Source: Flavobacterium aurantiibacter (GTDB taxonomy: Bacteria > Bacteroidota > Bacteroidia > Flavobacteriales > Flavobacteriaceae). From it: a DNA stretch of 57,393 bases. A model generated the notes under the pieces. The model saw nothing but the letters and a program-made list of their open reading frames with translations. It was not told the DNA's origin and did not search any database. The DNA is taken from NCBI RefSeq assembly GCF_002251775.1, contig NZ_NOXX01000201.1, positions 431 to 57,823 of the forward strand, read 5' to 3'. The first letter of the stretch is position 1, and each line of letters starts with the position of its first letter. A program made the position numbers and the translations under genes. Below, in pieces: positions 1 through 57,393 of the stretch.

Positions 1-174
1 TACCATCTTTCGACAAGCTCAGGCTCTCACGATTAGCGGGTTAATGAGGTAAAATGAAACGTAAATTGGTGAACGTCGCGATCCCGATAGCTATCGGGAC
101 TAGCTTCCCAAAAAAGATACGTGAAGTGGCGATCTCGTCAAAATCGGTGGTGCAGTTGTAGGTAACGATTTTCG

Positions 175-260
175 CAGCCCGGATAGAGGCGGCATCCTTT
201 TAATGGAGCGAAGCGGAATTAAAAGATACAGCCGAAAGCCGGAAATGCTGCCCAAATAAA
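175..260 (-). repeat. Intergenic repeat, copy 1
   Basis: Read on the minus strand this begins TTTGGGCAGC, passes through CCGGCTTTCGGCTGTATC and AAAGGATGCC, and ends at CCGGGCT. The same plan (GGGC start, CTTTC block, AAAAG centre, GGATTTCC-like block) recurs near 17450, 20200 and 54550. I recognise it as a type of noncoding element common between genes in flavobacterial genomes; its function is unknown to me. Boundaries are approximate. Confidence 0.5.
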
Positions 261-455
261 ACGAATCTGAAACCGTACTTGAACACCTTAACGCATTTTT
301 CTTTAGCCTACTTTAAAGATCCACTTGGTATAAACCAACTATTGTAAATGATTTCTAACTTCGATTTTTATCTCGAAGTCAAGTTATGTAATCAATTCCA
401 CCGTGAATAATCGAAGTGAAGTGAAATTACCGCTTTAACTTCGGTAAGCAATACG

Positions 456-463
456 TATTTTTG
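456..463 (+). promoter_or_regulatory. Candidate -7 promoter box for menC
   Basis: TATTTTTG fits the Bacteroidota -7 consensus TAnnTTTG and lies 16 bases before the ATG at 480. No good -33 TTTG is visible at the expected distance, so this is a moderate call. Confidence 0.45.
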
Positions 464-479
464 TGCGTATATACTTGTT

Positions 480-1541
480 ATGGCCGTTACTGCTCGAGCT
501 TATCCGTATTTTTTGAATTTTATAAAACCCGCAGGTACATCGCGTGGTGTTTTGCTGCAGAAAGAATCGCATTTTATTGTGATTTCTGATGGCGAGAAAT
601 CGGGAATAGGCGAGTGCGGACTGCTACGTGGATTGAGTTACGACGATCGACCAAATTATGTTTCGAAACTCAACGAATTTTGTGATTTAGTGAACTCAGG
701 AACAGCTATTTCGGATTTGGATTTGAATGATTGGCCGTCGATAAAATTCGGATTTGAAATCGCCGAAAAATCACTCAGAGCCGAGAATCCTTTTTTGCTT
801 TTCAACAACGATTTCTCAAGAGGAACGGCTGGAATTCCGATAAATGGTTTGATTTGGATGGGTAGTGCCGACCAGATGAAAGCTGAAGTGGCAGCAAAAC
901 TAAACGCCGGCTTTAGTTGTTTGAAATTAAAAGTGGGAGCCTTGGATTTCGACAGTGAACTAGCTATCCTCAAGGAAATTCGCGCTGCGTTCTCGAAAGA
1001 CACGCTCGAAATCCGCGTAGATGCCAACGGCGCTTTCAGTAAGGAAGAAGCGACATTTAAATTAAACGAACTCGCTAAGTTTGATATCCACAGCATCGAG
1101 CAACCCATAAAAGCAGGGCAGTGGGAGGAAATGCGAAAACTGTGTAGCAAAAATATTCTCCCGATTGCACTTGATGAAGAGTTGATTGGTTTGCAAAACA
1201 CCAACGAAGTTCTCGACTTTATTGCGCCGCAGTACGCCATTTTTAAACCCAGCTTTTTAGGTGGTTGGGAAGCCACCCAGCAATGGATTTTAGCTTGTGA
1301 AAACAGACAAATAGGTTGGTGGATTACTTCGGCTTTAGAGAGTAGTATTGGTTTAAATGCGATAGCGCAATTTACTGCTAATCATAAAAATATCATCCCA
1401 CAAGGTTTAGGAACAGGAGCGTTGTATGACAATAATTTCGATTCGCCTTTGGAGGTAAAATCGGGTTTTCTAAACTTCCGATCTACTTTTTCGTGGGAGT
1501 TATCCGACGTACTTCGGAACTTCGAAAAAACAGCTTTTTAG
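480..1541 (+). CDS. menC: o-Succinylbenzoate synthase-like enolase-superfamily enzyme
   Basis: A 353-residue member of the enolase superfamily, muconate-lactonising/MenC branch. The complete catalytic set is visible: Lys149 and Lys151 in LKLKVG, metal ligands Asp181 (RVDANGAF), Glu207 (IEQPI) and Asp232 (ALDEE), and the second base Lys256 (FKPSFLGG). MenC dehydrates SHCHC to o-succinylbenzoate in menaquinone biosynthesis in the cytoplasm; menaquinone is the normal Bacteroidota quinone. Other men genes are not adjacent, so a dipeptide epimerase or another superfamily member is possible, but length and motifs favour MenC. The start follows a -7 box at 456. Its last 59 bases overlap the 3' end of the convergent gene. 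Confidence 0.82.
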   Translation: MAVTARAYPYFLNFIKPAGTSRGVLLQKESHFIVISDGEKSGIGECGLLRGLSYDDRPNYVSKLNEFCDLVNSGTAISDLDLNDWPSIKFGFEIAEKSLRAENPFLLFNNDFSRGTAGIPINGLIWMGSADQMKAEVAAKLNAGFSCLKLKVGALDFDSELAILKEIRAAFSKDTLEIRVDANGAFSKEEATFKLNELAKFDIHSIEQPIKAGQWEEMRKLCSKNILPIALDEELIGLQNTNEVLDFIAPQYAIFKPSFLGGWEATQQWILACENRQIGWWITSALESSIGLNAIAQFTANHKNIIPQGLGTGALYDNNFDSPLEVKSGFLNFRSTFSWELSDVLRNFEKTAF

Positions 1542-2025
1542 ATAGCGGATTTTCAGCATCCATTTTTGGATTGCCCAACCACACGGGATAACGCATTTGT
1601 CGTGCTAACATTTTGTGCATGAACAAACTGTGACCGAAAATGAATCCAAATATTCCGTAGGCTTGACGTGAGAATTGGTAAAGATCAATCGAATCGTTTT
1701 GACTTATGATTTTGTCTTTGTGGAAGAATAGCTCAGAAATTACCTCTAATTTTATGCGAAAACCGTTGCCTGGATAATTGAAATACGAGTAATAGCGCAC
1801 CACGGCATAATCGATTCCCGCATCTAGAAAATCATACGTAAAAAACATTTCTGTAGGCTTGTTAAACCACGTATTTAGGAATCTGAAAAAATCCGAACGA
1901 TTCATTTCACCTGCAATGATTTCCCAGTATTTGAAATCGTTGTGCAAAAAAGAATATGCAGCTGCTGCATCTTGCCGCAACCAGGCATGAAAATAATTTG
2001 CCGCGAGTTCCTGAGTTGTTTGCAT
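1483..2025 (-). CDS. SnoaL/NTF2-like protein of unknown function
   Basis: A 180-residue protein. The first ~115 residues have the look of a SnoaL/DUF4440 NTF2-like cone fold: an N-terminal helix (AANYFHAWLRQDAAAAYSFL) followed by alternating strands rich in Phe and Tyr. No signal peptide or catalytic set can be assigned. The C-terminal third is basic. It converges on menC and the two coding regions overlap by 59 bases. ATG at 2025 is the only sensible start. Function unknown; many such folds bind small hydrophobic ligands, which is inference only. Confidence 0.6.
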   Translation of the reverse strand: MQTTQELAANYFHAWLRQDAAAAYSFLHNDFKYWEIIAGEMNRSDFFRFLNTWFNKPTEMFFTYDFLDAGIDYAVVRYYSYFNYPGNGFRIKLEVISELFFHKDKIISQNDSIDLYQFSRQAYGIFGFIFGHSLFMHKMLARQMRYPVWLGNPKMDAENPLSKKLFFRSSEVRRITPTKK

Positions 2026-2114
2026 AAGCGAATGTAACCAGACAGTAACAAAAATCGTTGAAATCTGATAAAATTCCGAGTCTCGCCAATACTTTTTTTA
2101 AACGTACTAAAAAC

Positions 2115-2145
2115 AAAAAATTCGCCCACAAGGAGCGAATTTTTC
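2115..2145 (-). terminator. Rho-independent terminator after the phosphate transporter
   Basis: A 10-bp perfect stem, AAAAATTCGC at 2116-2125 pairing with GCGAATTTTT at 2135-2144, around a 9-base loop. On the minus strand it is followed by a T-rich run, so it should end transcription of the transporter operon. Confidence 0.75.
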
Positions 2146-2169
2146 AATGTTGATATGACTAAATATGTT

Positions 2170-3447
2170 TTAGATAAATATTTTTAAGATCCAGTAGATC
2201 AAAGCAGCTAAAATCGCCGAAATCGGAATGGTTAAGACCCACGCCCAGACTAAACTCACGGTGACACCCCAGCGTACTGCCGAAATACGTTTCGTTAAAC
2301 CTACACCAATAATCGATCCGGTTATCGTATGTGTTGTTGAAACAGGAATCTTTAAATGTTCCGTAAAGTAAAGCGTTAATGCACCGGCCGATTCAGCAGC
2401 AACTCCTTCAAAGGCGGTTACTTTCGTGATTTTCGACCCCATGGTTTTTACGATTTTCCAACCGCCGCTAAGTGTACCAAGCGCAATCGCACTGTAACAA
2501 GCAAGCGGAATCCATTCTGGCATTTTTCCGGGTGTATCGTCTTTTGGTAACACTACATCTAGCCATTCCGGCATAGCCGCTTGTGCACTGCCACTTGTAT
2601 TTATGTACACGGCAACCGCAGCTGCAATGATACCCATTACTTTTTGAGAGTCGTTTCCACCATGGCCTAAACTAAATGCCGCGGAAGATATAAGTTGCGT
2701 ACGCTTCAAAATTACTTCAGCTCTTGAATTGCTCAACGAACTAAAAACCAAGGCAAAAATGGCAAGAGTAAGAATTATAAATCCAATGAGAAACCATTTG
2801 ATGTTGTGAGATTCGAAAACAACACTCCAAAACTCCGATTCAAATCGCGGTTCTTTTATCTTTTCGTAATAATGTAATTGTGTGGAAATGAACCAAACGG
2901 TTAGAATTATAATACCGGCTGTAAACAGTTTGGGCCAAATTGATTTTCGAGAGGCGTGAAGCAACCAAACGCTGATTAAGTATGAAGCTAAAGCACCTAC
3001 AAAAGGCGCTAGAACGATGAAAGCGATTACGATTGCTACGCCTGAAGGTAGTCCGCCATCTTTAGCGGGAACATACCAGTTTACGACATCGAATCCTGCA
3101 TGAGCAATCGCCGATCCCGCGAAACCACCAATTAAGGTATGCGATGAACTGGAGGGAATTCCTTGCCACCACGTAAACAAGTTCCAAATAATCGCAGCAA
3201 TTACACCCGCAAGGATAACCACTAAGTCGATTTCCATCGTGTGTGCAGTTTTAGCAACCGTATCTGCAACGCCAAAGCCAAAAACCCAGTAGGCTAAAAA
3301 GTTGAAGAACGCAGCCCAAAGCACGGCTTGAAAAGGTGAAAGTACTTTAGTTGCTACAACAGTTGCAATCGAATTTGCCGCATCGTGAAAACCATTGATG
3401 TAATCAAAAACAAGCGCTAATGCGATAATGATAATGAGTAATGTCAT
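2170..3447 (-). CDS. PiT-family inorganic phosphate transporter
   Basis: A 425-residue, very hydrophobic inner-membrane protein. The PiT signature is duplicated as in the family: NGFHDAANSIATVVATK near the N-terminus and the GHGGNDSQKVMG region in the second half, with VSTTHTITGSIIGVG near the C-terminus. The family carries metal-phosphate with H+ or Na+. It lies 10 bases after the DUF47 gene, the usual two-gene operon, and ends in a clear terminator at 2115-2145. Substrate specificity cannot be read from the sequence, but phosphate is standard for proteins paired with DUF47. Confidence 0.88.
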   Translation of the reverse strand: MTLLIIIIALALVFDYINGFHDAANSIATVVATKVLSPFQAVLWAAFFNFLAYWVFGFGVADTVAKTAHTMEIDLVVILAGVIAAIIWNLFTWWQGIPSSSSHTLIGGFAGSAIAHAGFDVVNWYVPAKDGGLPSGVAIVIAFIVLAPFVGALASYLISVWLLHASRKSIWPKLFTAGIIILTVWFISTQLHYYEKIKEPRFESEFWSVVFESHNIKWFLIGFIILTLAIFALVFSSLSNSRAEVILKRTQLISSAAFSLGHGGNDSQKVMGIIAAAVAVYINTSGSAQAAMPEWLDVVLPKDDTPGKMPEWIPLACYSAIALGTLSGGWKIVKTMGSKITKVTAFEGVAAESAGALTLYFTEHLKIPVSTTHTITGSIIGVGLTKRISAVRWGVTVSLVWAWVLTIPISAILAALIYWILKIFI

Positions 3448-3457
3448 TGCGCTTTAA

Positions 3458-4102
3458 TTACGAATGTTTAACGGCAATACCTTCTAGAACGCTGGCGACA
3501 CTCTTACACTTATCAGCAGCCGATTCCAAAACCGAAAGAACTTCTTTGTATTTAATGATGTTCTTCGCGTCGTTTTCATTCTCAAATAAATCGGCCACAG
3601 CTTTATCGTAAACGGCATCCGACTTATTTTCTAGTTTTTGAATTTTCAAACAAGCATCAGTAATGCGTTTGATTTTCTTTAAATCGCGCAATTCTTGAAC
3701 CGCATAATCGATGCTTTGGCAAGCTTCTAAATTGATTTCGGTTAATTTACGAATCGATTTTGTGATTTTATCTACGTGATACAAACGCATTCTGCTCGCC
3801 GCGCCGTATAAATTTCCAGTGATGTTGTCTATGGCAGTAATCAGAGCATAAATATCTTCACGATCAAACGGAGTGATAAAATTGCGACTTAACTCAAGGT
3901 TTACTTGTCGTGTAATGTCTTCTGCTACTTGTTCGAACTCCTCAATTTTTTGATAAACAGTAACGCGTTCAGAAGGAGGGAGGTTAACCACTTCATGCAA
4001 GGCTGAAGCCATTAGAATCAGGTTTGCGGTTGCTTGCTCAAAAAGCGGGAAAAACTTCTTGTCCTTAGGAACTAAAAATTGAAAGAAATTGTTTACGGTC
4101 AT
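3458..4102 (-). CDS. DUF47 (PhoU-like) phosphate transport accessory protein
   Basis: A 214-residue, highly charged helical protein of the DUF47/Pit accessory family, which shares the PhoU helical fold. The FDREDIYAL and ITGNLYGAASRMRLY segments carry the acidic metal-binding pattern of the family. It precedes the PiT transporter by 10 bases and is very probably co-transcribed with it. Family members are thought to modulate low-affinity phosphate uptake. ATG at 4102 is the natural start, with 158 bases to the divergent carboxylase gene. Confidence 0.85.
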   Translation of the reverse strand: MTVNNFFQFLVPKDKKFFPLFEQATANLILMASALHEVVNLPPSERVTVYQKIEEFEQVAEDITRQVNLELSRNFITPFDREDIYALITAIDNITGNLYGAASRMRLYHVDKITKSIRKLTEINLEACQSIDYAVQELRDLKKIKRITDACLKIQKLENKSDAVYDKAVADLFENENDAKNIIKYKEVLSVLESAADKCKSVASVLEGIAVKHS

Positions 4103-4260
4103 GATAAGGCATGTTTTACGGCTGCAAAAGTATCGCTGTCATGTTAAGTTAACGTTAACTAATCTATTAACTTTAGATTAGTTGAACGTCTAATTCAAAA
4201 ATCTTCCAGAAACATTCCCGAATTACATAAATTAGCGAACACTAAACTAGCAGTTAACGT

Positions 4261-5889
4261 ATGGATTTAACCTTCAATAAAAACGAAGATTACAACAGAC
4301 TTTTACTTTCCGAACTCAAACAAAAGTACGCAAAAGTTAAGCTCGGCGGCGGCCAGAAACGCATTGAAAAATTACACGGCGAAGGAAAATTAACTGCTCG
4401 CGAACGCATTGATTATCTGTTAGATGATAAAACAAACAGCATTGAAATTGGTGCTTTTGTTGGCGATGAAATGTACGAAGAACACGGAGGTTGTCCGAGC
4501 GGAGGTGTGGTTATTAAAATCGGCTATGTATCCGGAAAACTGTGCATAGTTGTTGCGAACGACGCCACCGTAAAAGCGGGTGCATGGTTTCCGATTACCG
4601 GCAAAAAGAACCTACGCGCACAAGAAATTGCAATGGAAAATCGACTTCCAATTATATATTTAGTCGATTCTGCTGGTGTTTACTTGCCTCTACAAGATGA
4701 AATTTTCCCTGATAAAGAACATTTCGGACGCATTTTCAGAAATAACGCGATTATGAGTAGCATGGGAATTACGCAAATTGCCGCTGTTATGGGAAGTTGC
4801 GTCGCGGGAGGTGCATATCTACCGATTATGTCGGACGAAGCTCTAATTGTTGATAAAACAGGAAGTATTTTTCTCGCGGGAAGTTACCTGGTAAAAGCTG
4901 CTATTGGCGAAAATATCGATAATGAAACGCTTGGTGGCGCGACAACACACTGTGAAATTTCGGGCGTAACGGATTTCAAGGCGAAAGACGATCACGATGC
5001 CTTAAATCGAATCAAACGAATCGTTTCCAAAATCGGCGATTTCGAAAAAGCCGGATTTAATCGCGAGAAAAGCGCTCCACCAAAAGCCGATCCAAAAGAG
5101 ATTTACGGAATTCTTCCCAAATCCAGATCCGATCAGTACGATATGGTGAGTATATTAGAACGATTGGTCGACAATTCGGAATTGGATTTTTATAAAGAAG
5201 GTTACGGACAATCGATCATCACAGCTTACGCTCGTATCGACGGTTGGGCTGTTGGAATTGTTGCCAACCAACGCAAAGTCGTTAAATCTAAAAAAGGCGA
5301 AATGCAGTTTGGAGGCGTCATTTATTCCGACTCGGCAGATAAAGCAACACGATTTATTGCAAATTGCAATCAGAAGAAAATTCCATTGGTTTTTGTTCAA
5401 GATGTGACGGGTTTTATGGTGGGAAGCAAATCGGAACACGGCGGCATCATCAAAGACGGAGCAAAAATGGTAAATGCCGTTTCGAACTCAGTGGTTCCTA
5501 AATTTACGGTTATCGTTGGAAATAGTTACGGCGCTGGAAATTATGCTATGTGCGGAAAAGCGTATGATCCGCGCTTAATCTTTGCGTGGCCAAGTGCCGA
5601 ATTAGCGGTAATGGGCGGAACACAAGCTGCGAAAGTGCTGATGCAAATTGAAGCGGCTGCGCTTAAAGCGAAAGGTGAAATTGTTGATGCCGAAAAAGAA
5701 CAAGCTTTGTTTGAAAAGATAAAATCGAAGTACGACAAGCAAGTTTCGCCATACTACGCTGCTGCACGTTTGTGGACCGATGCAATTATAGATCCGCTCG
5801 ACACACGAACTTGGATTTCGATGGGAATCGAAGCAGCAAACAACGCACCGATCGAGAAAAAGTTTAATCTGGGTGTTATTCAAACCTAA
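4261..5889 (+). CDS. Acyl-CoA carboxylase, carboxyltransferase (beta) subunit
   Basis: A 542-residue carboxyltransferase of the biotin-dependent acyl-CoA carboxylase family, with N- and C-terminal crotonase-like domains. The central segments VDSAGVYLP, FPDKEHFGRIF, MGSCVAGGAYLP and IFLAGSYLVKAA resemble the methylcrotonoyl-CoA carboxylase beta subunit more than propionyl-CoA carboxylase, which would suggest leucine breakdown. No biotin carboxylase/BCCP subunit lies nearby, so the partner must be elsewhere and the acyl substrate stays uncertain. It sits 8 bases before the S41 peptidase gene; shared transcription is possible without an obvious functional link. Confidence 0.85.
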   Translation: MDLTFNKNEDYNRLLLSELKQKYAKVKLGGGQKRIEKLHGEGKLTARERIDYLLDDKTNSIEIGAFVGDEMYEEHGGCPSGGVVIKIGYVSGKLCIVVANDATVKAGAWFPITGKKNLRAQEIAMENRLPIIYLVDSAGVYLPLQDEIFPDKEHFGRIFRNNAIMSSMGITQIAAVMGSCVAGGAYLPIMSDEALIVDKTGSIFLAGSYLVKAAIGENIDNETLGGATTHCEISGVTDFKAKDDHDALNRIKRIVSKIGDFEKAGFNREKSAPPKADPKEIYGILPKSRSDQYDMVSILERLVDNSELDFYKEGYGQSIITAYARIDGWAVGIVANQRKVVKSKKGEMQFGGVIYSDSADKATRFIANCNQKKIPLVFVQDVTGFMVGSKSEHGGIIKDGAKMVNAVSNSVVPKFTVIVGNSYGAGNYAMCGKAYDPRLIFAWPSAELAVMGGTQAAKVLMQIEAAALKAKGEIVDAEKEQALFEKIKSKYDKQVSPYYAAARLWTDAIIDPLDTRTWISMGIEAANNAPIEKKFNLGVIQT

Positions 5890-5897
5890 GAGAGTTT

Positions 5898-7454
5898 ATG
5901 AAGCGAATTTTATTTGCTGCGGCAGTACTGCTAGCTAGTTGTGGAAGTACGCAACAATACAACGCCAAAATAAGTACTGATATTCAGCCAAACGAACTGA
6001 AAGCTGACGTTAAAAAAGCCTATAGAAATTTGAAAAAGTATCAAGCTGATTTAGATTGGTACATCAGCGAAAGCGATTTTAAATTCAAAATAGACAGTTT
6101 TACCAATACGCTTTCTAAACCTATGAAACCGTACGAGTTTTACACGCAACTGGCGCCCGTAGTAAATTCAATTCGTCAAGGACATTTGTCGGTGGTGCCT
6201 CCTAGAAAAAGACTTTCAAAAGTTGAAACCAAGATTCTCAATTCAAAAGGTAAAGGGCCGTTTTCTCAATTGGAATTTCAATGGCTGGACGGGAAATTAT
6301 TCATCACAAAAAACGCCTCTAAAGACTCGACAATAGCAATCGGAACGCGCGTTTTGGCTATCAATAAGGAAAGTGTTGCTGATTTATATGCGAAATATTC
6401 GCGTTTGTACACTTCCGATGGTTACAACAGAACATTTATCGATGAGCGGTTTGGGAATCTATTTTCCACGTACTACACTGTGGAACACGGTTTACAAGAC
6501 AGCGTTACTTATACTTTAAGTTTCCGCGACAGCGTATTCCAAAAAGTTCTCATTCGCGAAGCTAAAGCAGCAAAAGAAGAGAAAACAACTGAAACTAAAA
6601 TTTCGAAAAAGGAGCGTAAGAAAGAACTCAAAGAAAAACACCGAAAAAATAGGTATTACGGGTACAATCCGGTCACGGAAACCTACAACCGTTCTTTTTC
6701 AATCGTAACAACCGATTCGACTACGGCCGTGATGAAAATTCGAGGCTTCTCGATCGGGAAGTATGAGGATTTTTACAAAGACGCTTTTATTGCTTTAAAA
6801 CAGAAAAAAATAAAGAATCTGATCATCGATTTGCGAGACAATCCCGGCGGCCGACTTTCAGAAATTGGCTATCTGTATTCGTATCTTTCAAAAGAACCAT
6901 ACGTTTTTTGCGACCGAACGGAAGTTGCTGGAAAAACTTCGCTTTTCAAAGCCGATTATTTTAAAGGAGGAAATCTGCTTCAGAAAACGCTTGCTTTAAT
7001 CGGTGCACCGTTCTACTATACGTATAACTTCTTCAAAGTACGAAAAGGTTCCGACGGCAAGTATTACTATCGAGGTCCGGAACACAAGAAAAGAAAACCG
7101 AGAGCCACGGCTTTTGATGGAACGGTTTATGTATTGATAAACGGCGGTAGTTTTTCTGCTTCCTGCATTATATCATCTAATTTAAAAGGCAGTAAACGAG
7201 CGGTTTTCATCGGTCAAGAAACTGGTGGTGCTTACAACGGCACTGTTGCTGGACGAATGCCACTTGTTCGTTTGAAAAATTCAGAAATTAATTTGCGTTT
7301 AGGTTTGATGAAGATTGTTCCTACCTACAAAACAGCCGAGGAAGGTCGCGGTATTTTTCCGGATTACGAAACTAAAATTACCGAAGAAGATCTTATTGCT
7401 AAACGCGATGTGGAAATGGAAAAGGCTCTAGAATTGATTAAATTGAACAGATGA
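5898..7454 (+). CDS. S41-family peptidase, lipoprotein
   Basis: A 518-residue protein with a lipoprotein signal: a hydrophobic N-terminus ending in the lipobox LLASC with Cys15, so it should be membrane anchored in the envelope. The C-terminal half is an S41 (tail-specific protease-like) fold: LIIDLRDNPGG around residue 310 and NGGSFSAS around 415-422, where Ser420 is the likely nucleophile. The downstream GQETGGAYNGT segment lacks the GKG lysine of classical Ctp proteases, so a tricorn-like Ser-based mechanism is more likely. A lysine-rich linker lies in the middle. It overlaps the following M1 peptidase by four bases (ATGA), so the two are translationally coupled. Confidence 0.85.
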   Translation: MKRILFAAAVLLASCGSTQQYNAKISTDIQPNELKADVKKAYRNLKKYQADLDWYISESDFKFKIDSFTNTLSKPMKPYEFYTQLAPVVNSIRQGHLSVVPPRKRLSKVETKILNSKGKGPFSQLEFQWLDGKLFITKNASKDSTIAIGTRVLAINKESVADLYAKYSRLYTSDGYNRTFIDERFGNLFSTYYTVEHGLQDSVTYTLSFRDSVFQKVLIREAKAAKEEKTTETKISKKERKKELKEKHRKNRYYGYNPVTETYNRSFSIVTTDSTTAVMKIRGFSIGKYEDFYKDAFIALKQKKIKNLIIDLRDNPGGRLSEIGYLYSYLSKEPYVFCDRTEVAGKTSLFKADYFKGGNLLQKTLALIGAPFYYTYNFFKVRKGSDGKYYYRGPEHKKRKPRATAFDGTVYVLINGGSFSASCIISSNLKGSKRAVFIGQETGGAYNGTVAGRMPLVRLKNSEINLRLGLMKIVPTYKTAEEGRGIFPDYETKITEEDLIAKRDVEMEKALELIKLNR

Positions 7455-9052
7455 GATTAGTAGTTTTTGCTGTACTCCTCAGCGCATTATCGGGCTTTTC
7501 GCAAACGAAAAAAGATTCATTGAAAGGTGGTTTGCGACCCGAACGTTTAAATTATGATGTTTTGCACTATGATTTGAACATACATTTAGACGTACCTAGC
7601 AAATCGGTTTCGGGTTTCAATGCTATTCGAGCCAAAGTACAAGCGCAAACTCCTGAAATTCAAATTGATTTAGCTGAAAATCTTGTTCTAGATTCCATCA
7701 TTCTCAATAAACAAAAATGTACTTATAAACGTATCGAAGGCGCCGTTTTTGTTACGATTCCCGTTTCGTCTGCAATTGAAGAGCGCGAAATTGAGGTGTA
7801 TTATCACGGAAATCCGATTGTTGCCAGAAATGCGCCTTGGGACGGTGGTTTGGTTTTTAGAAAAAGTAAGTCCGGAGCCCCTTTTGTCGGCGTTGCTGTG
7901 CAAGGTTTGGGCGCTAGCGCTTGGTTTCCGTGCAAAGATTCTCAGTCCGACGAACCTGATTTTGGTGTCGATTTCCAAATGTCGACTTCCGAAAATCTAC
8001 CTTTGGTATCAAATGGCCGGTTGATTTCCAATAGTCAGCTTAAAAACGGGCATACCGTTTGGCATTGGCGTGTAACTGAACCGATAAATGCCTATAATAT
8101 CACGTTTTATTTGGGGAAATTTCAGCGCTTTGAGGAAGTACACAAAGGTTTGGATTTAGATTTTTGGATGTTGGAAGAGAACGCTTCGAAATTCTCGCAA
8201 TTTAAAAACGAAACTATTAAAATGCTCGATTGTTTTAATGCGGCTTTTGGCGAATACCCGTTTAGTAAAGACGGATTCAAATTGGTGGAAGCTCCTTATT
8301 TAGGTATGGAACATCAGAGTGCTGTTGCTTACGGAAATCGCTATTCAAAAGGATATGCGGGTAACGATTTGTCGCGATCAGGTGCCGGTATGTTGTTTGA
8401 TTTTATTTTGGTGCATGAAGCTGGACACGAGTGGTTTGGAAACAGCATCACCACAAAAGACATTGCCGATATGTGGGTGCACGAAGGTTTTACAACTTAC
8501 AGCGAAATTGTTTATTTGGAGTGTGCCGAAGGAAAAGATGCAGCATATCAATATTTAGACGGAATTAAAGATCTCATAGGAAACGATATTCCAATTATTG
8601 GTCGTTACGGCATTAATGAAGAAGGTTCGGGTGATATGTATTTTAAAGGAGCGAACATCATTCAAACGATTCGAAATCACATGAACGATGATGCAAAGTT
8701 TAAGGAAGCACTCAAAAAAATGTGCCTCACGTACCAAAAGCAAATCGTAACTTCTGCTGAAATTGAAGACTTCTGGACTCGAGAAACTGCTTCAAATCTT
8801 AAACCAGTGTTCGATATTTATCTTCGAACGACAGAAATTCCTAAATTGGAAGTTAAAATCGAAAAATCAAAACTTAAATACCGCTGGCTAAACGTTCCTG
8901 CCGATTTTGTACTTCGTGTTCCAGTTCTCGTCGATAATAAATTAGTATTGCTAGAAGTTGAATCGAAGGAGAAATCAGTTTCCATTCCTAAAAACACCAA
9001 ATCGGTTCAACCCGTCAAAGGAGCATCTTTGGTAAAGCTCATTGTTCGTTAA
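7451..9052 (+). CDS. M1-family metallopeptidase (aminopeptidase N-like)
   Basis: A 533-residue zinc peptidase with a Sec signal peptide (MRLVVFAVLLSALSGFSQ). The gluzincin site is complete: HEAGH at residues 322-326 and the third ligand Glu345 in WVHEG, spaced HExxH-x18-E. The substrate-binding GxMEN motif appears as GMEHQ, a variant I have seen in Bacteroidota M1 proteins. It is shorter than E. coli PepN and lacks the long ERAP1-like C-terminal domain. It overlaps the S41 gene by 4 bases, suggesting a two-peptidase envelope operon for peptide breakdown. Confidence 0.88.
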   Translation: MRLVVFAVLLSALSGFSQTKKDSLKGGLRPERLNYDVLHYDLNIHLDVPSKSVSGFNAIRAKVQAQTPEIQIDLAENLVLDSIILNKQKCTYKRIEGAVFVTIPVSSAIEEREIEVYYHGNPIVARNAPWDGGLVFRKSKSGAPFVGVAVQGLGASAWFPCKDSQSDEPDFGVDFQMSTSENLPLVSNGRLISNSQLKNGHTVWHWRVTEPINAYNITFYLGKFQRFEEVHKGLDLDFWMLEENASKFSQFKNETIKMLDCFNAAFGEYPFSKDGFKLVEAPYLGMEHQSAVAYGNRYSKGYAGNDLSRSGAGMLFDFILVHEAGHEWFGNSITTKDIADMWVHEGFTTYSEIVYLECAEGKDAAYQYLDGIKDLIGNDIPIIGRYGINEEGSGDMYFKGANIIQTIRNHMNDDAKFKEALKKMCLTYQKQIVTSAEIEDFWTRETASNLKPVFDIYLRTTEIPKLEVKIEKSKLKYRWLNVPADFVLRVPVLVDNKLVLLEVESKEKSVSIPKNTKSVQPVKGASLVKLIVR

Positions 9053-9131
9053 TTTGGTTAATAAGATGTTTAAAACATCTGAACAGCAGTGAAATGTGCA
9101 ACGGCTTCTTTCGTAATTTTAAAAGAAAAAG

Positions 9132-9536
9132 ATGGAAGCCAGGGATCAATTTCTAACCGATTTCCGCGGTCCGACGCTCGGAAGTATTCAGCCTAATTCG
9201 TCGGCCGATGAGATTTTTCAGAACGCCACCTTACGACCAATTCTCAAACTACAAAACAATTTGTTTATAGCAGTTTTCAAAAACTATATCGCTAAAAGTA
9301 AGGTTGAATTTGCGCAACTTTCGGTGGAAAAAAAACTACAATTTATCGAACACAGCATTCAACGTGATATCAAATTCAGAAATGCGTTAAAAGGAATGGT
9401 GATTGCTCTTTTTACCGAAGCAGAATTTGAATCCTACATCAAAAATTCTTCTGCACTAAACAAAAGAATGATGGGAATGTTAATTGAACGTTTAAAGAAT
9501 CAAGTGCAGCTTTTCGACTTGCAAACCGCGTTTTAG
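9132..9536 (+). CDS. Conserved flavobacterial small protein, function unknown
   Basis: A 134-residue soluble, largely helical protein with no signal peptide. Segments such as FRGPTLGS, TLRPILKLQN, LKGMVIALFTEAEF and SALNKRMM recall a short protein common in Flavobacteriia, sometimes labelled glyoxalase in databases; I see none of the metal ligands of a glyoxalase and do not adopt that name. It stands alone between the M1 peptidase and a terminator at 9587-9612. Confidence 0.7.
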   Translation: MEARDQFLTDFRGPTLGSIQPNSSADEIFQNATLRPILKLQNNLFIAVFKNYIAKSKVEFAQLSVEKKLQFIEHSIQRDIKFRNALKGMVIALFTEAEFESYIKNSSALNKRMMGMLIERLKNQVQLFDLQTAF

Positions 9537-9586
9537 ACTAAAAAATCGTTGCCAAACGCAGCATTTTCAGGCAATGGAAAGGCGAC

Positions 9587-9612
9587 GCAACTGCATATCT
9601 TTTGGCAGTTGC
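9587..9612 (+). terminator. Rho-independent terminator
   Basis: GCAACTGC at 9587-9594 pairs with GCAGTTGC at 9605-9612 around a 10-base loop, followed by a T-rich run (ATATTTTTTATT). It ends the small gene upstream and isolates the six-gene operon that begins at 9744. Confidence 0.75.
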
Positions 9613-9743
9613 ATATTTTTTATTGACTTCCTTAATATATTTCGAATTTGCTAGGCTTTTTATAGATAATCTGATAATAATAAGTAGTTGTGCGCTTTTT
9701 TTCGATTGAATTGATTAAACTTGTCTAGAACGAATCACAAACT

Positions 9744-10457
9744 ATGAAAGAAGAATATTTTAAGTGGTATTCTCCCAATTTAAGTCGCGAAATCGAAATG
9801 CTGGTATTTGGCCACGCGGGTTATCCAGTTATTTTGTTTCCAACTTCGATGGGAAGCTTCCACGAAAACCGCGATCAAGGATTAATCGGATCGGCACAAT
9901 GGTATCTCGAACAAGGATTAATCCAAATTTTTTGTCCAGATAGTATCGATAAAGACAGCTTTTACAACAAAAACATTCATCCCGCACACCGCATTCAAAA
10001 TCATGTTTGGTACGACAAAATGATTTGCCACGAAATCGTAGAACGCGTGCGTCATAATACGTATTCACATAAAGTCGCTGTTGCCGGCTGTAGCTTCGGG
10101 GGTTATCATGCCGCCAATTTCGCTTTTCGCCATCCAGGATACGTCAGCCACATGTTTTCGATGAGCGGCGCATTCAGCATCAAAAGCTTTATGAACGGTT
10201 TCCATAACGACGATGTGTTCTACAACAGTCCGGAAGATTACCTACACGGTTTAAACGATCACGAACTTTGGAATATGGACATCATTTTAGGAACCAGTAA
10301 TTGGGACATCTGTTTCGATGCAAACCTCAAATTAAGTCGCGTACTTGCTGGTAAATCAGTTGATCATTGGTTGGATATCCGCCAAGATCGCGAACACGAT
10401 TGGCCCGTTTGGCGCGAAATGTTTCCACACTACTTATCACGAATTAAATTCTTCTAA
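9744..10457 (+). CDS. Alpha/beta hydrolase, esterase-D-like
   Basis: A 237-residue alpha/beta hydrolase of the putative-esterase type. The nucleophile elbow is GCSFGG with Ser117, and the C-terminal catalytic histidine is His218 in EHDWPVW. It has no signal peptide, so it should be cytoplasmic. It opens an operon of six genes with spacers of 3-39 bases whose other members are ATP-grasp, GCS2, amidotransferase and GNAT proteins. In such a setting it may release or transfer an acyl or peptidyl product, or hydrolyse an ester intermediate; this is inference. A weak -7-like box (TAAACTTG) lies at 9716-9723. Confidence 0.8.
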   Translation: MKEEYFKWYSPNLSREIEMLVFGHAGYPVILFPTSMGSFHENRDQGLIGSAQWYLEQGLIQIFCPDSIDKDSFYNKNIHPAHRIQNHVWYDKMICHEIVERVRHNTYSHKVAVAGCSFGGYHAANFAFRHPGYVSHMFSMSGAFSIKSFMNGFHNDDVFYNSPEDYLHGLNDHELWNMDIILGTSNWDICFDANLKLSRVLAGKSVDHWLDIRQDREHDWPVWREMFPHYLSRIKFF

Positions 10458-10475
10458 ACTAACAAAGCACTAAAT

Positions 10476-11426
10476 ATGAAAAAGATTGGTATTCTATTTG
10501 GCATGGAAGACACTTTTCCAGCCGCTTTTATCGAACGTGTAAACGAAAAAAATGAAAAAGGCATCATCGCCGAGGCGGTAAGCATCGATAAAGTGATTCA
10601 AAATCGTCCGCACGAATACGCGGTGATCATCGATCGTATTTCGCAAGACGTTCCTTTTTATCGCGCATTCCTCAAAAACGCGGCATTAACAGGAACGAAC
10701 GTTATTAACAATCCGTTTTGGTGGAGTGCCGACGATAAGTTTTTCAACAACTGTTTGGCTGATACATTGGGAGTTCCGCTTCCTAAAACCGTTATTTTAC
10801 CTTCGGCAGAACATCCAACCGACACTACGGCTAAGTCGTTCCGAAACCTCGCATATCCACTCGATTGGGAAGGCATGTTCGATTACGTAGGCTTTCCAGC
10901 GTATATGAAACCGTATGCTGGCGGCGGATGGAAGAATGTATATCGTCTTGAAAATCGCGATGAATTCTGGCAAAAGCACCGGGAAACAGGCCAATTAGTA
11001 ATGCTTTTACAAGAAGAAATTGTGTTCGATTCGTATTTCCGCGTGTATTGCTTAGGCAGAAAAGCGGTACGTATCATGCCTTACGAGCCAAGAAACCCGC
11101 ATCATTTGCGCTATGTGGTTGATAATCCGGTAACCGACAAGAAATTGTTGGCTACGATTAAAGATTACACTTTGCGTTTGTGCAACGGCTTGGGATACGA
11201 TTTCAATACGGTAGAGTTTGCTGTACGCGATGGAATTCCGTATGCAATCGACTTTGGTAACCCAGCACCGGATGCCGAATTAACTTCGGTAGGAAGAGAG
11301 AATTTTGATTGGGTTGTTGAAGAAGCCGCCAAAATGGCCATTGGATTTGCTAAAAAACACAAATCGGGTCAAATGAATTTGCGTTGGGGCGACTTTATCA
11401 AGCAATCTTCCGCACTTCCGCTCTAA
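10476..11426 (+). CDS. ATP-grasp family ligase
   Basis: A 316-residue ATP-grasp enzyme. An N-terminal Rossmann-like part (KKIGILFGME) is followed by the nucleotide-binding lysine strand (FPAYMKPYAGGGW, about residues 142-154), the adenine-linker region (MLLQEE), and the C-terminal metal-binding motif VEFAVRDGIPYAIDFGNPAP, where the Glu and Asn bind Mg2+. Such enzymes join a carboxylate to an amine or thiol through an acyl phosphate. The pairing with a GCS2 ligase and a glutamine amidotransferase points to synthesis or amidation of a small amino-acid-like molecule or peptide tail. Substrates unknown. It lies 18 bases after the esterase gene. Confidence 0.85.
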   Translation: MKKIGILFGMEDTFPAAFIERVNEKNEKGIIAEAVSIDKVIQNRPHEYAVIIDRISQDVPFYRAFLKNAALTGTNVINNPFWWSADDKFFNNCLADTLGVPLPKTVILPSAEHPTDTTAKSFRNLAYPLDWEGMFDYVGFPAYMKPYAGGGWKNVYRLENRDEFWQKHRETGQLVMLLQEEIVFDSYFRVYCLGRKAVRIMPYEPRNPHHLRYVVDNPVTDKKLLATIKDYTLRLCNGLGYDFNTVEFAVRDGIPYAIDFGNPAPDAELTSVGRENFDWVVEEAAKMAIGFAKKHKSGQMNLRWGDFIKQSSALPL

Positions 11427-11455
11427 ATGATGTTTAACGTCAGATCCAAAAACAC

Positions 11456-12565
11456 ATGAAAACCAAACTACCCACTTTTACTTTAGGAGTAGAGGAGGAA
11501 TACCAGATAATTGATCCGCAAACGCGGGATTTACGTTCACACTTGTCGAAGATTGTCGACGGCGCCAAGATTATTCTTAACGAGCAGGTAAAAGCCGAGA
11601 TGCATCAAAGCGTTGTGGAAGTTGGTACCAACATTTGCAATAACGTGGCCGAAGCCGAATCGGAAATTAAGTTTCTGCGTTCCAAAATTGTCGAATTAGC
11701 CGATAAACAAAATTTGGTTGTCGGCGGTGCGGGAACACATCCGTTTTCGCGTTGGCAAGATCAACCCATCACCGACGATCCGCGCTATCACAACATTGTC
11801 AATGAATTGCAAGACGCAGCGCGTTCCAACCTCATTTTTGGAATGCATTGTCATGTGGGAATCGAAAATCGCGAAATCGGTATGCAATTGATGAATCAAG
11901 CCTGCTATTTCTTACCACACATTTTTGCACTTTCAACGAATTCGCCGTTTTGGGAAGGCCGACAAACCGGATATAAATCGTTTAGAACCAAGGTTTTCGA
12001 TAAGTTTCCGAGAACAGGTTTACCCGAATATTTCGATTCAGTTTCCGCTTACGACAATTATCTCGACACGCTAGTAAAGACAAACTGTATCGATAATCCA
12101 AAGAAAATTTGGTGGGATTTACGTTTACATCCGTTTTACAACACCATCGAATTCCGAATCTGCGATATGTCGCTAACAGTCGATGAGACTATGTGTTTAG
12201 TAGCCATTATTCAGGCGATAGTCGCTAAGTTGTATAAATTAACTGTACAAAACACCAGTTTCAACATTTATCGATTGGCGCTAATCAAAGAGAATAAATT
12301 CCGTGCTGCGCGTTATGGAATCGAAAACTGCATGATCGATTTTGGTTTGAAACAAGAAGTTGAAACAAAAGCTTTGATTTTAGAACTGCTTGATTTTGTG
12401 GAAGATGTTGTAGATGAGCTTGGCAGCAGAAAACAAATCGAGTACGTGCACCGCATGATGGCTGAAGGTACAGGAGCCGACAAGCAATTGGCTGTTTTTA
12501 ATCAAACGCAAGATTTAACGAAAGTAGTAGATTTCATAACTGCCGAATTTACGAAGGGACTTTAA
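11456..12565 (+). CDS. GCS2-type carboxylate-amine ligase (YbdK-like)
   Basis: A 369-residue member of the glutamate-cysteine ligase GCS2/YbdK family, glutamine-synthetase fold. The signature TLGVEEEYQIID is at the N-terminus, with acidic Mg2+/ATP ligands, and GMHCHVGIEN and RICD match the conserved active-site strands. The family forms gamma-glutamyl-type amide bonds. No glutathione synthetase (gshB) is adjacent, and the gene sits between two unrelated ligase genes, so a role in plain glutathione synthesis is unlikely; a pathway-specific amidoligase is the better guess. Confidence 0.85.
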   Translation: MKTKLPTFTLGVEEEYQIIDPQTRDLRSHLSKIVDGAKIILNEQVKAEMHQSVVEVGTNICNNVAEAESEIKFLRSKIVELADKQNLVVGGAGTHPFSRWQDQPITDDPRYHNIVNELQDAARSNLIFGMHCHVGIENREIGMQLMNQACYFLPHIFALSTNSPFWEGRQTGYKSFRTKVFDKFPRTGLPEYFDSVSAYDNYLDTLVKTNCIDNPKKIWWDLRLHPFYNTIEFRICDMSLTVDETMCLVAIIQAIVAKLYKLTVQNTSFNIYRLALIKENKFRAARYGIENCMIDFGLKQEVETKALILELLDFVEDVVDELGSRKQIEYVHRMMAEGTGADKQLAVFNQTQDLTKVVDFITAEFTKGL

Positions 12566-12578
12566 CAATTTCCTGCCT

Positions 12579-12586
12579 TATATTTG
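12579..12586 (+). promoter_or_regulatory. Internal -7 promoter box before the amidotransferase gene
   Basis: TATATTTG is a perfect TAnnTTTG match, 18 bases before the ATG at 12605. It overlaps a possible upstream TTG start at 12584, which argues for the ATG as true start and suggests the second half of the operon can be transcribed alone. No strong -33 box is visible. Confidence 0.5.
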
Positions 12587-12604
12587 CAATCTGACACAAC
12601 ACAA

Positions 12605-13432
12605 ATGAATCAAGAAATTAAAATTGCTATACTCGATATGTACGACGGCGAGCCCAATCAAGGCATGCGCTGCATCATAGATATCATAAACAGATTCAAT
12701 CAGTTAGTTAGCTTCAAGGTTTTTAATGTAAGAGGAAAAGCTGAGTTTCCCGCTTTAGCCGAATACGATATTTATATTTCGACTGGCGGACCGGGAAATC
12801 CCTTGGAAGGTGATGGCGTTTGGGATGCACAGTATTTCAAATTTATCGATGAGTTAATGCTGTGGAATAAGGAAAAACCAATAAAAAAGCATATTCTTTT
12901 TATTTGTCATTCCTTCCAAATGGCTTGTAAACACTTTGGACTTGCGGAAATAACGAAACGAAATGATACGTCATTCGGTGTAATGACCGTGCACAAAACT
13001 AAAGAAGGATTTGACGACCCGATTTTTGAAGGTCTAGACGATCCATACTATGCAGTCGATTCGCGCGATTATCAGGTGGTTCAACCTAAGCTGAGCGTTT
13101 TCAAAAAACACGGCGCGCAAATCTTATCGTTGGAAAAAATCCGTGATCACGTGCAGTACGAACGCGCAATTATGGCTGTTCGATTCTCAGAATACGCTAT
13201 TGGAACGCAATTTCACCCCGAAGCCGACCCAATAAGCTTCATAGCTAATTTGCGCGACGAGAAAAAACGCGAGCGCATTAAAGCCATGAAAGGCAGAAGA
13301 AAATTTAGAAATATGTTAGAAGATTTGCTTGACGACGAAAAGGTGTATCGCACCAACGAAACCTTTATCCCAAACTTTCTTCGAACAGCTATCAATCACT
13401 TGCTTACACACAAAAAAATACAATCTAATTAG
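12605..13432 (+). CDS. Class I glutamine amidotransferase
   Basis: A 275-residue protein starting at the ATG at 12605; an in-frame TTG at 12584 would lie inside a promoter box. The class I amidotransferase triad is present: Cys101 in FICHSFQ (the usual GICxGxQ is altered) and His204/Glu206 in QFHPEADP. The N-terminal IAILDMYDGEPNQGM resembles stand-alone GMP-synthase-like amidotransferases. The enzyme should release ammonia from glutamine and pass it to a partner synthetase; the neighbouring ATP-grasp proteins are the obvious candidates. About 70 C-terminal residues after the triad are charged and helical, an addition to the minimal domain. Confidence 0.85.
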   Translation: MNQEIKIAILDMYDGEPNQGMRCIIDIINRFNQLVSFKVFNVRGKAEFPALAEYDIYISTGGPGNPLEGDGVWDAQYFKFIDELMLWNKEKPIKKHILFICHSFQMACKHFGLAEITKRNDTSFGVMTVHKTKEGFDDPIFEGLDDPYYAVDSRDYQVVQPKLSVFKKHGAQILSLEKIRDHVQYERAIMAVRFSEYAIGTQFHPEADPISFIANLRDEKKRERIKAMKGRRKFRNMLEDLLDDEKVYRTNETFIPNFLRTAINHLLTHKKIQSN

Positions 13433-13440
13433 TAAGCACC

Positions 13441-14628
13441 ATGATTACAGACTACAGAAAACGCTTTAACGAGGCTTTTTCAACCGAAAAGTACGACGCT
13501 TTCAAACAAGCTGTAGCTGCCGATTTCGACTATATGCCTACGTTTCGGATGGCGGAAACTCCTTTATTCGTCGACGAATCTCTGAAAAAGCAACTCATAG
13601 ATGCTTGCGAACAAGTCATCGACTTTATAAAAAATCCGGATTTCAAAACACAAACGCAACGTGCGCTAGAACTCAACAAAGAAGTGCCAAACGAAACCGA
13701 GCACACCGAGTTTTTAGCAATCGATTTTGGAATTTGTGAAGAAAACGGAGCTGTAGTTCCAAAACTTATTGAAGTGCAAGGATTTCCGTCGCTTTTTAAT
13801 TTCCAAATCGAAATCTTCGAAAAATTCAAAAGCGTATATCCATTTTTATCGGAACTAACACCGTTTTTTAATAACATTAGTAACGAAGAGTACTACGAAA
13901 TTTTTGGAAAGGTTATTCTAGGGAATCACGCTCCCGAAGAAGTAGTGCTTTTAGAAATCGAACCAGAAAAGCAAAATACCAAAATCGATTTCTACTATTG
14001 TGCGCGGCAATTCGGTATAAAGATTCTTTGTGTGACTGAGGTTATCAAACAAGGAAATCAGCTGTATTACAATGAAAACGGCGATTTAAAACCGATAAAG
14101 CGTATCTACAATCGCGTGATTTTTGACGAGCTCGATGTTCGCACCGATTTAAAACTAAACTTTTCATTTACAGAAGATTTAGCTGTGGAATGGGCCGGAC
14201 ATCCAAATTGGTTCTTTCGAATTAGCAAGTTCATATTGCCGTATCTTAAAGGAACGTATTTTATTGATACACAATTGCTAAGCGAGATTGAAGAAATACC
14301 AGCCGATTTAGAAAATTACGTACTAAAACCACTTTTCTCGTTTAGCGGCTCTGGAGTTGTTTTTCACGTAACGAAAGCAGATATCGACGCAGTTGTCGAT
14401 AAAGATTTATATATTTTGCAGAAAAAAGTGCATTACAAACCTGTAGTGCAATCGCCCGACGGCTTGGTAAAAGCTGAAATTAGAGTACTTTGTTTGTGGC
14501 CAAACGGAGCAGACCGACCTACACTGCTTTGCAATTTGGTTCGACTAAGTAGAGGAGAAATGATTGGAGTGAAGTTTAACAAAGACAAAGATTGGGTAGG
14601 AGGTACCCTAGGCCTTTTTACAAAATAA
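13441..14628 (+). CDS. Second ATP-grasp-like ligase, possibly circularly permuted
   Basis: A 395-residue protein. It contains KLIEVQGFPSLFNF (about residues 120-133), which resembles the Glu-x-Asn/Gln metal strand of ATP-grasp enzymes, and further on VLKPLFSFSGSGVVF (about 296-310), which resembles the lysine strand and glycine-rich loop, then LVKAEIRVLCLW. The metal strand coming before the lysine strand suggests a circularly permuted ATP-grasp, as in glutathionylspermidine synthetase. It follows the amidotransferase gene by 8 bases and may use its ammonia. Function and substrates unknown; assignment rests on motif order alone. Confidence 0.6.
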   Translation: MITDYRKRFNEAFSTEKYDAFKQAVAADFDYMPTFRMAETPLFVDESLKKQLIDACEQVIDFIKNPDFKTQTQRALELNKEVPNETEHTEFLAIDFGICEENGAVVPKLIEVQGFPSLFNFQIEIFEKFKSVYPFLSELTPFFNNISNEEYYEIFGKVILGNHAPEEVVLLEIEPEKQNTKIDFYYCARQFGIKILCVTEVIKQGNQLYYNENGDLKPIKRIYNRVIFDELDVRTDLKLNFSFTEDLAVEWAGHPNWFFRISKFILPYLKGTYFIDTQLLSEIEEIPADLENYVLKPLFSFSGSGVVFHVTKADIDAVVDKDLYILQKKVHYKPVVQSPDGLVKAEIRVLCLWPNGADRPTLLCNLVRLSRGEMIGVKFNKDKDWVGGTLGLFTK

Positions 14629-14631
14629 TTT

Positions 14632-15177
14632 ATGCCCTTCAGATCAAACGACCTTAAAAATGATTTAGTTCGTCTGGAATTACTTGTGCCTGAACATTTC
14701 GATGAACTGTACAGCGTTGCTTCTGATTACCGCATTTGGGAACAACACCCAGAAAAAAATAGACACGAAATTGAAGTTTTCCGAAAGTACTTTCACAGCG
14801 CGCAAAACGCCGCTGCTGCCTACGTAATTCGAGATCGAATAACTTCCAAAATTATCGGTTCATCCCGTTTTTACCAGCACAACCAATTTTTTAAAAGCAT
14901 CGCTATCGGATACACATTTCTTGCAGTCGATTATTGGGGTGGTGTTTACAATCGTGCAATCAAACAACTAATGATTAATCATGCTTTTTCGTTAGACATC
15001 GAACACATAATTTTTCATGTCGGCAAATATAATTTCCGTTCACAAAAAGCAGTACTCAAATTAGGAGCGAAATTGTTTGGCGAATCCGAATTCGAATCAA
15101 CGAGCGACAATCCCGTTAATCTGGAGTTTCGACTTTCTCGAGAAGATTGGGAAAAACACAATAAACTATACGAATAA
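14632..15177 (+). CDS. GNAT acetyltransferase, RimJ/RimL-like
   Basis: A 181-residue GNAT-fold protein. Residues about 15-25 (VRLELLVPEHF) form the first strand-helix, IGYTFLAVDYWGGVYN is motif A of the RimJ/RimL subgroup, and HVGKYNFRSQKAVLKLGAKLFG is the motif-B region with the conserved Asn-x-x-S-x-x-A-x-x-K-x-G pattern. It starts 3 bases after the ATP-grasp-like gene and closes the six-gene operon, ended by the hairpin at 15189-15224. It could acetylate the amine of the product or use another acyl donor. Confidence 0.82.
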   Translation: MPFRSNDLKNDLVRLELLVPEHFDELYSVASDYRIWEQHPEKNRHEIEVFRKYFHSAQNAAAAYVIRDRITSKIIGSSRFYQHNQFFKSIAIGYTFLAVDYWGGVYNRAIKQLMINHAFSLDIEHIIFHVGKYNFRSQKAVLKLGAKLFGESEFESTSDNPVNLEFRLSREDWEKHNKLYE

Positions 15178-15188
15178 AACGCTCGCAA

Positions 15189-15224
15189 AAAAAAAGCTGT
15201 ACTCGTTTGAATACAGCTTTTTTT
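15189..15224. terminator. Bidirectional rho-independent terminator
   Basis: A 13-bp perfect stem, AAAAAAAGCTGTA (15189-15201) with TACAGCTTTTTTT (15212-15224), loop of 10 bases. A-run and T-run on the two sides let it end both the ligase operon (plus) and prfB (minus). Confidence 0.85.
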
Positions 15225-15244
15225 ATGATAAACCTAAGCGTTTT

Positions 15245-16346
15245 TTACGCTTCTTCTTCTTTCTGACCCATGAGCATCAGATACGCTTTCAGAAACGCAT
15301 CAATTTCGCCGTTCATAACGCCATCCACGTCCGATGTTTCAAATTGTGTTCGCACGTCCTTAACCAGTTTATACGGATGCATGACGTAATTTCGAATCTG
15401 CGAACCCCACTCAATTTTCATCTTTTTGGCTTCAATTTCATCGCGTAAGGCCTGCTTTTTCTTTAATTCAATTTCATACAACTGCGATTTCAGCAATTGC
15501 ATGGCTTTGGTTTTATTGTCGAGCTGCGAACGCGTTTCCGAATTCTCAATGATGATACCCGTAGGATGGTGGCGCAATCGCACGGCCGTTTCAACTTTGT
15601 TTACGTTTTGACCGCCCGCACCGCTTGAACGCATGGTTTCCCAGCTAATATCGGCGGGTGAAATTTCGATTTCTATCGTATCATCTGCCAGCGGATACAC
15701 GTACACCGAAACAAACGATGTATGCCGCTTGGCATTGCTATCAAACGGAGAAATGCGCACTAATCGATGCACGCCGTTTTCGCCTTTCAGATACCCAAAC
15801 GAATAATCGCCTTCAAACTCAAGCGTAACGGTTTTAATTCCAGCAACTTCGCCAGCTTGAAAGTTTAGTTCTTTCACTTTGTAACCGTTTTTCTCGCCCC
15901 ACATCAAGTACATTCGCATGAGCATAGCTGCCCAATCGCACGATTCTGTTCCGCCTGCACCTGCGGTAATTTGTAAAACGGCACTCATAGCATCGCCTTC
16001 GTCCGACAACATATTGCGGAATTCAATGGCTTCTATGTGTGAATTTGCAGCATCAAACGCCGTGTCGAGTTCTTCTTCGGTAAGTTCGCCTTCGCGGAAA
16101 AATTCCAATGCCAATTGCAACTCCTCGGTTAAATTCTCGGCTTTTTTGTAGTCGTCTACCCAATGTTTTTTAGAACGCAGTGTTTTAACAAATGCTTCTG
16201 CTTGTTTGGGTTGGTTCCAAAAATCGGGCGCCAAGGTCTTTTCTTCGTCGTTGGCTATTTCGATAAGCTTGGCATCTATGTCAAAGATACCTCCTCAGCG
16301 CACCAAGGCGCTCTACAATACCCTTAATCTGTTCGGTATTTGTCAT
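15245..16346 (-). CDS. prfB: Peptide chain release factor 2, with programmed +1 frameshift
   Basis: RF2 frees the nascent protein at UGA and UAA. Translation starts at the ATG at 16346, reads 21 codons to CTT, meets an in-frame TGA (16281-16283) and must shift +1 to continue for 345 more codons, giving 366 residues, the usual RF2 length. The slip site CTT-TGA-C is preceded by AGGAGGT (16289-16295 on the plus strand), the internal Shine-Dalgarno-like stimulator known from E. coli prfB. The GGQ motif ([16 protein letters not shown]) and the stop-recognition SPF tripeptide ([12 protein letters not shown]) are both present. RF2 levels therefore control their own synthesis. Confidence 0.95.
16281..16295 (-). 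promoter_or_regulatory. prfB recoding site
   Basis: On the minus strand: AGGAGGT, then ATCTTTGAC. CTT TGA is the slippery codon plus in-frame stop. When RF2 is scarce the ribosome slips to TTT and continues in the +1 frame. The AGGAGG is striking in a genome where Shine-Dalgarno sites before ordinary genes are hard to see. Confidence 0.92.
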
Positions 16347-16395
16347 AAATAAGTCTAATTTTGCGTGCTCAAAAGTAAGACTTCTTTGCCTACAA

Positions 16396-17430
16396 ATGGA
16401 AATAAACTTAATTAGCGATACGGTAACTAAACCAACACAGGAAATGCTCCGTGCGATGTTTCAAGCACCCGTGGGCGACGATGTGTACAAACAAGATCCA
16501 ACGGTGAACGAATTGGAGCGAAAAGTGGCCGCCTTATTTGGTAAAGAAGCTGCCTTGTTTTTCCCGTCGGGTACTATGGCCAATCAAACAGCTATTAAAT
16601 TGCATACGCAACCGGGCGACCAGCTAATTTGCGATAAGTATGCGCACGTTTTTAATTACGAAGCCGGCGGCGTTGCTTTTAACAGCGGTGTTTCGTGTGC
16701 GTTAATCGACGGCGATTGCGGGAAGATTAGAGCCGATCAAGTGCAGGCCGCTATAACCGATCCTGAGTTTTACCACAGTCCGCTTACAAGTTTGGTTTGC
16801 GTTGAAAACACGACGAATAAAGGCGGCGGCGCCTGCTACGAGTTGACCGAACTTGCTGCCATTGCCAACGTTTGCCGGCAAAATCAATTAAAGTTTCATC
16901 TCGATGGTGCCCGAATCTGGAACGCTTTGGTGGCTAAACAGCAGCAACCATTGAGTTTTGGTGCGTATTTCGATACGATTTCCGTTTGTTTTTCAAAAGG
17001 TTTGGGTGCGCCAATCGGTTCGGCTTTGGTGGGCGATGCGGCGCTGATTCACAAGGCGTTGCGTATCCGAAAAGTGCTTGGCGGCGGCATGCGTCAGGCG
17101 GGCTATTTGGCAGCTGCAGCCATTTATGCACTCGATAATCACGTCGGGCGTTTGGCCGAAGATCACCGCAGAGCTAAGGAGTTGGGCGCTATTTTGTCGC
17201 AAATGTCGTGGGTGGCGCGCGTTGAGCCTGTCGAAACCAATATTGTTATTTTTTCTTTGCAACCTGGTTTAAACGAAGCGGCTTTGATACAGCGTTTAAA
17301 AGAGCGCAAAATTTACATCAGCAGCATGGGTAACAACAAACTGCGCATGGTCACACATCTTGATTATAAGGAAGTTATGCACGATTATGTATTAGAAAGC
17401 ATTAGCCGAATTGGTGCGCGAGTAGGATAG
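16396..17430 (+). CDS. Low-specificity L-threonine aldolase-like PLP enzyme
   Basis: A 344-residue fold-type I PLP enzyme of the beta-eliminating lyase/threonine aldolase family. It begins [16 protein letters not shown], typical of the family. The PLP-ring Asp lies in [10 protein letters not shown] and the Schiff-base lysine is Lys201 in [15 protein letters not shown]. The enzyme cleaves L-threonine or allo-threonine to glycine and acetaldehyde in the cytoplasm. It has its own upstream region of 49 bases opposite prfB. Its codon use has more GC than the genes that follow at 17.6-20.1 kb. Confidence 0.88.
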
Positions 17431-17656
17431 TTTTTCGAGTTTTCTTATTTGGCCCTTCCGGCGGGTCGTACCTCCGGCGCCGTCGCGCTTTCCCTACAAC
17501 CTTGCCAGCACAAGTCGGCAAAATCACGGTTTCAAACGGGCTTATCAGCCGTTTTCAACCGGTTTTTGCAACGCCTTGCACACGGCAAGGGTTTTCGTCC
17601 AATCGCTAAGGGACCCACCCAAGGCCACGAGAGTTGTTTTTTACGGTTCGTATTTG
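17431..17656. other. Intergenic spacer with repeat copy 2
   Basis: Noncoding. It holds the GC-rich repeat at about 17447-17625 and marks the left edge of an AT-rich accessory island. Confidence 0.55.
17447..17625 (+). repeat. Intergenic repeat, copy 2
   Basis: Starts TTTGGCCCTTCCGGCGGGTCG, continues through GCGCTTTCCCTACAACC and ends near GTCCAATCGCTAAGGG. It has the same order of blocks as copies 1, 3 and 4, with a long GC-rich insert in the middle. Orientation is opposite to copy 3 at the other end of the island. Confidence 0.5.
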
Positions 17657-18346
17657 CTACTTTATTATTTGCTCTATTTTCTCGAGCAGTATTTCAAAAC
17701 GTTCACTTCTTATTAAGGGATGAATATGCATAGCCAAAATTTCATCGGCTTGCGGATGATTTTTTATAACTGATAATTCGTCTTTTATGTAGTTTCTCAC
17801 AATAACATCAGCAGCTAAAATTTCTTCTACTATTGTTGTTCTGTTGTCAATTAGATAGATGATATCTTCAAAATCGTGACTTCCGTAGAAATCATTTTTA
17901 CCGCGATCGTTGTAGGCTTCTAATTTTGTAGCCAGAAAATAAGGAGCAGGTAAAATGTTTATTTCTGTTCCATCTTCTAATGTCACTTGTTCTAAATAAT
18001 CGAAACCTGGTTTATACCAAACATTTGAAACACCAATACTGCTATTTTCCGCTGGCATAATATCAATAGCAATATCCTGATATTTGTATGAACATATCGA
18101 CTGTCCATGCGGATCGGGGTAAAACCCTAATTCTGCCAAGCGTTCTTGCATTTGTGCCCAATCGTTAAAATTGGCTAAGTTAATAGTCAAGTCAATATCT
18201 GTTGTCGGTCTAATCTCTTCCGCTGCAGGATCGTCTGTATATAAACTAATAACTGCTCCGCCAATAAAAACCATTTTAGCTCGCAATTCTTGTAATCCTT
18301 GAGCTACTTTAGCAACTAATGCAAGATTTATGATTTTGTTATGCAT
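17657..18346 (-). CDS. Nucleotidyltransferase, AbiEii/MNT-like, of a two-gene module
   Basis: A 229-residue nucleotidyltransferase-fold protein. The Gly-Gly strand (MVFIGGAVISLY) and the metal-binding Asp-x-Asp in TTDIDLTI match minimal nucleotidyltransferases of the AbiEii/toxin type; a third acidic strand is in IAIDIM. It overlaps the upstream wHTH gene by 8 bases. Such pairs occur in phage defence and type IV-like toxin-antitoxin modules, where the NTase modifies tRNA or another target. Activity here is unproven. AT-rich composition and position suggest horizontal acquisition. Confidence 0.75.
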   Translation of the reverse strand: MHNKIINLALVAKVAQGLQELRAKMVFIGGAVISLYTDDPAAEEIRPTTDIDLTINLANFNDWAQMQERLAELGFYPDPHGQSICSYKYQDIAIDIMPAENSSIGVSNVWYKPGFDYLEQVTLEDGTEINILPAPYFLATKLEAYNDRGKNDFYGSHDFEDIIYLIDNRTTIVEEILAADVIVRNYIKDELSVIKNHPQADEILAMHIHPLIRSERFEILLEKIEQIIK

Positions 18347-18860
18347 TAAGAATTCTTTTTTCTAGTTCACTCTTGGCTATTTCTTTTTCTCGAATTCGTC
18401 CCACTCGTATAGCATCAACTAAGGTAAGCAACTCGTATAGTTCTTTATCAGTTAAAGTAGCTTTTACCACAGTACTGTATAGCGGCTCGATAGCTTGCCC
18501 TCGCTCTAATCCTTTTGCATAGGGCCAGACATATTTCTCATTTGAGTGGATTAAATGATTTAAAGGCTCTGCTGCATGTGCTGTTAATACTCCTCTAACA
18601 ATAGCTCCTGGTTGCTGCGGAAAAGCATAAGCAATTCCGTGAAGCAAAAATTCGATAAGTGCCAGTCTATTTACCCTTTTTCTTCCATCATCAATTAATC
18701 CGGCATACTTAGAGCGGTTTAGTGATTGACTAACCTCAGACTGACTTATTCCAAGTTCTTGAGCAATAGTATGATGAAACCACGGATTTTTTCCCAGTGC
18801 AATAATTTTTAACAAGATTAAAACATCTTGTGGTTTAAGATTGTTCTTTGACTGTATCAT
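18339..18860 (-). CDS. Winged-helix regulator/antitoxin-like partner of the nucleotidyltransferase
   Basis: About 173 residues from the ATG at 18860. An upstream in-frame ATG at 18887 would add nine residues encoded by the operator palindrome itself, so the internal ATG is preferred. Residues ~8-60 form a winged helix (LKIIALGKN, then TIAQELGISQSEVSQSLNRSKYAGLI). The rest is helical. It overlaps the nucleotidyltransferase gene by 8 bases. By analogy with AbiEi-like partners it probably binds the two palindromes upstream and represses the pair. Confidence 0.72.
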   Translation of the reverse strand: MIQSKNNLKPQDVLILLKIIALGKNPWFHHTIAQELGISQSEVSQSLNRSKYAGLIDDGRKRVNRLALIEFLLHGIAYAFPQQPGAIVRGVLTAHAAEPLNHLIHSNEKYVWPYAKGLERGQAIEPLYSTVVKATLTDKELYELLTLVDAIRVGRIREKEIAKSELEKRILNA

Positions 18861-18863
18861 AGT

Positions 18864-18891
18864 AATATTGCATATTGCGATATGCAATATT
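18864..18891. promoter_or_regulatory. Palindromic operator of the wHTH/NTase pair, site 1
   Basis: A perfect 12-bp inverted repeat: AATATTGCATAT, spacer TGCG, ATATGCAATATT. It ends four bases upstream of the preferred ATG at 18860, an ideal place for autorepression. Confidence 0.75.
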
Positions 18892-18928
18892 ATAAATTAA
18901 TTAATTATAAAACAATGGTTTAATATCA

Positions 18929-18950
18929 ATATATCGCATATCGCAATATG
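18929..18950. promoter_or_regulatory. Operator of the wHTH/NTase pair, site 2
   Basis: Contains GCATATCGCAATATG, which on the other strand reads CATATTGCGATATGC, a 15-base exact match to the core of site 1. The two sites lie about 60 bases apart and bracket the probable promoter. Confidence 0.65.
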
Positions 18951-19416
18951 AAATTTGCTAAGCCGTCTTGCTCCTAGAATTATGAAAAACTCAATTTTAT
19001 AAAGTTGTTTACACAGTACCTTCATCTATGCACTCTTCTTCAACTCAATTGCTCGCGTGTTAACATCGCTAAACTTTTTTTCAACAATTTCAACCATTTT
19101 AAAGTATTTGATTATAATTTTAAACAAAGATTATGAATCTTGTTTCATATAAAAAGAAATTAATTAAATTTAGTGCTAAGTGTTGTTAAAAGAGTAAATA
19201 ATAAAAATAGCGAAATGACTTCGGTTTCAGTAAGGTTTCATACAGCTAGAATTCTAAGTGAGTGGGAAAATTTTTCAAAGGATTATCGTAATCTATAACA
19301 TGAAAATTATTGATTTTAAAAAATAAGTGTAACTCTTAACGTGATGAATCATGTTTGAAGGCAAGGATATCAATGACGGCAACTGCAAGTTCAATTTTTA
19401 ACTTTAAATATTAGCA
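18951..19416. other. AT-rich intergenic region
   Basis: About 470 bases of AT-rich DNA with stops in all frames and no recognisable gene, RNA or strong hairpin. Probably spacer between horizontally acquired modules. Confidence 0.5.
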
Positions 19417-20076
19417 ATGGATTACTGTTACATTATCATTCCAAATGCTTGCAATACAGCAAAAGCAGGTTTAACAATAGGAGAAAGAATTTTTGGATTG
19501 CCAACTACTTGGCCTTTGTCTTTAATTCCACTTGCTGCAGAAGGACCTTTTCCTTCAATCAATTCATTAAAAGAATGCTCTAACATTTATAGATTATTAA
19601 AGAGTAAAAATCCTAGACGAGCACATCAAATTACTCAGAATCAGTATATCGCCTATCTGAAAGGGGGGCTCGTTGTGCCAGAAAATACGATACTAGAAAA
19701 GCAAATATTTGATTCATGGGAACATATTGTAAATGGTGATTTTAAAAGTGACGGAGTTATTGGTATGCATTTTTTCAACCCTGATCGAATACGAATTTTA
19801 GAGAAAATTTCAGAAAATGATCAAGGAGTGGTCTCAGCTCTGATTGAAGTAAAGGCAAAGAACTCAGATTGCTGGAAATCCCCAAAAAAAGCAAAAACAC
19901 TTTTTCCATTTCATTGGACAGCTTCAAGATTACTGGCAGAATTACATGTAGCGTTTGATTCGAAAGTTGCTGTTACAGATTCAAAAAACAAATTTCATTC
20001 AGTAACAGATAGCGGTATAAAAGTGATTTTTGTAATTGTCAACGGTAAAATGAAAACAGTGTATCCCATATTGTAG
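19417..20076 (+). CDS. Bacterial EndoU-type ribonuclease domain protein (orphan toxin?)
   Basis: A 219-residue protein. The C-terminal ~120 residues look like the bacterial EndoU nuclease domain: HIVNGDF (His103), a second histidine in GMHFF (His118), a basic stretch with KAKTLFPFHW (about 157-167) and the final strand VNGKMKTVYPIL, with the catalytic Thr/Tyr region. EndoU domains cut RNA and often form the toxic tips of polymorphic or contact-dependent toxins. This copy has no long delivery region and no signal peptide I can call, and no adjacent immunity gene is evident. It may be a detached toxin tip or an intracellular nuclease. Family assignment is from motif pattern only. Confidence 0.6.
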   Translation: MDYCYIIIPNACNTAKAGLTIGERIFGLPTTWPLSLIPLAAEGPFPSINSLKECSNIYRLLKSKNPRRAHQITQNQYIAYLKGGLVVPENTILEKQIFDSWEHIVNGDFKSDGVIGMHFFNPDRIRILEKISENDQGVVSALIEVKAKNSDCWKSPKKAKTLFPFHWTASRLLAELHVAFDSKVAVTDSKNKFHSVTDSGIKVIFVIVNGKMKTVYPIL

Positions 20077-20196
20077 ACGCGTGTTCTCTTGTAGTTTATT
20101 GCAGTGCTACAGCTCAATTTTAGTAAAACTGCTGAAATAAATTTTCTTTTTGCGTTCTTCCCAACCATGCATCATCAGGTGGTTTGCTGCTGCGGC

Positions 20197-20284
20197 AGGG
20201 ATTGCAGTGGAAATCCTGTAGTGGCGTAGTTTACGGAGCGGCTACAGATTGGAACGGAAAGCCCGCTCGGCCGCCCAAAAAAAA
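20197..20284 (-). repeat. Intergenic repeat, copy 3
   Basis: On the minus strand it begins TTTTGGGCGGCC and runs through CGGGCTTTCCGTTCCAATC to GGATTTCCACTGCAATCCC. This is the most consensus-like copy. It lies directly after the hutI stop codon and is inverted relative to copy 2, so the two bracket the island between threonine aldolase and hutI. Confidence 0.55.
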
Positions 20285-21514
20285 CTAGTAAATTGCGCGC
20301 TCAATAGGGTTGTTGCCGAAATAATACGGGATTTCCCAATACGAACGCATTGGTTTGGTGACAATTAGCTGCGCGCGTTTTCCTACGGCTATGCTGCCTA
20401 ATTCGTGCTGTAATTCGAGTGCAAATGCCGCGTTTAGTGTTGCTGCGTTCAGGGCTTGCTCGGCTGTTAACTTCATTTGAATGCAGGCTAATGCTACCAC
20501 AAAATTCATGTTTAAACTCGGACTCGTGCCCGGGTTAAAATCGGTTGCCAAAACCAACGGAATGTTTCGCTGCATCAATTCTTTTACTGGCGTGTACGGA
20601 ATTTGAATGAAGAACGAGCAGGAGGGAAGCGCCACCGCTACCGTTTTACTGTTGGCAAGCGCGTCGTAATCCTCGGGTGCCATAACTTCGAGATGGTCGA
20701 CACTCAAAGCGCCGTGCTTTACTGCCGTTGTAATGCCTCCGATGGTCGTAAACTGGTTAACGTGAATCTTTGGCTTTAGCTGGTATTGTGCCGCAGCGGC
20801 CAAAATACGTTCGGTTTGCGCACTGTTGAAATAATTGGTTTCCAAGAAAACATCGATATACTCCGCAATTTCCAAGGCAGCAACTTGCGGCAGCGTTTCG
20901 TTGATGATTAAATCGACATACGCATCCGGATTGCTTTTAAACGCTGTGGGAACCGCGTGCGCCGCCAAATATGTAGCTTTAATCGGAATCGGACTCGCCG
21001 CACGCAAACGCTCGATAACGCGCAGCATTTTCAACTCGGCTTCGGTCGATAAACCGTAACCCGTTTTTATTTCAATAGCGCCGGTTCCCAATTGTATGGC
21101 CTGTTGCAAACGATCGTAAGCTGCTTGAAATAAAGTTTCTTCATCTGTTTTTGCCAATAAAGCAGCCGAATTCAAAATACCGCCGCCTTTTTCGGCAATT
21201 TCGGCATAGGTCAGACCTTGAATTCGATTGGCAAATTCCGGTGTCCGATCGCCGGCATACACCAAATGCGTATGCGAATCGATGTACGCCGGCAAAACCA
21301 AACGATGGCTGCAATCAATTTCCGTGTAACCTTCGATTGAACCTAGGTTTTCCATGTGTCCGAAGGCTTCGATGCGTCCGTCGGAGATTTTCAAATAAGC
21401 ATTTTCCAACAATGGAAGTTCGTTAAAATCGGTTCCTACTAAGGGTTTTTCCGGAGTTTCGCGTACTTGAAGCAGTTGTGCGATGTGCGTTAAAACGGTT
21501 TTCGTTGCTGTCAT
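20285..21514 (-). CDS. hutI: Imidazolonepropionase
   Basis: A 409-residue amidohydrolase from the ATG at 21514; the longer reading frame upstream has no start support and would add 44 atypical residues. It hydrolyses imidazolone-5-propionate to N-formimino-L-glutamate in histidine breakdown. HutI features: metal-binding DSHTHLVYAGDRTPEF, GGGILNS, later HVNQFTTIGG, DHLEVM and the aspartate in ATDFNPGTSPS. No other hut gene is adjacent. It is divergent from corA. Confidence 0.9.
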   Translation of the reverse strand: MTATKTVLTHIAQLLQVRETPEKPLVGTDFNELPLLENAYLKISDGRIEAFGHMENLGSIEGYTEIDCSHRLVLPAYIDSHTHLVYAGDRTPEFANRIQGLTYAEIAEKGGGILNSAALLAKTDEETLFQAAYDRLQQAIQLGTGAIEIKTGYGLSTEAELKMLRVIERLRAASPIPIKATYLAAHAVPTAFKSNPDAYVDLIINETLPQVAALEIAEYIDVFLETNYFNSAQTERILAAAAQYQLKPKIHVNQFTTIGGITTAVKHGALSVDHLEVMAPEDYDALANSKTVAVALPSCSFFIQIPYTPVKELMQRNIPLVLATDFNPGTSPSLNMNFVVALACIQMKLTAEQALNAATLNAAFALELQHELGSIAVGKRAQLIVTKPMRSYWEIPYYFGNNPIERAIY

Positions 21515-21666
21515 AATGAGTAGAAAATGCGTCGGTTTATTTGTTTGCAGTTCTTGCGAAAGTACCAAAGAAATAGAAAAGCAACCGCATAGAAAAACGC
21601 TAGAGCGGATTTTTGCCGTATTGTTTTGAAATCGGTTACAGCTCACTATCTTTATTCAAAAAAGTT

Positions 21667-22746
21667 TTGCAGCGCATCAAATACAATCGAGTACGCAAAG
21701 TTCAGCCGAATTTCGCGGAATATACCGGAACGCATACGAGCGAACCTATTGAAGTTCAGTTGTTTGTTTACGATTCGGAAGGTTACGAAGAGTATTTAAA
21801 TCCGAGTTTGGAAAAGATAAAATTCGAGCTGACCGATCCGGAAGAAAAGCACGACATTAAGTGGTTGAATATCCACGGATTACATGATGTTAAACTCATA
21901 CAATCGATTGGCGACATCCTCGAACTGAATCCGTATGTAGTGGGCGATGTGCTTAATGTGAACCGTCGCGCTCGTTTAGATGAATTCGACGACGTGCTGT
22001 TTTTTAGTATTAAGTCGGTTCTTCTTGGAGACGACAACAAATTGTATGTCGACCAAATTAGTTTTCTATTAAAAGACAATACATTGGTTTCGTTTCAAGA
22101 GAAGCGAAGTGCATTTTTTTCGCATTTGCGTGAGCGAATCCGCAGTGGAGCAGGAATTATTCGCAAAAAGAAGAACGATTATTTGCTGTATGTGATGCTT
22201 GATGCCGTTATTGAGAATTTCTTTATTACGATTGAGCATTACGAAGATCGTATTGAATTGTTAATGGTAGAAGCCAAGAACAATCACAAAGCCGAATTTT
22301 TAGAACAAATTGAGCGTTTACGAGAAGAAACCAGCTTTTTAAAACGCAACATTATTCCGTTGCGCGATGCGTTATATACCTTGAAAGAAATTCGCGAAGA
22401 CGATGATTTTGAGCGTATTTCGAAGTCGAATTACGTCTTTTTTGCGCGTTTATATCAGAAATGTTTGGAGATCATCGAACAATTGGAATACGATAATAAG
22501 ACTTTGGAAAGTGCGGCAAATGTTTTCTTTTCATCGCAATCGCAAAAGATGAATCAGATTATGAAAACGCTCACTATTTTTTCGGTGATATTCATGCCTT
22601 TAACCTTTATCGTTGGCGTTTATGGAATGAATTTCGAGCACATGCCCGAGTTGAAATCGGTTTACGGCTATCCGGGCGTTTGGTTGGTTATGTTATTTTC
22701 GGTTGTTGCAATGGTAATTTATTTTAAGAAGAAAAAGTGGTTTTAA
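21667..22746 (+). CDS. corA: CorA-family magnesium/cobalt transporter
   Basis: About 359 residues if translation starts at the TTG at 21667 (giving MQRIKYNRVRKVQPNF, which fits family N-termini); no in-frame ATG exists before the middle of the gene. An earlier TTG at 21613 is the alternative. The cytoplasmic funnel domain is followed by two C-terminal membrane helices and the family signature YGMNFEHMP between them (GMN motif). CorA forms a pentameric channel for Mg2+ influx, and also passes Co2+ and Ni2+. The C-terminus KKKKWF is typically basic. Confidence 0.88.
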   Translation: MQRIKYNRVRKVQPNFAEYTGTHTSEPIEVQLFVYDSEGYEEYLNPSLEKIKFELTDPEEKHDIKWLNIHGLHDVKLIQSIGDILELNPYVVGDVLNVNRRARLDEFDDVLFFSIKSVLLGDDNKLYVDQISFLLKDNTLVSFQEKRSAFFSHLRERIRSGAGIIRKKKNDYLLYVMLDAVIENFFITIEHYEDRIELLMVEAKNNHKAEFLEQIERLREETSFLKRNIIPLRDALYTLKEIREDDDFERISKSNYVFFARLYQKCLEIIEQLEYDNKTLESAANVFFSSQSQKMNQIMKTLTIFSVIFMPLTFIVGVYGMNFEHMPELKSVYGYPGVWLVMLFSVVAMVIYFKKKKWF

Positions 22747-22773
22747 AAATTTCACGTTGAACTCGTGTATAAC

Positions 22774-22800
22774 AAAAAACGGCTCCGAAGAGCCGCTTTC
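22774..22800 (-). terminator. Terminator of fumC with TTCG tetraloop
   Basis: CGGCTC (22780-22785) and GAGCCG (22790-22795) enclose four bases. Read on the minus strand the loop is TTCG closed by C-G, the very stable cUUCGg tetraloop, followed by six Ts. It clearly serves fumC; in the plus direction toward corA's end the T-tract is poor. Confidence 0.8.
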
Positions 22801-22804
22801 AAGT

Positions 22805-24202
22805 TTAGTTGATTTTTCCAACCATATCTTCTGGTTTTACCCAAGCATCGAAATCAGCTTCGGAAACATAACCTAAACGAACGGCTTCTTCTTTGAGTGT
22901 TGTTCCGTTTTTGTGTGCAGTTTGCGCAATTTCAGCTGCTTTATAATAACCAATTTTCGTGTTTAACGCTGTAACAAGCATTAACGAATTGTCTACCAAT
23001 TCTTTGATTCGCTTGTAATTAGGCTCGATTCCTTGGGCGCAATGTTCGTCGAAAGACAGACAGGCATCGGCAATTAATCTCGCAGATTGTAAGAAGTTTG
23101 CTGCCATTACTGGTTTAAAAACGTTAAGCTCGTAATGACCTTGCATACCTCCAACGCTAATAGCTACGTCGTTGCCCATCACTTGCGCACAAACCATTGT
23201 CATAGCTTCGCATTGTGTAGGGTTTACTTTTCCTGGCATAATTGAAGATCCGGGTTCGTTTTCGGGAATGAAAATCTCACCAATTCCTGAACGTGGGCCC
23301 GAAGCAAGCATACGAATATCGTTCGCTATTTTATTAAGTGAAACGGCCAATTGCTTGAGCGCACCGTGCGATTCAACAATGGCGTCGTGCGAGGCTAAAG
23401 CTTCAAATTTATTAGGTGCAGTCACGAACGGAAGTCCGGTGAATTTTGCAATGTATTCGGCAACTAAAACGTCGTAGCCCTCTGGCGTATTGAGTCCGGT
23501 TCCTACGGCAGTTCCGCCGAGCGCCAATTCACGTAAGTGAGCTAAAGTGTTTTCTAGCGCTTTCATTCCGTAGTCGAGCTGCGCTACGTAACCGCTCAGT
23601 TCTTGTCCGAGTGTAAGTGGAGTAGCATCCATCAAGTGCGTACGACCAATTTTTACCACGTTTTTGTAAGCAACAGCTTTTTCGTGTAAGGTATCGCGGA
23701 GCTTTTTCACGGCAGGAAGCGTCCGACTTACAACAGATTTATATGCAGCAATGTGCATGCCGGTTGGGAAGGTATCGTTACTGGACTGCGATTTATTCAC
23801 ATCGTCGTTTGCTTTCACGAAAGCTTCGCCTTCACCAATTTTTCCACCCATAAGCACTTGAGCACGGTTTGCAATAACTTCGTTTACGTTCATGTTGCTT
23901 TGGGTTCCAGAGCCGGTTTGCCAAATTACAAGTGGAAATTCGGCATCGAGTTTTCCGGCAAGAATCTCGTCGCAAACTTGTGCAATGGCATCTCTTTTTT
24001 CTGTTGAAAGTACACCTAATTCGCAATTTGCATAGGCTGCGGCTTTTTTCAAATAGGCAAAACCTTCGATGATTTCTTTTGGCATAGAGCCAGGTTCACC
24101 AATTTTGAAATTATTGCGAGAGCGTTCGGTTTGTGCGCCCCAGTATTGGTTTGCAGGAACTTTCACTTCGCCCATGGTGTCTTTTTCAATACGATATTCC
24201 AT
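22805..24202 (-). CDS. fumC: Class II fumarate hydratase
   Basis: A 465-residue fumarase starting at the ATG at 24202 ([13 protein letters not shown]); the frame extends to a TTG at 24223, which is less likely. The lyase-superfamily signature [15 protein letters not shown] is intact, as are the TQTxRSxxNF-like start ([12 protein letters not shown]), SSNDTFPT and [10 protein letters not shown]. It hydrates fumarate to L-malate in the TCA cycle, oxygen-stable class. It would take up the fumarate produced by the aromatic pathway at 42-51 kb, although distance gives no evidence of co-regulation. Confidence 0.93.
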
Positions 24203-24336
24203 CTTTTCTAGGATTTTTTTCAATTATTAGGTTATTCTCGTGCTGATTGTTTTGGCTTTTAAAAAGCTGTTCAAAAGTAATTATTAGAAGTCTTTAAAAA
24301 AAGTGATATTTTATCTGATTACAGTCTAAAATAAAT

Positions 24337-24344
24337 TACTTTTG
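24337..24344 (+). promoter_or_regulatory. Candidate -7 box for the 57-residue membrane protein
   Basis: TACTTTTG matches TAnnTTTG and lies 26 bases before the ATG at 24371. Confidence 0.4.
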
Positions 24345-24370
24345 TAAAGAATTCACTTAATACCGGTACT

Positions 24371-24544
24371 ATGTTTGAATTTCAGCAGTATCTCGGGTTC
24401 TTAGTATTCTTGACGATCTTGACTATTGGATTCTGGCTTATGTTTTTTCTCGTAAGTTTTGTATTCTATTGGGTTGGAGGTGCGAGCATGAATATGATTA
24501 AGGAACGCCGCGAACAAAAAAAGCAGGCTCAGTTAGAGTCGTAA
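24371..24544 (+). CDS. Small membrane protein, 57 residues
   Basis: A short open frame from ATG at 24371 to TAA at 24542-24544. The protein has one long or two short hydrophobic segments (FLVFLTILTIGFWLMFFLV, FVFYW) followed by a strongly basic, Gln-rich tail (MIKERREQKKQAQ), a membrane helix with cytoplasmic tail. A promoter-like box precedes it and a perfect terminator hairpin follows directly, so it looks like a real single-gene unit. Function unknown. Confidence 0.7.
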   Translation: MFEFQQYLGFLVFLTILTIGFWLMFFLVSFVFYWVGGASMNMIKERREQKKQAQLES

Positions 24545-24574
24545 AAAAAGAGGTGATTTAGGTCACCTCTTTTT
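24545..24574. terminator. Bidirectional terminator
   Basis: AAAAAGAGGTGA (24545-24556) pairs perfectly with TCACCTCTTTTT (24563-24574) around a six-base loop. It separates the small membrane protein gene from the convergent secreted protease. Confidence 0.85.
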
Positions 24575-24597
24575 GTTTTTATCGAATCAATCTATCC

Positions 24598-26766
24598 TTA
24601 GCGTTTCACAAACTTAAAATTCGTTTGAACATCGGTTCCGATAATCTTTGCGATGTAGGAACCTTGAGCTAAAGCTGCGGTGTTCACTTGAAGCATGCTG
24701 CCACTATTTTGTTGGTCAATTACTTTTCTACCATCCATACTGTAGATTTCAATTTTTTGGATGTCGATTGAAGCGCGCACCGTTAAAACATCTGTTGTTG
24801 GGTTTGGATAATACTGTAAATCAATATATTGGTTTTCAGAAACTCCAAGTGTTAGGCAAGAAACTTCTGCGGTAAAGCCTAAATCGGAGATAAAACCGTC
24901 TGAGAAGAATTCTAAAGTTAAAGCACCATTCGCTGCAGTACTGGTTACCATTTCGGGAACGTCGAAACCAGTGAATTGGCCTATAAGAGTTGCGTCTGGA
25001 CCTGGATATATACCGTTATATATGGTTAGAAAATCATAGTTTTCCTCTAGGTAAAAGTCTGTAAAATTGATTTTAATTGCCGAATCAAATGTGGTTGGGA
25101 TGATTTGACGCACCCAACGCTCGTTATCTTGATATTCGCCGATAGATCCACCTGTGTCGGTGATAACAATGGGAGATTCGCACCAGTTTGCAGCTGTAGC
25201 AAAAAGTACCGAAGCTGCTGAACCCGTTACATTCTCTGGACAATCGGGACGCACAAAAAAGCGGTAAAAGGTATTTGGGATTAAAGATCCGATTGCTGCT
25301 TGCTGACCCGTAAGTGGTATGAAATTCATCTGATCTTCTGGGAAAGGAAAAATTCCGGCAGAGATTTCATAATTCGTTTCTGGAATTTCGTCGTTCCATG
25401 TAAAACTGGCTGTGGTATCTGTAACGTTATTTGCTACTAAATTAGATACTAATGTGATACACGTATTGATACAATCGGTACTTAAACAAGCCGAATTATT
25501 TATAGCCGTTTGCATACGTGCAGCTGGTTGTGGCCCGAAACCATTAATCAAATTCACTCCGATTTCTGGTAAAATATGGCAGTAACTCATGATGGTTCCG
25601 CCAACGCCAGGCTCAGGAAGCGCACCAAATTCGCAGTCGCCTTCTGCAAAAAATTCACTAAAAGTTGTCCCACAACCGTCGATAGGTGTGTCGTTTCCGT
25701 TCCAGTAGCAACCGTGTGTATGTTGAGAACCAAACAAATGACCTAATTCATGCGTAACTACGTTTACAGGCCACGAATACAAGGGAAGGTCTTCAAAAAA
25801 CAAATCAACGTCGCTGTATGAAAAATTCTGTTCGTTACACAAACCATTGATAGTTGCTGCAACACCTCCAAGCGCACCTTCATCGATTCCTAAGAGCATC
25901 CCCACATCTCCATTAAAAGTTGGCCGAAAAGTATTAAAAGCATATAAATATTCAGCCGATGATTCACCACTATACACATCGGGAGTGGTCCAAATAAAAA
26001 TACTTTTCAAAGCAGTATTTACTTCATCGTTATCAAAGATGGTTTGCACATTATTAAAAAGTGATTCCATCCATGCGGTGGTTTCTGCTTCGCTACTGTT
26101 GTTTTCGAGATATATTGCATGGTCTATTTCGTAATAGTTCGTTACACAACGGCTGGTAGTGGCAACTGCATTCGTTTCAGCCGCTAATTCTGTTGGTTTT
26201 TCTAATACAGCGCAATTAAACGTGTTCGACTTTTTTAAATTAAAATCTGAATATAGAATATGCGAAAACGCAGAAATATTATTCTTTAATTTCCCAAGAT
26301 TTAAATTACCTAAACTTTCAGTAGCTACGACTCCGTTTATTTGGTTAGGGTAAATATTCAAAGAAACTAATGATCGGTTTAATCCGGATACAGTTCCTCG
26401 ATAATGTGCCGACTGAAGAAGGTTTTCGAAGGATCCCTGAGGCGTGAGCACCTCGCAATCAGCAGATTTAATTTCTACTTTATAAAGGTTTAGTTCCAAA
26501 ATCTGATTTTGATACGGCAGCGATATTCGTATAAACTCGGGCTGAGAAGTTAGCAAACTTTGTACCGCTTCGAAATTTATAGATAGTACCGTTGCTCCTG
26601 AAACTTGCGCAGTATTTCGTGTATCGTTATCGTGACTCGAAATAAGATTTTGTTGTTGGAAAACGGTTCCTGACGCAAGTAGCTGGTCGACATTCCTTTC
26701 GACTCGTCCTTTGTTCTGAGCAAGAACGGCCGCTGAGACCATTAAAAAAAGTAGAATTCGTTTCAT
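24598..26766 (-). CDS. Secreted reprolysin-like zinc metalloprotease with T9SS sorting domain
   Basis: A 722-residue secreted protein. It has an N-terminal signal peptide (MKRILLFLMVSAAVLAQ), a propeptide-like region to about residue 190, and a metzincin catalytic domain with HELGHLFGSQH (His339, Glu340, His343, His349). A fibronectin-III-like stretch (~440-525, starting ITLVSNLVANNVTDTTASFTW) and a CUB-like region (~530-640) follow. The end (YYPNPTTDVLTV ... YIAKIIG, last residues KR) is a type A sorting domain, recognised by the Bacteroidota type IX secretion system for export and surface attachment. Likely role: extracellular protein breakdown. Confidence 0.9.
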   Translation of the reverse strand: MKRILLFLMVSAAVLAQNKGRVERNVDQLLASGTVFQQQNLISSHDNDTRNTAQVSGATVLSINFEAVQSLLTSQPEFIRISLPYQNQILELNLYKVEIKSADCEVLTPQGSFENLLQSAHYRGTVSGLNRSLVSLNIYPNQINGVVATESLGNLNLGKLKNNISAFSHILYSDFNLKKSNTFNCAVLEKPTELAAETNAVATTSRCVTNYYEIDHAIYLENNSSEAETTAWMESLFNNVQTIFDNDEVNTALKSIFIWTTPDVYSGESSAEYLYAFNTFRPTFNGDVGMLLGIDEGALGGVAATINGLCNEQNFSYSDVDLFFEDLPLYSWPVNVVTHELGHLFGSQHTHGCYWNGNDTPIDGCGTTFSEFFAEGDCEFGALPEPGVGGTIMSYCHILPEIGVNLINGFGPQPAARMQTAINNSACLSTDCINTCITLVSNLVANNVTDTTASFTWNDEIPETNYEISAGIFPFPEDQMNFIPLTGQQAAIGSLIPNTFYRFFVRPDCPENVTGSAASVLFATAANWCESPIVITDTGGSIGEYQDNERWVRQIIPTTFDSAIKINFTDFYLEENYDFLTIYNGIYPGPDATLIGQFTGFDVPEMVTSTAANGALTLEFFSDGFISDLGFTAEVSCLTLGVSENQYIDLQYYPNPTTDVLTVRASIDIQKIEIYSMDGRKVIDQQNSGSMLQVNTAALAQGSYIAKIIGTDVQTNFKFVKR

Positions 26767-26806
26767 ATTTGTGTTTTAATCTCGATTCAAAGTGTAGATA
26801 CGTAAA

Positions 26807-28069
26807 TTAGGTATTGGTTGGTTCAACAGCTTGTTGAAATTCAAAAAGTTCCAAATCAAAGTAGGGAACTGCGGCAAAGATATGGTCGAAAATATCAGCC
26901 ATAATGTATTCGTAATTTTCAAAACGCTTGTCGGCAGAAAAACAGTAAATCTCCAAAGGAATTCCGTTAGGAGTAGGTTGTAACTGTCGGCACAACAAAA
27001 TCATATCTTTTTGAATCCCCGGATAATGGCTTAAATACTGTGTGATATATTTACGAAAAACACCAAAATTTGTCAGATTGCGTCCGTTGATCAAAACAGA
27101 TTTATCGATATTTCGTTGTGCATTAAACTTATTAATATCTGCTGATCGCGTCTCTAAATATTCCTTAATCAATTGAATCGATTTCAAGCGTTCGATATCT
27201 AAATCTTCTAAAAATCGTATGCTGTGTGACTTTATCAGAATATGGCGCTTGATTCTGCGACCGGGCGAATCGAGCATGCCACGCCAGTTTTGAAAAGAAT
27301 CTGAAATAAGCGAGTAGGTAGGGATTGTAGTTGTTGTATTGTCGAAGTTACGCACTTTAACCGTTGCGAGGTTAATCTCAATAACATCGCCATCGGCACC
27401 AAATTTGGTCATCGTTATCCAATCGCCGATACGAACCATGTCATTAACTGAAACTTGAATGCTGGCTACAAAACCTAAGATGGTGTCTTTGAAAATCAAT
27501 AAAATAATCGCAGAAATAGCTCCGAAAGTTGTTAATAAAGTTGCTGGTTTTGTATTGAAAATGAGCATGATTATCATGATTACGCCGTACGTTGTTAGGG
27601 TAATCATGATAACTTGTAAGTAGCTGTCTATCGGTTTGTCGCTAAATCTGCGAAGCGACTTTAAATAATCGCGTAAAGCGCTTAGTATTGTTCGGATGAT
27701 GTACAGCACCAAAATGATGATGTATACCCGGACAACGGTGGCAAAAATTCCTTCCCAGTAGTCGAAACGAACTAAAATAACAGGTACTGAATGCTTTATG
27801 AACCAGAGTGGAAGCAACTGTGCAGCATACTTTGCTGTTTTATTAGACACGAGTAAATCATCGAATTTTGTTTTCGTTTTACGTGCCGTTACGATCATCA
27901 AATAAACCAAACAATACTTGGCAACGCGATACAAAACAACAGCTAAAACAATCATGATAGCCGTGTTTATCAGCACCGAAGTATAGGCGTTTAGTGTGTA
28001 CGAAAATTCTAATTCCTTCAAAAATTGAGGAACCAGCTTGTACAAGTATTTGAGATAATTTTGAATCAA
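26807..28069 (-). CDS. MscS-family mechanosensitive channel (YbdG-like)
   Basis: A 420-residue membrane protein. Five hydrophobic segments occupy the first ~200 residues, and the MscS pore/beta-domain follows: DTILGFVASIQVSVNDMVRIGDWITM, then VIEINLATVKVRNFDNTTTTIPTY, a pattern typical of the YbdG/miniconductance type. The soluble C-terminal domain ends in an acidic tail. These channels release ions on osmotic downshift. It overlaps the DUF3817 gene by 4 bases and belongs to the nhaA operon. Confidence 0.87.
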   Translation of the reverse strand: MIQNYLKYLYKLVPQFLKELEFSYTLNAYTSVLINTAIMIVLAVVLYRVAKYCLVYLMIVTARKTKTKFDDLLVSNKTAKYAAQLLPLWFIKHSVPVILVRFDYWEGIFATVVRVYIIILVLYIIRTILSALRDYLKSLRRFSDKPIDSYLQVIMITLTTYGVIMIIMLIFNTKPATLLTTFGAISAIILLIFKDTILGFVASIQVSVNDMVRIGDWITMTKFGADGDVIEINLATVKVRNFDNTTTTIPTYSLISDSFQNWRGMLDSPGRRIKRHILIKSHSIRFLEDLDIERLKSIQLIKEYLETRSADINKFNAQRNIDKSVLINGRNLTNFGVFRKYITQYLSHYPGIQKDMILLCRQLQPTPNGIPLEIYCFSADKRFENYEYIMADIFDHIFAAVPYFDLELFEFQQAVEPTNT

Positions 28070-28335
28070 AATAATTTCTTTTCAGCGTAAAAAGTTCCAA
28101 ACGGAACCACAGATGCTAGCAATATTAACGCAGTTCGCTTCAAATCCCAATTTCGTTCGTCTTTAAGCATGATTGCGAAAATAACGTAAGCGATAAAAAG
28201 CAAGCCGTGAGCCATTCCCACGTATTTTACAGCCAGCGGATCACCCCAAATGTACTTTAATGGCATCGCAATAAAAAGCAAAATTAATAACGAAACTCCT
28301 TCCAGTAAAGCTGTGAATTTAAATAATTTAAACAC
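28066..28335 (-). CDS. DUF3817 small membrane protein
   Basis: An 89-residue protein with three hydrophobic helices (FTALLEGVSLLILLFIAMPLK, MAHGLLFIAYVIFAIM, ALILLASVVPFGTF). GMAHGLLF and SVVPFGTFYAE are characteristic of DUF3817. It lies between nhaA (3 bases away) and the MscS gene (4-base overlap), so the three form one envelope/ion-homeostasis operon. Molecular function unknown. Confidence 0.8.
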   Translation of the reverse strand: MFKLFKFTALLEGVSLLILLFIAMPLKYIWGDPLAVKYVGMAHGLLFIAYVIFAIMLKDERNWDLKRTALILLASVVPFGTFYAEKKLF

Positions 28336-28338
28336 GAT

Positions 28339-29691
28339 TTATTCAACAATTAAATTAGACTTATTTTTAGAGAGAAGCAGGTAGCCTAAACTTCCACCAA
28401 GTAAAGAAGCTGCAAAGATGCCGACTTTAGCTTCTGTAATCAGTTGTGCATCTGTGAAGGCCAGTTCGGTCACGAAAAGCGACATAGTAAAACCAATGGC
28501 AGCTAAAAAAGAAACGCCAAAAAGCTGATATAACGAGACACCAACAGGCAGTTGAACCCATTTTAATCGGAGTAGGAGGTAAGAGGTTAAAAATACACCG
28601 ATGACCTTTCCTAAAACCAAACCCAATGCCACGCCTAACGCCACGTTTGACAGTAATTGTTCAACTATATTTCCAGAAACAGTAACACCAGCATTTGCAA
28701 AAGCAAAGATGGGTAAAATTAGAAAGGCAACAATTGGGTGAAGTTTGTACTCTAATTTCTGCGAAGGCGTGAGCGCGGCATCGATGTTTCGATTCATGCG
28801 TTCCAATAAATGAAGTTGTTCCGAGGTAAGTGTCGGAAATTCATTGCCTTCGGCCGTTTCAAAATCACTTAAGTCCTCTTTCATTTTCACAGCAAACTCG
28901 GTTTCCTCGATTTTGGTTCGAGATGGAATTGTAAATGCGATTAAAACCGCGGCAATCGTCGCGTGAACTCCCGATAATAAAAAAGAGAGCCAAACTCCTG
29001 AAACTCCTATAATCCCGTAAAAAGCGGTATTTCGAACGCCTAAACGGTTCGCTAAAAGCAAGACTAACAGAAAAAGTGCACCCACGCCCAAATTAGTTAA
29101 TTCAATTTCAGAAGTGTAGAAAAACGCAATTACGAGTACAGCTCCAAGATCGTCGGCAATAGCCAAAGCGGCCAAGAACACCTTCAGCGAATCGGGAATG
29201 CGATCGCCCAAGAAGTAAATAATTCCCAACGCAAAAGCAATATCGGTTGCCATAGGAATTCCCCAGCCCGAAACAGCTTGCGGATTATCGTGATTGAAAA
29301 CCAAGAAAATAGCCGCTGGAACCAACATGCCGCCAAGAGCTGCAAAAATCGGGAGTGCCGCTTTTTTTACTTCGGATAGCTCGCCGGCAACGATTTCTCT
29401 CTTAAGTTCCAATCCAACGACAAAGAAAAAAATGGCCATCAAACCATCATTTATCCAATGATGTAAGTCTTTTTCCAAATACAACTGTCCGTCGAACGAA
29501 AAGCCAAATTTTTGCTTCCAGAAGTGATGGTACCAATCGGCATAACTGCTATTGGCTATAAAAACGGCGGCTAGCGTAGCTACAAGTAAAAACAAACTTC
29601 CCGCTGTCGATTTACTCACAAAATTAGCGACAGGTTTAAGGAATTTGCGTTGTACTTTTTGCTTTAATTTTTCCACTTGCGAAATTTTCAT
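28339..29691 (-). CDS. nhaA: Na+/H+ antiporter NhaA
   Basis: A 450-residue inner-membrane antiporter from the ATG at 29691 (the frame reaches a TTG one codon earlier). About 11-12 hydrophobic helices are visible. The paired aspartates of the ion site are in ALAIADDLGAVLVIAFFY, and FFFVGLELKREIV is the conserved early segment. An acidic loop (~residues 265-300) is inserted mid-protein. NhaA exports Na+ in exchange for H+ and supports growth in salt or at alkaline pH. First gene of a three-gene operon with DUF3817 and MscS. Confidence 0.92.
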   Translation of the reverse strand: MKISQVEKLKQKVQRKFLKPVANFVSKSTAGSLFLLVATLAAVFIANSSYADWYHHFWKQKFGFSFDGQLYLEKDLHHWINDGLMAIFFFVVGLELKREIVAGELSEVKKAALPIFAALGGMLVPAAIFLVFNHDNPQAVSGWGIPMATDIAFALGIIYFLGDRIPDSLKVFLAALAIADDLGAVLVIAFFYTSEIELTNLGVGALFLLVLLLANRLGVRNTAFYGIIGVSGVWLSFLLSGVHATIAAVLIAFTIPSRTKIEETEFAVKMKEDLSDFETAEGNEFPTLTSEQLHLLERMNRNIDAALTPSQKLEYKLHPIVAFLILPIFAFANAGVTVSGNIVEQLLSNVALGVALGLVLGKVIGVFLTSYLLLRLKWVQLPVGVSLYQLFGVSFLAAIGFTMSLFVTELAFTDAQLITEAKVGIFAASLLGGSLGYLLLSKNKSNLIVE

Positions 29692-29734
29692 CAAAAATAT
29701 AGAATAGGTATCAGCAATCCTTCAATTTTCACGA

Positions 29735-29742
29735 TATATTTG
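29735..29742 (+). promoter_or_regulatory. Candidate -7 promoter box for the DUF6155 gene
   Basis: TATATTTG, a perfect TAnnTTTG match, 18 bases before the ATG at 29761. It supports that internal start over the longer frame. Confidence 0.5.
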
Positions 29743-29760
29743 GAATATAGAAACGTTGCT

Positions 29761-30306
29761 ATGAGTAAAAGAGCTTTGAAAAAGTACATTTCCGAAATGC
29801 CAAGAGAACCGTTGGAGGACTTGGTAACTTTGTTGTACGACAAGTTCAAACCGGTAAAAGTGTATTTCGATTTTGTATTTGCTCCTCAAACACAAAAAAT
29901 GATCGATGCCGCGAAAGTTAAGATCGAAGCCGAGTATTTTCCAAAGACTTTAAAGCGTGCGAAGCTCCGCCGAACGGTGGCTAACAACTTCATCAAACAC
30001 TTTATTTCGCTGGAAATGGCGCCGGAAAAAATCATTGAATTGATGTTTTTCAATATTCAGCTACAGCTCAAATACAGCCGAAAACGCTACATCCGCCACG
30101 AAAACTTCTACAAAGGAACCTACACCAATTTTGTGCAATTGATTAAGTTCTCTATGCAACACGGATTTTATGCCGACAATCAGCGGGAAATTGCACAAAT
30201 CATCCAAGATGTTGAAATACAAAATTGGCCGAATGCTACAAATTTCGCCGACATTCACGCAGAATTACTTTCCAAAAGCGAATTTCAAAAATTATTAGAA
30301 AAGTAA
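29761..30306 (+). CDS. DUF6155-like protein
   Basis: 181 residues from the ATG at 29761; the frame extends upstream but that part overlaps nhaA and the promoter box. A highly charged, helical cytoplasmic protein: MSKRALKKYISEMPREPLEDLVTLLYDKF at the start recalls the DUF6155 family found in Bacteroidota. A repeated helical pattern (YFDFVFAP, FIKHFISLEMAP, NFVQLIKFSMQHGFY) is suggestive of a HEAT-like fold. No catalytic motif is seen. Function unknown. Confidence 0.65.
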   Translation: MSKRALKKYISEMPREPLEDLVTLLYDKFKPVKVYFDFVFAPQTQKMIDAAKVKIEAEYFPKTLKRAKLRRTVANNFIKHFISLEMAPEKIIELMFFNIQLQLKYSRKRYIRHENFYKGTYTNFVQLIKFSMQHGFYADNQREIAQIIQDVEIQNWPNATNFADIHAELLSKSEFQKLLEK

Positions 30307-30465
30307 CGACTTTAAGAGCTTTAGAACTAAAGTCGGCAATTCTTGATTAAGGTCAGTATTTACGTGAGCTAATCGGCTATTCCTCAAGGGCATTTTATAA
30401 ATTGTTTAAGATGTTTTAGATTATTATCATAAAGTTAATCTACAGCCCAAAAAAAGGAAGTAAAT

Positions 30466-32034
30466 TTGCAAAATTTCAATTTTCGTAGTTTGATAGAACA
30501 ACCCATAATAGAAGTAGAGGCAGAGGAGCGGAGAACGTTGTACGGCTATCAGCGTGAGGATATTGATCGCATTTTTGAGCGGATGGAGCAAACAAAGCCC
30601 AACTATCATTTGCTGTATCAACTTCCTACAGGCGGTGGAAAAACTGTGATTTTTTCTGAAATCGTACGCAGGTATATCGAGAAAGTCGACAAAAAAGTTG
30701 TGGTCCTTACGCACCGAATTGAATTGTGTAAACAAACCTCAAAAATGTTGCGCGATTTTGGCGTAAGCAATAAGGTCATTAATAGTAAAATAAAGGAACT
30801 TCCAGATCAAAAAGACTACAAATGTTTTGTTGCGATGGTCGAAACCTTGAAAAATCGTATTAACGACGCTGTTCTTCAATTAGATAACATTGGTCTCGTT
30901 ATTATCGATGAAGCGCATTACAACTCGTTTCGAAAATTGTTAAGTTCTTTTCCACAGTCGTTTATTCTCGGTGTTACGGCAACTCCTTTGAGTTCGAACA
31001 TCAAGTTACCGATGAATCAGAACTACGACGAACTTATCGTAGGCGATACCATCGCAAATTTGATTGATAACGGCTATTTAGCCAAAGCAATAACGTACTC
31101 ATACGATGTGGGTTTAACGAGCTTGAAAGTAGGAATTAATGGAGATTATACCGTAAAATCGAGCGATGATCTCTACACAAATCTAGCCATGCAAGAAAAG
31201 TTGTTGCATGCTTATATGGAGAAATCTCTAGGGAAGAAAACGCTCATTTTTAACAACGGTATTAGTACATCTTTATATGTTTTAGAGACGTTTAAAAATG
31301 CAAAATTGCCAATTAAACACCTTGATAATACGACCAATACAGCAGATCGTAAAGCAATTTTAAAATGGTTCAAGAATACACCGGACGCTATTTTAACTTC
31401 TGTTGGAATATTAACAACAGGTTTCGACGAGCCGACGGTTGAAACCGTAATTTTGAACCGAGCTACAAAATCGTTGACACTTTATTTTCAGATGATTGGG
31501 CGTGGATCACGACGTTTACCTGGAAAAGATTCGTTTACGGTTATCGATTTGGGAAATAATGCGGCACGATTCGGTCTCTGGAGCGCACCTGTAAACTGGC
31601 AACACATTTTTAAATCGCCCGAATACTACTTGGAAAATCTTCGCGAAGACGCTGAAATTGAGTCGAATTTTGTTTACGAAATGCCGCCAGAAGTCGCCAA
31701 GCATTTTTCAAATTCTAAAATTGAGCCTTTTGATGTGGAAAAAGAATTTGCCGAAACGGTTCGATTTAACCGGAAAGCAAAGACAGTTCTCGACTTGTCA
31801 ATGGCGCAGCACGCTAAGATGTGCGTTGAAAATGCCGATACAGCTTACGAAGCCAAAAAGCTTTCCAAATTGTTGCACGAAGAAATCGGATATCGGGTTA
31901 AGAAATATACAATGTGCTTGAGCAATGTCAGTAAGAATTATCGTGAATGGCTTACCGAAAATTATAAAGAAAAGCTTGAGTTGGAAATAAGTAAATTATT
32001 TAGGTTGAAGATATTAGAATCTATTGACGATTGA
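30466..32034 (+). CDS. DEAD/DEAH-box superfamily 2 helicase
   Basis: About 520 residues. The SF2 helicase motifs are in order: a Q-motif-like LYGYQREDI, Walker A LPTGGGKT (53-60), DEAH (148-151), GVTATP, and QMIGRGSRR as motif VI. It resembles the Res/UvrB-type restriction-helicase fold but has no nuclease or methylase neighbour. Start is uncertain: no ATG precedes the Q-motif, TTG occurs at 30466 and 30490, and the former sits inside a TAAATTTG promoter-like box (30461-30468), so the TTG at 30490 may be the real one. Role probably in DNA or RNA remodelling. Confidence 0.82.
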   Translation: MQNFNFRSLIEQPIIEVEAEERRTLYGYQREDIDRIFERMEQTKPNYHLLYQLPTGGGKTVIFSEIVRRYIEKVDKKVVVLTHRIELCKQTSKMLRDFGVSNKVINSKIKELPDQKDYKCFVAMVETLKNRINDAVLQLDNIGLVIIDEAHYNSFRKLLSSFPQSFILGVTATPLSSNIKLPMNQNYDELIVGDTIANLIDNGYLAKAITYSYDVGLTSLKVGINGDYTVKSSDDLYTNLAMQEKLLHAYMEKSLGKKTLIFNNGISTSLYVLETFKNAKLPIKHLDNTTNTADRKAILKWFKNTPDAILTSVGILTTGFDEPTVETVILNRATKSLTLYFQMIGRGSRRLPGKDSFTVIDLGNNAARFGLWSAPVNWQHIFKSPEYYLENLREDAEIESNFVYEMPPEVAKHFSNSKIEPFDVEKEFAETVRFNRKAKTVLDLSMAQHAKMCVENADTAYEAKKLSKLLHEEIGYRVKKYTMCLSNVSKNYREWLTENYKEKLELEISKLFRLKILESIDD

Positions 32035-32147
32035 TTTTATTACATTTAAAATTGAACTATAATTTATATTATGTAAAATAGAAAATTTATAAAGAAAGCT
32101 TTCTATCACCAATATTCAGATCTTTTTCGCTTATATTTACGAGTGTT

Positions 32148-34067
32148 ATGAAAAATACTTTAGCCGAAAGATTAGCCACGTTTCTTGCCGCCTATCAACC
32201 CTTCAGCGAAATTCCGTTCGAAGAATTGGTTTCCGTGGCCGCGACCTTGCAAATTCGTACACTAGAGAAAAATCAGATTTTATTTAAAGTCGACGATCCG
32301 CTGCATCCGTTCTTTTACATCGTTGCGAGCGGCGCCATAAATTTGTCTGTTGTTGCCGACGCTGAAGAAACGCTATTAAATCGCTGCGAAACCGGAGAAA
32401 TTTTGGGATTACGACCGTTTTTTGCGAAGAATAACTATATGATGACGGCCAAAGCCCGTGAAGAAAGCATAGTTTACGGCATTCCGATCGACACCTTTCG
32501 TCCGCTGTTACTTACCAATAGCCAGGTATTAGATTTTCTTCTTCAGAGTTTTGCCTCTACCGCTCCGCGAAATTCGCTCAGCACTATGGGTAAAAGCGGA
32601 CTCGTTAACGATACGGTTCGTGGTCCGGAAGGTTCTACAGAATTACAGTATTTCCAATCACTTTCCTACGACAAAAAACCGCTATTCGTTAAAGCTTCGG
32701 ATACCGTACAAGTGGTTGCACAGCAAATGACTGACAATCTGAAACAAAGCGCAGTTATTTTACATAATAATATGCTTTTAGGTGTAGTTACTGAACACGA
32801 TTTAAGTTCAAAAATTGCTACCGGACGCTTGCCGCTAACGGCTGCTTGTCAGTTAATTGCCTCAAAAAATTACGTTTTTGTCCCTGAAAATACGTCGCTA
32901 GCCGAAGCACAGTTGTCTATCATTCGCCATAATGCACCACTCCTATTAGTTTCTGCCGATGGTACGGAAACGACAGCAATTACAGGAGTTATTCATCTTT
33001 CGGATCTCATTTCCGCGCAAGCGAATAACCCGGGATTATTAATTAAAGAGATCAAAAAAGCACTGAGCGTTTCTGAATTGAAAGATTTACGTGAAAAAAT
33101 GACCGATTTCATTCAATTAGCAATTGAGAAAAAGGTTCCGCTTTCTCACGTTTGTGCTATTACAGGCGAAGTAAATATGGCTTTAATTAAACGTTGTATC
33201 GATCTTGCTGTTTTAGATTACGGCTCCCCTCCTTGCCGCTTCGCGTTTTTATCCACGGGTAGTCAAGGACGTAAAGAACAGTTGTTGAAGACCGATCAAG
33301 ATCATTTTTTGGTTTATGAAGATGTGGCAATAGATCGAGTTACTGCCGTGCGTGAGTACTTTTTACGTTTGTCAAAACGAACAACACAGTTTCTTTCAGA
33401 TATCGGCTACAGCGAATGTCCGAATAAGCACATGGCCAACAATCTCAATTGGTGCAAATCGTTTTCCGATTGGATACAGCAATACAGCGACTGGACTTCG
33501 AAGCCTGGTTTGAAAAATCAGGAGAATCCAGGAATTTTCTTTGATTTTGAACTTGCGGCCGGCGAAGCAAAAATTGAAGAAAGCTTGTGGGAACATGTCA
33601 TGTCGGTTGTTCCGAAAAACAAAAAATTCTTGGCTTATTTGGCTAACGAAGCGATCAAACGTCCGCCAGCACTTGGATTTTTCTCTAAATTTAATTTGGA
33701 AGAAGACGGCGAATACAAAGATTTGTTTGACATTAAAAACAGAGCGATTCTTACTTACGTGGAAATTGCACGAGTTATTGCTTTAAGTCGCGAAATCAAA
33801 GGAAGTACCAATACGTACAGTCGTTTTAAGCAATTGGCGATGCTTGAGCCGAAGCATGCCGACGTATATCAAGTGGCTTCGGAAGCATTTTTGATGTTGT
33901 TGAAAATTAGAACCAACGAAGGTTACAAATCGGGTTCCGACGCCGCGTACATTGCCACCGATGAGCTTTCTAAATCGGATCGCGAACGGCTGAAAAGTGC
34001 CATTCTTCCCTTAAAAGAACTAGAAGAAATCGTAAAAAGTAAGTTTCAACTGACCTTTTTCTCGTAA
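32148..34067 (+). CDS. cNMP-binding/CBS/DUF294 nucleotidyltransferase-like protein
   Basis: A 639-residue cytoplasmic protein. An N-terminal cyclic-nucleotide-binding-like domain (~15-140, ILGLRPFFAKNNYMMTA), two CBS motifs (~165-300), then a DUF294 putative nucleotidyltransferase domain with GSQGR at 371-375 and TDQDHF, and a C-terminal DUF294 domain. It resembles GlnD-type uridylyltransferase architecture and may sense energy or nucleotide state. It is followed after 2 bases by a DnaQ-like gene; this pair is commonly found beside acetyl-CoA synthetase, here 6 kb away at 40.1-42.0 kb. Confidence 0.87.
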   Translation: MKNTLAERLATFLAAYQPFSEIPFEELVSVAATLQIRTLEKNQILFKVDDPLHPFFYIVASGAINLSVVADAEETLLNRCETGEILGLRPFFAKNNYMMTAKAREESIVYGIPIDTFRPLLLTNSQVLDFLLQSFASTAPRNSLSTMGKSGLVNDTVRGPEGSTELQYFQSLSYDKKPLFVKASDTVQVVAQQMTDNLKQSAVILHNNMLLGVVTEHDLSSKIATGRLPLTAACQLIASKNYVFVPENTSLAEAQLSIIRHNAPLLLVSADGTETTAITGVIHLSDLISAQANNPGLLIKEIKKALSVSELKDLREKMTDFIQLAIEKKVPLSHVCAITGEVNMALIKRCIDLAVLDYGSPPCRFAFLSTGSQGRKEQLLKTDQDHFLVYEDVAIDRVTAVREYFLRLSKRTTQFLSDIGYSECPNKHMANNLNWCKSFSDWIQQYSDWTSKPGLKNQENPGIFFDFELAAGEAKIEESLWEHVMSVVPKNKKFLAYLANEAIKRPPALGFFSKFNLEEDGEYKDLFDIKNRAILTYVEIARVIALSREIKGSTNTYSRFKQLAMLEPKHADVYQVASEAFLMLLKIRTNEGYKSGSDAAYIATDELSKSDRERLKSAILPLKELEEIVKSKFQLTFFS

Positions 34068-34069
34068 TT

Positions 34070-34666
34070 ATGCTGGACTGGATTAAAATAGCAAACAAAA
34101 ATTATCCCGACTTCTGGAAAGTCTACCTTTCGCGTATCGAACAAAAACCGGAACGTGCAGTTGCGTTACGACTACAAACTACCGGAAACGATCCGCATAA
34201 AGATGTCATTTTAGCGATTAGTGCAGTAGGTATGCAACAGAATCACATAAATGCCGGCGATGTTTTTGAAGTCGTTCTTTTACAATACGTTTTTAACCAC
34301 GACAACGGATTGTCGAACGAATTTATCATTGAAAGTAAAGTCGAGAAAATGCTGGAACCGCAAGCCATCGAACAATTCATTAATTATCTCGGAAATGCGG
34401 TTATTGTTGGCCATCAGGTGAATTTTGACATCGAAATCATTAACACGGTTCTTGAAAAACTAAATTGCGGACGTTTGCGTAATGAAGCGCTCGACGTAGA
34501 CATTATGTACAAAAAGTACAAGGACATTTCATCAGATAAGACCTTTGCCATCGAGGAAATCGAAAAACAATTAAAACTTCCTGAATCGGATAAAGAATCG
34601 ACTACCGACAAAGCTTTTGCCTTGGCGCTGATTTACCAAAAACTCAAGCATAAATTAAAGCTGTAG
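34070..34666 (+). CDS. DnaQ-like 3'-5' exonuclease-fold protein, probably inactive
   Basis: A 198-residue protein of the DEDD exonuclease (polymerase epsilon-like) fold. The fold markers are there: LQTTGNDPHKDVIL for Exo I, VIVGHQVNFDIEI for Exo II. But the Exo I Asp-x-Glu is replaced by Arg34-x-Gln36, and the Exo III histidine is missing before Asp in STTDKAFALAL. Without these metal ligands, exonuclease activity is unlikely; a binding or regulatory role with the DUF294 partner is more plausible. Its last 23 bases overlap the convergent phosphopantetheinyl transferase gene. Confidence 0.8.
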   Translation: MLDWIKIANKNYPDFWKVYLSRIEQKPERAVALRLQTTGNDPHKDVILAISAVGMQQNHINAGDVFEVVLLQYVFNHDNGLSNEFIIESKVEKMLEPQAIEQFINYLGNAVIVGHQVNFDIEIINTVLEKLNCGRLRNEALDVDIMYKKYKDISSDKTFAIEEIEKQLKLPESDKESTTDKAFALALIYQKLKHKLKL

Positions 34667-35201
34667 CGTCCAGGTTTGCGATGTCTGCTTTGAAAAGTGC
34701 ATACGCCGTAAAAGCACCATGCGAACTTTTTGATACCGGAATTCGGCGATGATTGTTTTTTGTTTGAAGAAACGGAAGTCCCTTCGTATCTTTTTTAAAA
34801 TCAAACAGATAAAGTAATTCTTGTAAATCGTCGAGTACGTGTATTTCTTTCAGACGTTCCTCTGAACTACTGCAAATCGAATGAATTTTTGAACCGTCTA
34901 TTGCTGTTTGTACGAAAAATTGTTTCCCACGAAAACAAATCGTGTCAGACAAAATTACCGACGTATCAATTTGGTTTTCAATTTGATGCGGACAAAAACT
35001 GTGAATGTAATGCAATCGCTGAAAAGCCTTATAGCAGGCTTCTTTTCTAGTCCATATCAACCAAAATGCTTGCCACGGATTTTCGGCTTGTCGAATGTAG
35101 CGCTGCTCAGCCAACGTACAAATTTTATCCAAGCGCCGTTGTTGAAGTACGATACTTTCGCTTAACGCGACTTGCAAATCAATGATATCATTTCCAATCA
35201 T
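34644..35201 (-). CDS. 4'-Phosphopantetheinyl transferase
   Basis: A 185-residue PPTase. Characteristic motifs: IGNDIIDL at the N-terminus (Mg2+/CoA binding) and WTRKEACYK (51-58), matching the WxxKEAxxK signature. It attaches the CoA-derived phosphopantetheine arm to an acyl carrier protein serine. The gene overlaps the ACP gene by 4 bases, so the ACP next door is its obvious substrate. Last gene of the seven-gene minus-strand operon. Confidence 0.87.
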   Translation of the reverse strand: MIGNDIIDLQVALSESIVLQQRRLDKICTLAEQRYIRQAENPWQAFWLIWTRKEACYKAFQRLHYIHSFCPHQIENQIDTSVILSDTICFRGKQFFVQTAIDGSKIHSICSSSEERLKEIHVLDDLQELLYLFDFKKDTKGLPFLQTKNNHRRIPVSKSSHGAFTAYALFKADIANLDATALIYA

Positions 35202-35452
35202 TTACGAGAAATTGCGTCTTCAATTACCGCGATCGTATTGGCTACATTCGTCATTTTCTCCATGGCCGAATTATCGATTGTAATGCCAAAAGCATCTTCC
35301 ACATCCAAAACCACATCTACCAAAGTGGCTGAATCAATTTTTAAATCTTTTATGAAATCGGTTTCCATCGAAACGTGCTCCATTGCAGTACTTTCCTGAG
35401 AATACGGTCGAACAATTTCGGTGAGTTTTGCTAAAATTTCAGTTTGCGTCAT
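35198..35452 (-). CDS. Acyl carrier protein
   Basis: An 84-residue acidic helical ACP. The phosphopantetheine site is Ser41 in LKIDSATLVDVVLD; the usual DSLD is changed to DSAT, marking a specialised pathway ACP and not the housekeeping fatty acid one. It lies one base after the ketosynthase stop and overlaps the PPTase by 4 bases. It should carry the acyl chain that is extended by the ketosynthase and finally offered to the type III PKS. Confidence 0.87.
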   Translation of the reverse strand: MTQTEILAKLTEIVRPYSQESTAMEHVSMETDFIKDLKIDSATLVDVVLDVEDAFGITIDNSAMEKMTNVANTIAVIEDAISRK

Positions 35453-35453
35453 T

Positions 35454-36719
35454 TTAATATTTTTTGAGAATCAAACAAGCATTTACATCTCCAAAACCAA
35501 AACTTGCCTTGGCAATAACATCTAATTTGTGCAGTTTTTTGGTAGGATGAATGCATTCCACTGCAATTCGATTGCTAATTTCGGGATGAATATCTTCTGA
35601 ATTTACGTTTGGATGTAAAAACTGCTCTTTCAATTGCAACACTGCAGCTACTGTTTCTATGGCACCACTTGCGGCCAATGTATGTCCGATAAGTCCTTTT
35701 GTGGCTTGGATTTGAGGAAAATCTGCTCCAGACCTTTGTAAAGCCTGCGTCCAGTTTTCAATTTCGGTACTGTCTTTTATGGTGGCTGTTAGATGTCCGT
35801 TTATCAAGTCAATTTCAGATGCCGAAATACCGGAGTGAATAAGCGCTTGCTGAATGCATCGAATCACAGCAACCGAATTTGGCGCAGTCATGCTTCCGCC
35901 GTTTCGTTGACCGCCACTGTTTACGTGTCCGCCTAAAATCTCTCCATAAATCGGCGCGTTTCTTTCCAAAGCCACGTCTAAGGCTTCTAAAACCAAGGCG
36001 CCGGCTCCCGCCGCTGGAACAAAACCGGAAGCTGTACCCGAAAGCGGTCGCGAACCTTTTTCCGGCTCATCGTTGTGTTTAAACGTACAAACACGCATCG
36101 CATCAAAGCCTCCCCAAATGTACGGGCCGCTATCACTGCTGCTTCCTGCCAAAATACGATCGGCTTTTCCAGTGGCAATCCGTTCCGCGGCAGCGAGAAT
36201 ACTTTCAGTTCCCGTAGCACAAGCACTTGAATTCGAGGTGTTACAATTTCCCAAGCCAAGCTTCCCTCCTACGTACGCACTTACGGCACTACTCATGGTT
36301 TGAATTACCGCCGAACTTCCCAATCTTCGCGTTTGAAGTGCATCGATTTGAAGAATGCTTTCGCGGAATTTACCGACACCCAAACTTCCGTTTCCGAAAA
36401 TAATTCCGCTTTCCCAACGTGGATGCGCTGTTTCGATTGATAACCCCGCGTCGTTCCATGCTTCCAACGCTGCTAAAACGCCATAAACAAAGCCTGTGGA
36501 TTGTAAATTTCGGCGTTCGATCTCCGAAAAAACAGATTCGAGTACTGTATTTTCGAATGTTGGCGTACCTGAAATGCGACATGAAAATTGAAGAGCTTCC
36601 AGCTCAGGATCGAACGAAATTCCCGAAGCACCCGTTCGTAAGGCATCGCTAAAATTCTGTATTCCAACAGCATTTGGCGCAACAACTCCTAATCCGGTTA
36701 TGACTACTCTCCTATTCAT
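35454..36719 (-). CDS. Beta-ketoacyl-ACP synthase, KAS II-like
   Basis: A 421-residue condensing enzyme of the FabF/KAS II type. The nucleophile Cys167 in NSSACATGTES, catalytic His309 (INGHLTAT) and Lys341/His346 (KGLIGHTLAASG) are all present, so the Cys-His-His site is complete. The canonical HGTGT loop reads HLTAT, an unusual change that may alter substrate choice. It overlaps the dehydratase gene by 8 bases. Probable role: elongation of an acyl-ACP starter for the polyketide. Confidence 0.86.
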   Translation of the reverse strand: MNRRVVITGLGVVAPNAVGIQNFSDALRTGASGISFDPELEALQFSCRISGTPTFENTVLESVFSEIERRNLQSTGFVYGVLAALEAWNDAGLSIETAHPRWESGIIFGNGSLGVGKFRESILQIDALQTRRLGSSAVIQTMSSAVSAYVGGKLGLGNCNTSNSSACATGTESILAAAERIATGKADRILAGSSSDSGPYIWGGFDAMRVCTFKHNDEPEKGSRPLSGTASGFVPAAGAGALVLEALDVALERNAPIYGEILGGHVNSGGQRNGGSMTAPNSVAVIRCIQQALIHSGISASEIDLINGHLTATIKDSTEIENWTQALQRSGADFPQIQATKGLIGHTLAASGAIETVAAVLQLKEQFLHPNVNSEDIHPEISNRIAVECIHPTKKLHKLDVIAKASFGFGDVNACLILKKY

Positions 36720-37164
36720 TTGGATTAAAATCGGTTAACATTCCTGAAATACTTCCTCTCGCTAAAACATCGCCACTTTCATTGAACAAAGAAACATCGC
36801 ACTTTAATTTTTCAAATCTAAAATATACTTTCTTTGATTTTACTGTGAGTTTATCTCCTGGAAAACTGGACTTTAAAAAGTTAATTTCAGTTGAAGTAAG
36901 TACGCATATCTTGTTATTATACAATGCATTATGATTTATATAAATCCCTAAACAAACTACTCCTATTTGTGCCATAATTTCGGTATGAATAACACCGGGC
37001 GTAATCGGAAAATCTTTAAAATGTCCCTGATAGAAATACGCATCTTCGGGCAATCGGTAATTTCCGGTGATCTCATTTTCGGATACCGACGTTATTTCAT
37101 CAACAAACAAAAATGGTTTTCGGTACGGCAGCTGAGCCAGAATATAGGTGTTTGCATTCATCAT
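36712..37164 (-). CDS. FabZ/FabA-like 3-hydroxyacyl-ACP dehydratase
   Basis: A 150-residue hotdog-fold protein. The FabZ active site is visible: His48 in YQGHFKDFPITPGV and Glu62 in TEIMAQIG, matching the His-Glu dyad. It could dehydrate a 3-hydroxyacyl-ACP, leading to an unsaturated chain. No dedicated ketoreductase is encoded in the operon, so that step, if it occurs, may be borrowed from fatty acid synthesis (FabG). It starts one base after the type III PKS stop codon. Confidence 0.83.
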   Translation of the reverse strand: MMNANTYILAQLPYRKPFLFVDEITSVSENEITGNYRLPEDAYFYQGHFKDFPITPGVIHTEIMAQIGVVCLGIYINHNALYNNKICVLTSTEINFLKSSFPGDKLTVKSKKVYFRFEKLKCDVSLFNESGDVLARGSISGMLTDFNPNE

Positions 37165-37165
37165 T

Positions 37166-38218
37166 TTAAAATTCGATTAGTAGGCGTTGCGCGGTAAAAC
37201 CCGGACCAAAACTCAGCATCAAACCAAGTTCGCCCGACTTTGGTTTCGATTTTAAAACTTCTTCCAAAACAAATAAAACCGTTGCGCTCGACATGTTGCC
37301 AAAGCGCGACAATACTGATTTTGTTGCGTTTAGATTCTTTCCCAAATCCCCAAAAAGTGCTTCGACGGTTTGAATAATCTTCTTCCCACCTGGATGAAAA
37401 ATAAGGTGATTAATCTGATCGATAGTGCGTTTGTTCTTTTCTAAAAATGGGTGTATGATGTTCGGAAAATGCTCGGCAATCGTATCTGGAACTTCCACAT
37501 CTAAAACCATTTTCAGACCGCCTTCAACCAAATCAAATCCCATCATGTGTTCTTTGTCAAAGAAGTGATACATTTCGTGGCTCAGAATTTTAGGATGTGT
37601 AACTTCTTCACTGTCAGAAAGTAAAACGCAGGCAGCACCATCACCAAAAATGGCCGCGCTAACCATATTAGCCATGCTAAAGTCGTCGAGTTGAAATGTT
37701 GCCGAAGGACTTTCGAATGCCACAATTGCTGCCTTTTTACCTGGGTTTGCTTTGAGAAAATGAGTTGCATAAATCAATGCACTCACGCCTGCTACACAAC
37801 CCATTTCGGTTACGGGAAGCCGCACAACATCTTGCTTAAGTCCAACTTTATTAATCAAATACGCATCTAAAGATGGAATCATAATTCCGGTGCAGCTTAC
37901 AGTAATGATGTAATCGAGTTCCTCGGGATTCCAATTTGCTTGTTGTAAAGCTTGTTCAAGGACGCGTGTTCCGAGTGTTATTGCAGCTTCCTTGTAGATA
38001 CGGTTCTTTTGTGCGAAAGTATCGGCAGTAAATACTGACACCGGATCCATAATGGCATAGCGTTGATCGACCAGAGCACTCTCGAATATTTTTACCACTT
38101 TACGAATAAACCGGTCGTCTTGGCCGTGCAGCCACTGTTCCAAAAAAGGAATGATTTCGGCAGTTTTCCTAGTAAACTCGGGAACTGCGGTAGCTACTGC
38201 ACTTATTTGTACACTCAT
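37166..38218 (-). CDS. Type III polyketide synthase (chalcone/stilbene synthase family)
   Basis: A 350-residue homodimeric condensing enzyme. The triad is complete: Cys141 in TEMGCVAGVSAL, His275 in LIFHPGGKK, Asn308 in RFGNMSSAT; the closing GxGPG-type loop is LSFGPGFTAQR. Such enzymes extend an acyl starter with malonyl-CoA and cyclise it to resorcinols, pyrones or phloroglucinols. Flanking methyltransferase and flavoprotein genes recall the Streptomyces srsABC set that makes alkylresorcinols and their quinones. It overlaps the methyltransferase by 4 bases. Exact starter and product unknown. Confidence 0.92.
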   Translation of the reverse strand: MSVQISAVATAVPEFTRKTAEIIPFLEQWLHGQDDRFIRKVVKIFESALVDQRYAIMDPVSVFTADTFAQKNRIYKEAAITLGTRVLEQALQQANWNPEELDYIITVSCTGIMIPSLDAYLINKVGLKQDVVRLPVTEMGCVAGVSALIYATHFLKANPGKKAAIVAFESPSATFQLDDFSMANMVSAAIFGDGAACVLLSDSEEVTHPKILSHEMYHFFDKEHMMGFDLVEGGLKMVLDVEVPDTIAEHFPNIIHPFLEKNKRTIDQINHLIFHPGGKKIIQTVEALFGDLGKNLNATKSVLSRFGNMSSATVLFVLEEVLKSKPKSGELGLMLSFGPGFTAQRLLIEF

Positions 38219-38913
38219 GTTTTATAGATGATCCATTGGTAGCGGTACGCCCACCTCCAACGAATGCTGAATTTAGTGAAATTTAGTTGCTTGGCGTAAC
38301 GCAAAAAATCAGCTTTTTTGAAACCCCGTAAAATCGAAACTAGTCCGTCGGATGTCGACATTCGGTTTAAACGGAAAACAAACGCCAAAGCTGTGAACAA
38401 ATAATACGCTTGTTTAGACCGATGTAAATCATTGATTCCCAACCCGATATTTGCTTTCTCATAATATTTTCGAATCACCTCCAGCAACAATTCGTCTTCA
38501 AAATGATGCAAGGTTAATGTGCAAATTACAATATCAATGGGTTCATCGGGAACTACCTGTAGAAAATCGGAACAGCTATAGCGAATCGAACTATCAGATA
38601 GTTTAATTGCATGATTTATAGTGGCTTGATTCCCGTCGATTCCCGTTAGACGAACATTTAAGTTACGTTTCTGAGCCCAAATTTTTATGGTTCTGAGCAT
38701 GTCGCCGTTTCCGCAACCTAAATCAACAATATGTACTTCCTTTTGATTTTTGTTTCGAAGAAGTTGTTCAATTCCGTTAATTGTAACCCGATTCCCTCCT
38801 AAAATTTGATTGATCCACGCAATTTTATCGAGTGCGTCTGTCAGCTCCGAACCTTCTAAATTCATGTCGTCCATGATTTCCGGTTCTGTAGAGCGCGTTC
38901 GAGTACTTATCAT
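38215..38913 (-). CDS. SAM-dependent class I methyltransferase
   Basis: A 232-residue Rossmann-type methyltransferase. Motif I is IVDLGCGNGDML (63-74), followed by an acidic strand (LTGIDGN) and the motif-IV-like IDIVICTLTLHHFED. It overlaps its neighbours by 4 bases on each side. By comparison with srs-type clusters it would O- or C-methylate the polyketide ring. Its C-terminus is basic and aromatic (RWAYRYQWI), possibly contacting a lipid substrate or the membrane. Confidence 0.85.
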   Translation of the reverse strand: MISTRTRSTEPEIMDDMNLEGSELTDALDKIAWINQILGGNRVTINGIEQLLRNKNQKEVHIVDLGCGNGDMLRTIKIWAQKRNLNVRLTGIDGNQATINHAIKLSDSSIRYSCSDFLQVVPDEPIDIVICTLTLHHFEDELLLEVIRKYYEKANIGLGINDLHRSKQAYYLFTALAFVFRLNRMSTSDGLVSILRGFKKADFLRYAKQLNFTKFSIRWRWAYRYQWIIYKT

Positions 38914-40031
38914 GTGGATTCTTGTTTGCCGTGCGTTTGTTTGATAACGAATTTCAACAACTGCGGGTACCTCACGAAGATAGGGAACAATTTGTCGGCA
39001 ATGACTTGATTTTGGAAAACTTTAGAGATTTGTCGGCCCATCCATAATCGTCCTGAAAACGCCTTGTTCCAATCTTTTTGATACATTTTCTCGACACGTA
39101 TTCGATTTATTTTTGTGGGTTCGGGATATTTTGTCAGTATTTCCGAAATCAAACGCGCACTTTTTATGGCCATTGCCATTCCGTTTCCACAAAGCGGATG
39201 TATCAAACCGGCAGAATCGCCAATCATTAAGATATGTTTTTCTGATTTGGTTTTCTTTTCAAAAGAAATTCCGCTGATGGCAATTGGTTTTTCAAAGGTG
39301 GAAGTGCTTTTTTCGAAGATTTCTCGAAGCGGCGCATTTTTAAAAAGAACGTTTTTAATTAATTCGGATATGGTTTTGTTTTGCTCGAGCAACTCTTGTT
39401 TGGCAAGAAAGCAAATATTTAATTCGTTGTTTTCGATTTTAGAAACGCCGCAGTAACCGCCGGTAAAATGGTATAATCCAACGATGTGTTCGGGGAAATC
39501 GCCTTTGTAGTGTGCTTTGACCGCAATCCAATCTGCATTTTTATAGGTGTGCTTTCGCTGAAATTGAACATCGACAACACTTTTCTTTCCCAAAGCGTTT
39601 AAAACGTAATCGGCTGTTAGTGTCTGATCACTGCGAATTGCAATAGTGAATACATTTTCATGGAAGCTGATGTTGTCTATTTTTTCAAAAATAAAGTCGA
39701 CGCCAATAGCTTTCGCGCGTTGGTACAGCAGTGAATCGAGGGCAAATCGACTGATTCCCAGACCTCCAAGTGGCAATGTACACTCCAATTGCTTACCGTT
39801 TTCCAACACAAATCGCAGTGTGTCAAGATTTTTCGGTTGTAAAGACAAAATATCCACACCTATTTGCCGCAAGTAAGAAACTACTTCATTAGACAAATAT
39901 TCGCCACACATTTTGTGATGCGGATACTTATTTTTTTCGATTACCGTAACATCAAAACCATTCATACGCAGGTGAATCGCGGCAGTTAAACCGGCTAATC
40001 CGCCTCCCGCGATCACAATTTTTGGTTTCAT
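38910..40031 (-). CDS. FAD-dependent oxidoreductase, UbiH/geranylgeranyl-reductase-like
   Basis: A 373-residue flavoprotein. The FAD Rossmann motif IVIAGGGLAGLTAAIHL is at residues 5-21 and the second FAD motif GDSAGLIHPLCGNG at 271-284. HKMCGEYLS near residue 40 is common in the geranylgeranyl reductase-like group. First gene of the operon, overlapping the methyltransferase by 4 bases. It may hydroxylate the phenolic ring toward a quinone, as SrsC-type hydroxylases do, or reduce a double bond; the sequence does not decide between them. Confidence 0.85.
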   Translation of the reverse strand: MKPKIVIAGGGLAGLTAAIHLRMNGFDVTVIEKNKYPHHKMCGEYLSNEVVSYLRQIGVDILSLQPKNLDTLRFVLENGKQLECTLPLGGLGISRFALDSLLYQRAKAIGVDFIFEKIDNISFHENVFTIAIRSDQTLTADYVLNALGKKSVVDVQFQRKHTYKNADWIAVKAHYKGDFPEHIVGLYHFTGGYCGVSKIENNELNICFLAKQELLEQNKTISELIKNVLFKNAPLREIFEKSTSTFEKPIAISGISFEKKTKSEKHILMIGDSAGLIHPLCGNGMAMAIKSARLISEILTKYPEPTKINRIRVEKMYQKDWNKAFSGRLWMGRQISKVFQNQVIADKLFPIFVRYPQLLKFVIKQTHGKQEST

Positions 40032-40088
40032 TTCGTTTGAGGGTCTTCCCTACTGCACTACGTGGGATTATGTTACAGCGTGCAAGGT

Positions 40089-41996
40089 CTACAACTTTCC
40101 TTTTTTAATTTCGTCGACAACTTCTGGATTGAGTAAGGTTGTAATATCTCCAAAATCAGCGTCGTTATTTTCGGCGATTTTTCTAAGAATTCGTCGCATT
40201 ATCTTTCCAGATCGCGTTTTGGGTAATCCACTTACAAACTGAATTTTATCCAATTTAGCAATCGGTCCGATCTGACTTGCAACCACTTGATTAATTTCAT
40301 TGCGCAAGTTGTCGTGATTACGGGTCATTCCTTCTTCTTTCAAAATCACAAAGCCATAAAGAGCGTTTCCTTTGATGTCGTGCGGGAATCCAACGATTGC
40401 ACTTTCTGCAACAGCTGGATGTTCGTTTATGGCGTCTTCAATTGGCGCAGTTCCTAAATTATGTCCGGAAACAATTACAACATCGTCAACGCGTCCGGTA
40501 ATTCGGTAATAACCTACTTCGTCGCGCAGTGCACCGTCACCGGTGAAGTATTTTCCAGGAAATGTAGAGAAATACGTTTTCTTATATCGTTCGTGATCGC
40601 CCCAAATGGTTCGTGCAATGGCAGGCCAAGGGAATTTTATGCATAAGCTTCCCACAACCTGATTTCCGTCGATTTCATTACGCTTTTCGTCCATCAATAC
40701 CGGTTGGATTCCCGGCAACGGCAAAGTCGCATAAGTTGGTTTTGTAGGTGTAACGAAGGCAATAGGCGAAATCATGATGCCACCCGTTTCCGTTTGCCAC
40801 CAAGTATCGACAAGCGGACAGCGTTTACCACCTACATGATCGTTAAACCAGTGCCAAGCTTCTTCATTAATAGGTTCACCAACCGAACCAATCACTTTCA
40901 ATGACGAAAGCGGGAACTTTTGCACATAATCCAAGCTTTCTTTAGCTAGCGAACGTATCGCTGTTGGCGCCGTATAAAACTGCGTAATTTTATGTTTTTC
41001 AATTACTTGCCAAAATCTACTCGGATCTGGAAACGTCGGAATTCCTTCAAACATCACCGTAGTTGCACCATTTAATAACGGTCCGTACAAAATGTAAGAA
41101 TGTCCGGTTATCCAACCTAAATCTGCCGTACACCAGAAGATATCGTTCTCTTCGTAATTAAAAATATTCTTAAAAGTATAAGCCGTGTAAACCATGTAAC
41201 CTGCGGTGGTGTGTACCATTCCTTTGGGTTTTCCGGTGCTTCCACTGGTGTAGAGAATGAAAAGCGGATCTTCACTGTCCATGATTTCTGCCACGTGATT
41301 GTCGGATGCATCAGCCCACAAATCGTCTAGCCAAATATCGCGCCCGTCGGTCATATTCACCGAAGTATGTGTTCGCTTCGCCACGATTACACGCTCTACG
41401 GTATCGTTCGATTTTAATGCTTCGTCGACAATTTCTTTCAGATTTATGGTTTTGTTTCCGCGGAAACCGCCGTCGCTTGTTACAACTAATTTACAACCCG
41501 CATCGTTTATTCGGGCAGCGAGTGCAGCTGATGAAAATCCAGCGAAAACTACCGAGTGAATGGCTCCGATTCGCGCGCAAGCTAAGGTAGCTACTGCCAA
41601 TTCCGGAATCATAGGCATGTAAATGCATACACGATCGCCTTTTTTCACACCTAAATCTTTGTAGATATTTGCCATTTTACAAACCCGCGAATGCAATTCG
41701 TTGTAAGAAATGTGCTGTGCTTCCTCGTCGGGATTATTCGGTTCAAAGAGAATGGCCGTTTTTGTACCACGTTTCGCCAAATGACGGTCGATACAATTTT
41801 TTACAATATTTAATTTTCCGTCAACAAACCATTTTACATCGGCTTCAGCCATATTAAAATCAACCACCTTTTCCCAATTTTGGTACCATACAAAGTGCTC
41901 TTCGGCAATTTTTCCCCAAAATTTTCGCGGTTCGCGGATCGACTTATTATAATGTTTAAAGTATTGTTCTAGGTTTTCAATCTTGTAGTAACTCAT
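40089..41996 (-). CDS. acs: Acetyl-CoA synthetase
   Basis: A 635-residue AMP-forming ligase that activates acetate to acetyl-CoA. Adenylation motifs: ILYTSGSTGKPKGMVHTTAGYM, WWQTETGG, YFTGDGALRDEVGYYRITGR, and the C-terminal catalytic Lys598 in KTRSGKIMRRILRK, the residue regulated by acetylation in this family. Full length. It could supply acetyl-CoA for malonyl units of the adjacent polyketide operon, 57 bases downstream, though Acs is usually a housekeeping enzyme. It is divergent from the aromatic catabolic cluster. Confidence 0.94.
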   Translation of the reverse strand: MSYYKIENLEQYFKHYNKSIREPRKFWGKIAEEHFVWYQNWEKVVDFNMAEADVKWFVDGKLNIVKNCIDRHLAKRGTKTAILFEPNNPDEEAQHISYNELHSRVCKMANIYKDLGVKKGDRVCIYMPMIPELAVATLACARIGAIHSVVFAGFSSAALAARINDAGCKLVVTSDGGFRGNKTINLKEIVDEALKSNDTVERVIVAKRTHTSVNMTDGRDIWLDDLWADASDNHVAEIMDSEDPLFILYTSGSTGKPKGMVHTTAGYMVYTAYTFKNIFNYEENDIFWCTADLGWITGHSYILYGPLLNGATTVMFEGIPTFPDPSRFWQVIEKHKITQFYTAPTAIRSLAKESLDYVQKFPLSSLKVIGSVGEPINEEAWHWFNDHVGGKRCPLVDTWWQTETGGIMISPIAFVTPTKPTYATLPLPGIQPVLMDEKRNEIDGNQVVGSLCIKFPWPAIARTIWGDHERYKKTYFSTFPGKYFTGDGALRDEVGYYRITGRVDDVVIVSGHNLGTAPIEDAINEHPAVAESAIVGFPHDIKGNALYGFVILKEEGMTRNHDNLRNEINQVVASQIGPIAKLDKIQFVSGLPKTRSGKIMRRILRKIAENNDADFGDITTLLNPEVVDEIKKGKL

Positions 41997-42078
41997 GGCT
42001 AAAAATTCGTGTAGTTCAAATCTAATAACTTTTATTCGTTAACAAGTAAAAAATCACAAACGAGTGTTCACGAAATCG

Positions 42079-42107
42079 TTTGCAAAAGCTATTTTTTATT
42101 TAATTTG
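42079..42107 (+). promoter_or_regulatory. Promoter of the aromatic catabolic operon
   Basis: TTTG at 42079-42082, 17 bases, then TTAATTTG at 42100-42107 (one mismatch to TAnnTTTG). It ends 17 bases before the ATG at 42125 and overlaps a GTG at 42107 that would otherwise be read as a start. Confidence 0.5.
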
Positions 42108-42124
42108 TGGAAAAACAATCCAAA

Positions 42125-42730
42125 ATGATAATCAAACCGGAAGAACTCGATTTCAAATCGGTTTATAAGTTGCTCACCGGACTTGTAATTCCCAGACCTA
42201 TTGGTTGGGTAGCTACTGTCAGTGAAGACGGTGTGCACAATTTAGCACCTTTCTCTTTTTTCAATGCCGTGAGTGCCGATCCGCCTACGCTCATGTTTTC
42301 GGCATCTAACAGCCCGAATGCCAATAAAGATACTTCTCGTAATGCCCTTCAAACAGGTGAGTTTGTCGTTAATATGGTTACCGAGAATTTAGTTGAACAG
42401 ATGAACGATACGGCAGCACCGATTCCTTCCCACGAAAGTGAGTTTGATTATGCGAAGATCGCTTATGCAGAAAGTACCGTAGTGAAACCGCGTCGTGTGG
42501 CAAATGCACCGATTTCGTTTGAATGTAAGGTTATTCATCATCATCACATCGATGGACAACGCGGTGGAAGTATGATGATTCTCGGAGAAATCGTGATGAT
42601 TCATATAAACGATCAAATTGTGGACGAGAACTATCACACCGATTTAGAAGTTTACCAGCCAATTTCGCGTTTAGCGGGAGCTTTTTATGCACGCTTAGGC
42701 GATCAGTTTGTTTTAAAACGCGCACAATGA
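42125..42730 (+). CDS. Flavin reductase-like (FMN-binding split-barrel) protein
   Basis: 201 residues from the ATG at 42125. A split beta-barrel flavoprotein of the DIM6/NTAB type: PRPIGWVATVSEDGVHNLAPFSFFNAVSADPPTLMFSAS is the typical FMN-binding stretch. Members reduce flavin with NAD(P)H or oxidise small substrates. It overlaps the next gene by 4 bases and opens a five-gene block with ATGA overlaps throughout. In this setting it may supply reduced flavin or act on a pathway intermediate; the fused monooxygenase/OYE next to it has its own flavins. Confidence 0.85.
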   Translation: MIIKPEELDFKSVYKLLTGLVIPRPIGWVATVSEDGVHNLAPFSFFNAVSADPPTLMFSASNSPNANKDTSRNALQTGEFVVNMVTENLVEQMNDTAAPIPSHESEFDYAKIAYAESTVVKPRRVANAPISFECKVIHHHHIDGQRGGSMMILGEIVMIHINDQIVDENYHTDLEVYQPISRLAGAFYARLGDQFVLKRAQ

Positions 42731-44976
42731 AAATAGCAGTAATTGGCGGTGGTCCAGGCGGATTATACTTTTCGATTTTACTCAAAAAACAACAACCTAC
42801 GTTCGAAATTTCGGTTTTTGAACAAAATAAAGCCGATGATAGCTTTGGTTTTGGTGTTGTTTTTTCAGATGAAACACTAAGTGAATTTCTTCAAAAAGAT
42901 CAAAAATCATACGATTTAATAAAGAATTCGTTTGCTTATTGGGACGATCTCGACGTGGTTCTCAACGGGAAATCGGTTCGAATTTCTGGAAACGGATTTT
43001 GCGGCTGTTCCCGGAAAACCCTACTCAAACTCTTGCAGCAACGCGCCTTAGAAGAAGGTGTGAACTTGCATTTCGAAACAAGTATTGAACCCGACACGGC
43101 TGTTTTAGCATACGACTTAATTGTTGCTGCCGACGGAATTGGAAGTAAGTTTAGAACGCAATTTTCCGAGACATTCAAAACCGAGGTTACTTTGCATTCG
43201 AACCGATTTGTGTGGATGGGTTCTACAAAACCCTTAGATGCATTTGCCTACTTTTTTAGAACTACCGCGCACGGTGCCATTGTAGCACACGCCTACCAAT
43301 ACGAAGCCGGAAAAAGTACGTGGATTTTCGAATGTTCGGAAACAACATGGAAAAATGCTGGATTCGATAAACTCGACGAAGCGCAAACAGTAGCAGTTTT
43401 ACAGGATTTATTTGCTGAAGAACTCGACGGACACGGCTTGCTCACAAACAAATCAATTTGGCGTCAGTTTCCCGAAGTTCACAACCAAAATTGGCATCAC
43501 AACAACATCGTTTTGCTCGGCGATTCGAAAGCTACCGCACATTTTTCCATTGGTTCGGGTACCAAATTAGCCATGGAATCGGCTATTGCTTTGGCAGAAG
43601 CGGTTCAAACACATCAAACAAATTTGCCTGAAGTTTATACACAATATGAACAAAATCGGCGTAAGCGTGTAGAAGCTATACAACATGCAGCAGTAGTTTC
43701 ATTGAAATGGTTTGAATCGATGGATTTGCAAGTGAAAAAGCCGTTTGAAGCTTTTGCTATGGCGGTAATGACACGTGCTAAAAAAGTAACCTACGAAAAC
43801 TTGCGCATCCGCGACCGTAAATTCACTGATTTTGTAGCGCAGGCGTTTGCACAGAAGAATGTCGCATCAATTAGCAGTCCAGCTTTTCAACCCTTTAAAA
43901 TCAACGGCTGTACGCTGTCGAATCGCATTGCCATGAGCGCTATGGGGCAATATTGTGCAGAAAACGGACTTCCAAACGATTGGCATTTCCAACACTATAC
44001 GTCACGTGCACTTCAAGGACTTGGTTTAATCATTACCGAGGCAACAGCGGTCAGTGCAGGTTCGAGAATTGCTGAGACTTGCACGGGTATTTACAATTCC
44101 GAACAGCAAGAATCGTGGCAAAACATCAATCGTTTCATACACGAAAATTCGGATACTAAAATCTGGATTCAATTGGCGCATGCGGGTCGGAAATCGGTCA
44201 TTGAACCCGTTGGACCTTCCGCGATTGCCTTCCATGAAAATGGAAAAACACCGGAAATTTTATATGAAAGCGATATAGAACGCATCACAAACGATTTTGT
44301 GGCTGCCGCAGAACGAGCTGTTTCTGCCGGTTTTGACGGTATCGAAATTCAGATGCATCACGGATTTTTGCTCGGCAGTTTTATTTCACTTTTGACAAAT
44401 CTTCGAAACGACGATTACGGAGGAAGCATAGAAAACCGTATGCGATTTCCGATTCATGTTTTGAAAGCAATTCGAACAGTTGTGGCTAAAGACTTTCCTA
44501 TTTCTGTGCGAATTTCGGCAACCGATTGGCATCCCGAAGGCGTTTCAAAATCTGATATTCAGACTTTTGTTTCAACTTTGAAAGAAAATGGTGCAGATAT
44601 CATCAATGTTTCGACAGGAAATACGCATGCGCAACAGCAGGTAAAAGTTACGCCAATGTGGCAAGTTCCTTACAGCGATGAAATTCGAAATGCTTGTAAT
44701 GTAAAGACAATAACAGCAGGTGAAATAACGGATATCGATCAGATTAATACCATTTTACTTGCCGAGAAAGCCGATTTGATTGCCTTAGGAAAGCCACTTT
44801 TATTGAATCCCGGATTTGTAATGAAAGCTGCTGCTTATGAAGGTGTTACTTTGAATAAGATTCCAAAAGCTTATCAAAGATCGTGGGATTCTCTACTCAA
44901 AACAACGCAGTTTGAACGCATACAGCTCGAACGTATGAAACAAGCTTTAAAACCAAAATCACATAAACCACAATGA
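42727..44976 (+). CDS. Bifunctional aryl-CoA 5-hydroxylase/OYE (2-aminobenzoyl-CoA or salicylyl-CoA type)
   Basis: A 749-residue fusion. Residues 1-~375 are an FAD aromatic hydroxylase (IAVIGGGPGGLYFSILL; VLLGDSKATAHFSIGSG as second FAD motif). Residues ~385-735 are an old-yellow-enzyme TIM barrel (NRIAMSAMGQYCAENGL, IQLAHAGRKS, FDGIEIQMHHGFLLGSF, TNLRNDDYGGSIENRMRF). This architecture is that of 2-aminobenzoyl-CoA monooxygenase/reductase and of proteins annotated salicylyl-CoA 5-hydroxylase. It should hydroxylate the ring para to the ortho substituent (C5) of an aryl-CoA. Whether the OYE half reduces the product here is unclear, since a ring-cleaving dioxygenase follows. Confidence 0.88.
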   Translation: MKIAVIGGGPGGLYFSILLKKQQPTFEISVFEQNKADDSFGFGVVFSDETLSEFLQKDQKSYDLIKNSFAYWDDLDVVLNGKSVRISGNGFCGCSRKTLLKLLQQRALEEGVNLHFETSIEPDTAVLAYDLIVAADGIGSKFRTQFSETFKTEVTLHSNRFVWMGSTKPLDAFAYFFRTTAHGAIVAHAYQYEAGKSTWIFECSETTWKNAGFDKLDEAQTVAVLQDLFAEELDGHGLLTNKSIWRQFPEVHNQNWHHNNIVLLGDSKATAHFSIGSGTKLAMESAIALAEAVQTHQTNLPEVYTQYEQNRRKRVEAIQHAAVVSLKWFESMDLQVKKPFEAFAMAVMTRAKKVTYENLRIRDRKFTDFVAQAFAQKNVASISSPAFQPFKINGCTLSNRIAMSAMGQYCAENGLPNDWHFQHYTSRALQGLGLIITEATAVSAGSRIAETCTGIYNSEQQESWQNINRFIHENSDTKIWIQLAHAGRKSVIEPVGPSAIAFHENGKTPEILYESDIERITNDFVAAAERAVSAGFDGIEIQMHHGFLLGSFISLLTNLRNDDYGGSIENRMRFPIHVLKAIRTVVAKDFPISVRISATDWHPEGVSKSDIQTFVSTLKENGADIINVSTGNTHAQQQVKVTPMWQVPYSDEIRNACNVKTITAGEITDIDQINTILLAEKADLIALGKPLLLNPGFVMKAAAYEGVTLNKIPKAYQRSWDSLLKTTQFERIQLERMKQALKPKSHKPQ

Positions 44977-46562
44977 TGATTGCCGACCGTTTTGCATACG
45001 ATGGATTGCCAGAAGCGAATCGCTTAGCTCATAATCCGTTTGTGGAATTTCGCCGTTTTAAAGGAAATTGCACGACTTTGTTTTTGGAAAAGAATATTGA
45101 GACGGGTTGTGGAGATAACATTGCTTTAATTTCTGAAAATCATTCATTTACGTATTTTCAATTACTGGAATTAGTTAATCAAGCTGCTCATGAACTGACA
45201 AACATTTATGGAATTCAGTCTGGAAATCGCGTGTTACTTCGTGGGTACAACAGTGCCGCATTTGCCGTGTATTGGTTAGCAATTGCACGTATTGGAGCTA
45301 TAGCAGTGGCAACTATGCCGCTTTTGCGGAAGAAGGAACTAGAAGTTATAGCAGAAATGGCTGCTGTGAGCTTGATGATTTGCGAAGACGAGTTAGCTTC
45401 AGAACTCGATTCGTTTTCAAAAAATGAAAATACAAAACTCCTCCTTTTCAATCGCTCTGATTTTAATGTTACTTTAAAGAAATACAATTTTAGTACCAAT
45501 TTCCAGCCATTTATTGCCAGTGAAGAACTGTTGGCCTTGATAGGTTTTACTTCAGGAACTACGGGAAAACCAAAAATGACTGCCCATTATCACAGTGATG
45601 TAGCAGCTATTTGCGAAGGATTTCCGAAATATTCGTTGAAACCTAAAAGAGGAGAGATTTTCGCTGGGAGTCCGCCGCTAGGTTTTACCTTCGGATTAGG
45701 CGGCTTGTTGCTGTTTCCTTTGTATTATGGAGCTACTTCCCTACTCATTCCAAAACCAGCTCCAGAAGTTTTGCTGCAAGCTATCGAAGAACAAGGCGTT
45801 ACAACTTGTTTTACTGCACCAACCGCTTGGCGTGTCATGTGTGAAAAGGCAGCCGATTATAACATCGACACCTTAAAATATTGCGTTTCAGCAGGCGAAG
45901 CATTGTCCGCTAAAGTAGCAAAAGATTGGGAAGAAGTTACGGGAATTCCGATTTTGGATGGTATAGGCGCAACAGAAATGCTGCATATTTTCATCGGATC
46001 TTCACACGAAAAACGGAAAATCGGTTTTACAGGAGTTCCGATACCAGGTTACGAAGCGACATTATTCGACGACTTTGGCAATGAAATACAGGAGATTAAT
46101 AAAGCAGGTCGACTAGCCGTTCGTGGAATTACGGGTTGCAAATATCTTTTCAACACCGAAAAACAAGACGCTTACGTACAAAACGGTTGGAATTTTACAG
46201 GTGATATTTACCAAAAAGACGCCGATGGCTTTTTCCAGTTTGTAGCACGTGGCGATGACATGATTATTTCTTCCGGCTACAACATAGCAGCTATCGAAGT
46301 CGAACAAGTACTTTTGGAACACGAGTTAATTAAAGAATGTGCTGTGGTAGGAAAACCCGACGAAAACAGAGGTATGCTCGTTGCTGCTTATGTTGTTTTG
46401 CATGAATCGGTTTCCGGAAACGACGAACTCAAAATACAAATACAAAATTGGTTTAAAGAACATGCCGCTCCGTACAAATATCCGAGACATATTGAATTTG
46501 TAGCGACACTTCCCAAAACGGAAACAGGAAAAATTCAACGATTTAAACTTCGAACGTCATGA
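44973..46562 (+). CDS. Aryl-CoA ligase (benzoate/2-aminobenzoate-CoA ligase family)
   Basis: A 529-residue AMP-forming ligase. Adenylation motif GFTSGTTGKPK (191-201), then GSPPLGFTFGLGGLLLFPL, DGIGATEMLHIF (the A5 motif in the benzoate-CoA ligase style) and the C-terminal KTETGKIQRFKLR with catalytic lysine. GATEMLHIF(I) resembles benzoate-type ligases. It would activate an aromatic acid to its CoA thioester, the substrate of the fused hydroxylase, whose gene it overlaps by 4 bases. Confidence 0.87.
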   Translation: MMIADRFAYDGLPEANRLAHNPFVEFRRFKGNCTTLFLEKNIETGCGDNIALISENHSFTYFQLLELVNQAAHELTNIYGIQSGNRVLLRGYNSAAFAVYWLAIARIGAIAVATMPLLRKKELEVIAEMAAVSLMICEDELASELDSFSKNENTKLLLFNRSDFNVTLKKYNFSTNFQPFIASEELLALIGFTSGTTGKPKMTAHYHSDVAAICEGFPKYSLKPKRGEIFAGSPPLGFTFGLGGLLLFPLYYGATSLLIPKPAPEVLLQAIEEQGVTTCFTAPTAWRVMCEKAADYNIDTLKYCVSAGEALSAKVAKDWEEVTGIPILDGIGATEMLHIFIGSSHEKRKIGFTGVPIPGYEATLFDDFGNEIQEINKAGRLAVRGITGCKYLFNTEKQDAYVQNGWNFTGDIYQKDADGFFQFVARGDDMIISSGYNIAAIEVEQVLLEHELIKECAVVGKPDENRGMLVAAYVVLHESVSGNDELKIQIQNWFKEHAAPYKYPRHIEFVATLPKTETGKIQRFKLRTS

Positions 46563-46975
46563 AATCTTTTATAAAAACAGAGAAAATTCGCTTCAGGCAT
46601 TGCGATTACGCCGGAATTGTGTTCTATCCACGCTATTTTGAAATGCTCAATGATTTAGTAGAAGATTTCTTTGCCGAAGTTTTAGAACGTCCGTTTTCCA
46701 AAATACATGAAACAAACGGTATACCAACGGTGCAGCTGCAAACGCGTTTTTCCGCTCCGGCGCGAATTGGCGACGTAGTTATCAAAAAACTAAACGTTCA
46801 AAAGTTAGGTTCATCGTCGGTCGTATTTAAATTTTCCTTCACGGGAGAAAACGACCAAGAAATCTTATCAGGCGAAGCAACTTTGGTGAACGTGCGTTTA
46901 GCAACAGCAACGGAAGCTATGAAATCGGAACCCTTTGACAGAAAAACCATTGAACTTTTAAATCAATATGTATGA
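46559..46975 (+). CDS. 4-Hydroxybenzoyl-CoA-thioesterase-like hotdog thioesterase
   Basis: A 138-residue hotdog protein. HCDYAGIVFYPRYFEMLND contains the catalytic aspartate region of the 4HBT family. It overlaps both neighbours by 4 bases. It should hydrolyse the hydroxylated aryl-CoA to the free acid (gentisate or 5-hydroxyanthranilate), which the dioxygenase at 48.2 kb can cleave. The arrangement of ligase, CoA-level hydroxylase and thioesterase shows CoA used as a temporary handle. Confidence 0.86.
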   Translation: MKSFIKTEKIRFRHCDYAGIVFYPRYFEMLNDLVEDFFAEVLERPFSKIHETNGIPTVQLQTRFSAPARIGDVVIKKLNVQKLGSSSVVFKFSFTGENDQEILSGEATLVNVRLATATEAMKSEPFDRKTIELLNQYV

Positions 46976-47931
46976 GTTTAGAACTTCCGAAATTTAAAGC
47001 GGCTGTAGTCCAAGCATCGCCTGTTTTCCTAAATGCTGAAAAAACGGTTGATAAAGTGCTCAATATCATGCGTGAAGTAGCGCGAAACGGCGCTCAATTA
47101 GTAGCATTTCCAGAAGTTTTTATCTGTGCATATCCGTATTGGAACTGGATACTCACGCCTGTTCAAGGAAGCAAATGGTTTGAACTTTTATATAAATCGT
47201 CGTTAACGGCTGATGATATTCTTATTCAGAAAATCCAAAAATCAGCAAAGGAACTTGATTTGACAATTGTTATTGGCATGAACGAACGCGGAACTAGCTT
47301 TGGCGAACTGTACAATACGAATTTGATAATCGACAACACCGGCGAGATCGTTGGAAAGCACCGAAAGTTAGTACCCACCTGGGCGGAAAAACTTACATGG
47401 ACTTCTGGCGATGGTTCTTCCTTGCGCGTATATCCAACAAAAACGGGAAATATTGGAACTTTAGCTTGTGGAGAAAACACCAATACTTTGGCGCGATTTA
47501 CTTTGTTGGCACAAGACGAAAACGTACATATTGCCAACTACATTTCCTTACCTGTGGCGCCTCCTGATTATGATATGGCCGATGCTATAAAGATTCGAGC
47601 GGCTGCACATTCGTTTGAAGGGAAGCTATTTACGTTAGTTTCGTGTTCAACCATCGGTGCCGACGCAGTTAAGATGTTGGAAGCCGATTGTCCGAATGCT
47701 GCCGACTTACTAAGTCGTGAGCACGCTGCTTTTTCCGGAATTATCGGTCCGACGGGAGTTCCGATTTCCGAACCGTTAATCGACCAAGAAGGAATTGTCT
47801 ACGGAGAAATCGACTTAAGTAAATGTATCCAACCCAAGCAAATGCACGATATTTTAGGACATTACAATCGTTTCGATATTTTTGAACTCCGTGTGAATAC
47901 AGCGAAAACTAAGAGAATAACGTTTCTTTAA
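46972..47931 (+). CDS. Nitrilase-superfamily carbon-nitrogen hydrolase
   Basis: A 319-residue carbon-nitrogen hydrolase with complete triad Glu48 (FPEVF), Lys132 (KHRKLVPT) and Cys166 (LACGENTN). The CGEN form of the Cys motif occurs in enzymes annotated as nitrilases, so it may turn an aryl nitrile into the acid that enters the pathway. An alternative fits the cluster better: hydrolysis of an amide (maleamate-like) formed if the cleaved ring carries an ortho amino group. It overlaps the thioesterase gene by 4 bases, last gene of the first block. Confidence 0.85.
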   Translation: MSLELPKFKAAVVQASPVFLNAEKTVDKVLNIMREVARNGAQLVAFPEVFICAYPYWNWILTPVQGSKWFELLYKSSLTADDILIQKIQKSAKELDLTIVIGMNERGTSFGELYNTNLIIDNTGEIVGKHRKLVPTWAEKLTWTSGDGSSLRVYPTKTGNIGTLACGENTNTLARFTLLAQDENVHIANYISLPVAPPDYDMADAIKIRAAAHSFEGKLFTLVSCSTIGADAVKMLEADCPNAADLLSREHAAFSGIIGPTGVPISEPLIDQEGIVYGEIDLSKCIQPKQMHDILGHYNRFDIFELRVNTAKTKRITFL

Positions 47932-48166
47932 CCTGATAGTTCGGCCGACTCTTAATTAGTTTAAAAGAAGCTCGTATGATTGACAATTCTACCACACCTT
48001 TACTTTCAATTACAAATAGCTAAATGATGGTGCTATTCAGTGGAAAAGAACATTTTCTTGCGTATCACATGCAACAGCAAAATTGGAATGCCATAAACGA
48101 ATCAATTTTAGAATAATTTTCGAGCTACTTTGAGTTTAATAATTTAATACTTTTGAATACTACCAA
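47932..48166. promoter_or_regulatory. Spacer with promoter of the ring-cleavage block
   Basis: 235 bases without a credible gene; a 30-codon frame at 48023 is not supported. Near the end TTTG (48129-48132), 15 bases, and TACTTTTG (48148-48155) form a plausible Bacteroidota promoter 11 bases before the ATG at 48167. The second block can therefore be transcribed separately. Confidence 0.5.
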
Positions 48167-49246
48167 ATGAATAATAATCATTCAGACGACCAACTAGGAA
48201 GAGCGCGAGTTAAATCTTCGCCTGAACTCGAAGCCTATTACAAAGAACTAGAAGGCTTGGGTGCTGGTGCTTTATGGACCGTTGCCAACGACATTGAACC
48301 TTGGGAACCTCGCTCGTATTCTGTTCCAATGTTATGGAAATATGATGAACTACGTGATTTAGCTTTAAAAAGTGCCGAATTGGTTACACCCGAACAAGCA
48401 GGTCGACGCGTGGTTTATCTCGTTAACGACAATCGAAAAGCCGTAAGTGCAGCTGTTGGTTGGTTGTACACAGGAATTCAAGTTACAAAACCCGGCGAAA
48501 GTACTTCGGCACACCGTCACAAAGCTTCGGCACTGCGTTTCATTATGGAAGGAAAAGGCGGCTACACGGTTGTCGACGGACATAAAATAACCTTTGAAGT
48601 AAACGATTTTGTAATCACTCCAAACAGCACTTGGCACGAACACGGCGTTGCCGAAGATGGCGAAACCTGTGTTTGGCAAGACGGCTTAGATATTCCGCTG
48701 GTAAATGCTCTGGAAGCGAATGATTATGCTGTTTACGACGGAAAACAAGAATTAAAGTACCCTGTTAATTACTCCGTTTTAAATTACGGAAATTCAGGTT
48801 TTTACCCTACTCATGAAAATTGGAATAAGCCGTATTCGCCGTTATTTAAATTTGAATGGAAGAAGATTTATCCGGCTTTAGTCGAGGCAGCAAAAGTTAA
48901 TCCGATTAATGCGTACGACGGTGTAAAAATGCGCTACAGCAACCCGATTACGGGTGGACACGTCATGCAAACCATGGGCGCTTCCATGCAATTACTTCCT
49001 GCTGGATTTTCAGGAAAGCGTCACCGACACACGGGTTCGTTTGTTTATCAAGTGGCGAAAGGCTCCGGATATTCGATTATCGCCGGAAAGCGTTTCGATT
49101 GGAAAACCCGCGATATATTTTGCGTGCCGTCTTGGGCGTGGCACGAACATCACAATGCATCAGATACCGAAGATGCCTGTTTATTCTCCTTCAACGATTT
49201 ACCAGTTATCGAATCACTAGGTTTGTACCAAGAACAAGCCGATTAA
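48167..49246 (+). CDS. Gentisate 1,2-dioxygenase-like bicupin ring-cleavage enzyme
   Basis: A 359-residue bicupin, the usual length for gentisate 1,2-dioxygenase. Fe(II) ligands of the first cupin: His116 and His118 (SAHRHKASALRF) and the WHEHG pair (His157/His159). The second cupin has KRHRHTGSFVYQVAKGSG and WHEHHN. It would cleave the bond between the carboxyl-bearing C1 and the ortho-substituted C2, giving maleylpyruvate from gentisate. With 5-hydroxyanthranilate the same cleavage would give an amide at C2. Which one is used cannot be read from the sequence. It lies 10 bases before the FAH gene. Confidence 0.85.
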   Translation: MNNNHSDDQLGRARVKSSPELEAYYKELEGLGAGALWTVANDIEPWEPRSYSVPMLWKYDELRDLALKSAELVTPEQAGRRVVYLVNDNRKAVSAAVGWLYTGIQVTKPGESTSAHRHKASALRFIMEGKGGYTVVDGHKITFEVNDFVITPNSTWHEHGVAEDGETCVWQDGLDIPLVNALEANDYAVYDGKQELKYPVNYSVLNYGNSGFYPTHENWNKPYSPLFKFEWKKIYPALVEAAKVNPINAYDGVKMRYSNPITGGHVMQTMGASMQLLPAGFSGKRHRHTGSFVYQVAKGSGYSIIAGKRFDWKTRDIFCVPSWAWHEHHNASDTEDACLFSFNDLPVIESLGLYQEQAD

Positions 49247-49256
49247 AAATTGCATT

Positions 49257-50159
49257 ATGAAATTAAATAGTTTCCTTTTTCACGAACGTGAAACCTTGGG
49301 TGTTGTTTTGGGCGATTTTGTGGTTAATACACGCCTATTGAACGCACATTATCCAGAAATTCCTGTAACGATGCTTGAACTAATCGATCGCGGACAAGCA
49401 GCGAAAGATCAGCTACAATTGCGTATAAATCGTTTGAAAGAAGGAGAATTTGTTCAAGTAAGTCATAAGCTTTCTGAAATCCAGTTGCTGGCTCCGATTC
49501 CAAAACCAAGGAAGAATATTTTTGGTATCGGATTGAATTACACCGAACACGTAGCCGAAAGTGCGCGAACACTCGATACTTCAAACGAATTGCCGAAACA
49601 GCCCGTCATTTTTTCTAAGCCACCAACTACAGTTACCGCACATCAAACCGCAGTTCTCTTAAATCGAAAAATTACGAATCAGCTGGATTGGGAAGTCGAA
49701 TTAGCGGTTGTAATTGGAACAGGTGGTAAAAACATAAGCAAAGAAACTGCACATAATCACATTTTTGGTTACACCATTATTAACGACATCTCAGCACGCG
49801 ATTGTCGACGTGCCGGACAATGGATAGTTTCCAAAGGTCAAGACACTTTTGCACCTATGGGACCTGCCCTACTTACTGCCGATGAAATTTCAGATCCACA
49901 GGATTTAGACTTACGACTTACCGTAAACGGCATTGTAAAACAAAACAGCAATACCAAGTTTATGCTTTTCAGTATTGCCGATTTAATTTCAGATTTAAGT
50001 ACCGTTTTTACTTTGGAGCCTGGCGACATTATTGCAACAGGAACTCCCGCTGGTGTTGGTGCCGGAAGAAATCCGCAGGAATGGCTGAAAGACGGCGACC
50101 TTATTGAAGCCAGCGTGGAACGATTGGGAACGCTTGTAAATCACGTAAAAGAAATTTAA
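49257..50159 (+). CDS. FAH-family hydrolase (maleyl/fumarylpyruvate hydrolase-like)
   Basis: A 300-residue fumarylacetoacetate hydrolase-family enzyme. The FAH core starts at about residue 82 (KNIFGIGLNYTEHVAES) with acidic metal ligands (LDWEVELAVVIG, NDISARDCRR) and ends TGTPAGVGAG. It should split the C-C bond of the ring-cleavage product to release pyruvate and maleate (or maleamate). Because the next gene is a maleate isomerase and no maleylpyruvate isomerase is present, direct hydrolysis of the cis product is the likely route. Stop and next start overlap (TAATG). Confidence 0.86.
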   Translation: MKLNSFLFHERETLGVVLGDFVVNTRLLNAHYPEIPVTMLELIDRGQAAKDQLQLRINRLKEGEFVQVSHKLSEIQLLAPIPKPRKNIFGIGLNYTEHVAESARTLDTSNELPKQPVIFSKPPTTVTAHQTAVLLNRKITNQLDWEVELAVVIGTGGKNISKETAHNHIFGYTIINDISARDCRRAGQWIVSKGQDTFAPMGPALLTADEISDPQDLDLRLTVNGIVKQNSNTKFMLFSIADLISDLSTVFTLEPGDIIATGTPAGVGAGRNPQEWLKDGDLIEASVERLGTLVNHVKEI

Positions 50160-50917
50160 TGAGTTCAGAAAAAACATACCGTATTGGCCAGATCGTACCT
50201 TCGTCGAACGTGACGATGGAAACCGAAATCCCTGCTATTTTTCGAGCTAGAGAAAGCATTTTACCCGAACGCTTTACGTTTCATTCGAGTAGAATGCGCA
50301 TGAAAAAAGTTACCAAAGAGGAACTAGAAGCCATGGATGCCATGAGCTTGAAATGTGCGGTCGAATTGTCAGATGCACGAGTAGATGTAATGGGTTATGC
50401 CTGTTTAGTAGCCATTATGAGTATGGGAAATGGGTATCATTGCGTTTCCGAGAAAAATCTTCATGCCGAAACTGTTGCCAACGGTGCTCCTACTCCAATA
50501 ATTACGAGCGCAGGCGCGTTGGTTAGCGGTTTACAAACCTTGAAAGCCAAAAAAATCAGTATCATCACGCCGTACATGCGTCCGTTAACCGATTTAGTAG
50601 TTGGTTATTTAGAACACCAAGGATTTACCGTAATCGATTCCATTGCTTTGGAGATTCCCGATAATTTGGAAGTTGCCGCGCAAAATCCCATGAATTTGTT
50701 GGAAATATCCGAACGGTTAAATATCGCTGGAGCCGATGTGGTGGTAGCTTCTGCCTGTGTGCAAATGCCTTCTCTAGCGGCTGTCGATCCGTTACAGCAA
50801 AAACTAGGATTGCCCGTTACCAGCGCAGCGGTTTCAACTACCTACGAAATGATGAAAGCACTCGGTATTGAACGAAAATCGACTTTAGGAGGCGAACTTC
50901 TTTCCGGTAAGTACTAA
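50159..50917 (+). CDS. Maleate cis-trans isomerase
   Basis: A 252-residue Asp/Glu-racemase-superfamily enzyme, close in sequence pattern to NicE of the nicotinate pathway (YRIGQIVPSSNVTMETEIP; ERFTFHSSRMRMKKV). Both catalytic cysteines are present at the positions I recall for NicE: Cys82 (GYACLVAIM) and Cys200 (ASACVQMPSL). It converts maleate to fumarate, which enters the TCA cycle through fumarase. Its presence at the end of the block fixes the pathway's end as maleate, fumarate and pyruvate. Confidence 0.9.
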   Translation: MSSEKTYRIGQIVPSSNVTMETEIPAIFRARESILPERFTFHSSRMRMKKVTKEELEAMDAMSLKCAVELSDARVDVMGYACLVAIMSMGNGYHCVSEKNLHAETVANGAPTPIITSAGALVSGLQTLKAKKISIITPYMRPLTDLVVGYLEHQGFTVIDSIALEIPDNLEVAAQNPMNLLEISERLNIAGADVVVASACVQMPSLAAVDPLQQKLGLPVTSAAVSTTYEMMKALGIERKSTLGGELLSGKY

Positions 50918-51008
50918 AACTCGCATTGAATTTATTCGCAATAGAATAACATTCGCGTAAAGCGTAATTCCCAGCAGCTGACGAACTTTACTAAAAAGAT
51001 TAGCTGCT

Positions 51009-51164
51009 ATGAATCCATTGTCTTACGCCGAAGTAAATTCTGATTTAGAAAACATCATCGCCATTAACAACAGCGACGATTACGATGATAATTTGTTTGA
51101 TTTCGACTTCGACTACGATCCAAACGACATGTATTTCGAATTGATGGACCAGTCGGATCTATAA
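51009..51164 (+). CDS. Small acidic Asp-rich ORF, 51 residues
   Basis: A short frame from ATG at 51009 to TAA at 51162-51164. The product is extremely acidic, with an Asp/Phe/Tyr repeat (FDFDFDYDPND) and only neutral or acidic residues apart from the start. Nothing identifies a family. It lies alone between the catabolic block and a sensor kinase. It may be a true small protein, for example a binding partner or mimic of nucleic acid, or a chance frame; the regular composition argues for coding. Confidence 0.45.
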   Translation: MNPLSYAEVNSDLENIIAINNSDDYDDNLFDFDFDYDPNDMYFELMDQSDL

Positions 51165-51248
51165 TTTCATTTCAGGTTGTGAGCGAGAAGTCGGTTTATT
51201 GTATTTTCTAAGAAATTTCTTCTTAAAATTGTTTACTATTGCTTCAAA

Positions 51249-53284
51249 TTGAAGTACATAGTCATGCGTTTTCTCTGTCTCACGTTAATTGCGCTAGCAC
51301 AAATATGCTTTTCCCAAGAAATTGAAAGCAGTACACCGTCTTTAAAGAAAATCGACAGTTTAAAAGCGGTGTTGCGACAAGCAAAGAATTCAAAAAACGA
51401 CCGGCTCGCGTATTATTTAGCCGAAGATTATCGCTTCATAAACGCCGATAGCGCAACACATTACGCACTTCTGGCAGAAAAATGGGCGGGAAAAAATCCA
51501 AAAAAGCGCAGTAAGATTTACCAACTATTGGCAAGTATTAAGCGTATTTCTGCCGATTATACTAGCTCAGAGAACTACTTCAAACGCGCCATCGAGCAGG
51601 CGAAAATAGCCAAAGATGTTCCTCAGGAAATTGCCGTACTAAACGATTACGGCATCATGCTCGAAAATCGGAGTCAGTACACCGAAGCACTCGATTTATA
51701 CCTAAAAGCCTTGCGACTCAGCGAAAAGCAAAACGATTTAATCGGAGCAGCAAATGCGCAACTTAACATCGGATTTGTGTATTTGAGTCAGGATGAAATC
51801 GACGAAGCGTACAATTGGTTTAAAAAGTCGCTCGCCAACAGCATAAAAGCCAAGTACAAAAAGGGCGAAGCTTGGAACTACAGCAATATTGCTATCGTGC
51901 TCGACCGAAAAGGACAGTACGAAGAATCGAGAAAATACTATTGGAAAGGAGCGGCCTTCATTGATAAAGAAAAGAACAAACGCGAGTATTCACGGATTTA
52001 CTTCAATGTGGCCAACACGTATAAATCCGAGCGTCGCCATAAAGAAGCCACCTTCTATTTTTTGAAATCGCTCGAATTAAAACGCTTGTTTAACGATCCG
52101 TTTGACTTAGCATCAACCTTAGCAAAGTTGAGCGTTTCATGCCGGCAAACCGGAGATTACACCAAAGCTATCGCCTACGCAGAAGAATCGCTTGTCATGG
52201 CACGAAAAGCTGAATCGGCCGATTTGGAAATCAGTTCGTTAATGGCACTTTCCGAAGCGTACGAAGCTGTGGGCGATTACAAAAAAGCACTCTCGTACGA
52301 AAAACAAGTTCCGGATTTAATGGACAATTTGTACAATGAGGAAAAGCTTGAAAAGCGCACCGAAATGATTGAAAAGTACGAGTTGGAAAAAAAGGCCCAA
52401 GAAAACAAATTACTGAAACAAAAAGCCGACTTAGCCGCGGCTACGCTTCACAAAAAAAATCTAACGATCGTAACGTTTTCCCTAGTTATTGCCCTAGTGC
52501 TGGTCGTCCTTTTGTCGGTGTATCTCCAATCGCGCAAGAAAGGGAAACTAAATGCCTTACTCGTACAACAGAAAACGGAGATCGAAACTAAAAATTCGTT
52601 GCTTGAAGAAGCTGTTTTCGAGAAAAATAATCTGATGAATATCGTTGCACACGATTTGCGAGCCCCTCTCGATAAGGTAAAAGGATTGAGCGATTTGCTG
52701 CGAGATGCTGACACCGATCTGGAAACTCAGCAACAGTGTTTGGATTTAATTACTGTTGTAACCGACCAAGGACGCCGTCTTATCGACGATCTGTTATGTC
52801 TGGTAAGGCCGAATCGACCGATTTCGTTGTGGAAAAAACTGAAGTTTCTGCTCGGCCATTTTTGGAAAATTTAGCCAAAACTTATCAAATGTCGGCGCAG
52901 GAAAAGGGAATCACATTGCTTTGCGAAGCGATTGAAACCACTTTTTATACGGATGCCGACAAGCTACAACGCATTTTAGACAATCTGATTTCCAATGCTT
53001 TAAAGTTCTCACCAAAGGAAAAGCGCGTCTGGATTTGCTTTTCAGAACGCGACGATGCACGGATTTTCTCGGTTCGCGATGAAGGACCGGGAATTAGTGA
53101 TACCGATCAAACGAAGTTATTTCGCAAATTTCAGAAACTAACTGCCCGCCCAACCAACGGCGAAGCGTCGACAGGTTTAGGTCTAGCGATCGTAAAACAA
53201 CTCGCAGAGCGCCTAAACGGCAGCATCGAAGTATCGAGCACCTTAGGCGAAGGAACCACTTTTTCTCTGGTTTTAAAGAAGTAG
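51249..53284 (+). pseudogene. TPR sensor histidine kinase split by a one-base frameshift
   Basis: Two frames form one protein. Part 1 (51249-52874) has a signal peptide, about six TPR repeats (~70-360), a coiled coil, one membrane helix (about residues 400-420) and the dimerisation box with His468 in IVAHDLRAPLDKVKGL. It then runs into a wrong-frame tail after LIDDLLCL. Part 2, in the +1 frame to 53284, resumes with GKAESTDF and carries the ATPase domain (LDNLISNALKFSP, DEGPGISD, STGLGLAIVKQL). One missing base near 52800-52804 explains the break. Either a recent pseudogene or a sequencing/assembly error; no response regulator is adjacent. Confidence 0.85.
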
Positions 53285-54026
53285 CGATTTTTTTGTGAAG
53301 TTCTTGCGGTAATTTAGTACTGCTGTGTATCTAGCCGATAAATCACAGTATTCATCAAAAAAGCTAGCTATTTAAGAATTCACGAAATCTAGCTTTTTGC
53401 TTCTCTGAATTTAATCTTGAAGATGCTGAAACGTAAAAGCTAACTTTTTAAAGAATTGAAAGTGAAAATTCTGTAACGTATAAAAATATTATGCTACGCT
53501 GGTTGAATAAAAAAAGCAAAAAAAGGGAAGAAGCAAAAAATGTATTTGCATCCTAGTATAGTCTAAAAATTAGCACGATGTTACTCAAAGGTTTCCATAA
53601 TTTTCACAAATCCCGCCTTCTAGTACCTCAAGCTGCGAAGTTGCGTGGTTTTGGCGCGTAGAATGATACGTTAAGTGGCGATGGTCGCGATTCCGATTGC
53701 TATTAGAACAATCCCGATACGTTTCGGGACTAACTTCTAGATTCAACTAGAATCTGCCGCCTGCGACACGCTCAGGCAGCGTCAATACGTTGGATAAATA
53801 CGTATAATAGTGAACGTCATCCAAGTTTTAATACTTGAATCTTAATACTAAAAAAACTCGACAAGACTTGAAAATCGTCGTTCACTGTCTTCTAAAGTAA
53901 ATTATTTTAAGTAGCCATTTTCGTCTTTAAATAGTACCCATATACCTAGGAATATCAAAAAAGTACGTTTGGCAACCTCCTATGTAAATGAAATCTATCT
54001 TCATTATTTTCGTCGAACAAACGTCA
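53285..54026. other. Long intergenic region with repeats
   Basis: About 740 bases without a credible gene. It includes a degenerate palindrome CCCGATACGTTTCGGG near 53714 and, near 53755-53780, a REP-like segment (GACACGCTCAGGCAG) similar to the one at the start of the window. The rest is AT-rich with scattered stops. Confidence 0.5.
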
Positions 54027-54392
54027 TTAATTTAAGAGCAACAAACATAAAATTGTGACTATGGCCGGCAATGCCTGAACAAAAAAGATTTTTCTACTGG
54101 CACTGAATGCGCCATAAATACCGGCAACCGACACACAAATTAAGAAAAAGAGCGCTATGTTTTTCGACCAAACTGTATCCGAGATTAGTATCGACCACAG
54201 CAATCCGGCCGACAAAAATCCGTTGTACAAGCCCTGATTTGCTGCTAAAGCTTTAGTAGGTTTAAATAAATCTCTGGGCAAAGATTTAAACGTTCGTTTA
54301 CCGATGGTTTCCCATGCAAACATCTCAAAATAAAGGATATACAAATGTTCCAGAGCAATTATTCCGATTAAGATTTTTGTAATTATGTTCAT
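54027..54392 (-). CDS. DUF1304 membrane protein
   Basis: A 121-residue protein with four hydrophobic helices. The N-terminus ITKILIGIIALEHLYILYFEMFAW and the ANQGLYNGFLSAGLLWS stretch are typical of DUF1304, a small integral membrane family of unknown function. Single gene, first of several minus-strand accessory genes. ATG at 54392. Confidence 0.82.
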   Translation of the reverse strand: MNIITKILIGIIALEHLYILYFEMFAWETIGKRTFKSLPRDLFKPTKALAANQGLYNGFLSAGLLWSILISDTVWSKNIALFFLICVSVAGIYGAFSASRKIFFVQALPAIVTILCLLLLN

Positions 54393-54797
54393 TTTTCAAT
54401 CATTATTGGGTTCTCATTAAACTAACGCACAGCTGATCGAGTTATCTAATTAGCTAAAAAAGCTCTGCGTGAATGTAGTCAAATATCTGTATTTAATTCC
54501 AAAACAATTAATTACTTCGCGCATCTAGAAACTAAGATAAGTTTTTTTATTTGGGCGTTCCGGCGCCTCAGTACCCAAGAAACAAATCAGGCGCCGTCGG
54601 GTTTTACGCTGCCCCCGATAGCTATCGGGGCATTTTCTGTCCGCGATGCGGATCAAAAAATAAGATTTCCGCTGCAACCCCTAACGCGGGGAAAGTGCAC
54701 AGAAAATAAGTGGAAAAATTACTGTTTGTAGTTTTTCGGATTTTTCAGGAAAAGGGAGATTGTGTAACGGTTACCGTTGTTAGCAAGCGTAATAAAT
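54393..54797. other. Intergenic region with repeat copy 4 and cassette box A
   Basis: Noncoding. It holds intergenic repeat copy 4 (about 54549-54705), the palindrome CCCCGATAGCTATCGGGG (54613-54630) and the cassette-end box at 54758-54800. Confidence 0.55.
54549..54705 (+). repeat. Intergenic repeat, copy 4
   Basis: Begins TTTGGGCGTTCCGGCG, passes GCCGTCGGGTTTTACGCTGC and a palindrome, and ends GATTTCCGCTGCAACCCC, TAACGCGGGG. Same block order as copies 1-3. Confidence 0.55.
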
Positions 54798-54800
54798 TTA
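54758..54800 (-). repeat. Cassette-end repeat box A
   Basis: On the minus strand it starts with the stop codon of the toxin gene (TAAATTTA), passes a short variable part and then has TAACCGTTACACAAT followed by CTCCCTTT. Boxes B and C share TAACCGTTNCACAAYT and the CCTTT end. Confidence 0.55.
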
Positions 54801-55055
54801 GTCGTAGTGATGTCTACACTTTACTATTTGAATCTCATCATCTTGAAATCTGTATATAAGTGTGTGTTCGTCGTCAATTCTTCGTGACCAAAAACCAGCA
54901 TATTTGTGTTTTAATGGTTCAGGTTTTCCAATTCCTTCAAAAGGTGTTCTAGAAATATCTTTGAGCAGTTCGTTGATTTTCTTAACTTTTTTCTTGTCTA
55001 TTTTTTGCCAGTACAGATAATCTTCCCAAGATTCATCTACAAAAACAAATTTCAT
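54798..55055 (-). CDS. yoeB: YoeB-family mRNA interferase toxin
   Basis: 85 residues from the ATG at 55055 (MKFVFVDESWEDYLYW), which aligns with the start of known YoeB; a TTG four codons upstream is ignored. The YoeB signature is strong: GIGKPEPLKHKYAGFWSRRIDDEHTLIYRF and the C-terminal CRHHYD with the catalytic histidine and tyrosine. YoeB cuts mRNA at the ribosome when freed from YefM. It starts one base after the antitoxin stop. The stop codon is the first base triplet of repeat box A. Confidence 0.92.
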   Translation of the reverse strand: MKFVFVDESWEDYLYWQKIDKKKVKKINELLKDISRTPFEGIGKPEPLKHKYAGFWSRRIDDEHTLIYRFQDDEIQIVKCRHHYD

Positions 55056-55056
55056 A

Positions 55057-55311
55057 TTATTCTTCAATTAAATCTTTAGAAAAAGAATCTCCTTTTCTCA
55101 GTTTTTCAATTGCTGAATCAAGACGCTTTTCATTAGTTCGAGAAGATAATTCATAGTTTGTAGCCATAAAAGAATTATATTCTTCAAGTGACATAATAAC
55201 AACACCAGAATCTTTTCCACGATTAATTACAAGAGTTTCGAAGTTCTTAACTACTTTATCAAAATATGATTTGATATCTTTTCTAAAATCTGAAATATTT
55301 GCAACCAACAT
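55057..55311 (-). CDS. yefM: YefM-family antitoxin
   Basis: 84 residues from the ATG at 55311 (MLVANISDFRKDIKSYFDKV). The longer frame would start inside the operator and is rejected. The N-terminal Phd/YefM fold (VINRGKDSGVVIMSLEEYNSF) binds DNA and the acidic C-terminus (SFSKDLIEE) should block YoeB. It directly precedes the toxin gene and lies 11 bases from a twin TGTACA operator, so the pair should be autorepressed. Confidence 0.9.
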   Translation of the reverse strand: MLVANISDFRKDIKSYFDKVVKNFETLVINRGKDSGVVIMSLEEYNSFMATNYELSSRTNEKRLDSAIEKLRKGDSFSKDLIEE

Positions 55312-55322
55312 TGCGTGAAATT

Positions 55323-55342
55323 TTGTACAAAAATATGTACAA
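55323..55342. promoter_or_regulatory. YefM-YoeB operator with twin TGTACA motifs
   Basis: Two TGTACA palindromes at 55324-55329 and 55336-55341, centre to centre 12 bp, themselves within an inverted repeat. The E. coli yefM-yoeB operator uses the same hexamer with the same spacing, as I recall it. Confidence 0.8.
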
Positions 55343-55359
55343 TATTTCTTGTTTAACAA

Positions 55360-55845
55360 ATTTGTTTGTTAAATAATGCTTACTGACGTTTTCCGATTTG
55401 CGAAGGCCGGGATTTTCAGCATTAAACTTCATTAAATACACATGCTTAAATTTAGCACTTCACTGTCATAGATACACTTAAGCCGCCACTTTGCAATACA
55501 CTATGCCTGTTACACAACTCAAAAACACACATAAATCCATGCAACCGATAGCTATCGGTTTTACAGTAATCTTCAAATTTTAGAACATAAAAGGAAAAAA
55601 GAATTTTCATCCTCACTCGTTTACCTCGGTTAACTTGACTGACTTTTATAAACTGATAGCGAGTTTAACCTATTATCTCAAAAAATACCTGAACGTGATT
55701 GTTAAAAAACTATTGGCTCACTACGAGCTTCATACAACAACTGATAAATACGGCTAATGTGATGTCGTTTTAGCTGTGCAGCTCAACGATTTTGATTAGA
55801 AAGGTAGTTGTGAAACGGTTAGGTGTGTTGGAAGGCGTGCCTTAT
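55360..55845. other. Spacer between cassettes, includes long repeat copy B
   Basis: No gene seen. From about 55505 it is an imperfect direct repeat of 56732-57170. It contains the palindrome AACCGATAGCTATCGGTT at 55543-55560, which is absent from the other copy. Confidence 0.55.
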
Positions 55846-55860
55846 TTAGACACGCAGTTT
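55505..55860 (-). repeat. Long direct repeat with cassette box B
   Basis: Imperfect repeat of the region near 56732-57170. Shared landmarks: ACAACTCAAAAA, AAAGAATTTTCATCC, GTTTACCTCGG, ACTTGACTGACTTTT, AACTGATAGC, AAAACTATTGGCTCA-like, CGAGCTTCA, TTAGAAAGG, then TTGTG-AACGGTTA. On the minus strand it begins at the stop codon of the 56-residue gene (55846-55848, TAAATAAGG). Confidence 0.65.
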
Positions 55861-56016
55861 TGGCTTAGTAGTAGTTTGCGTAACGGCAGTTTTTCGCTTG
55901 CTGTTTTTTAATTTTAATTCACTCATTAATTTTCTAAAATCAGTGAGTTCTTCTTCTGTCCAAGGTTCAGACTTAGTTGAAAGATCAATTTCTTTTGGCT
56001 CTTTAATTAGTCCCAT
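55846..56016 (-). CDS. Small charged protein, 56 residues, partner of the GNAT-like gene
   Basis: A short frame from ATG at 56016 to TAA at 55846. It begins MGLIKEPKEIDLSTKSEPWTE: an acidic N-terminus with the KEP..(I/V)D pattern, then a helix, and a basic tail (KLKNSKRKTAVTQ). It starts 4 bases after the stop of the upstream 174-residue gene, so the two are co-transcribed. Similar small KEPK-type proteins accompany such genes in Bacteroidota and may act as antitoxins; this is from memory and uncertain. Confidence 0.6.
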   Translation of the reverse strand: MGLIKEPKEIDLSTKSEPWTEEELTDFRKLMSELKLKNSKRKTAVTQTTTKPKLRV

Positions 56017-56020
56017 GATT

Positions 56021-56545
56021 CTAGTTTTTAAAATATTGTGATATAAGTTTCAAAGCTGCGGTAGTTTCAATAAACATTCTTAGGCCGCGGAAATGTGTAG
56101 CATTTAAAGTCTGTTCATAATGCTTAATTAATGAGGTTTTAGCATCAAAAGCTAGAAAACCGTCATAACCTTTATCAACTGATACTTTACACGCAAATGC
56201 AATCAAATTTGCTGGTACTCCTAAGTAAATTTTGCCTTTCCCTTTGTTAAATTTTGAACTTTCAATCAAATGCATGAAAATATGATCCTGTTTATCTTCG
56301 ATACTCACCAAACCTTGAATTATTAGCGGATTGTTTTCTGTAGTTAACTTGTAAACTTCTTTAGTACTGTCATTAAGTTCTTTATGCCAATCGAATTGCC
56401 ATTCTGACTTTTTGACTTGCTTTTTATCCTCACTTTTTAATCTTTCAATTACGGTGTTGAAAACCTCACCAGTAGCAACGTTTTCAATTGAATTTGTTAG
56501 TTTATCAACTTCAAAAACCAGACCGATATGTTTGTGCTTTTTCAC
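56021..56545 (-). CDS. Unknown protein, possibly GNAT-fold, of a two-gene module
   Basis: A 174-residue protein. The C-terminal half (GKIYLGVPANLIAFACKVSVDKGYDGFLAFDA, then HYEQTLNATHFRG) follows the pattern of a GNAT acetyltransferase core: a beta strand, a helix with small residues for acetyl-CoA, then strand and Tyr-containing helix. The N-terminal half is charged. It precedes the 56-residue gene by 4 bases. A toxin-antitoxin-like or metabolic role are both possible; I cannot assign a family with certainty. Confidence 0.5.
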   Translation of the reverse strand: MKKHKHIGLVFEVDKLTNSIENVATGEVFNTVIERLKSEDKKQVKKSEWQFDWHKELNDSTKEVYKLTTENNPLIIQGLVSIEDKQDHIFMHLIESSKFNKGKGKIYLGVPANLIAFACKVSVDKGYDGFLAFDAKTSLIKHYEQTLNATHFRGLRMFIETTAALKLISQYFKN

Positions 56546-57167
56546 TCTGCAATTTATGAAAAATCCATAAACGGAACCATAGTTTTTGCTTTGGTTGAAA
56601 ATGGTATGCCTACTACCGTTCCAGAAATTAGTGTCAGTTGCGAGCTGCTGATCTGATTATTTTACACCAAGATACTAAATCTTCCAAAACGTGAACGTGA
56701 ATTTACCACAAAATTCGCAATCTTACCAAACGCCTGTGCTCGTTGCACAACTCAAAAATACACACAAATCCGTGCGCCTTTGCAGTTATTTTCGTATTTT
56801 CATCATACTAAGAAAAAGAATTTTCATCCGCACTTGTTTACCTCGGGAAACTTGACTGACTTTTTTTAAACTGATAGCAAGTTTAACCTATAATCTCAAA
56901 AAAAACCTGAACTTCATGGTCAAAAAACCATTGGCTCAAGTTGCTGTGGCATCTATAAAAACAGCGAAACAACGCGCTTCTTCGAAAACGGCAATTCACC
57001 AAATAAAAAGAGGCGTTTTAAGCCCTTTTAAAATATAAGAGTCGCACCACGAGCTTCACACAACAACTGCTAAAAACGGCTATTATGATGTTGTTTTTGC
57101 TGAACAAATCAATGTTTTTTGTTTAGAAAGGAAGTTGTGGAACGGTTACGGCTTTTATGTGCCGTAT
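56546..57167. other. Spacer between cassettes, includes long repeat copy C
   Basis: No credible gene. The first ~180 bases may contain decayed coding sequence but stops interrupt all frames. From about 56732 the sequence is the second copy of the long repeat. Confidence 0.5.
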
Positions 57168-57170
57168 TTA
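56732..57170 (-). repeat. Long direct repeat with cassette box C
   Basis: Second copy of the repeat at 55505-55860, with an extra ~90 bases near 56955-57040 (CAAGTTGCTGTGG to AAAATATAAGAG). It ends on the minus strand at the stop codon of the partial gene (57168-57170, TAAATACGG), exactly where box B starts. Confidence 0.65.
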
Positions 57171-57393
57171 TTTTTTTAATTCACTTTTTAATTTTTCAAC
57201 GTATGGTCCAAAACGTTTGTCTTTATCAATTTCTGTTTTTGCTATCCATTCGTTGAATTTCTCAATATTTTTTTGGCGAAAATATTCACCTAAAATATTA
57301 TAAGCATTTTCAGCATTATAAGTTTTATCCTCAACAACTTTTAAAATTTTTTCTTTAGTACACGACAAAAAACATAATTGATTAAAAATCAAT
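57168..57393 (-). CDS. Partial gene at window edge, function unknown
   Basis: About 75 C-terminal codons of a gene whose start lies beyond the window; no ATG occurs in frame. The visible part is charged and helical (ENAYNILGEYFRQKNIEKFNEWIAKTE, FGPYVEKLKSELKK), possibly a TPR-like helical pair. The stop codon forms the first bases of repeat box C, as for the other two modules. Confidence 0.5.
   Translation of the reverse strand, partial: LIFNQLCFLSCTKEKILKVVEDKTYNAENAYNILGEYFRQKNIEKFNEWIAKTEIDKDKRFGPYVEKLKSELKK

Follow-up and report, generated by a model that had tools for sequence, protein, structure and literature searches.

The window analysed here, a stretch of 57,393 nucleotides from the common freshwater bacterium Flavobacterium aurantiibacter, carries eight intact open reading frames between positions 42107 and 50917, all on the plus strand and each matching a Pfam family (Table 1); the folds of their products are plain from sequence. 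The first five genes, through that of the CN hydrolase, are linked by 4-base overlaps. A gap of 235 bases separates the CN hydrolase gene from the cupin gene, which is followed after a 10-base spacer by the FAH gene, and this in turn overlaps the isomerase gene by 1 base. A preliminary description of this DNA had named seven of these genes, and each is indeed an intact plus-strand frame with the corresponding Pfam family. The start that it gave, 42125, has to be moved, being an internal ATG of the PF01613 frame that it had omitted.

Table 1. Genes of the operon, with positions in the window.
Gene product	Position	Strand	Basis
PF01613 flavin-reductase-like protein	42107..42730	+	Pfam E 2.7e-24; heads the operon
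FAD aromatic hydroxylase/OYE-type fusion	42727..44976	+	FAD_binding_3 and Oxidored_FMN domains (Pfam) in a single ORF; NCBIfam
aryl-CoA ligase, putative anthranilate-CoA ligase	44973..46562	+	AMP-binding; best PDB match 4WV3
4HBT thioesterase, putative release of 5-hydroxyanthranilate from CoA	46559..46975	+	Pfam 4HBT_2/4HBT
CN hydrolase, putative amidase on maleamylpyruvate or maleamate	46972..47931	+	Pfam CN_hydrolase; Glu, Lys, Cys motifs
double-cupin ring-cleaving dioxygenase, putative 5-hydroxyanthranilate 1,2-dioxygenase	48167..49246	+	499 bits to 3BU7
FAH-family hydrolase, putative C-C hydrolase yielding pyruvate	49257..50159	+	Pfam FAA_hydrolase E 1.5e-71
maleate cis-trans isomerase-like protein, Amdase superfamily	50159..50917	+	best PDB match 4FQ7, 307 bits

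Eighty loci from other genomes were retrieved through the CN hydrolase. The full eight-gene set is present in 68 of them and is collinear on one strand in all 68; the association of these genes is thus not due to chance. Ten of the 12 incomplete loci end at contig ends. In one of the remaining two (L068), the cupin gene lies ~7 kb further along, and FAH and isomerase genes were not found within the 10 kb retrieved; in the other (L046), none of the three was found within the same distance. The PF01613 gene, found in 73 of the 80 loci, may encode a supplier of reduced flavin. It has no step in the route proposed below, so the earlier statement that every gene has a job does not hold for it.

The NCBIfam names are approximate, as the fusion, the cupin and the CN hydrolase each score below the curated cut-off: the fusion is best named salicylyl-CoA 5-hydroxylase (NF006101; 854 bits, cut-off 1078), the cupin reaches 313.5 bits against gentisate 1,2-dioxygenase (TIGR02272; cut-off 442.1), and the CN hydrolase 223.4 bits against the Nit6803-type nitrilase (TIGR04048; cut-off 502.6). 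Among solved structures, the ligase best matches the anthranilate-CoA ligase 4WV3 with 250 bits, ahead of the benzoate-CoA ligase 2V7B with 214 bits. The isomerase matches a maleate cis-trans isomerase, and both family cysteines, which we take to be catalytic, align.

The operon probably encodes an aerobic, CoA-dependent pathway for anthranilate, a product of tryptophan and of indole, in which nitrogen is kept on the ring through ring opening; we put the probability of this reading at roughly 0.7. The ligase would convert anthranilate to anthraniloyl-CoA. The fusion would then hydroxylate it at position 5 and, its built-in ene-reductase being disabled or altered, release 5-hydroxyanthraniloyl-CoA that is still aromatic, from which the thioesterase would free 5-hydroxyanthranilate. 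The cupin would cut between the carboxyl-bearing and amino-bearing carbons to give maleamylpyruvate, the FAH and CN hydrolases, acting in either order, would yield pyruvate, ammonia and maleate, and the isomerase would turn maleate into fumarate. We infer every one of these reactions from the genes, their conservation and co-occurrence, their motifs and their neighbourhoods, all of which are observed. The preliminary description had suggested anthranilate breakdown through a maleamyl intermediate, and comparative evidence now supports both the anthraniloyl substrate and the amide intermediate: the lower genes are linked to indole, isatin and 2-oxoacid oxidoreductase genes in relatives, the solved homologues of the ligase and isomerase fit, the ordinary gentisate clusters examined lack a CN hydrolase, and a catalytic His of the fusion is replaced by Gln. 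No anthranilate route of this kind was found described in the open-access literature searched.

The fusion is proposed to be an anthraniloyl-CoA 5-hydroxylase with an altered reductase half. In the alignment of its OYE domain, the first catalytic His is replaced by Gln and the Tyr by Phe, and the second His is retained. The Gln falls at the position numbered H164 in YqjM. The His pair and the Tyr are catalytic residues of ene-reduction, and the ene-reductase activity is probably lost or altered. Gln is found at this site in the window, in 73/73 genome loci (72 with the cupin inside the retrieved stretch), and in the fusions of Caballeronia, Cupriavidus and two Novosphingobium, versus His in 8/8 fusions whose clusters have neither cupin nor CN hydrolase; G454 (L126), represented by the hydroxylase half only, was left out of this count. 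Such a replacement in cupin-linked fusions is the result expected if the hydroxylase product must remain aromatic. The Gln-type rows do not form one clade. His versus Gln in the reductase domain would offer a one-residue annotation test for two fates of anthraniloyl-CoA. Related fusions occur beside TDO and kynureninase genes (Sagittula), near a PQS dioxygenase, or beside the pAL1 ligase, presumably the anthranilate-CoA ligase whose activity has been measured. The upper genes of the window are divergent: excluding its near twin (L005), the median identity to other Flavobacterium-type loci is 57% for the fusion and 54% for the ligase, whereas pairs drawn from 40 such loci have medians of 73% and 76%. 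The substrate is therefore less sure for the window than for the other Flavobacterium-type loci.

By sequence the CN hydrolase belongs to the nitrilase branch, nearest to nitrilases, and retains the Glu, Lys and Cys motifs. Its Cys motif is CGEN, in the window and in 81/81 aligned genome loci, rather than the Cys-Trp-Glu usual in nitrilases; among five PDB nitrilases compared, four have CWE (two of them alike over the stretch) and the fifth CAE. None of the 10 ordinary gentisate clusters examined has a CN hydrolase. The Polaromonas plasmid pPNAP04 encodes a CGEN-type protein of 49.5% identity with no cupin, FAH or isomerase gene in the retrieved stretch, which rules out the CGEN-type CN hydrolase as a sole marker of the pathway.

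The cupin is much closer to 3BU7 than to the E. coli enzyme 2D40 (250 bits). The cupin orthologue of the Ruegeria cluster is identical to 3BU7, which is listed, in the part of the source that treats it, as a purified and characterised gentisate dioxygenase (PMC4585797); the class therefore probably accepts gentisate. An alignment to 2PHD, read by eye, shows that the three Fe-binding His and the gentisate-binding Arg, His and Asp are retained. For this reason the site cannot separate a 2-hydroxyl from a 2-amino group, and the active site was rejected as proof of substrate. A Gln next to the active-site Asp (position 174 in the Ruegeria protein) is found in 15/15 and 77/77 rows of this cupin class, G135 being counted in both sets, versus Leu in 10/10 ordinary enzymes; as a marker of substrate this class-specific residue is suggestive only.

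The cupin, FAH, CN hydrolase and isomerase genes occur together as a module in Bacteroidota, in Proteobacteria, where plasmids carry it, and in one actinomycete. Eight of the nine plasmid loci examined keep the CN hydrolase together with the other three, and the upper genes vary. In a member of another genus of the family (G135, L003) the module is linked to indole-type genes, namely an SDR, a styrene-monooxygenase-type oxygenase, a flavin reductase, a cyclase and a MetA porin; this set matches the make-up of the iif-type indole cluster as given in sections of two publications (PMC9871250, PMC6221969). On the Caballeronia plasmid pSBC1_4, the four module genes are accompanied by the fusion, a thioesterase, IOR alpha and beta, and an isatin hydrolase. 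Degradation of indole or isatin leads to anthranilate, so these neighbours support anthranilate as the likely substrate, and in relatives its source may also be indole or isatin. Queries for iif, IOR and isatin hydrolase found nothing in the window itself.

The composition varies elsewhere. Seven of eight non-Bacteroidota module loci have no fusion inside the 10-12 kb retrieved, so either another hydroxylase acts there or the fusion lies elsewhere; in Sagittula the module and a His-type fusion are on separate plasmids. Sulfitobacter alexandrii has the cupin class with RidA, and the CN hydrolase was not found. All these observations weigh against the proposed pathway. Aminobacter, Tistrella and Novosphingobium pair the cupin class with another kind of CN hydrolase, which reads CWENYM in the three that were aligned, and gave no isomerase match in the vicinity. 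Cupriavidus taiwanensis has transposase genes after the FAH gene, and no CN hydrolase was found.

Three other explanations were weighed. The operon might degrade salicylate through salicylyl-CoA, gentisyl-CoA, gentisate, maleylpyruvate and maleate to fumarate, the CN hydrolase being a nitrilase that makes the aromatic acid from a nitrile, or having an unrelated job. The top name of the fusion, the characterised gentisate dioxygenase that is the nearest solved relative of the cupin, and the kinship of the CN hydrolase to nitrilases all agree with this, but the fusion misses the cut-off for that name, the ligase has its closest solved homologue in an anthranilate-CoA ligase, the Cys motif is not CWE, the 10 ordinary gentisate clusters examined do without a CN hydrolase, and elsewhere isatin hydrolase and iif-type genes accompany this module. 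Salicylate is thus an improbable substrate. Also rather unlikely is an anthranilate route in which 5-hydroxyanthranilate is deaminated to gentisate before ring opening, the course suggested for Nocardia opaca in 1968, with the CN hydrolase acting upstream, e.g. on N-formylanthranilate or N-formylkynurenine. The relevant portion of a review (PMC4539516) records a gentisate route for anthranilate, and the excerpt cited above (PMC4585797) treats the Ruegeria cupin orthologue as a gentisate enzyme; however, none of the eight conserved genes has a deaminase annotation in Pfam or NCBIfam, and in eight of the nine plasmid loci the CN hydrolase keeps company with cupin, FAH and isomerase rather than with the varying upper genes.

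Finally, the fusion has the domain arrangement of the monooxygenase/reductase class and might dearomatise anthraniloyl-CoA for beta-oxidation-like enzymes, the cupin block being separate. Against this highly improbable alternative stand the replaced reductase His, the ring-cleaving dioxygenase gene that is collinear with the others in 68 of 80 loci, and RidA, which gave no match in the window (two queries, E 1e-5) or in the 80 loci (one query, E 1e-8).

The proposed anthranilate pathway resembles several known systems in part. Like the 2-aminobenzoyl-CoA (anthraniloyl-CoA) monooxygenase/reductase pathway of Azoarcus evansii and Arthrobacter Rue61a, it has a CoA ligase and an FAD hydroxylase/OYE fusion, but RidA gave no match in the window, the reductase His is Gln, and a ring-cleaving double cupin, FAH hydrolase, CN hydrolase and maleate isomerase are present instead. 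The known monooxygenase/reductase itself is reported, in a portion of one study, to yield 5-hydroxyanthraniloyl-CoA under limiting NADH (PMC3534580). With the CoA-dependent salicylate/gentisate pathway the window shares the name of the fusion, a gentisate-dioxygenase-like cupin and an FAH hydrolase; it differs in its added CN hydrolase, in the separate class of its cupin with Gln beside the active-site Asp, and in its ligase, nearest to anthranilate-CoA ligase. The maleamate-maleate-fumarate end of nicotinate degradation shares the maleate isomerase-like protein, whereas the maleamate amidase of that pathway belongs to another family than the CN-hydrolase candidate of the window. The iif indole clusters and iad auxin loci deliver anthranilate, the latter via isatin and isatinic acid, and in relatives the lower module repeatedly has isatin hydrolase and IOR-type genes next to it; the window, unlike these loci, has a ligase and lacks matches to their query genes. 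The lower module is not described in the consulted portions of the iif and iad papers.

A wider proposition is slightly favoured: that a 5-hydroxyanthranilate lower pathway, cutting the ring with nitrogen attached, crosses phyla; that the whole class of so-called gentisate dioxygenases to which 3BU7 belongs would be physiologically 5-hydroxyanthranilate 1,2-dioxygenases; and that the His-to-Gln change, perhaps more than once, abolished the reductase function of the fusions that feed it. If true, genes would be supplied for the anthranilate/indole route via 5-hydroxyanthranilate, reported since 1968, with gentisate not an intermediate. A 2018 review (PMC6221969) states, in its passage on indole breakdown, that the functional gene behind the gentisate route from anthranilate was still to be revealed. 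The cluster offers a concrete, testable gene set for an anthranilate route; its assignment would mean relabelling a dioxygenase class of known structure and would account for a CN hydrolase that has no place in a salicylate pathway.

The preliminary description had suggested co-occurrence with kynureninase as a discriminating test. It proved nearly uninformative, KynU being found in 143 of 150 sampled genomes of the genus, cluster or not (65/65 with the CN hydrolase, 78/85 others), which rules it out as a discriminating partner. TDO (63/65 versus 75/85) and HAAO (62/65 versus 67/85; one HAAO-negative genome was taken as G296 from its absence among the matches) are also near universal, so these three genes say little about the pathway. 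The distribution of the fusion is sharper: it is present in all 65 genomes of the genus that have the CN hydrolase versus 2 of the 85 without, both of these incomplete. Among 149 genomes of the family, fusions at E<=1e-90 and CN hydrolases of >60% identity are both confined to G000 and G135.

On comparative evidence, the route from anthranilate through a maleamyl intermediate put forward in the preliminary description holds up better than expected. Judging from sequence, the operon probably encodes a form of the CoA-dependent anthranilate pathway that differs from the known ones by a predicted amide intermediate, a proposal that can be tested. By Pfam names, its eight ORFs encode, in order, a flavin-reductase-like protein, a FAD hydroxylase + OYE fusion, an AMP-binding ligase, a 4HBT thioesterase, a CN hydrolase, a double cupin, a FAA hydrolase (FAH) and an Amdase-superfamily protein (the maleate isomerase-like gene). 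Because successive 4-base overlaps join the first five genes, the CN hydrolase is part of the CoA block; the cupin, FAH and isomerase genes start 235 bases beyond it. The nearest PDB match of the ligase is the anthranilate-CoA ligase 4WV3, both maleate isomerase cysteines are present in the isomerase, and the CN hydrolase carries the Glu, Lys and Cys motifs. The Cys motif is CGEN in 81/81 genome loci and 7/7 proteobacterial plasmid copies aligned, whereas CWE is found in 4 of the 5 PDB nitrilases compared. The claim that every gene has a job fails for the flavin-reductase-like gene, to which the proposed route assigns no step.

Features located in the window and in fetched loci
Location	Strand	Feature
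Window 42107-50917	+	Operon of eight ORFs
Window 51249-53284		Just 3' of the operon: TPR histidine kinase gene, split by a one-base frameshift into two overlapping ORFs; single frame in the near relative L005
Window 36712-40031	-	Pigment or polyketide-type set by look: dehydratase-like, ketosynthase-like, methyltransferase, FAD oxidoreductase (by eye)
L006:7946-9526 and similar		FMN-binding glutamate-synthase-like gene (PF01645) in 24/80 loci; in 22 of the 24 between ligase and thioesterase
L092:4096-8621		Shinella plasmid, upstream of the cupin module: ORFs resembling an acyl-CoA-dehydrogenase-type protein, an esterase and a flavin reductase (by eye)
L101:10294-17410		Novosphingobium: flavin-reductase-like gene and CWENYM-type CN hydrolase beside cupin, FAH, thioesterase and Gln-type fusion; no maleate isomerase match in the stretch
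L116:9001-18923		Sagittula plasmid operon: His-type fusion, ligase, RidA, tryptophan 2,3-dioxygenase, kynureninase

The CN hydrolase query matched at least 595 stretches of genome contigs; among the matches listed, 567 encode relatives, and the 80 loci kept are labeled mostly Flavobacterium, Paenimyroides or Flavobacteriaceae. The near twin of the window (L005) matched at 97%. All eight genes are present and collinear in 68 of the 80 loci (among the matches listed), and contig ends truncate 10 of the 12 incomplete ones. The cupin of locus L068 lies ~7 kb further on, with FAH and isomerase absent from the stretch; in locus L046 cupin, FAH and isomerase were not found within 10 kb. The PF01645 gene may handle the released ammonia. 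The CN hydrolase occurs in 65 and the fusion in 67 of 150 genomes sampled from the genus, all 65 being common to both; the two further genomes with a fusion are 76% and 62% complete. Among 149 genomes of the family, a fusion at E<=1e-90 and CN hydrolases of >60% identity are each confined to the window's genome and genome G135. Phylum samples gave a close CN hydrolase in 6/395 genomes and a fusion in 8/390, all six among the eight. With the near twin left out, the window's fusion has a median identity of 57% to other loci, versus a minimum of 60% for pairs among 40 of those loci; for the ligase these values are 54% and 66%.

Nine of the best ten plasmid matches to the CN hydrolase were fetched, and CN hydrolase, cupin, FAH and isomerase stand together in eight: Caballeronia, Ruegeria, Sulfitobacter THAF37, Sagittula, two Shinella plasmids, Leisingera and Embleya. 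The four-gene module was not found in the Polaromonas stretch fetched. Among the eight, the fusion lies inside the fetched stretch only in Caballeronia, and other ORFs, perhaps an alternative hydroxylase, lie upstream of the cupin in one of the Shinella plasmids; therefore the lower module may pair with more than one upper pathway.

The plasmid search with the cupin left an identity gap, with 17 records at 55-64% and the next 43 rows (the best 43 of 159 remaining records) at <=40.1%. Neighborhoods were examined for 14 of the 17 upper records (L087-L094, L097-L102) and, with shorter flanks of 6-7 kb, for 10 of the 43 lower rows. Some CN hydrolase is present in 12 of the 14 upper stretches, ~6 kb off in one (Tistrella) and of another subfamily in four; none was found in the Cupriavidus and Sulfitobacter alexandrii stretches. 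The lower rows, ordinary gentisate clusters, had a CN hydrolase in 0/10 by annotation and tblastn, a count limited by the difference in flank length and the relatedness of the records. What they carry instead is either maleylpyruvate/maleylacetoacetate isomerase or a flavoprotein monooxygenase, for example 3-hydroxybenzoate 6-monooxygenase. The Ruegeria cluster cupin is identical to the crystallized enzyme 3BU7, which is reported as a gentisate dioxygenase (PMC4585797). By analogy with gentisate dioxygenase chemistry, ring cleavage of 5-hydroxyanthranilate would yield an amide.

Where the OYE domain should have its first catalytic His, which we take to be His164 of YqjM, Gln is found in the window, in 73/73 genome loci (including L003 of genome G135), in Caballeronia, in Cupriavidus and in two Novosphingobium plasmids. 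For 72 of the 73, the stretch fetched also contains the cupin; the exception, L046, has the CN hydrolase. His is kept in five RidA-cluster fusions (pAL1, Phyllobacterium, Rhodococcus BG43, Paracoccus and Sagittula) and in three fusions of another Bacteroidota family that have neither cupin nor CN hydrolase close by; one of these three is accompanied by an anthranilate-ligase-like gene and RidA. We infer that Gln disables the reductase. A ring-cleaving dioxygenase requires an aromatic product. The main product of the related monooxygenase/reductase is reported to be a non-aromatic keto compound, with 5-hydroxyanthraniloyl-CoA formed if NADH is limiting (PMC3534580). In a 24-row tree, where the window fusion is a long branch, the Gln label needs two changes, both forced by well-supported branches; the Gln rows are therefore not one clade, a pattern that would fit either loss of His on two occasions or a single loss followed by a regain.

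Upstream genes of the indole/isatin type (isatin hydrolase, IOR, iif) had no match in the window; TDO, kynureninase and HAAO are encoded elsewhere in its genome. In L003 the lower genes are back to back with an SDR, a styrene-monooxygenase-type oxygenase, a flavin reductase, the fusion, a PF04199 cyclase and a 2-oxoacid oxidoreductase pair, and a MetA-type porin is present too. The cyclases match solved isatin hydrolases (G135, 368 bits; Caballeronia, 461 bits). Isatinate is an aryl 2-oxoacid, and a linked IOR-type enzyme would convert it to anthraniloyl-CoA, standing in for the ligase in those loci. Isatinate is the product of isatin hydrolase (PMC6117287). The Providencia indole cluster likewise combines a cyclase, an SDR and a styrene monooxygenase with a flavin reductase and a MetA porin (PMC9871250). 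Conversion of indole to anthranilate is the work of iif genes (PMC6221969), and auxin iad loci, whose route to anthranilic acid passes through isatin and isatinic acid, also have IorA/IorB homologues (PMC9613470). IOR-type 2-oxoacid oxidoreductase genes accompany the module repeatedly (L087, L088-L091, L003/L085), with isatin hydrolase in addition in L003, L087, L090 and L091. The Sagittula operon of L116 apparently leads from tryptophan to anthraniloyl-CoA.
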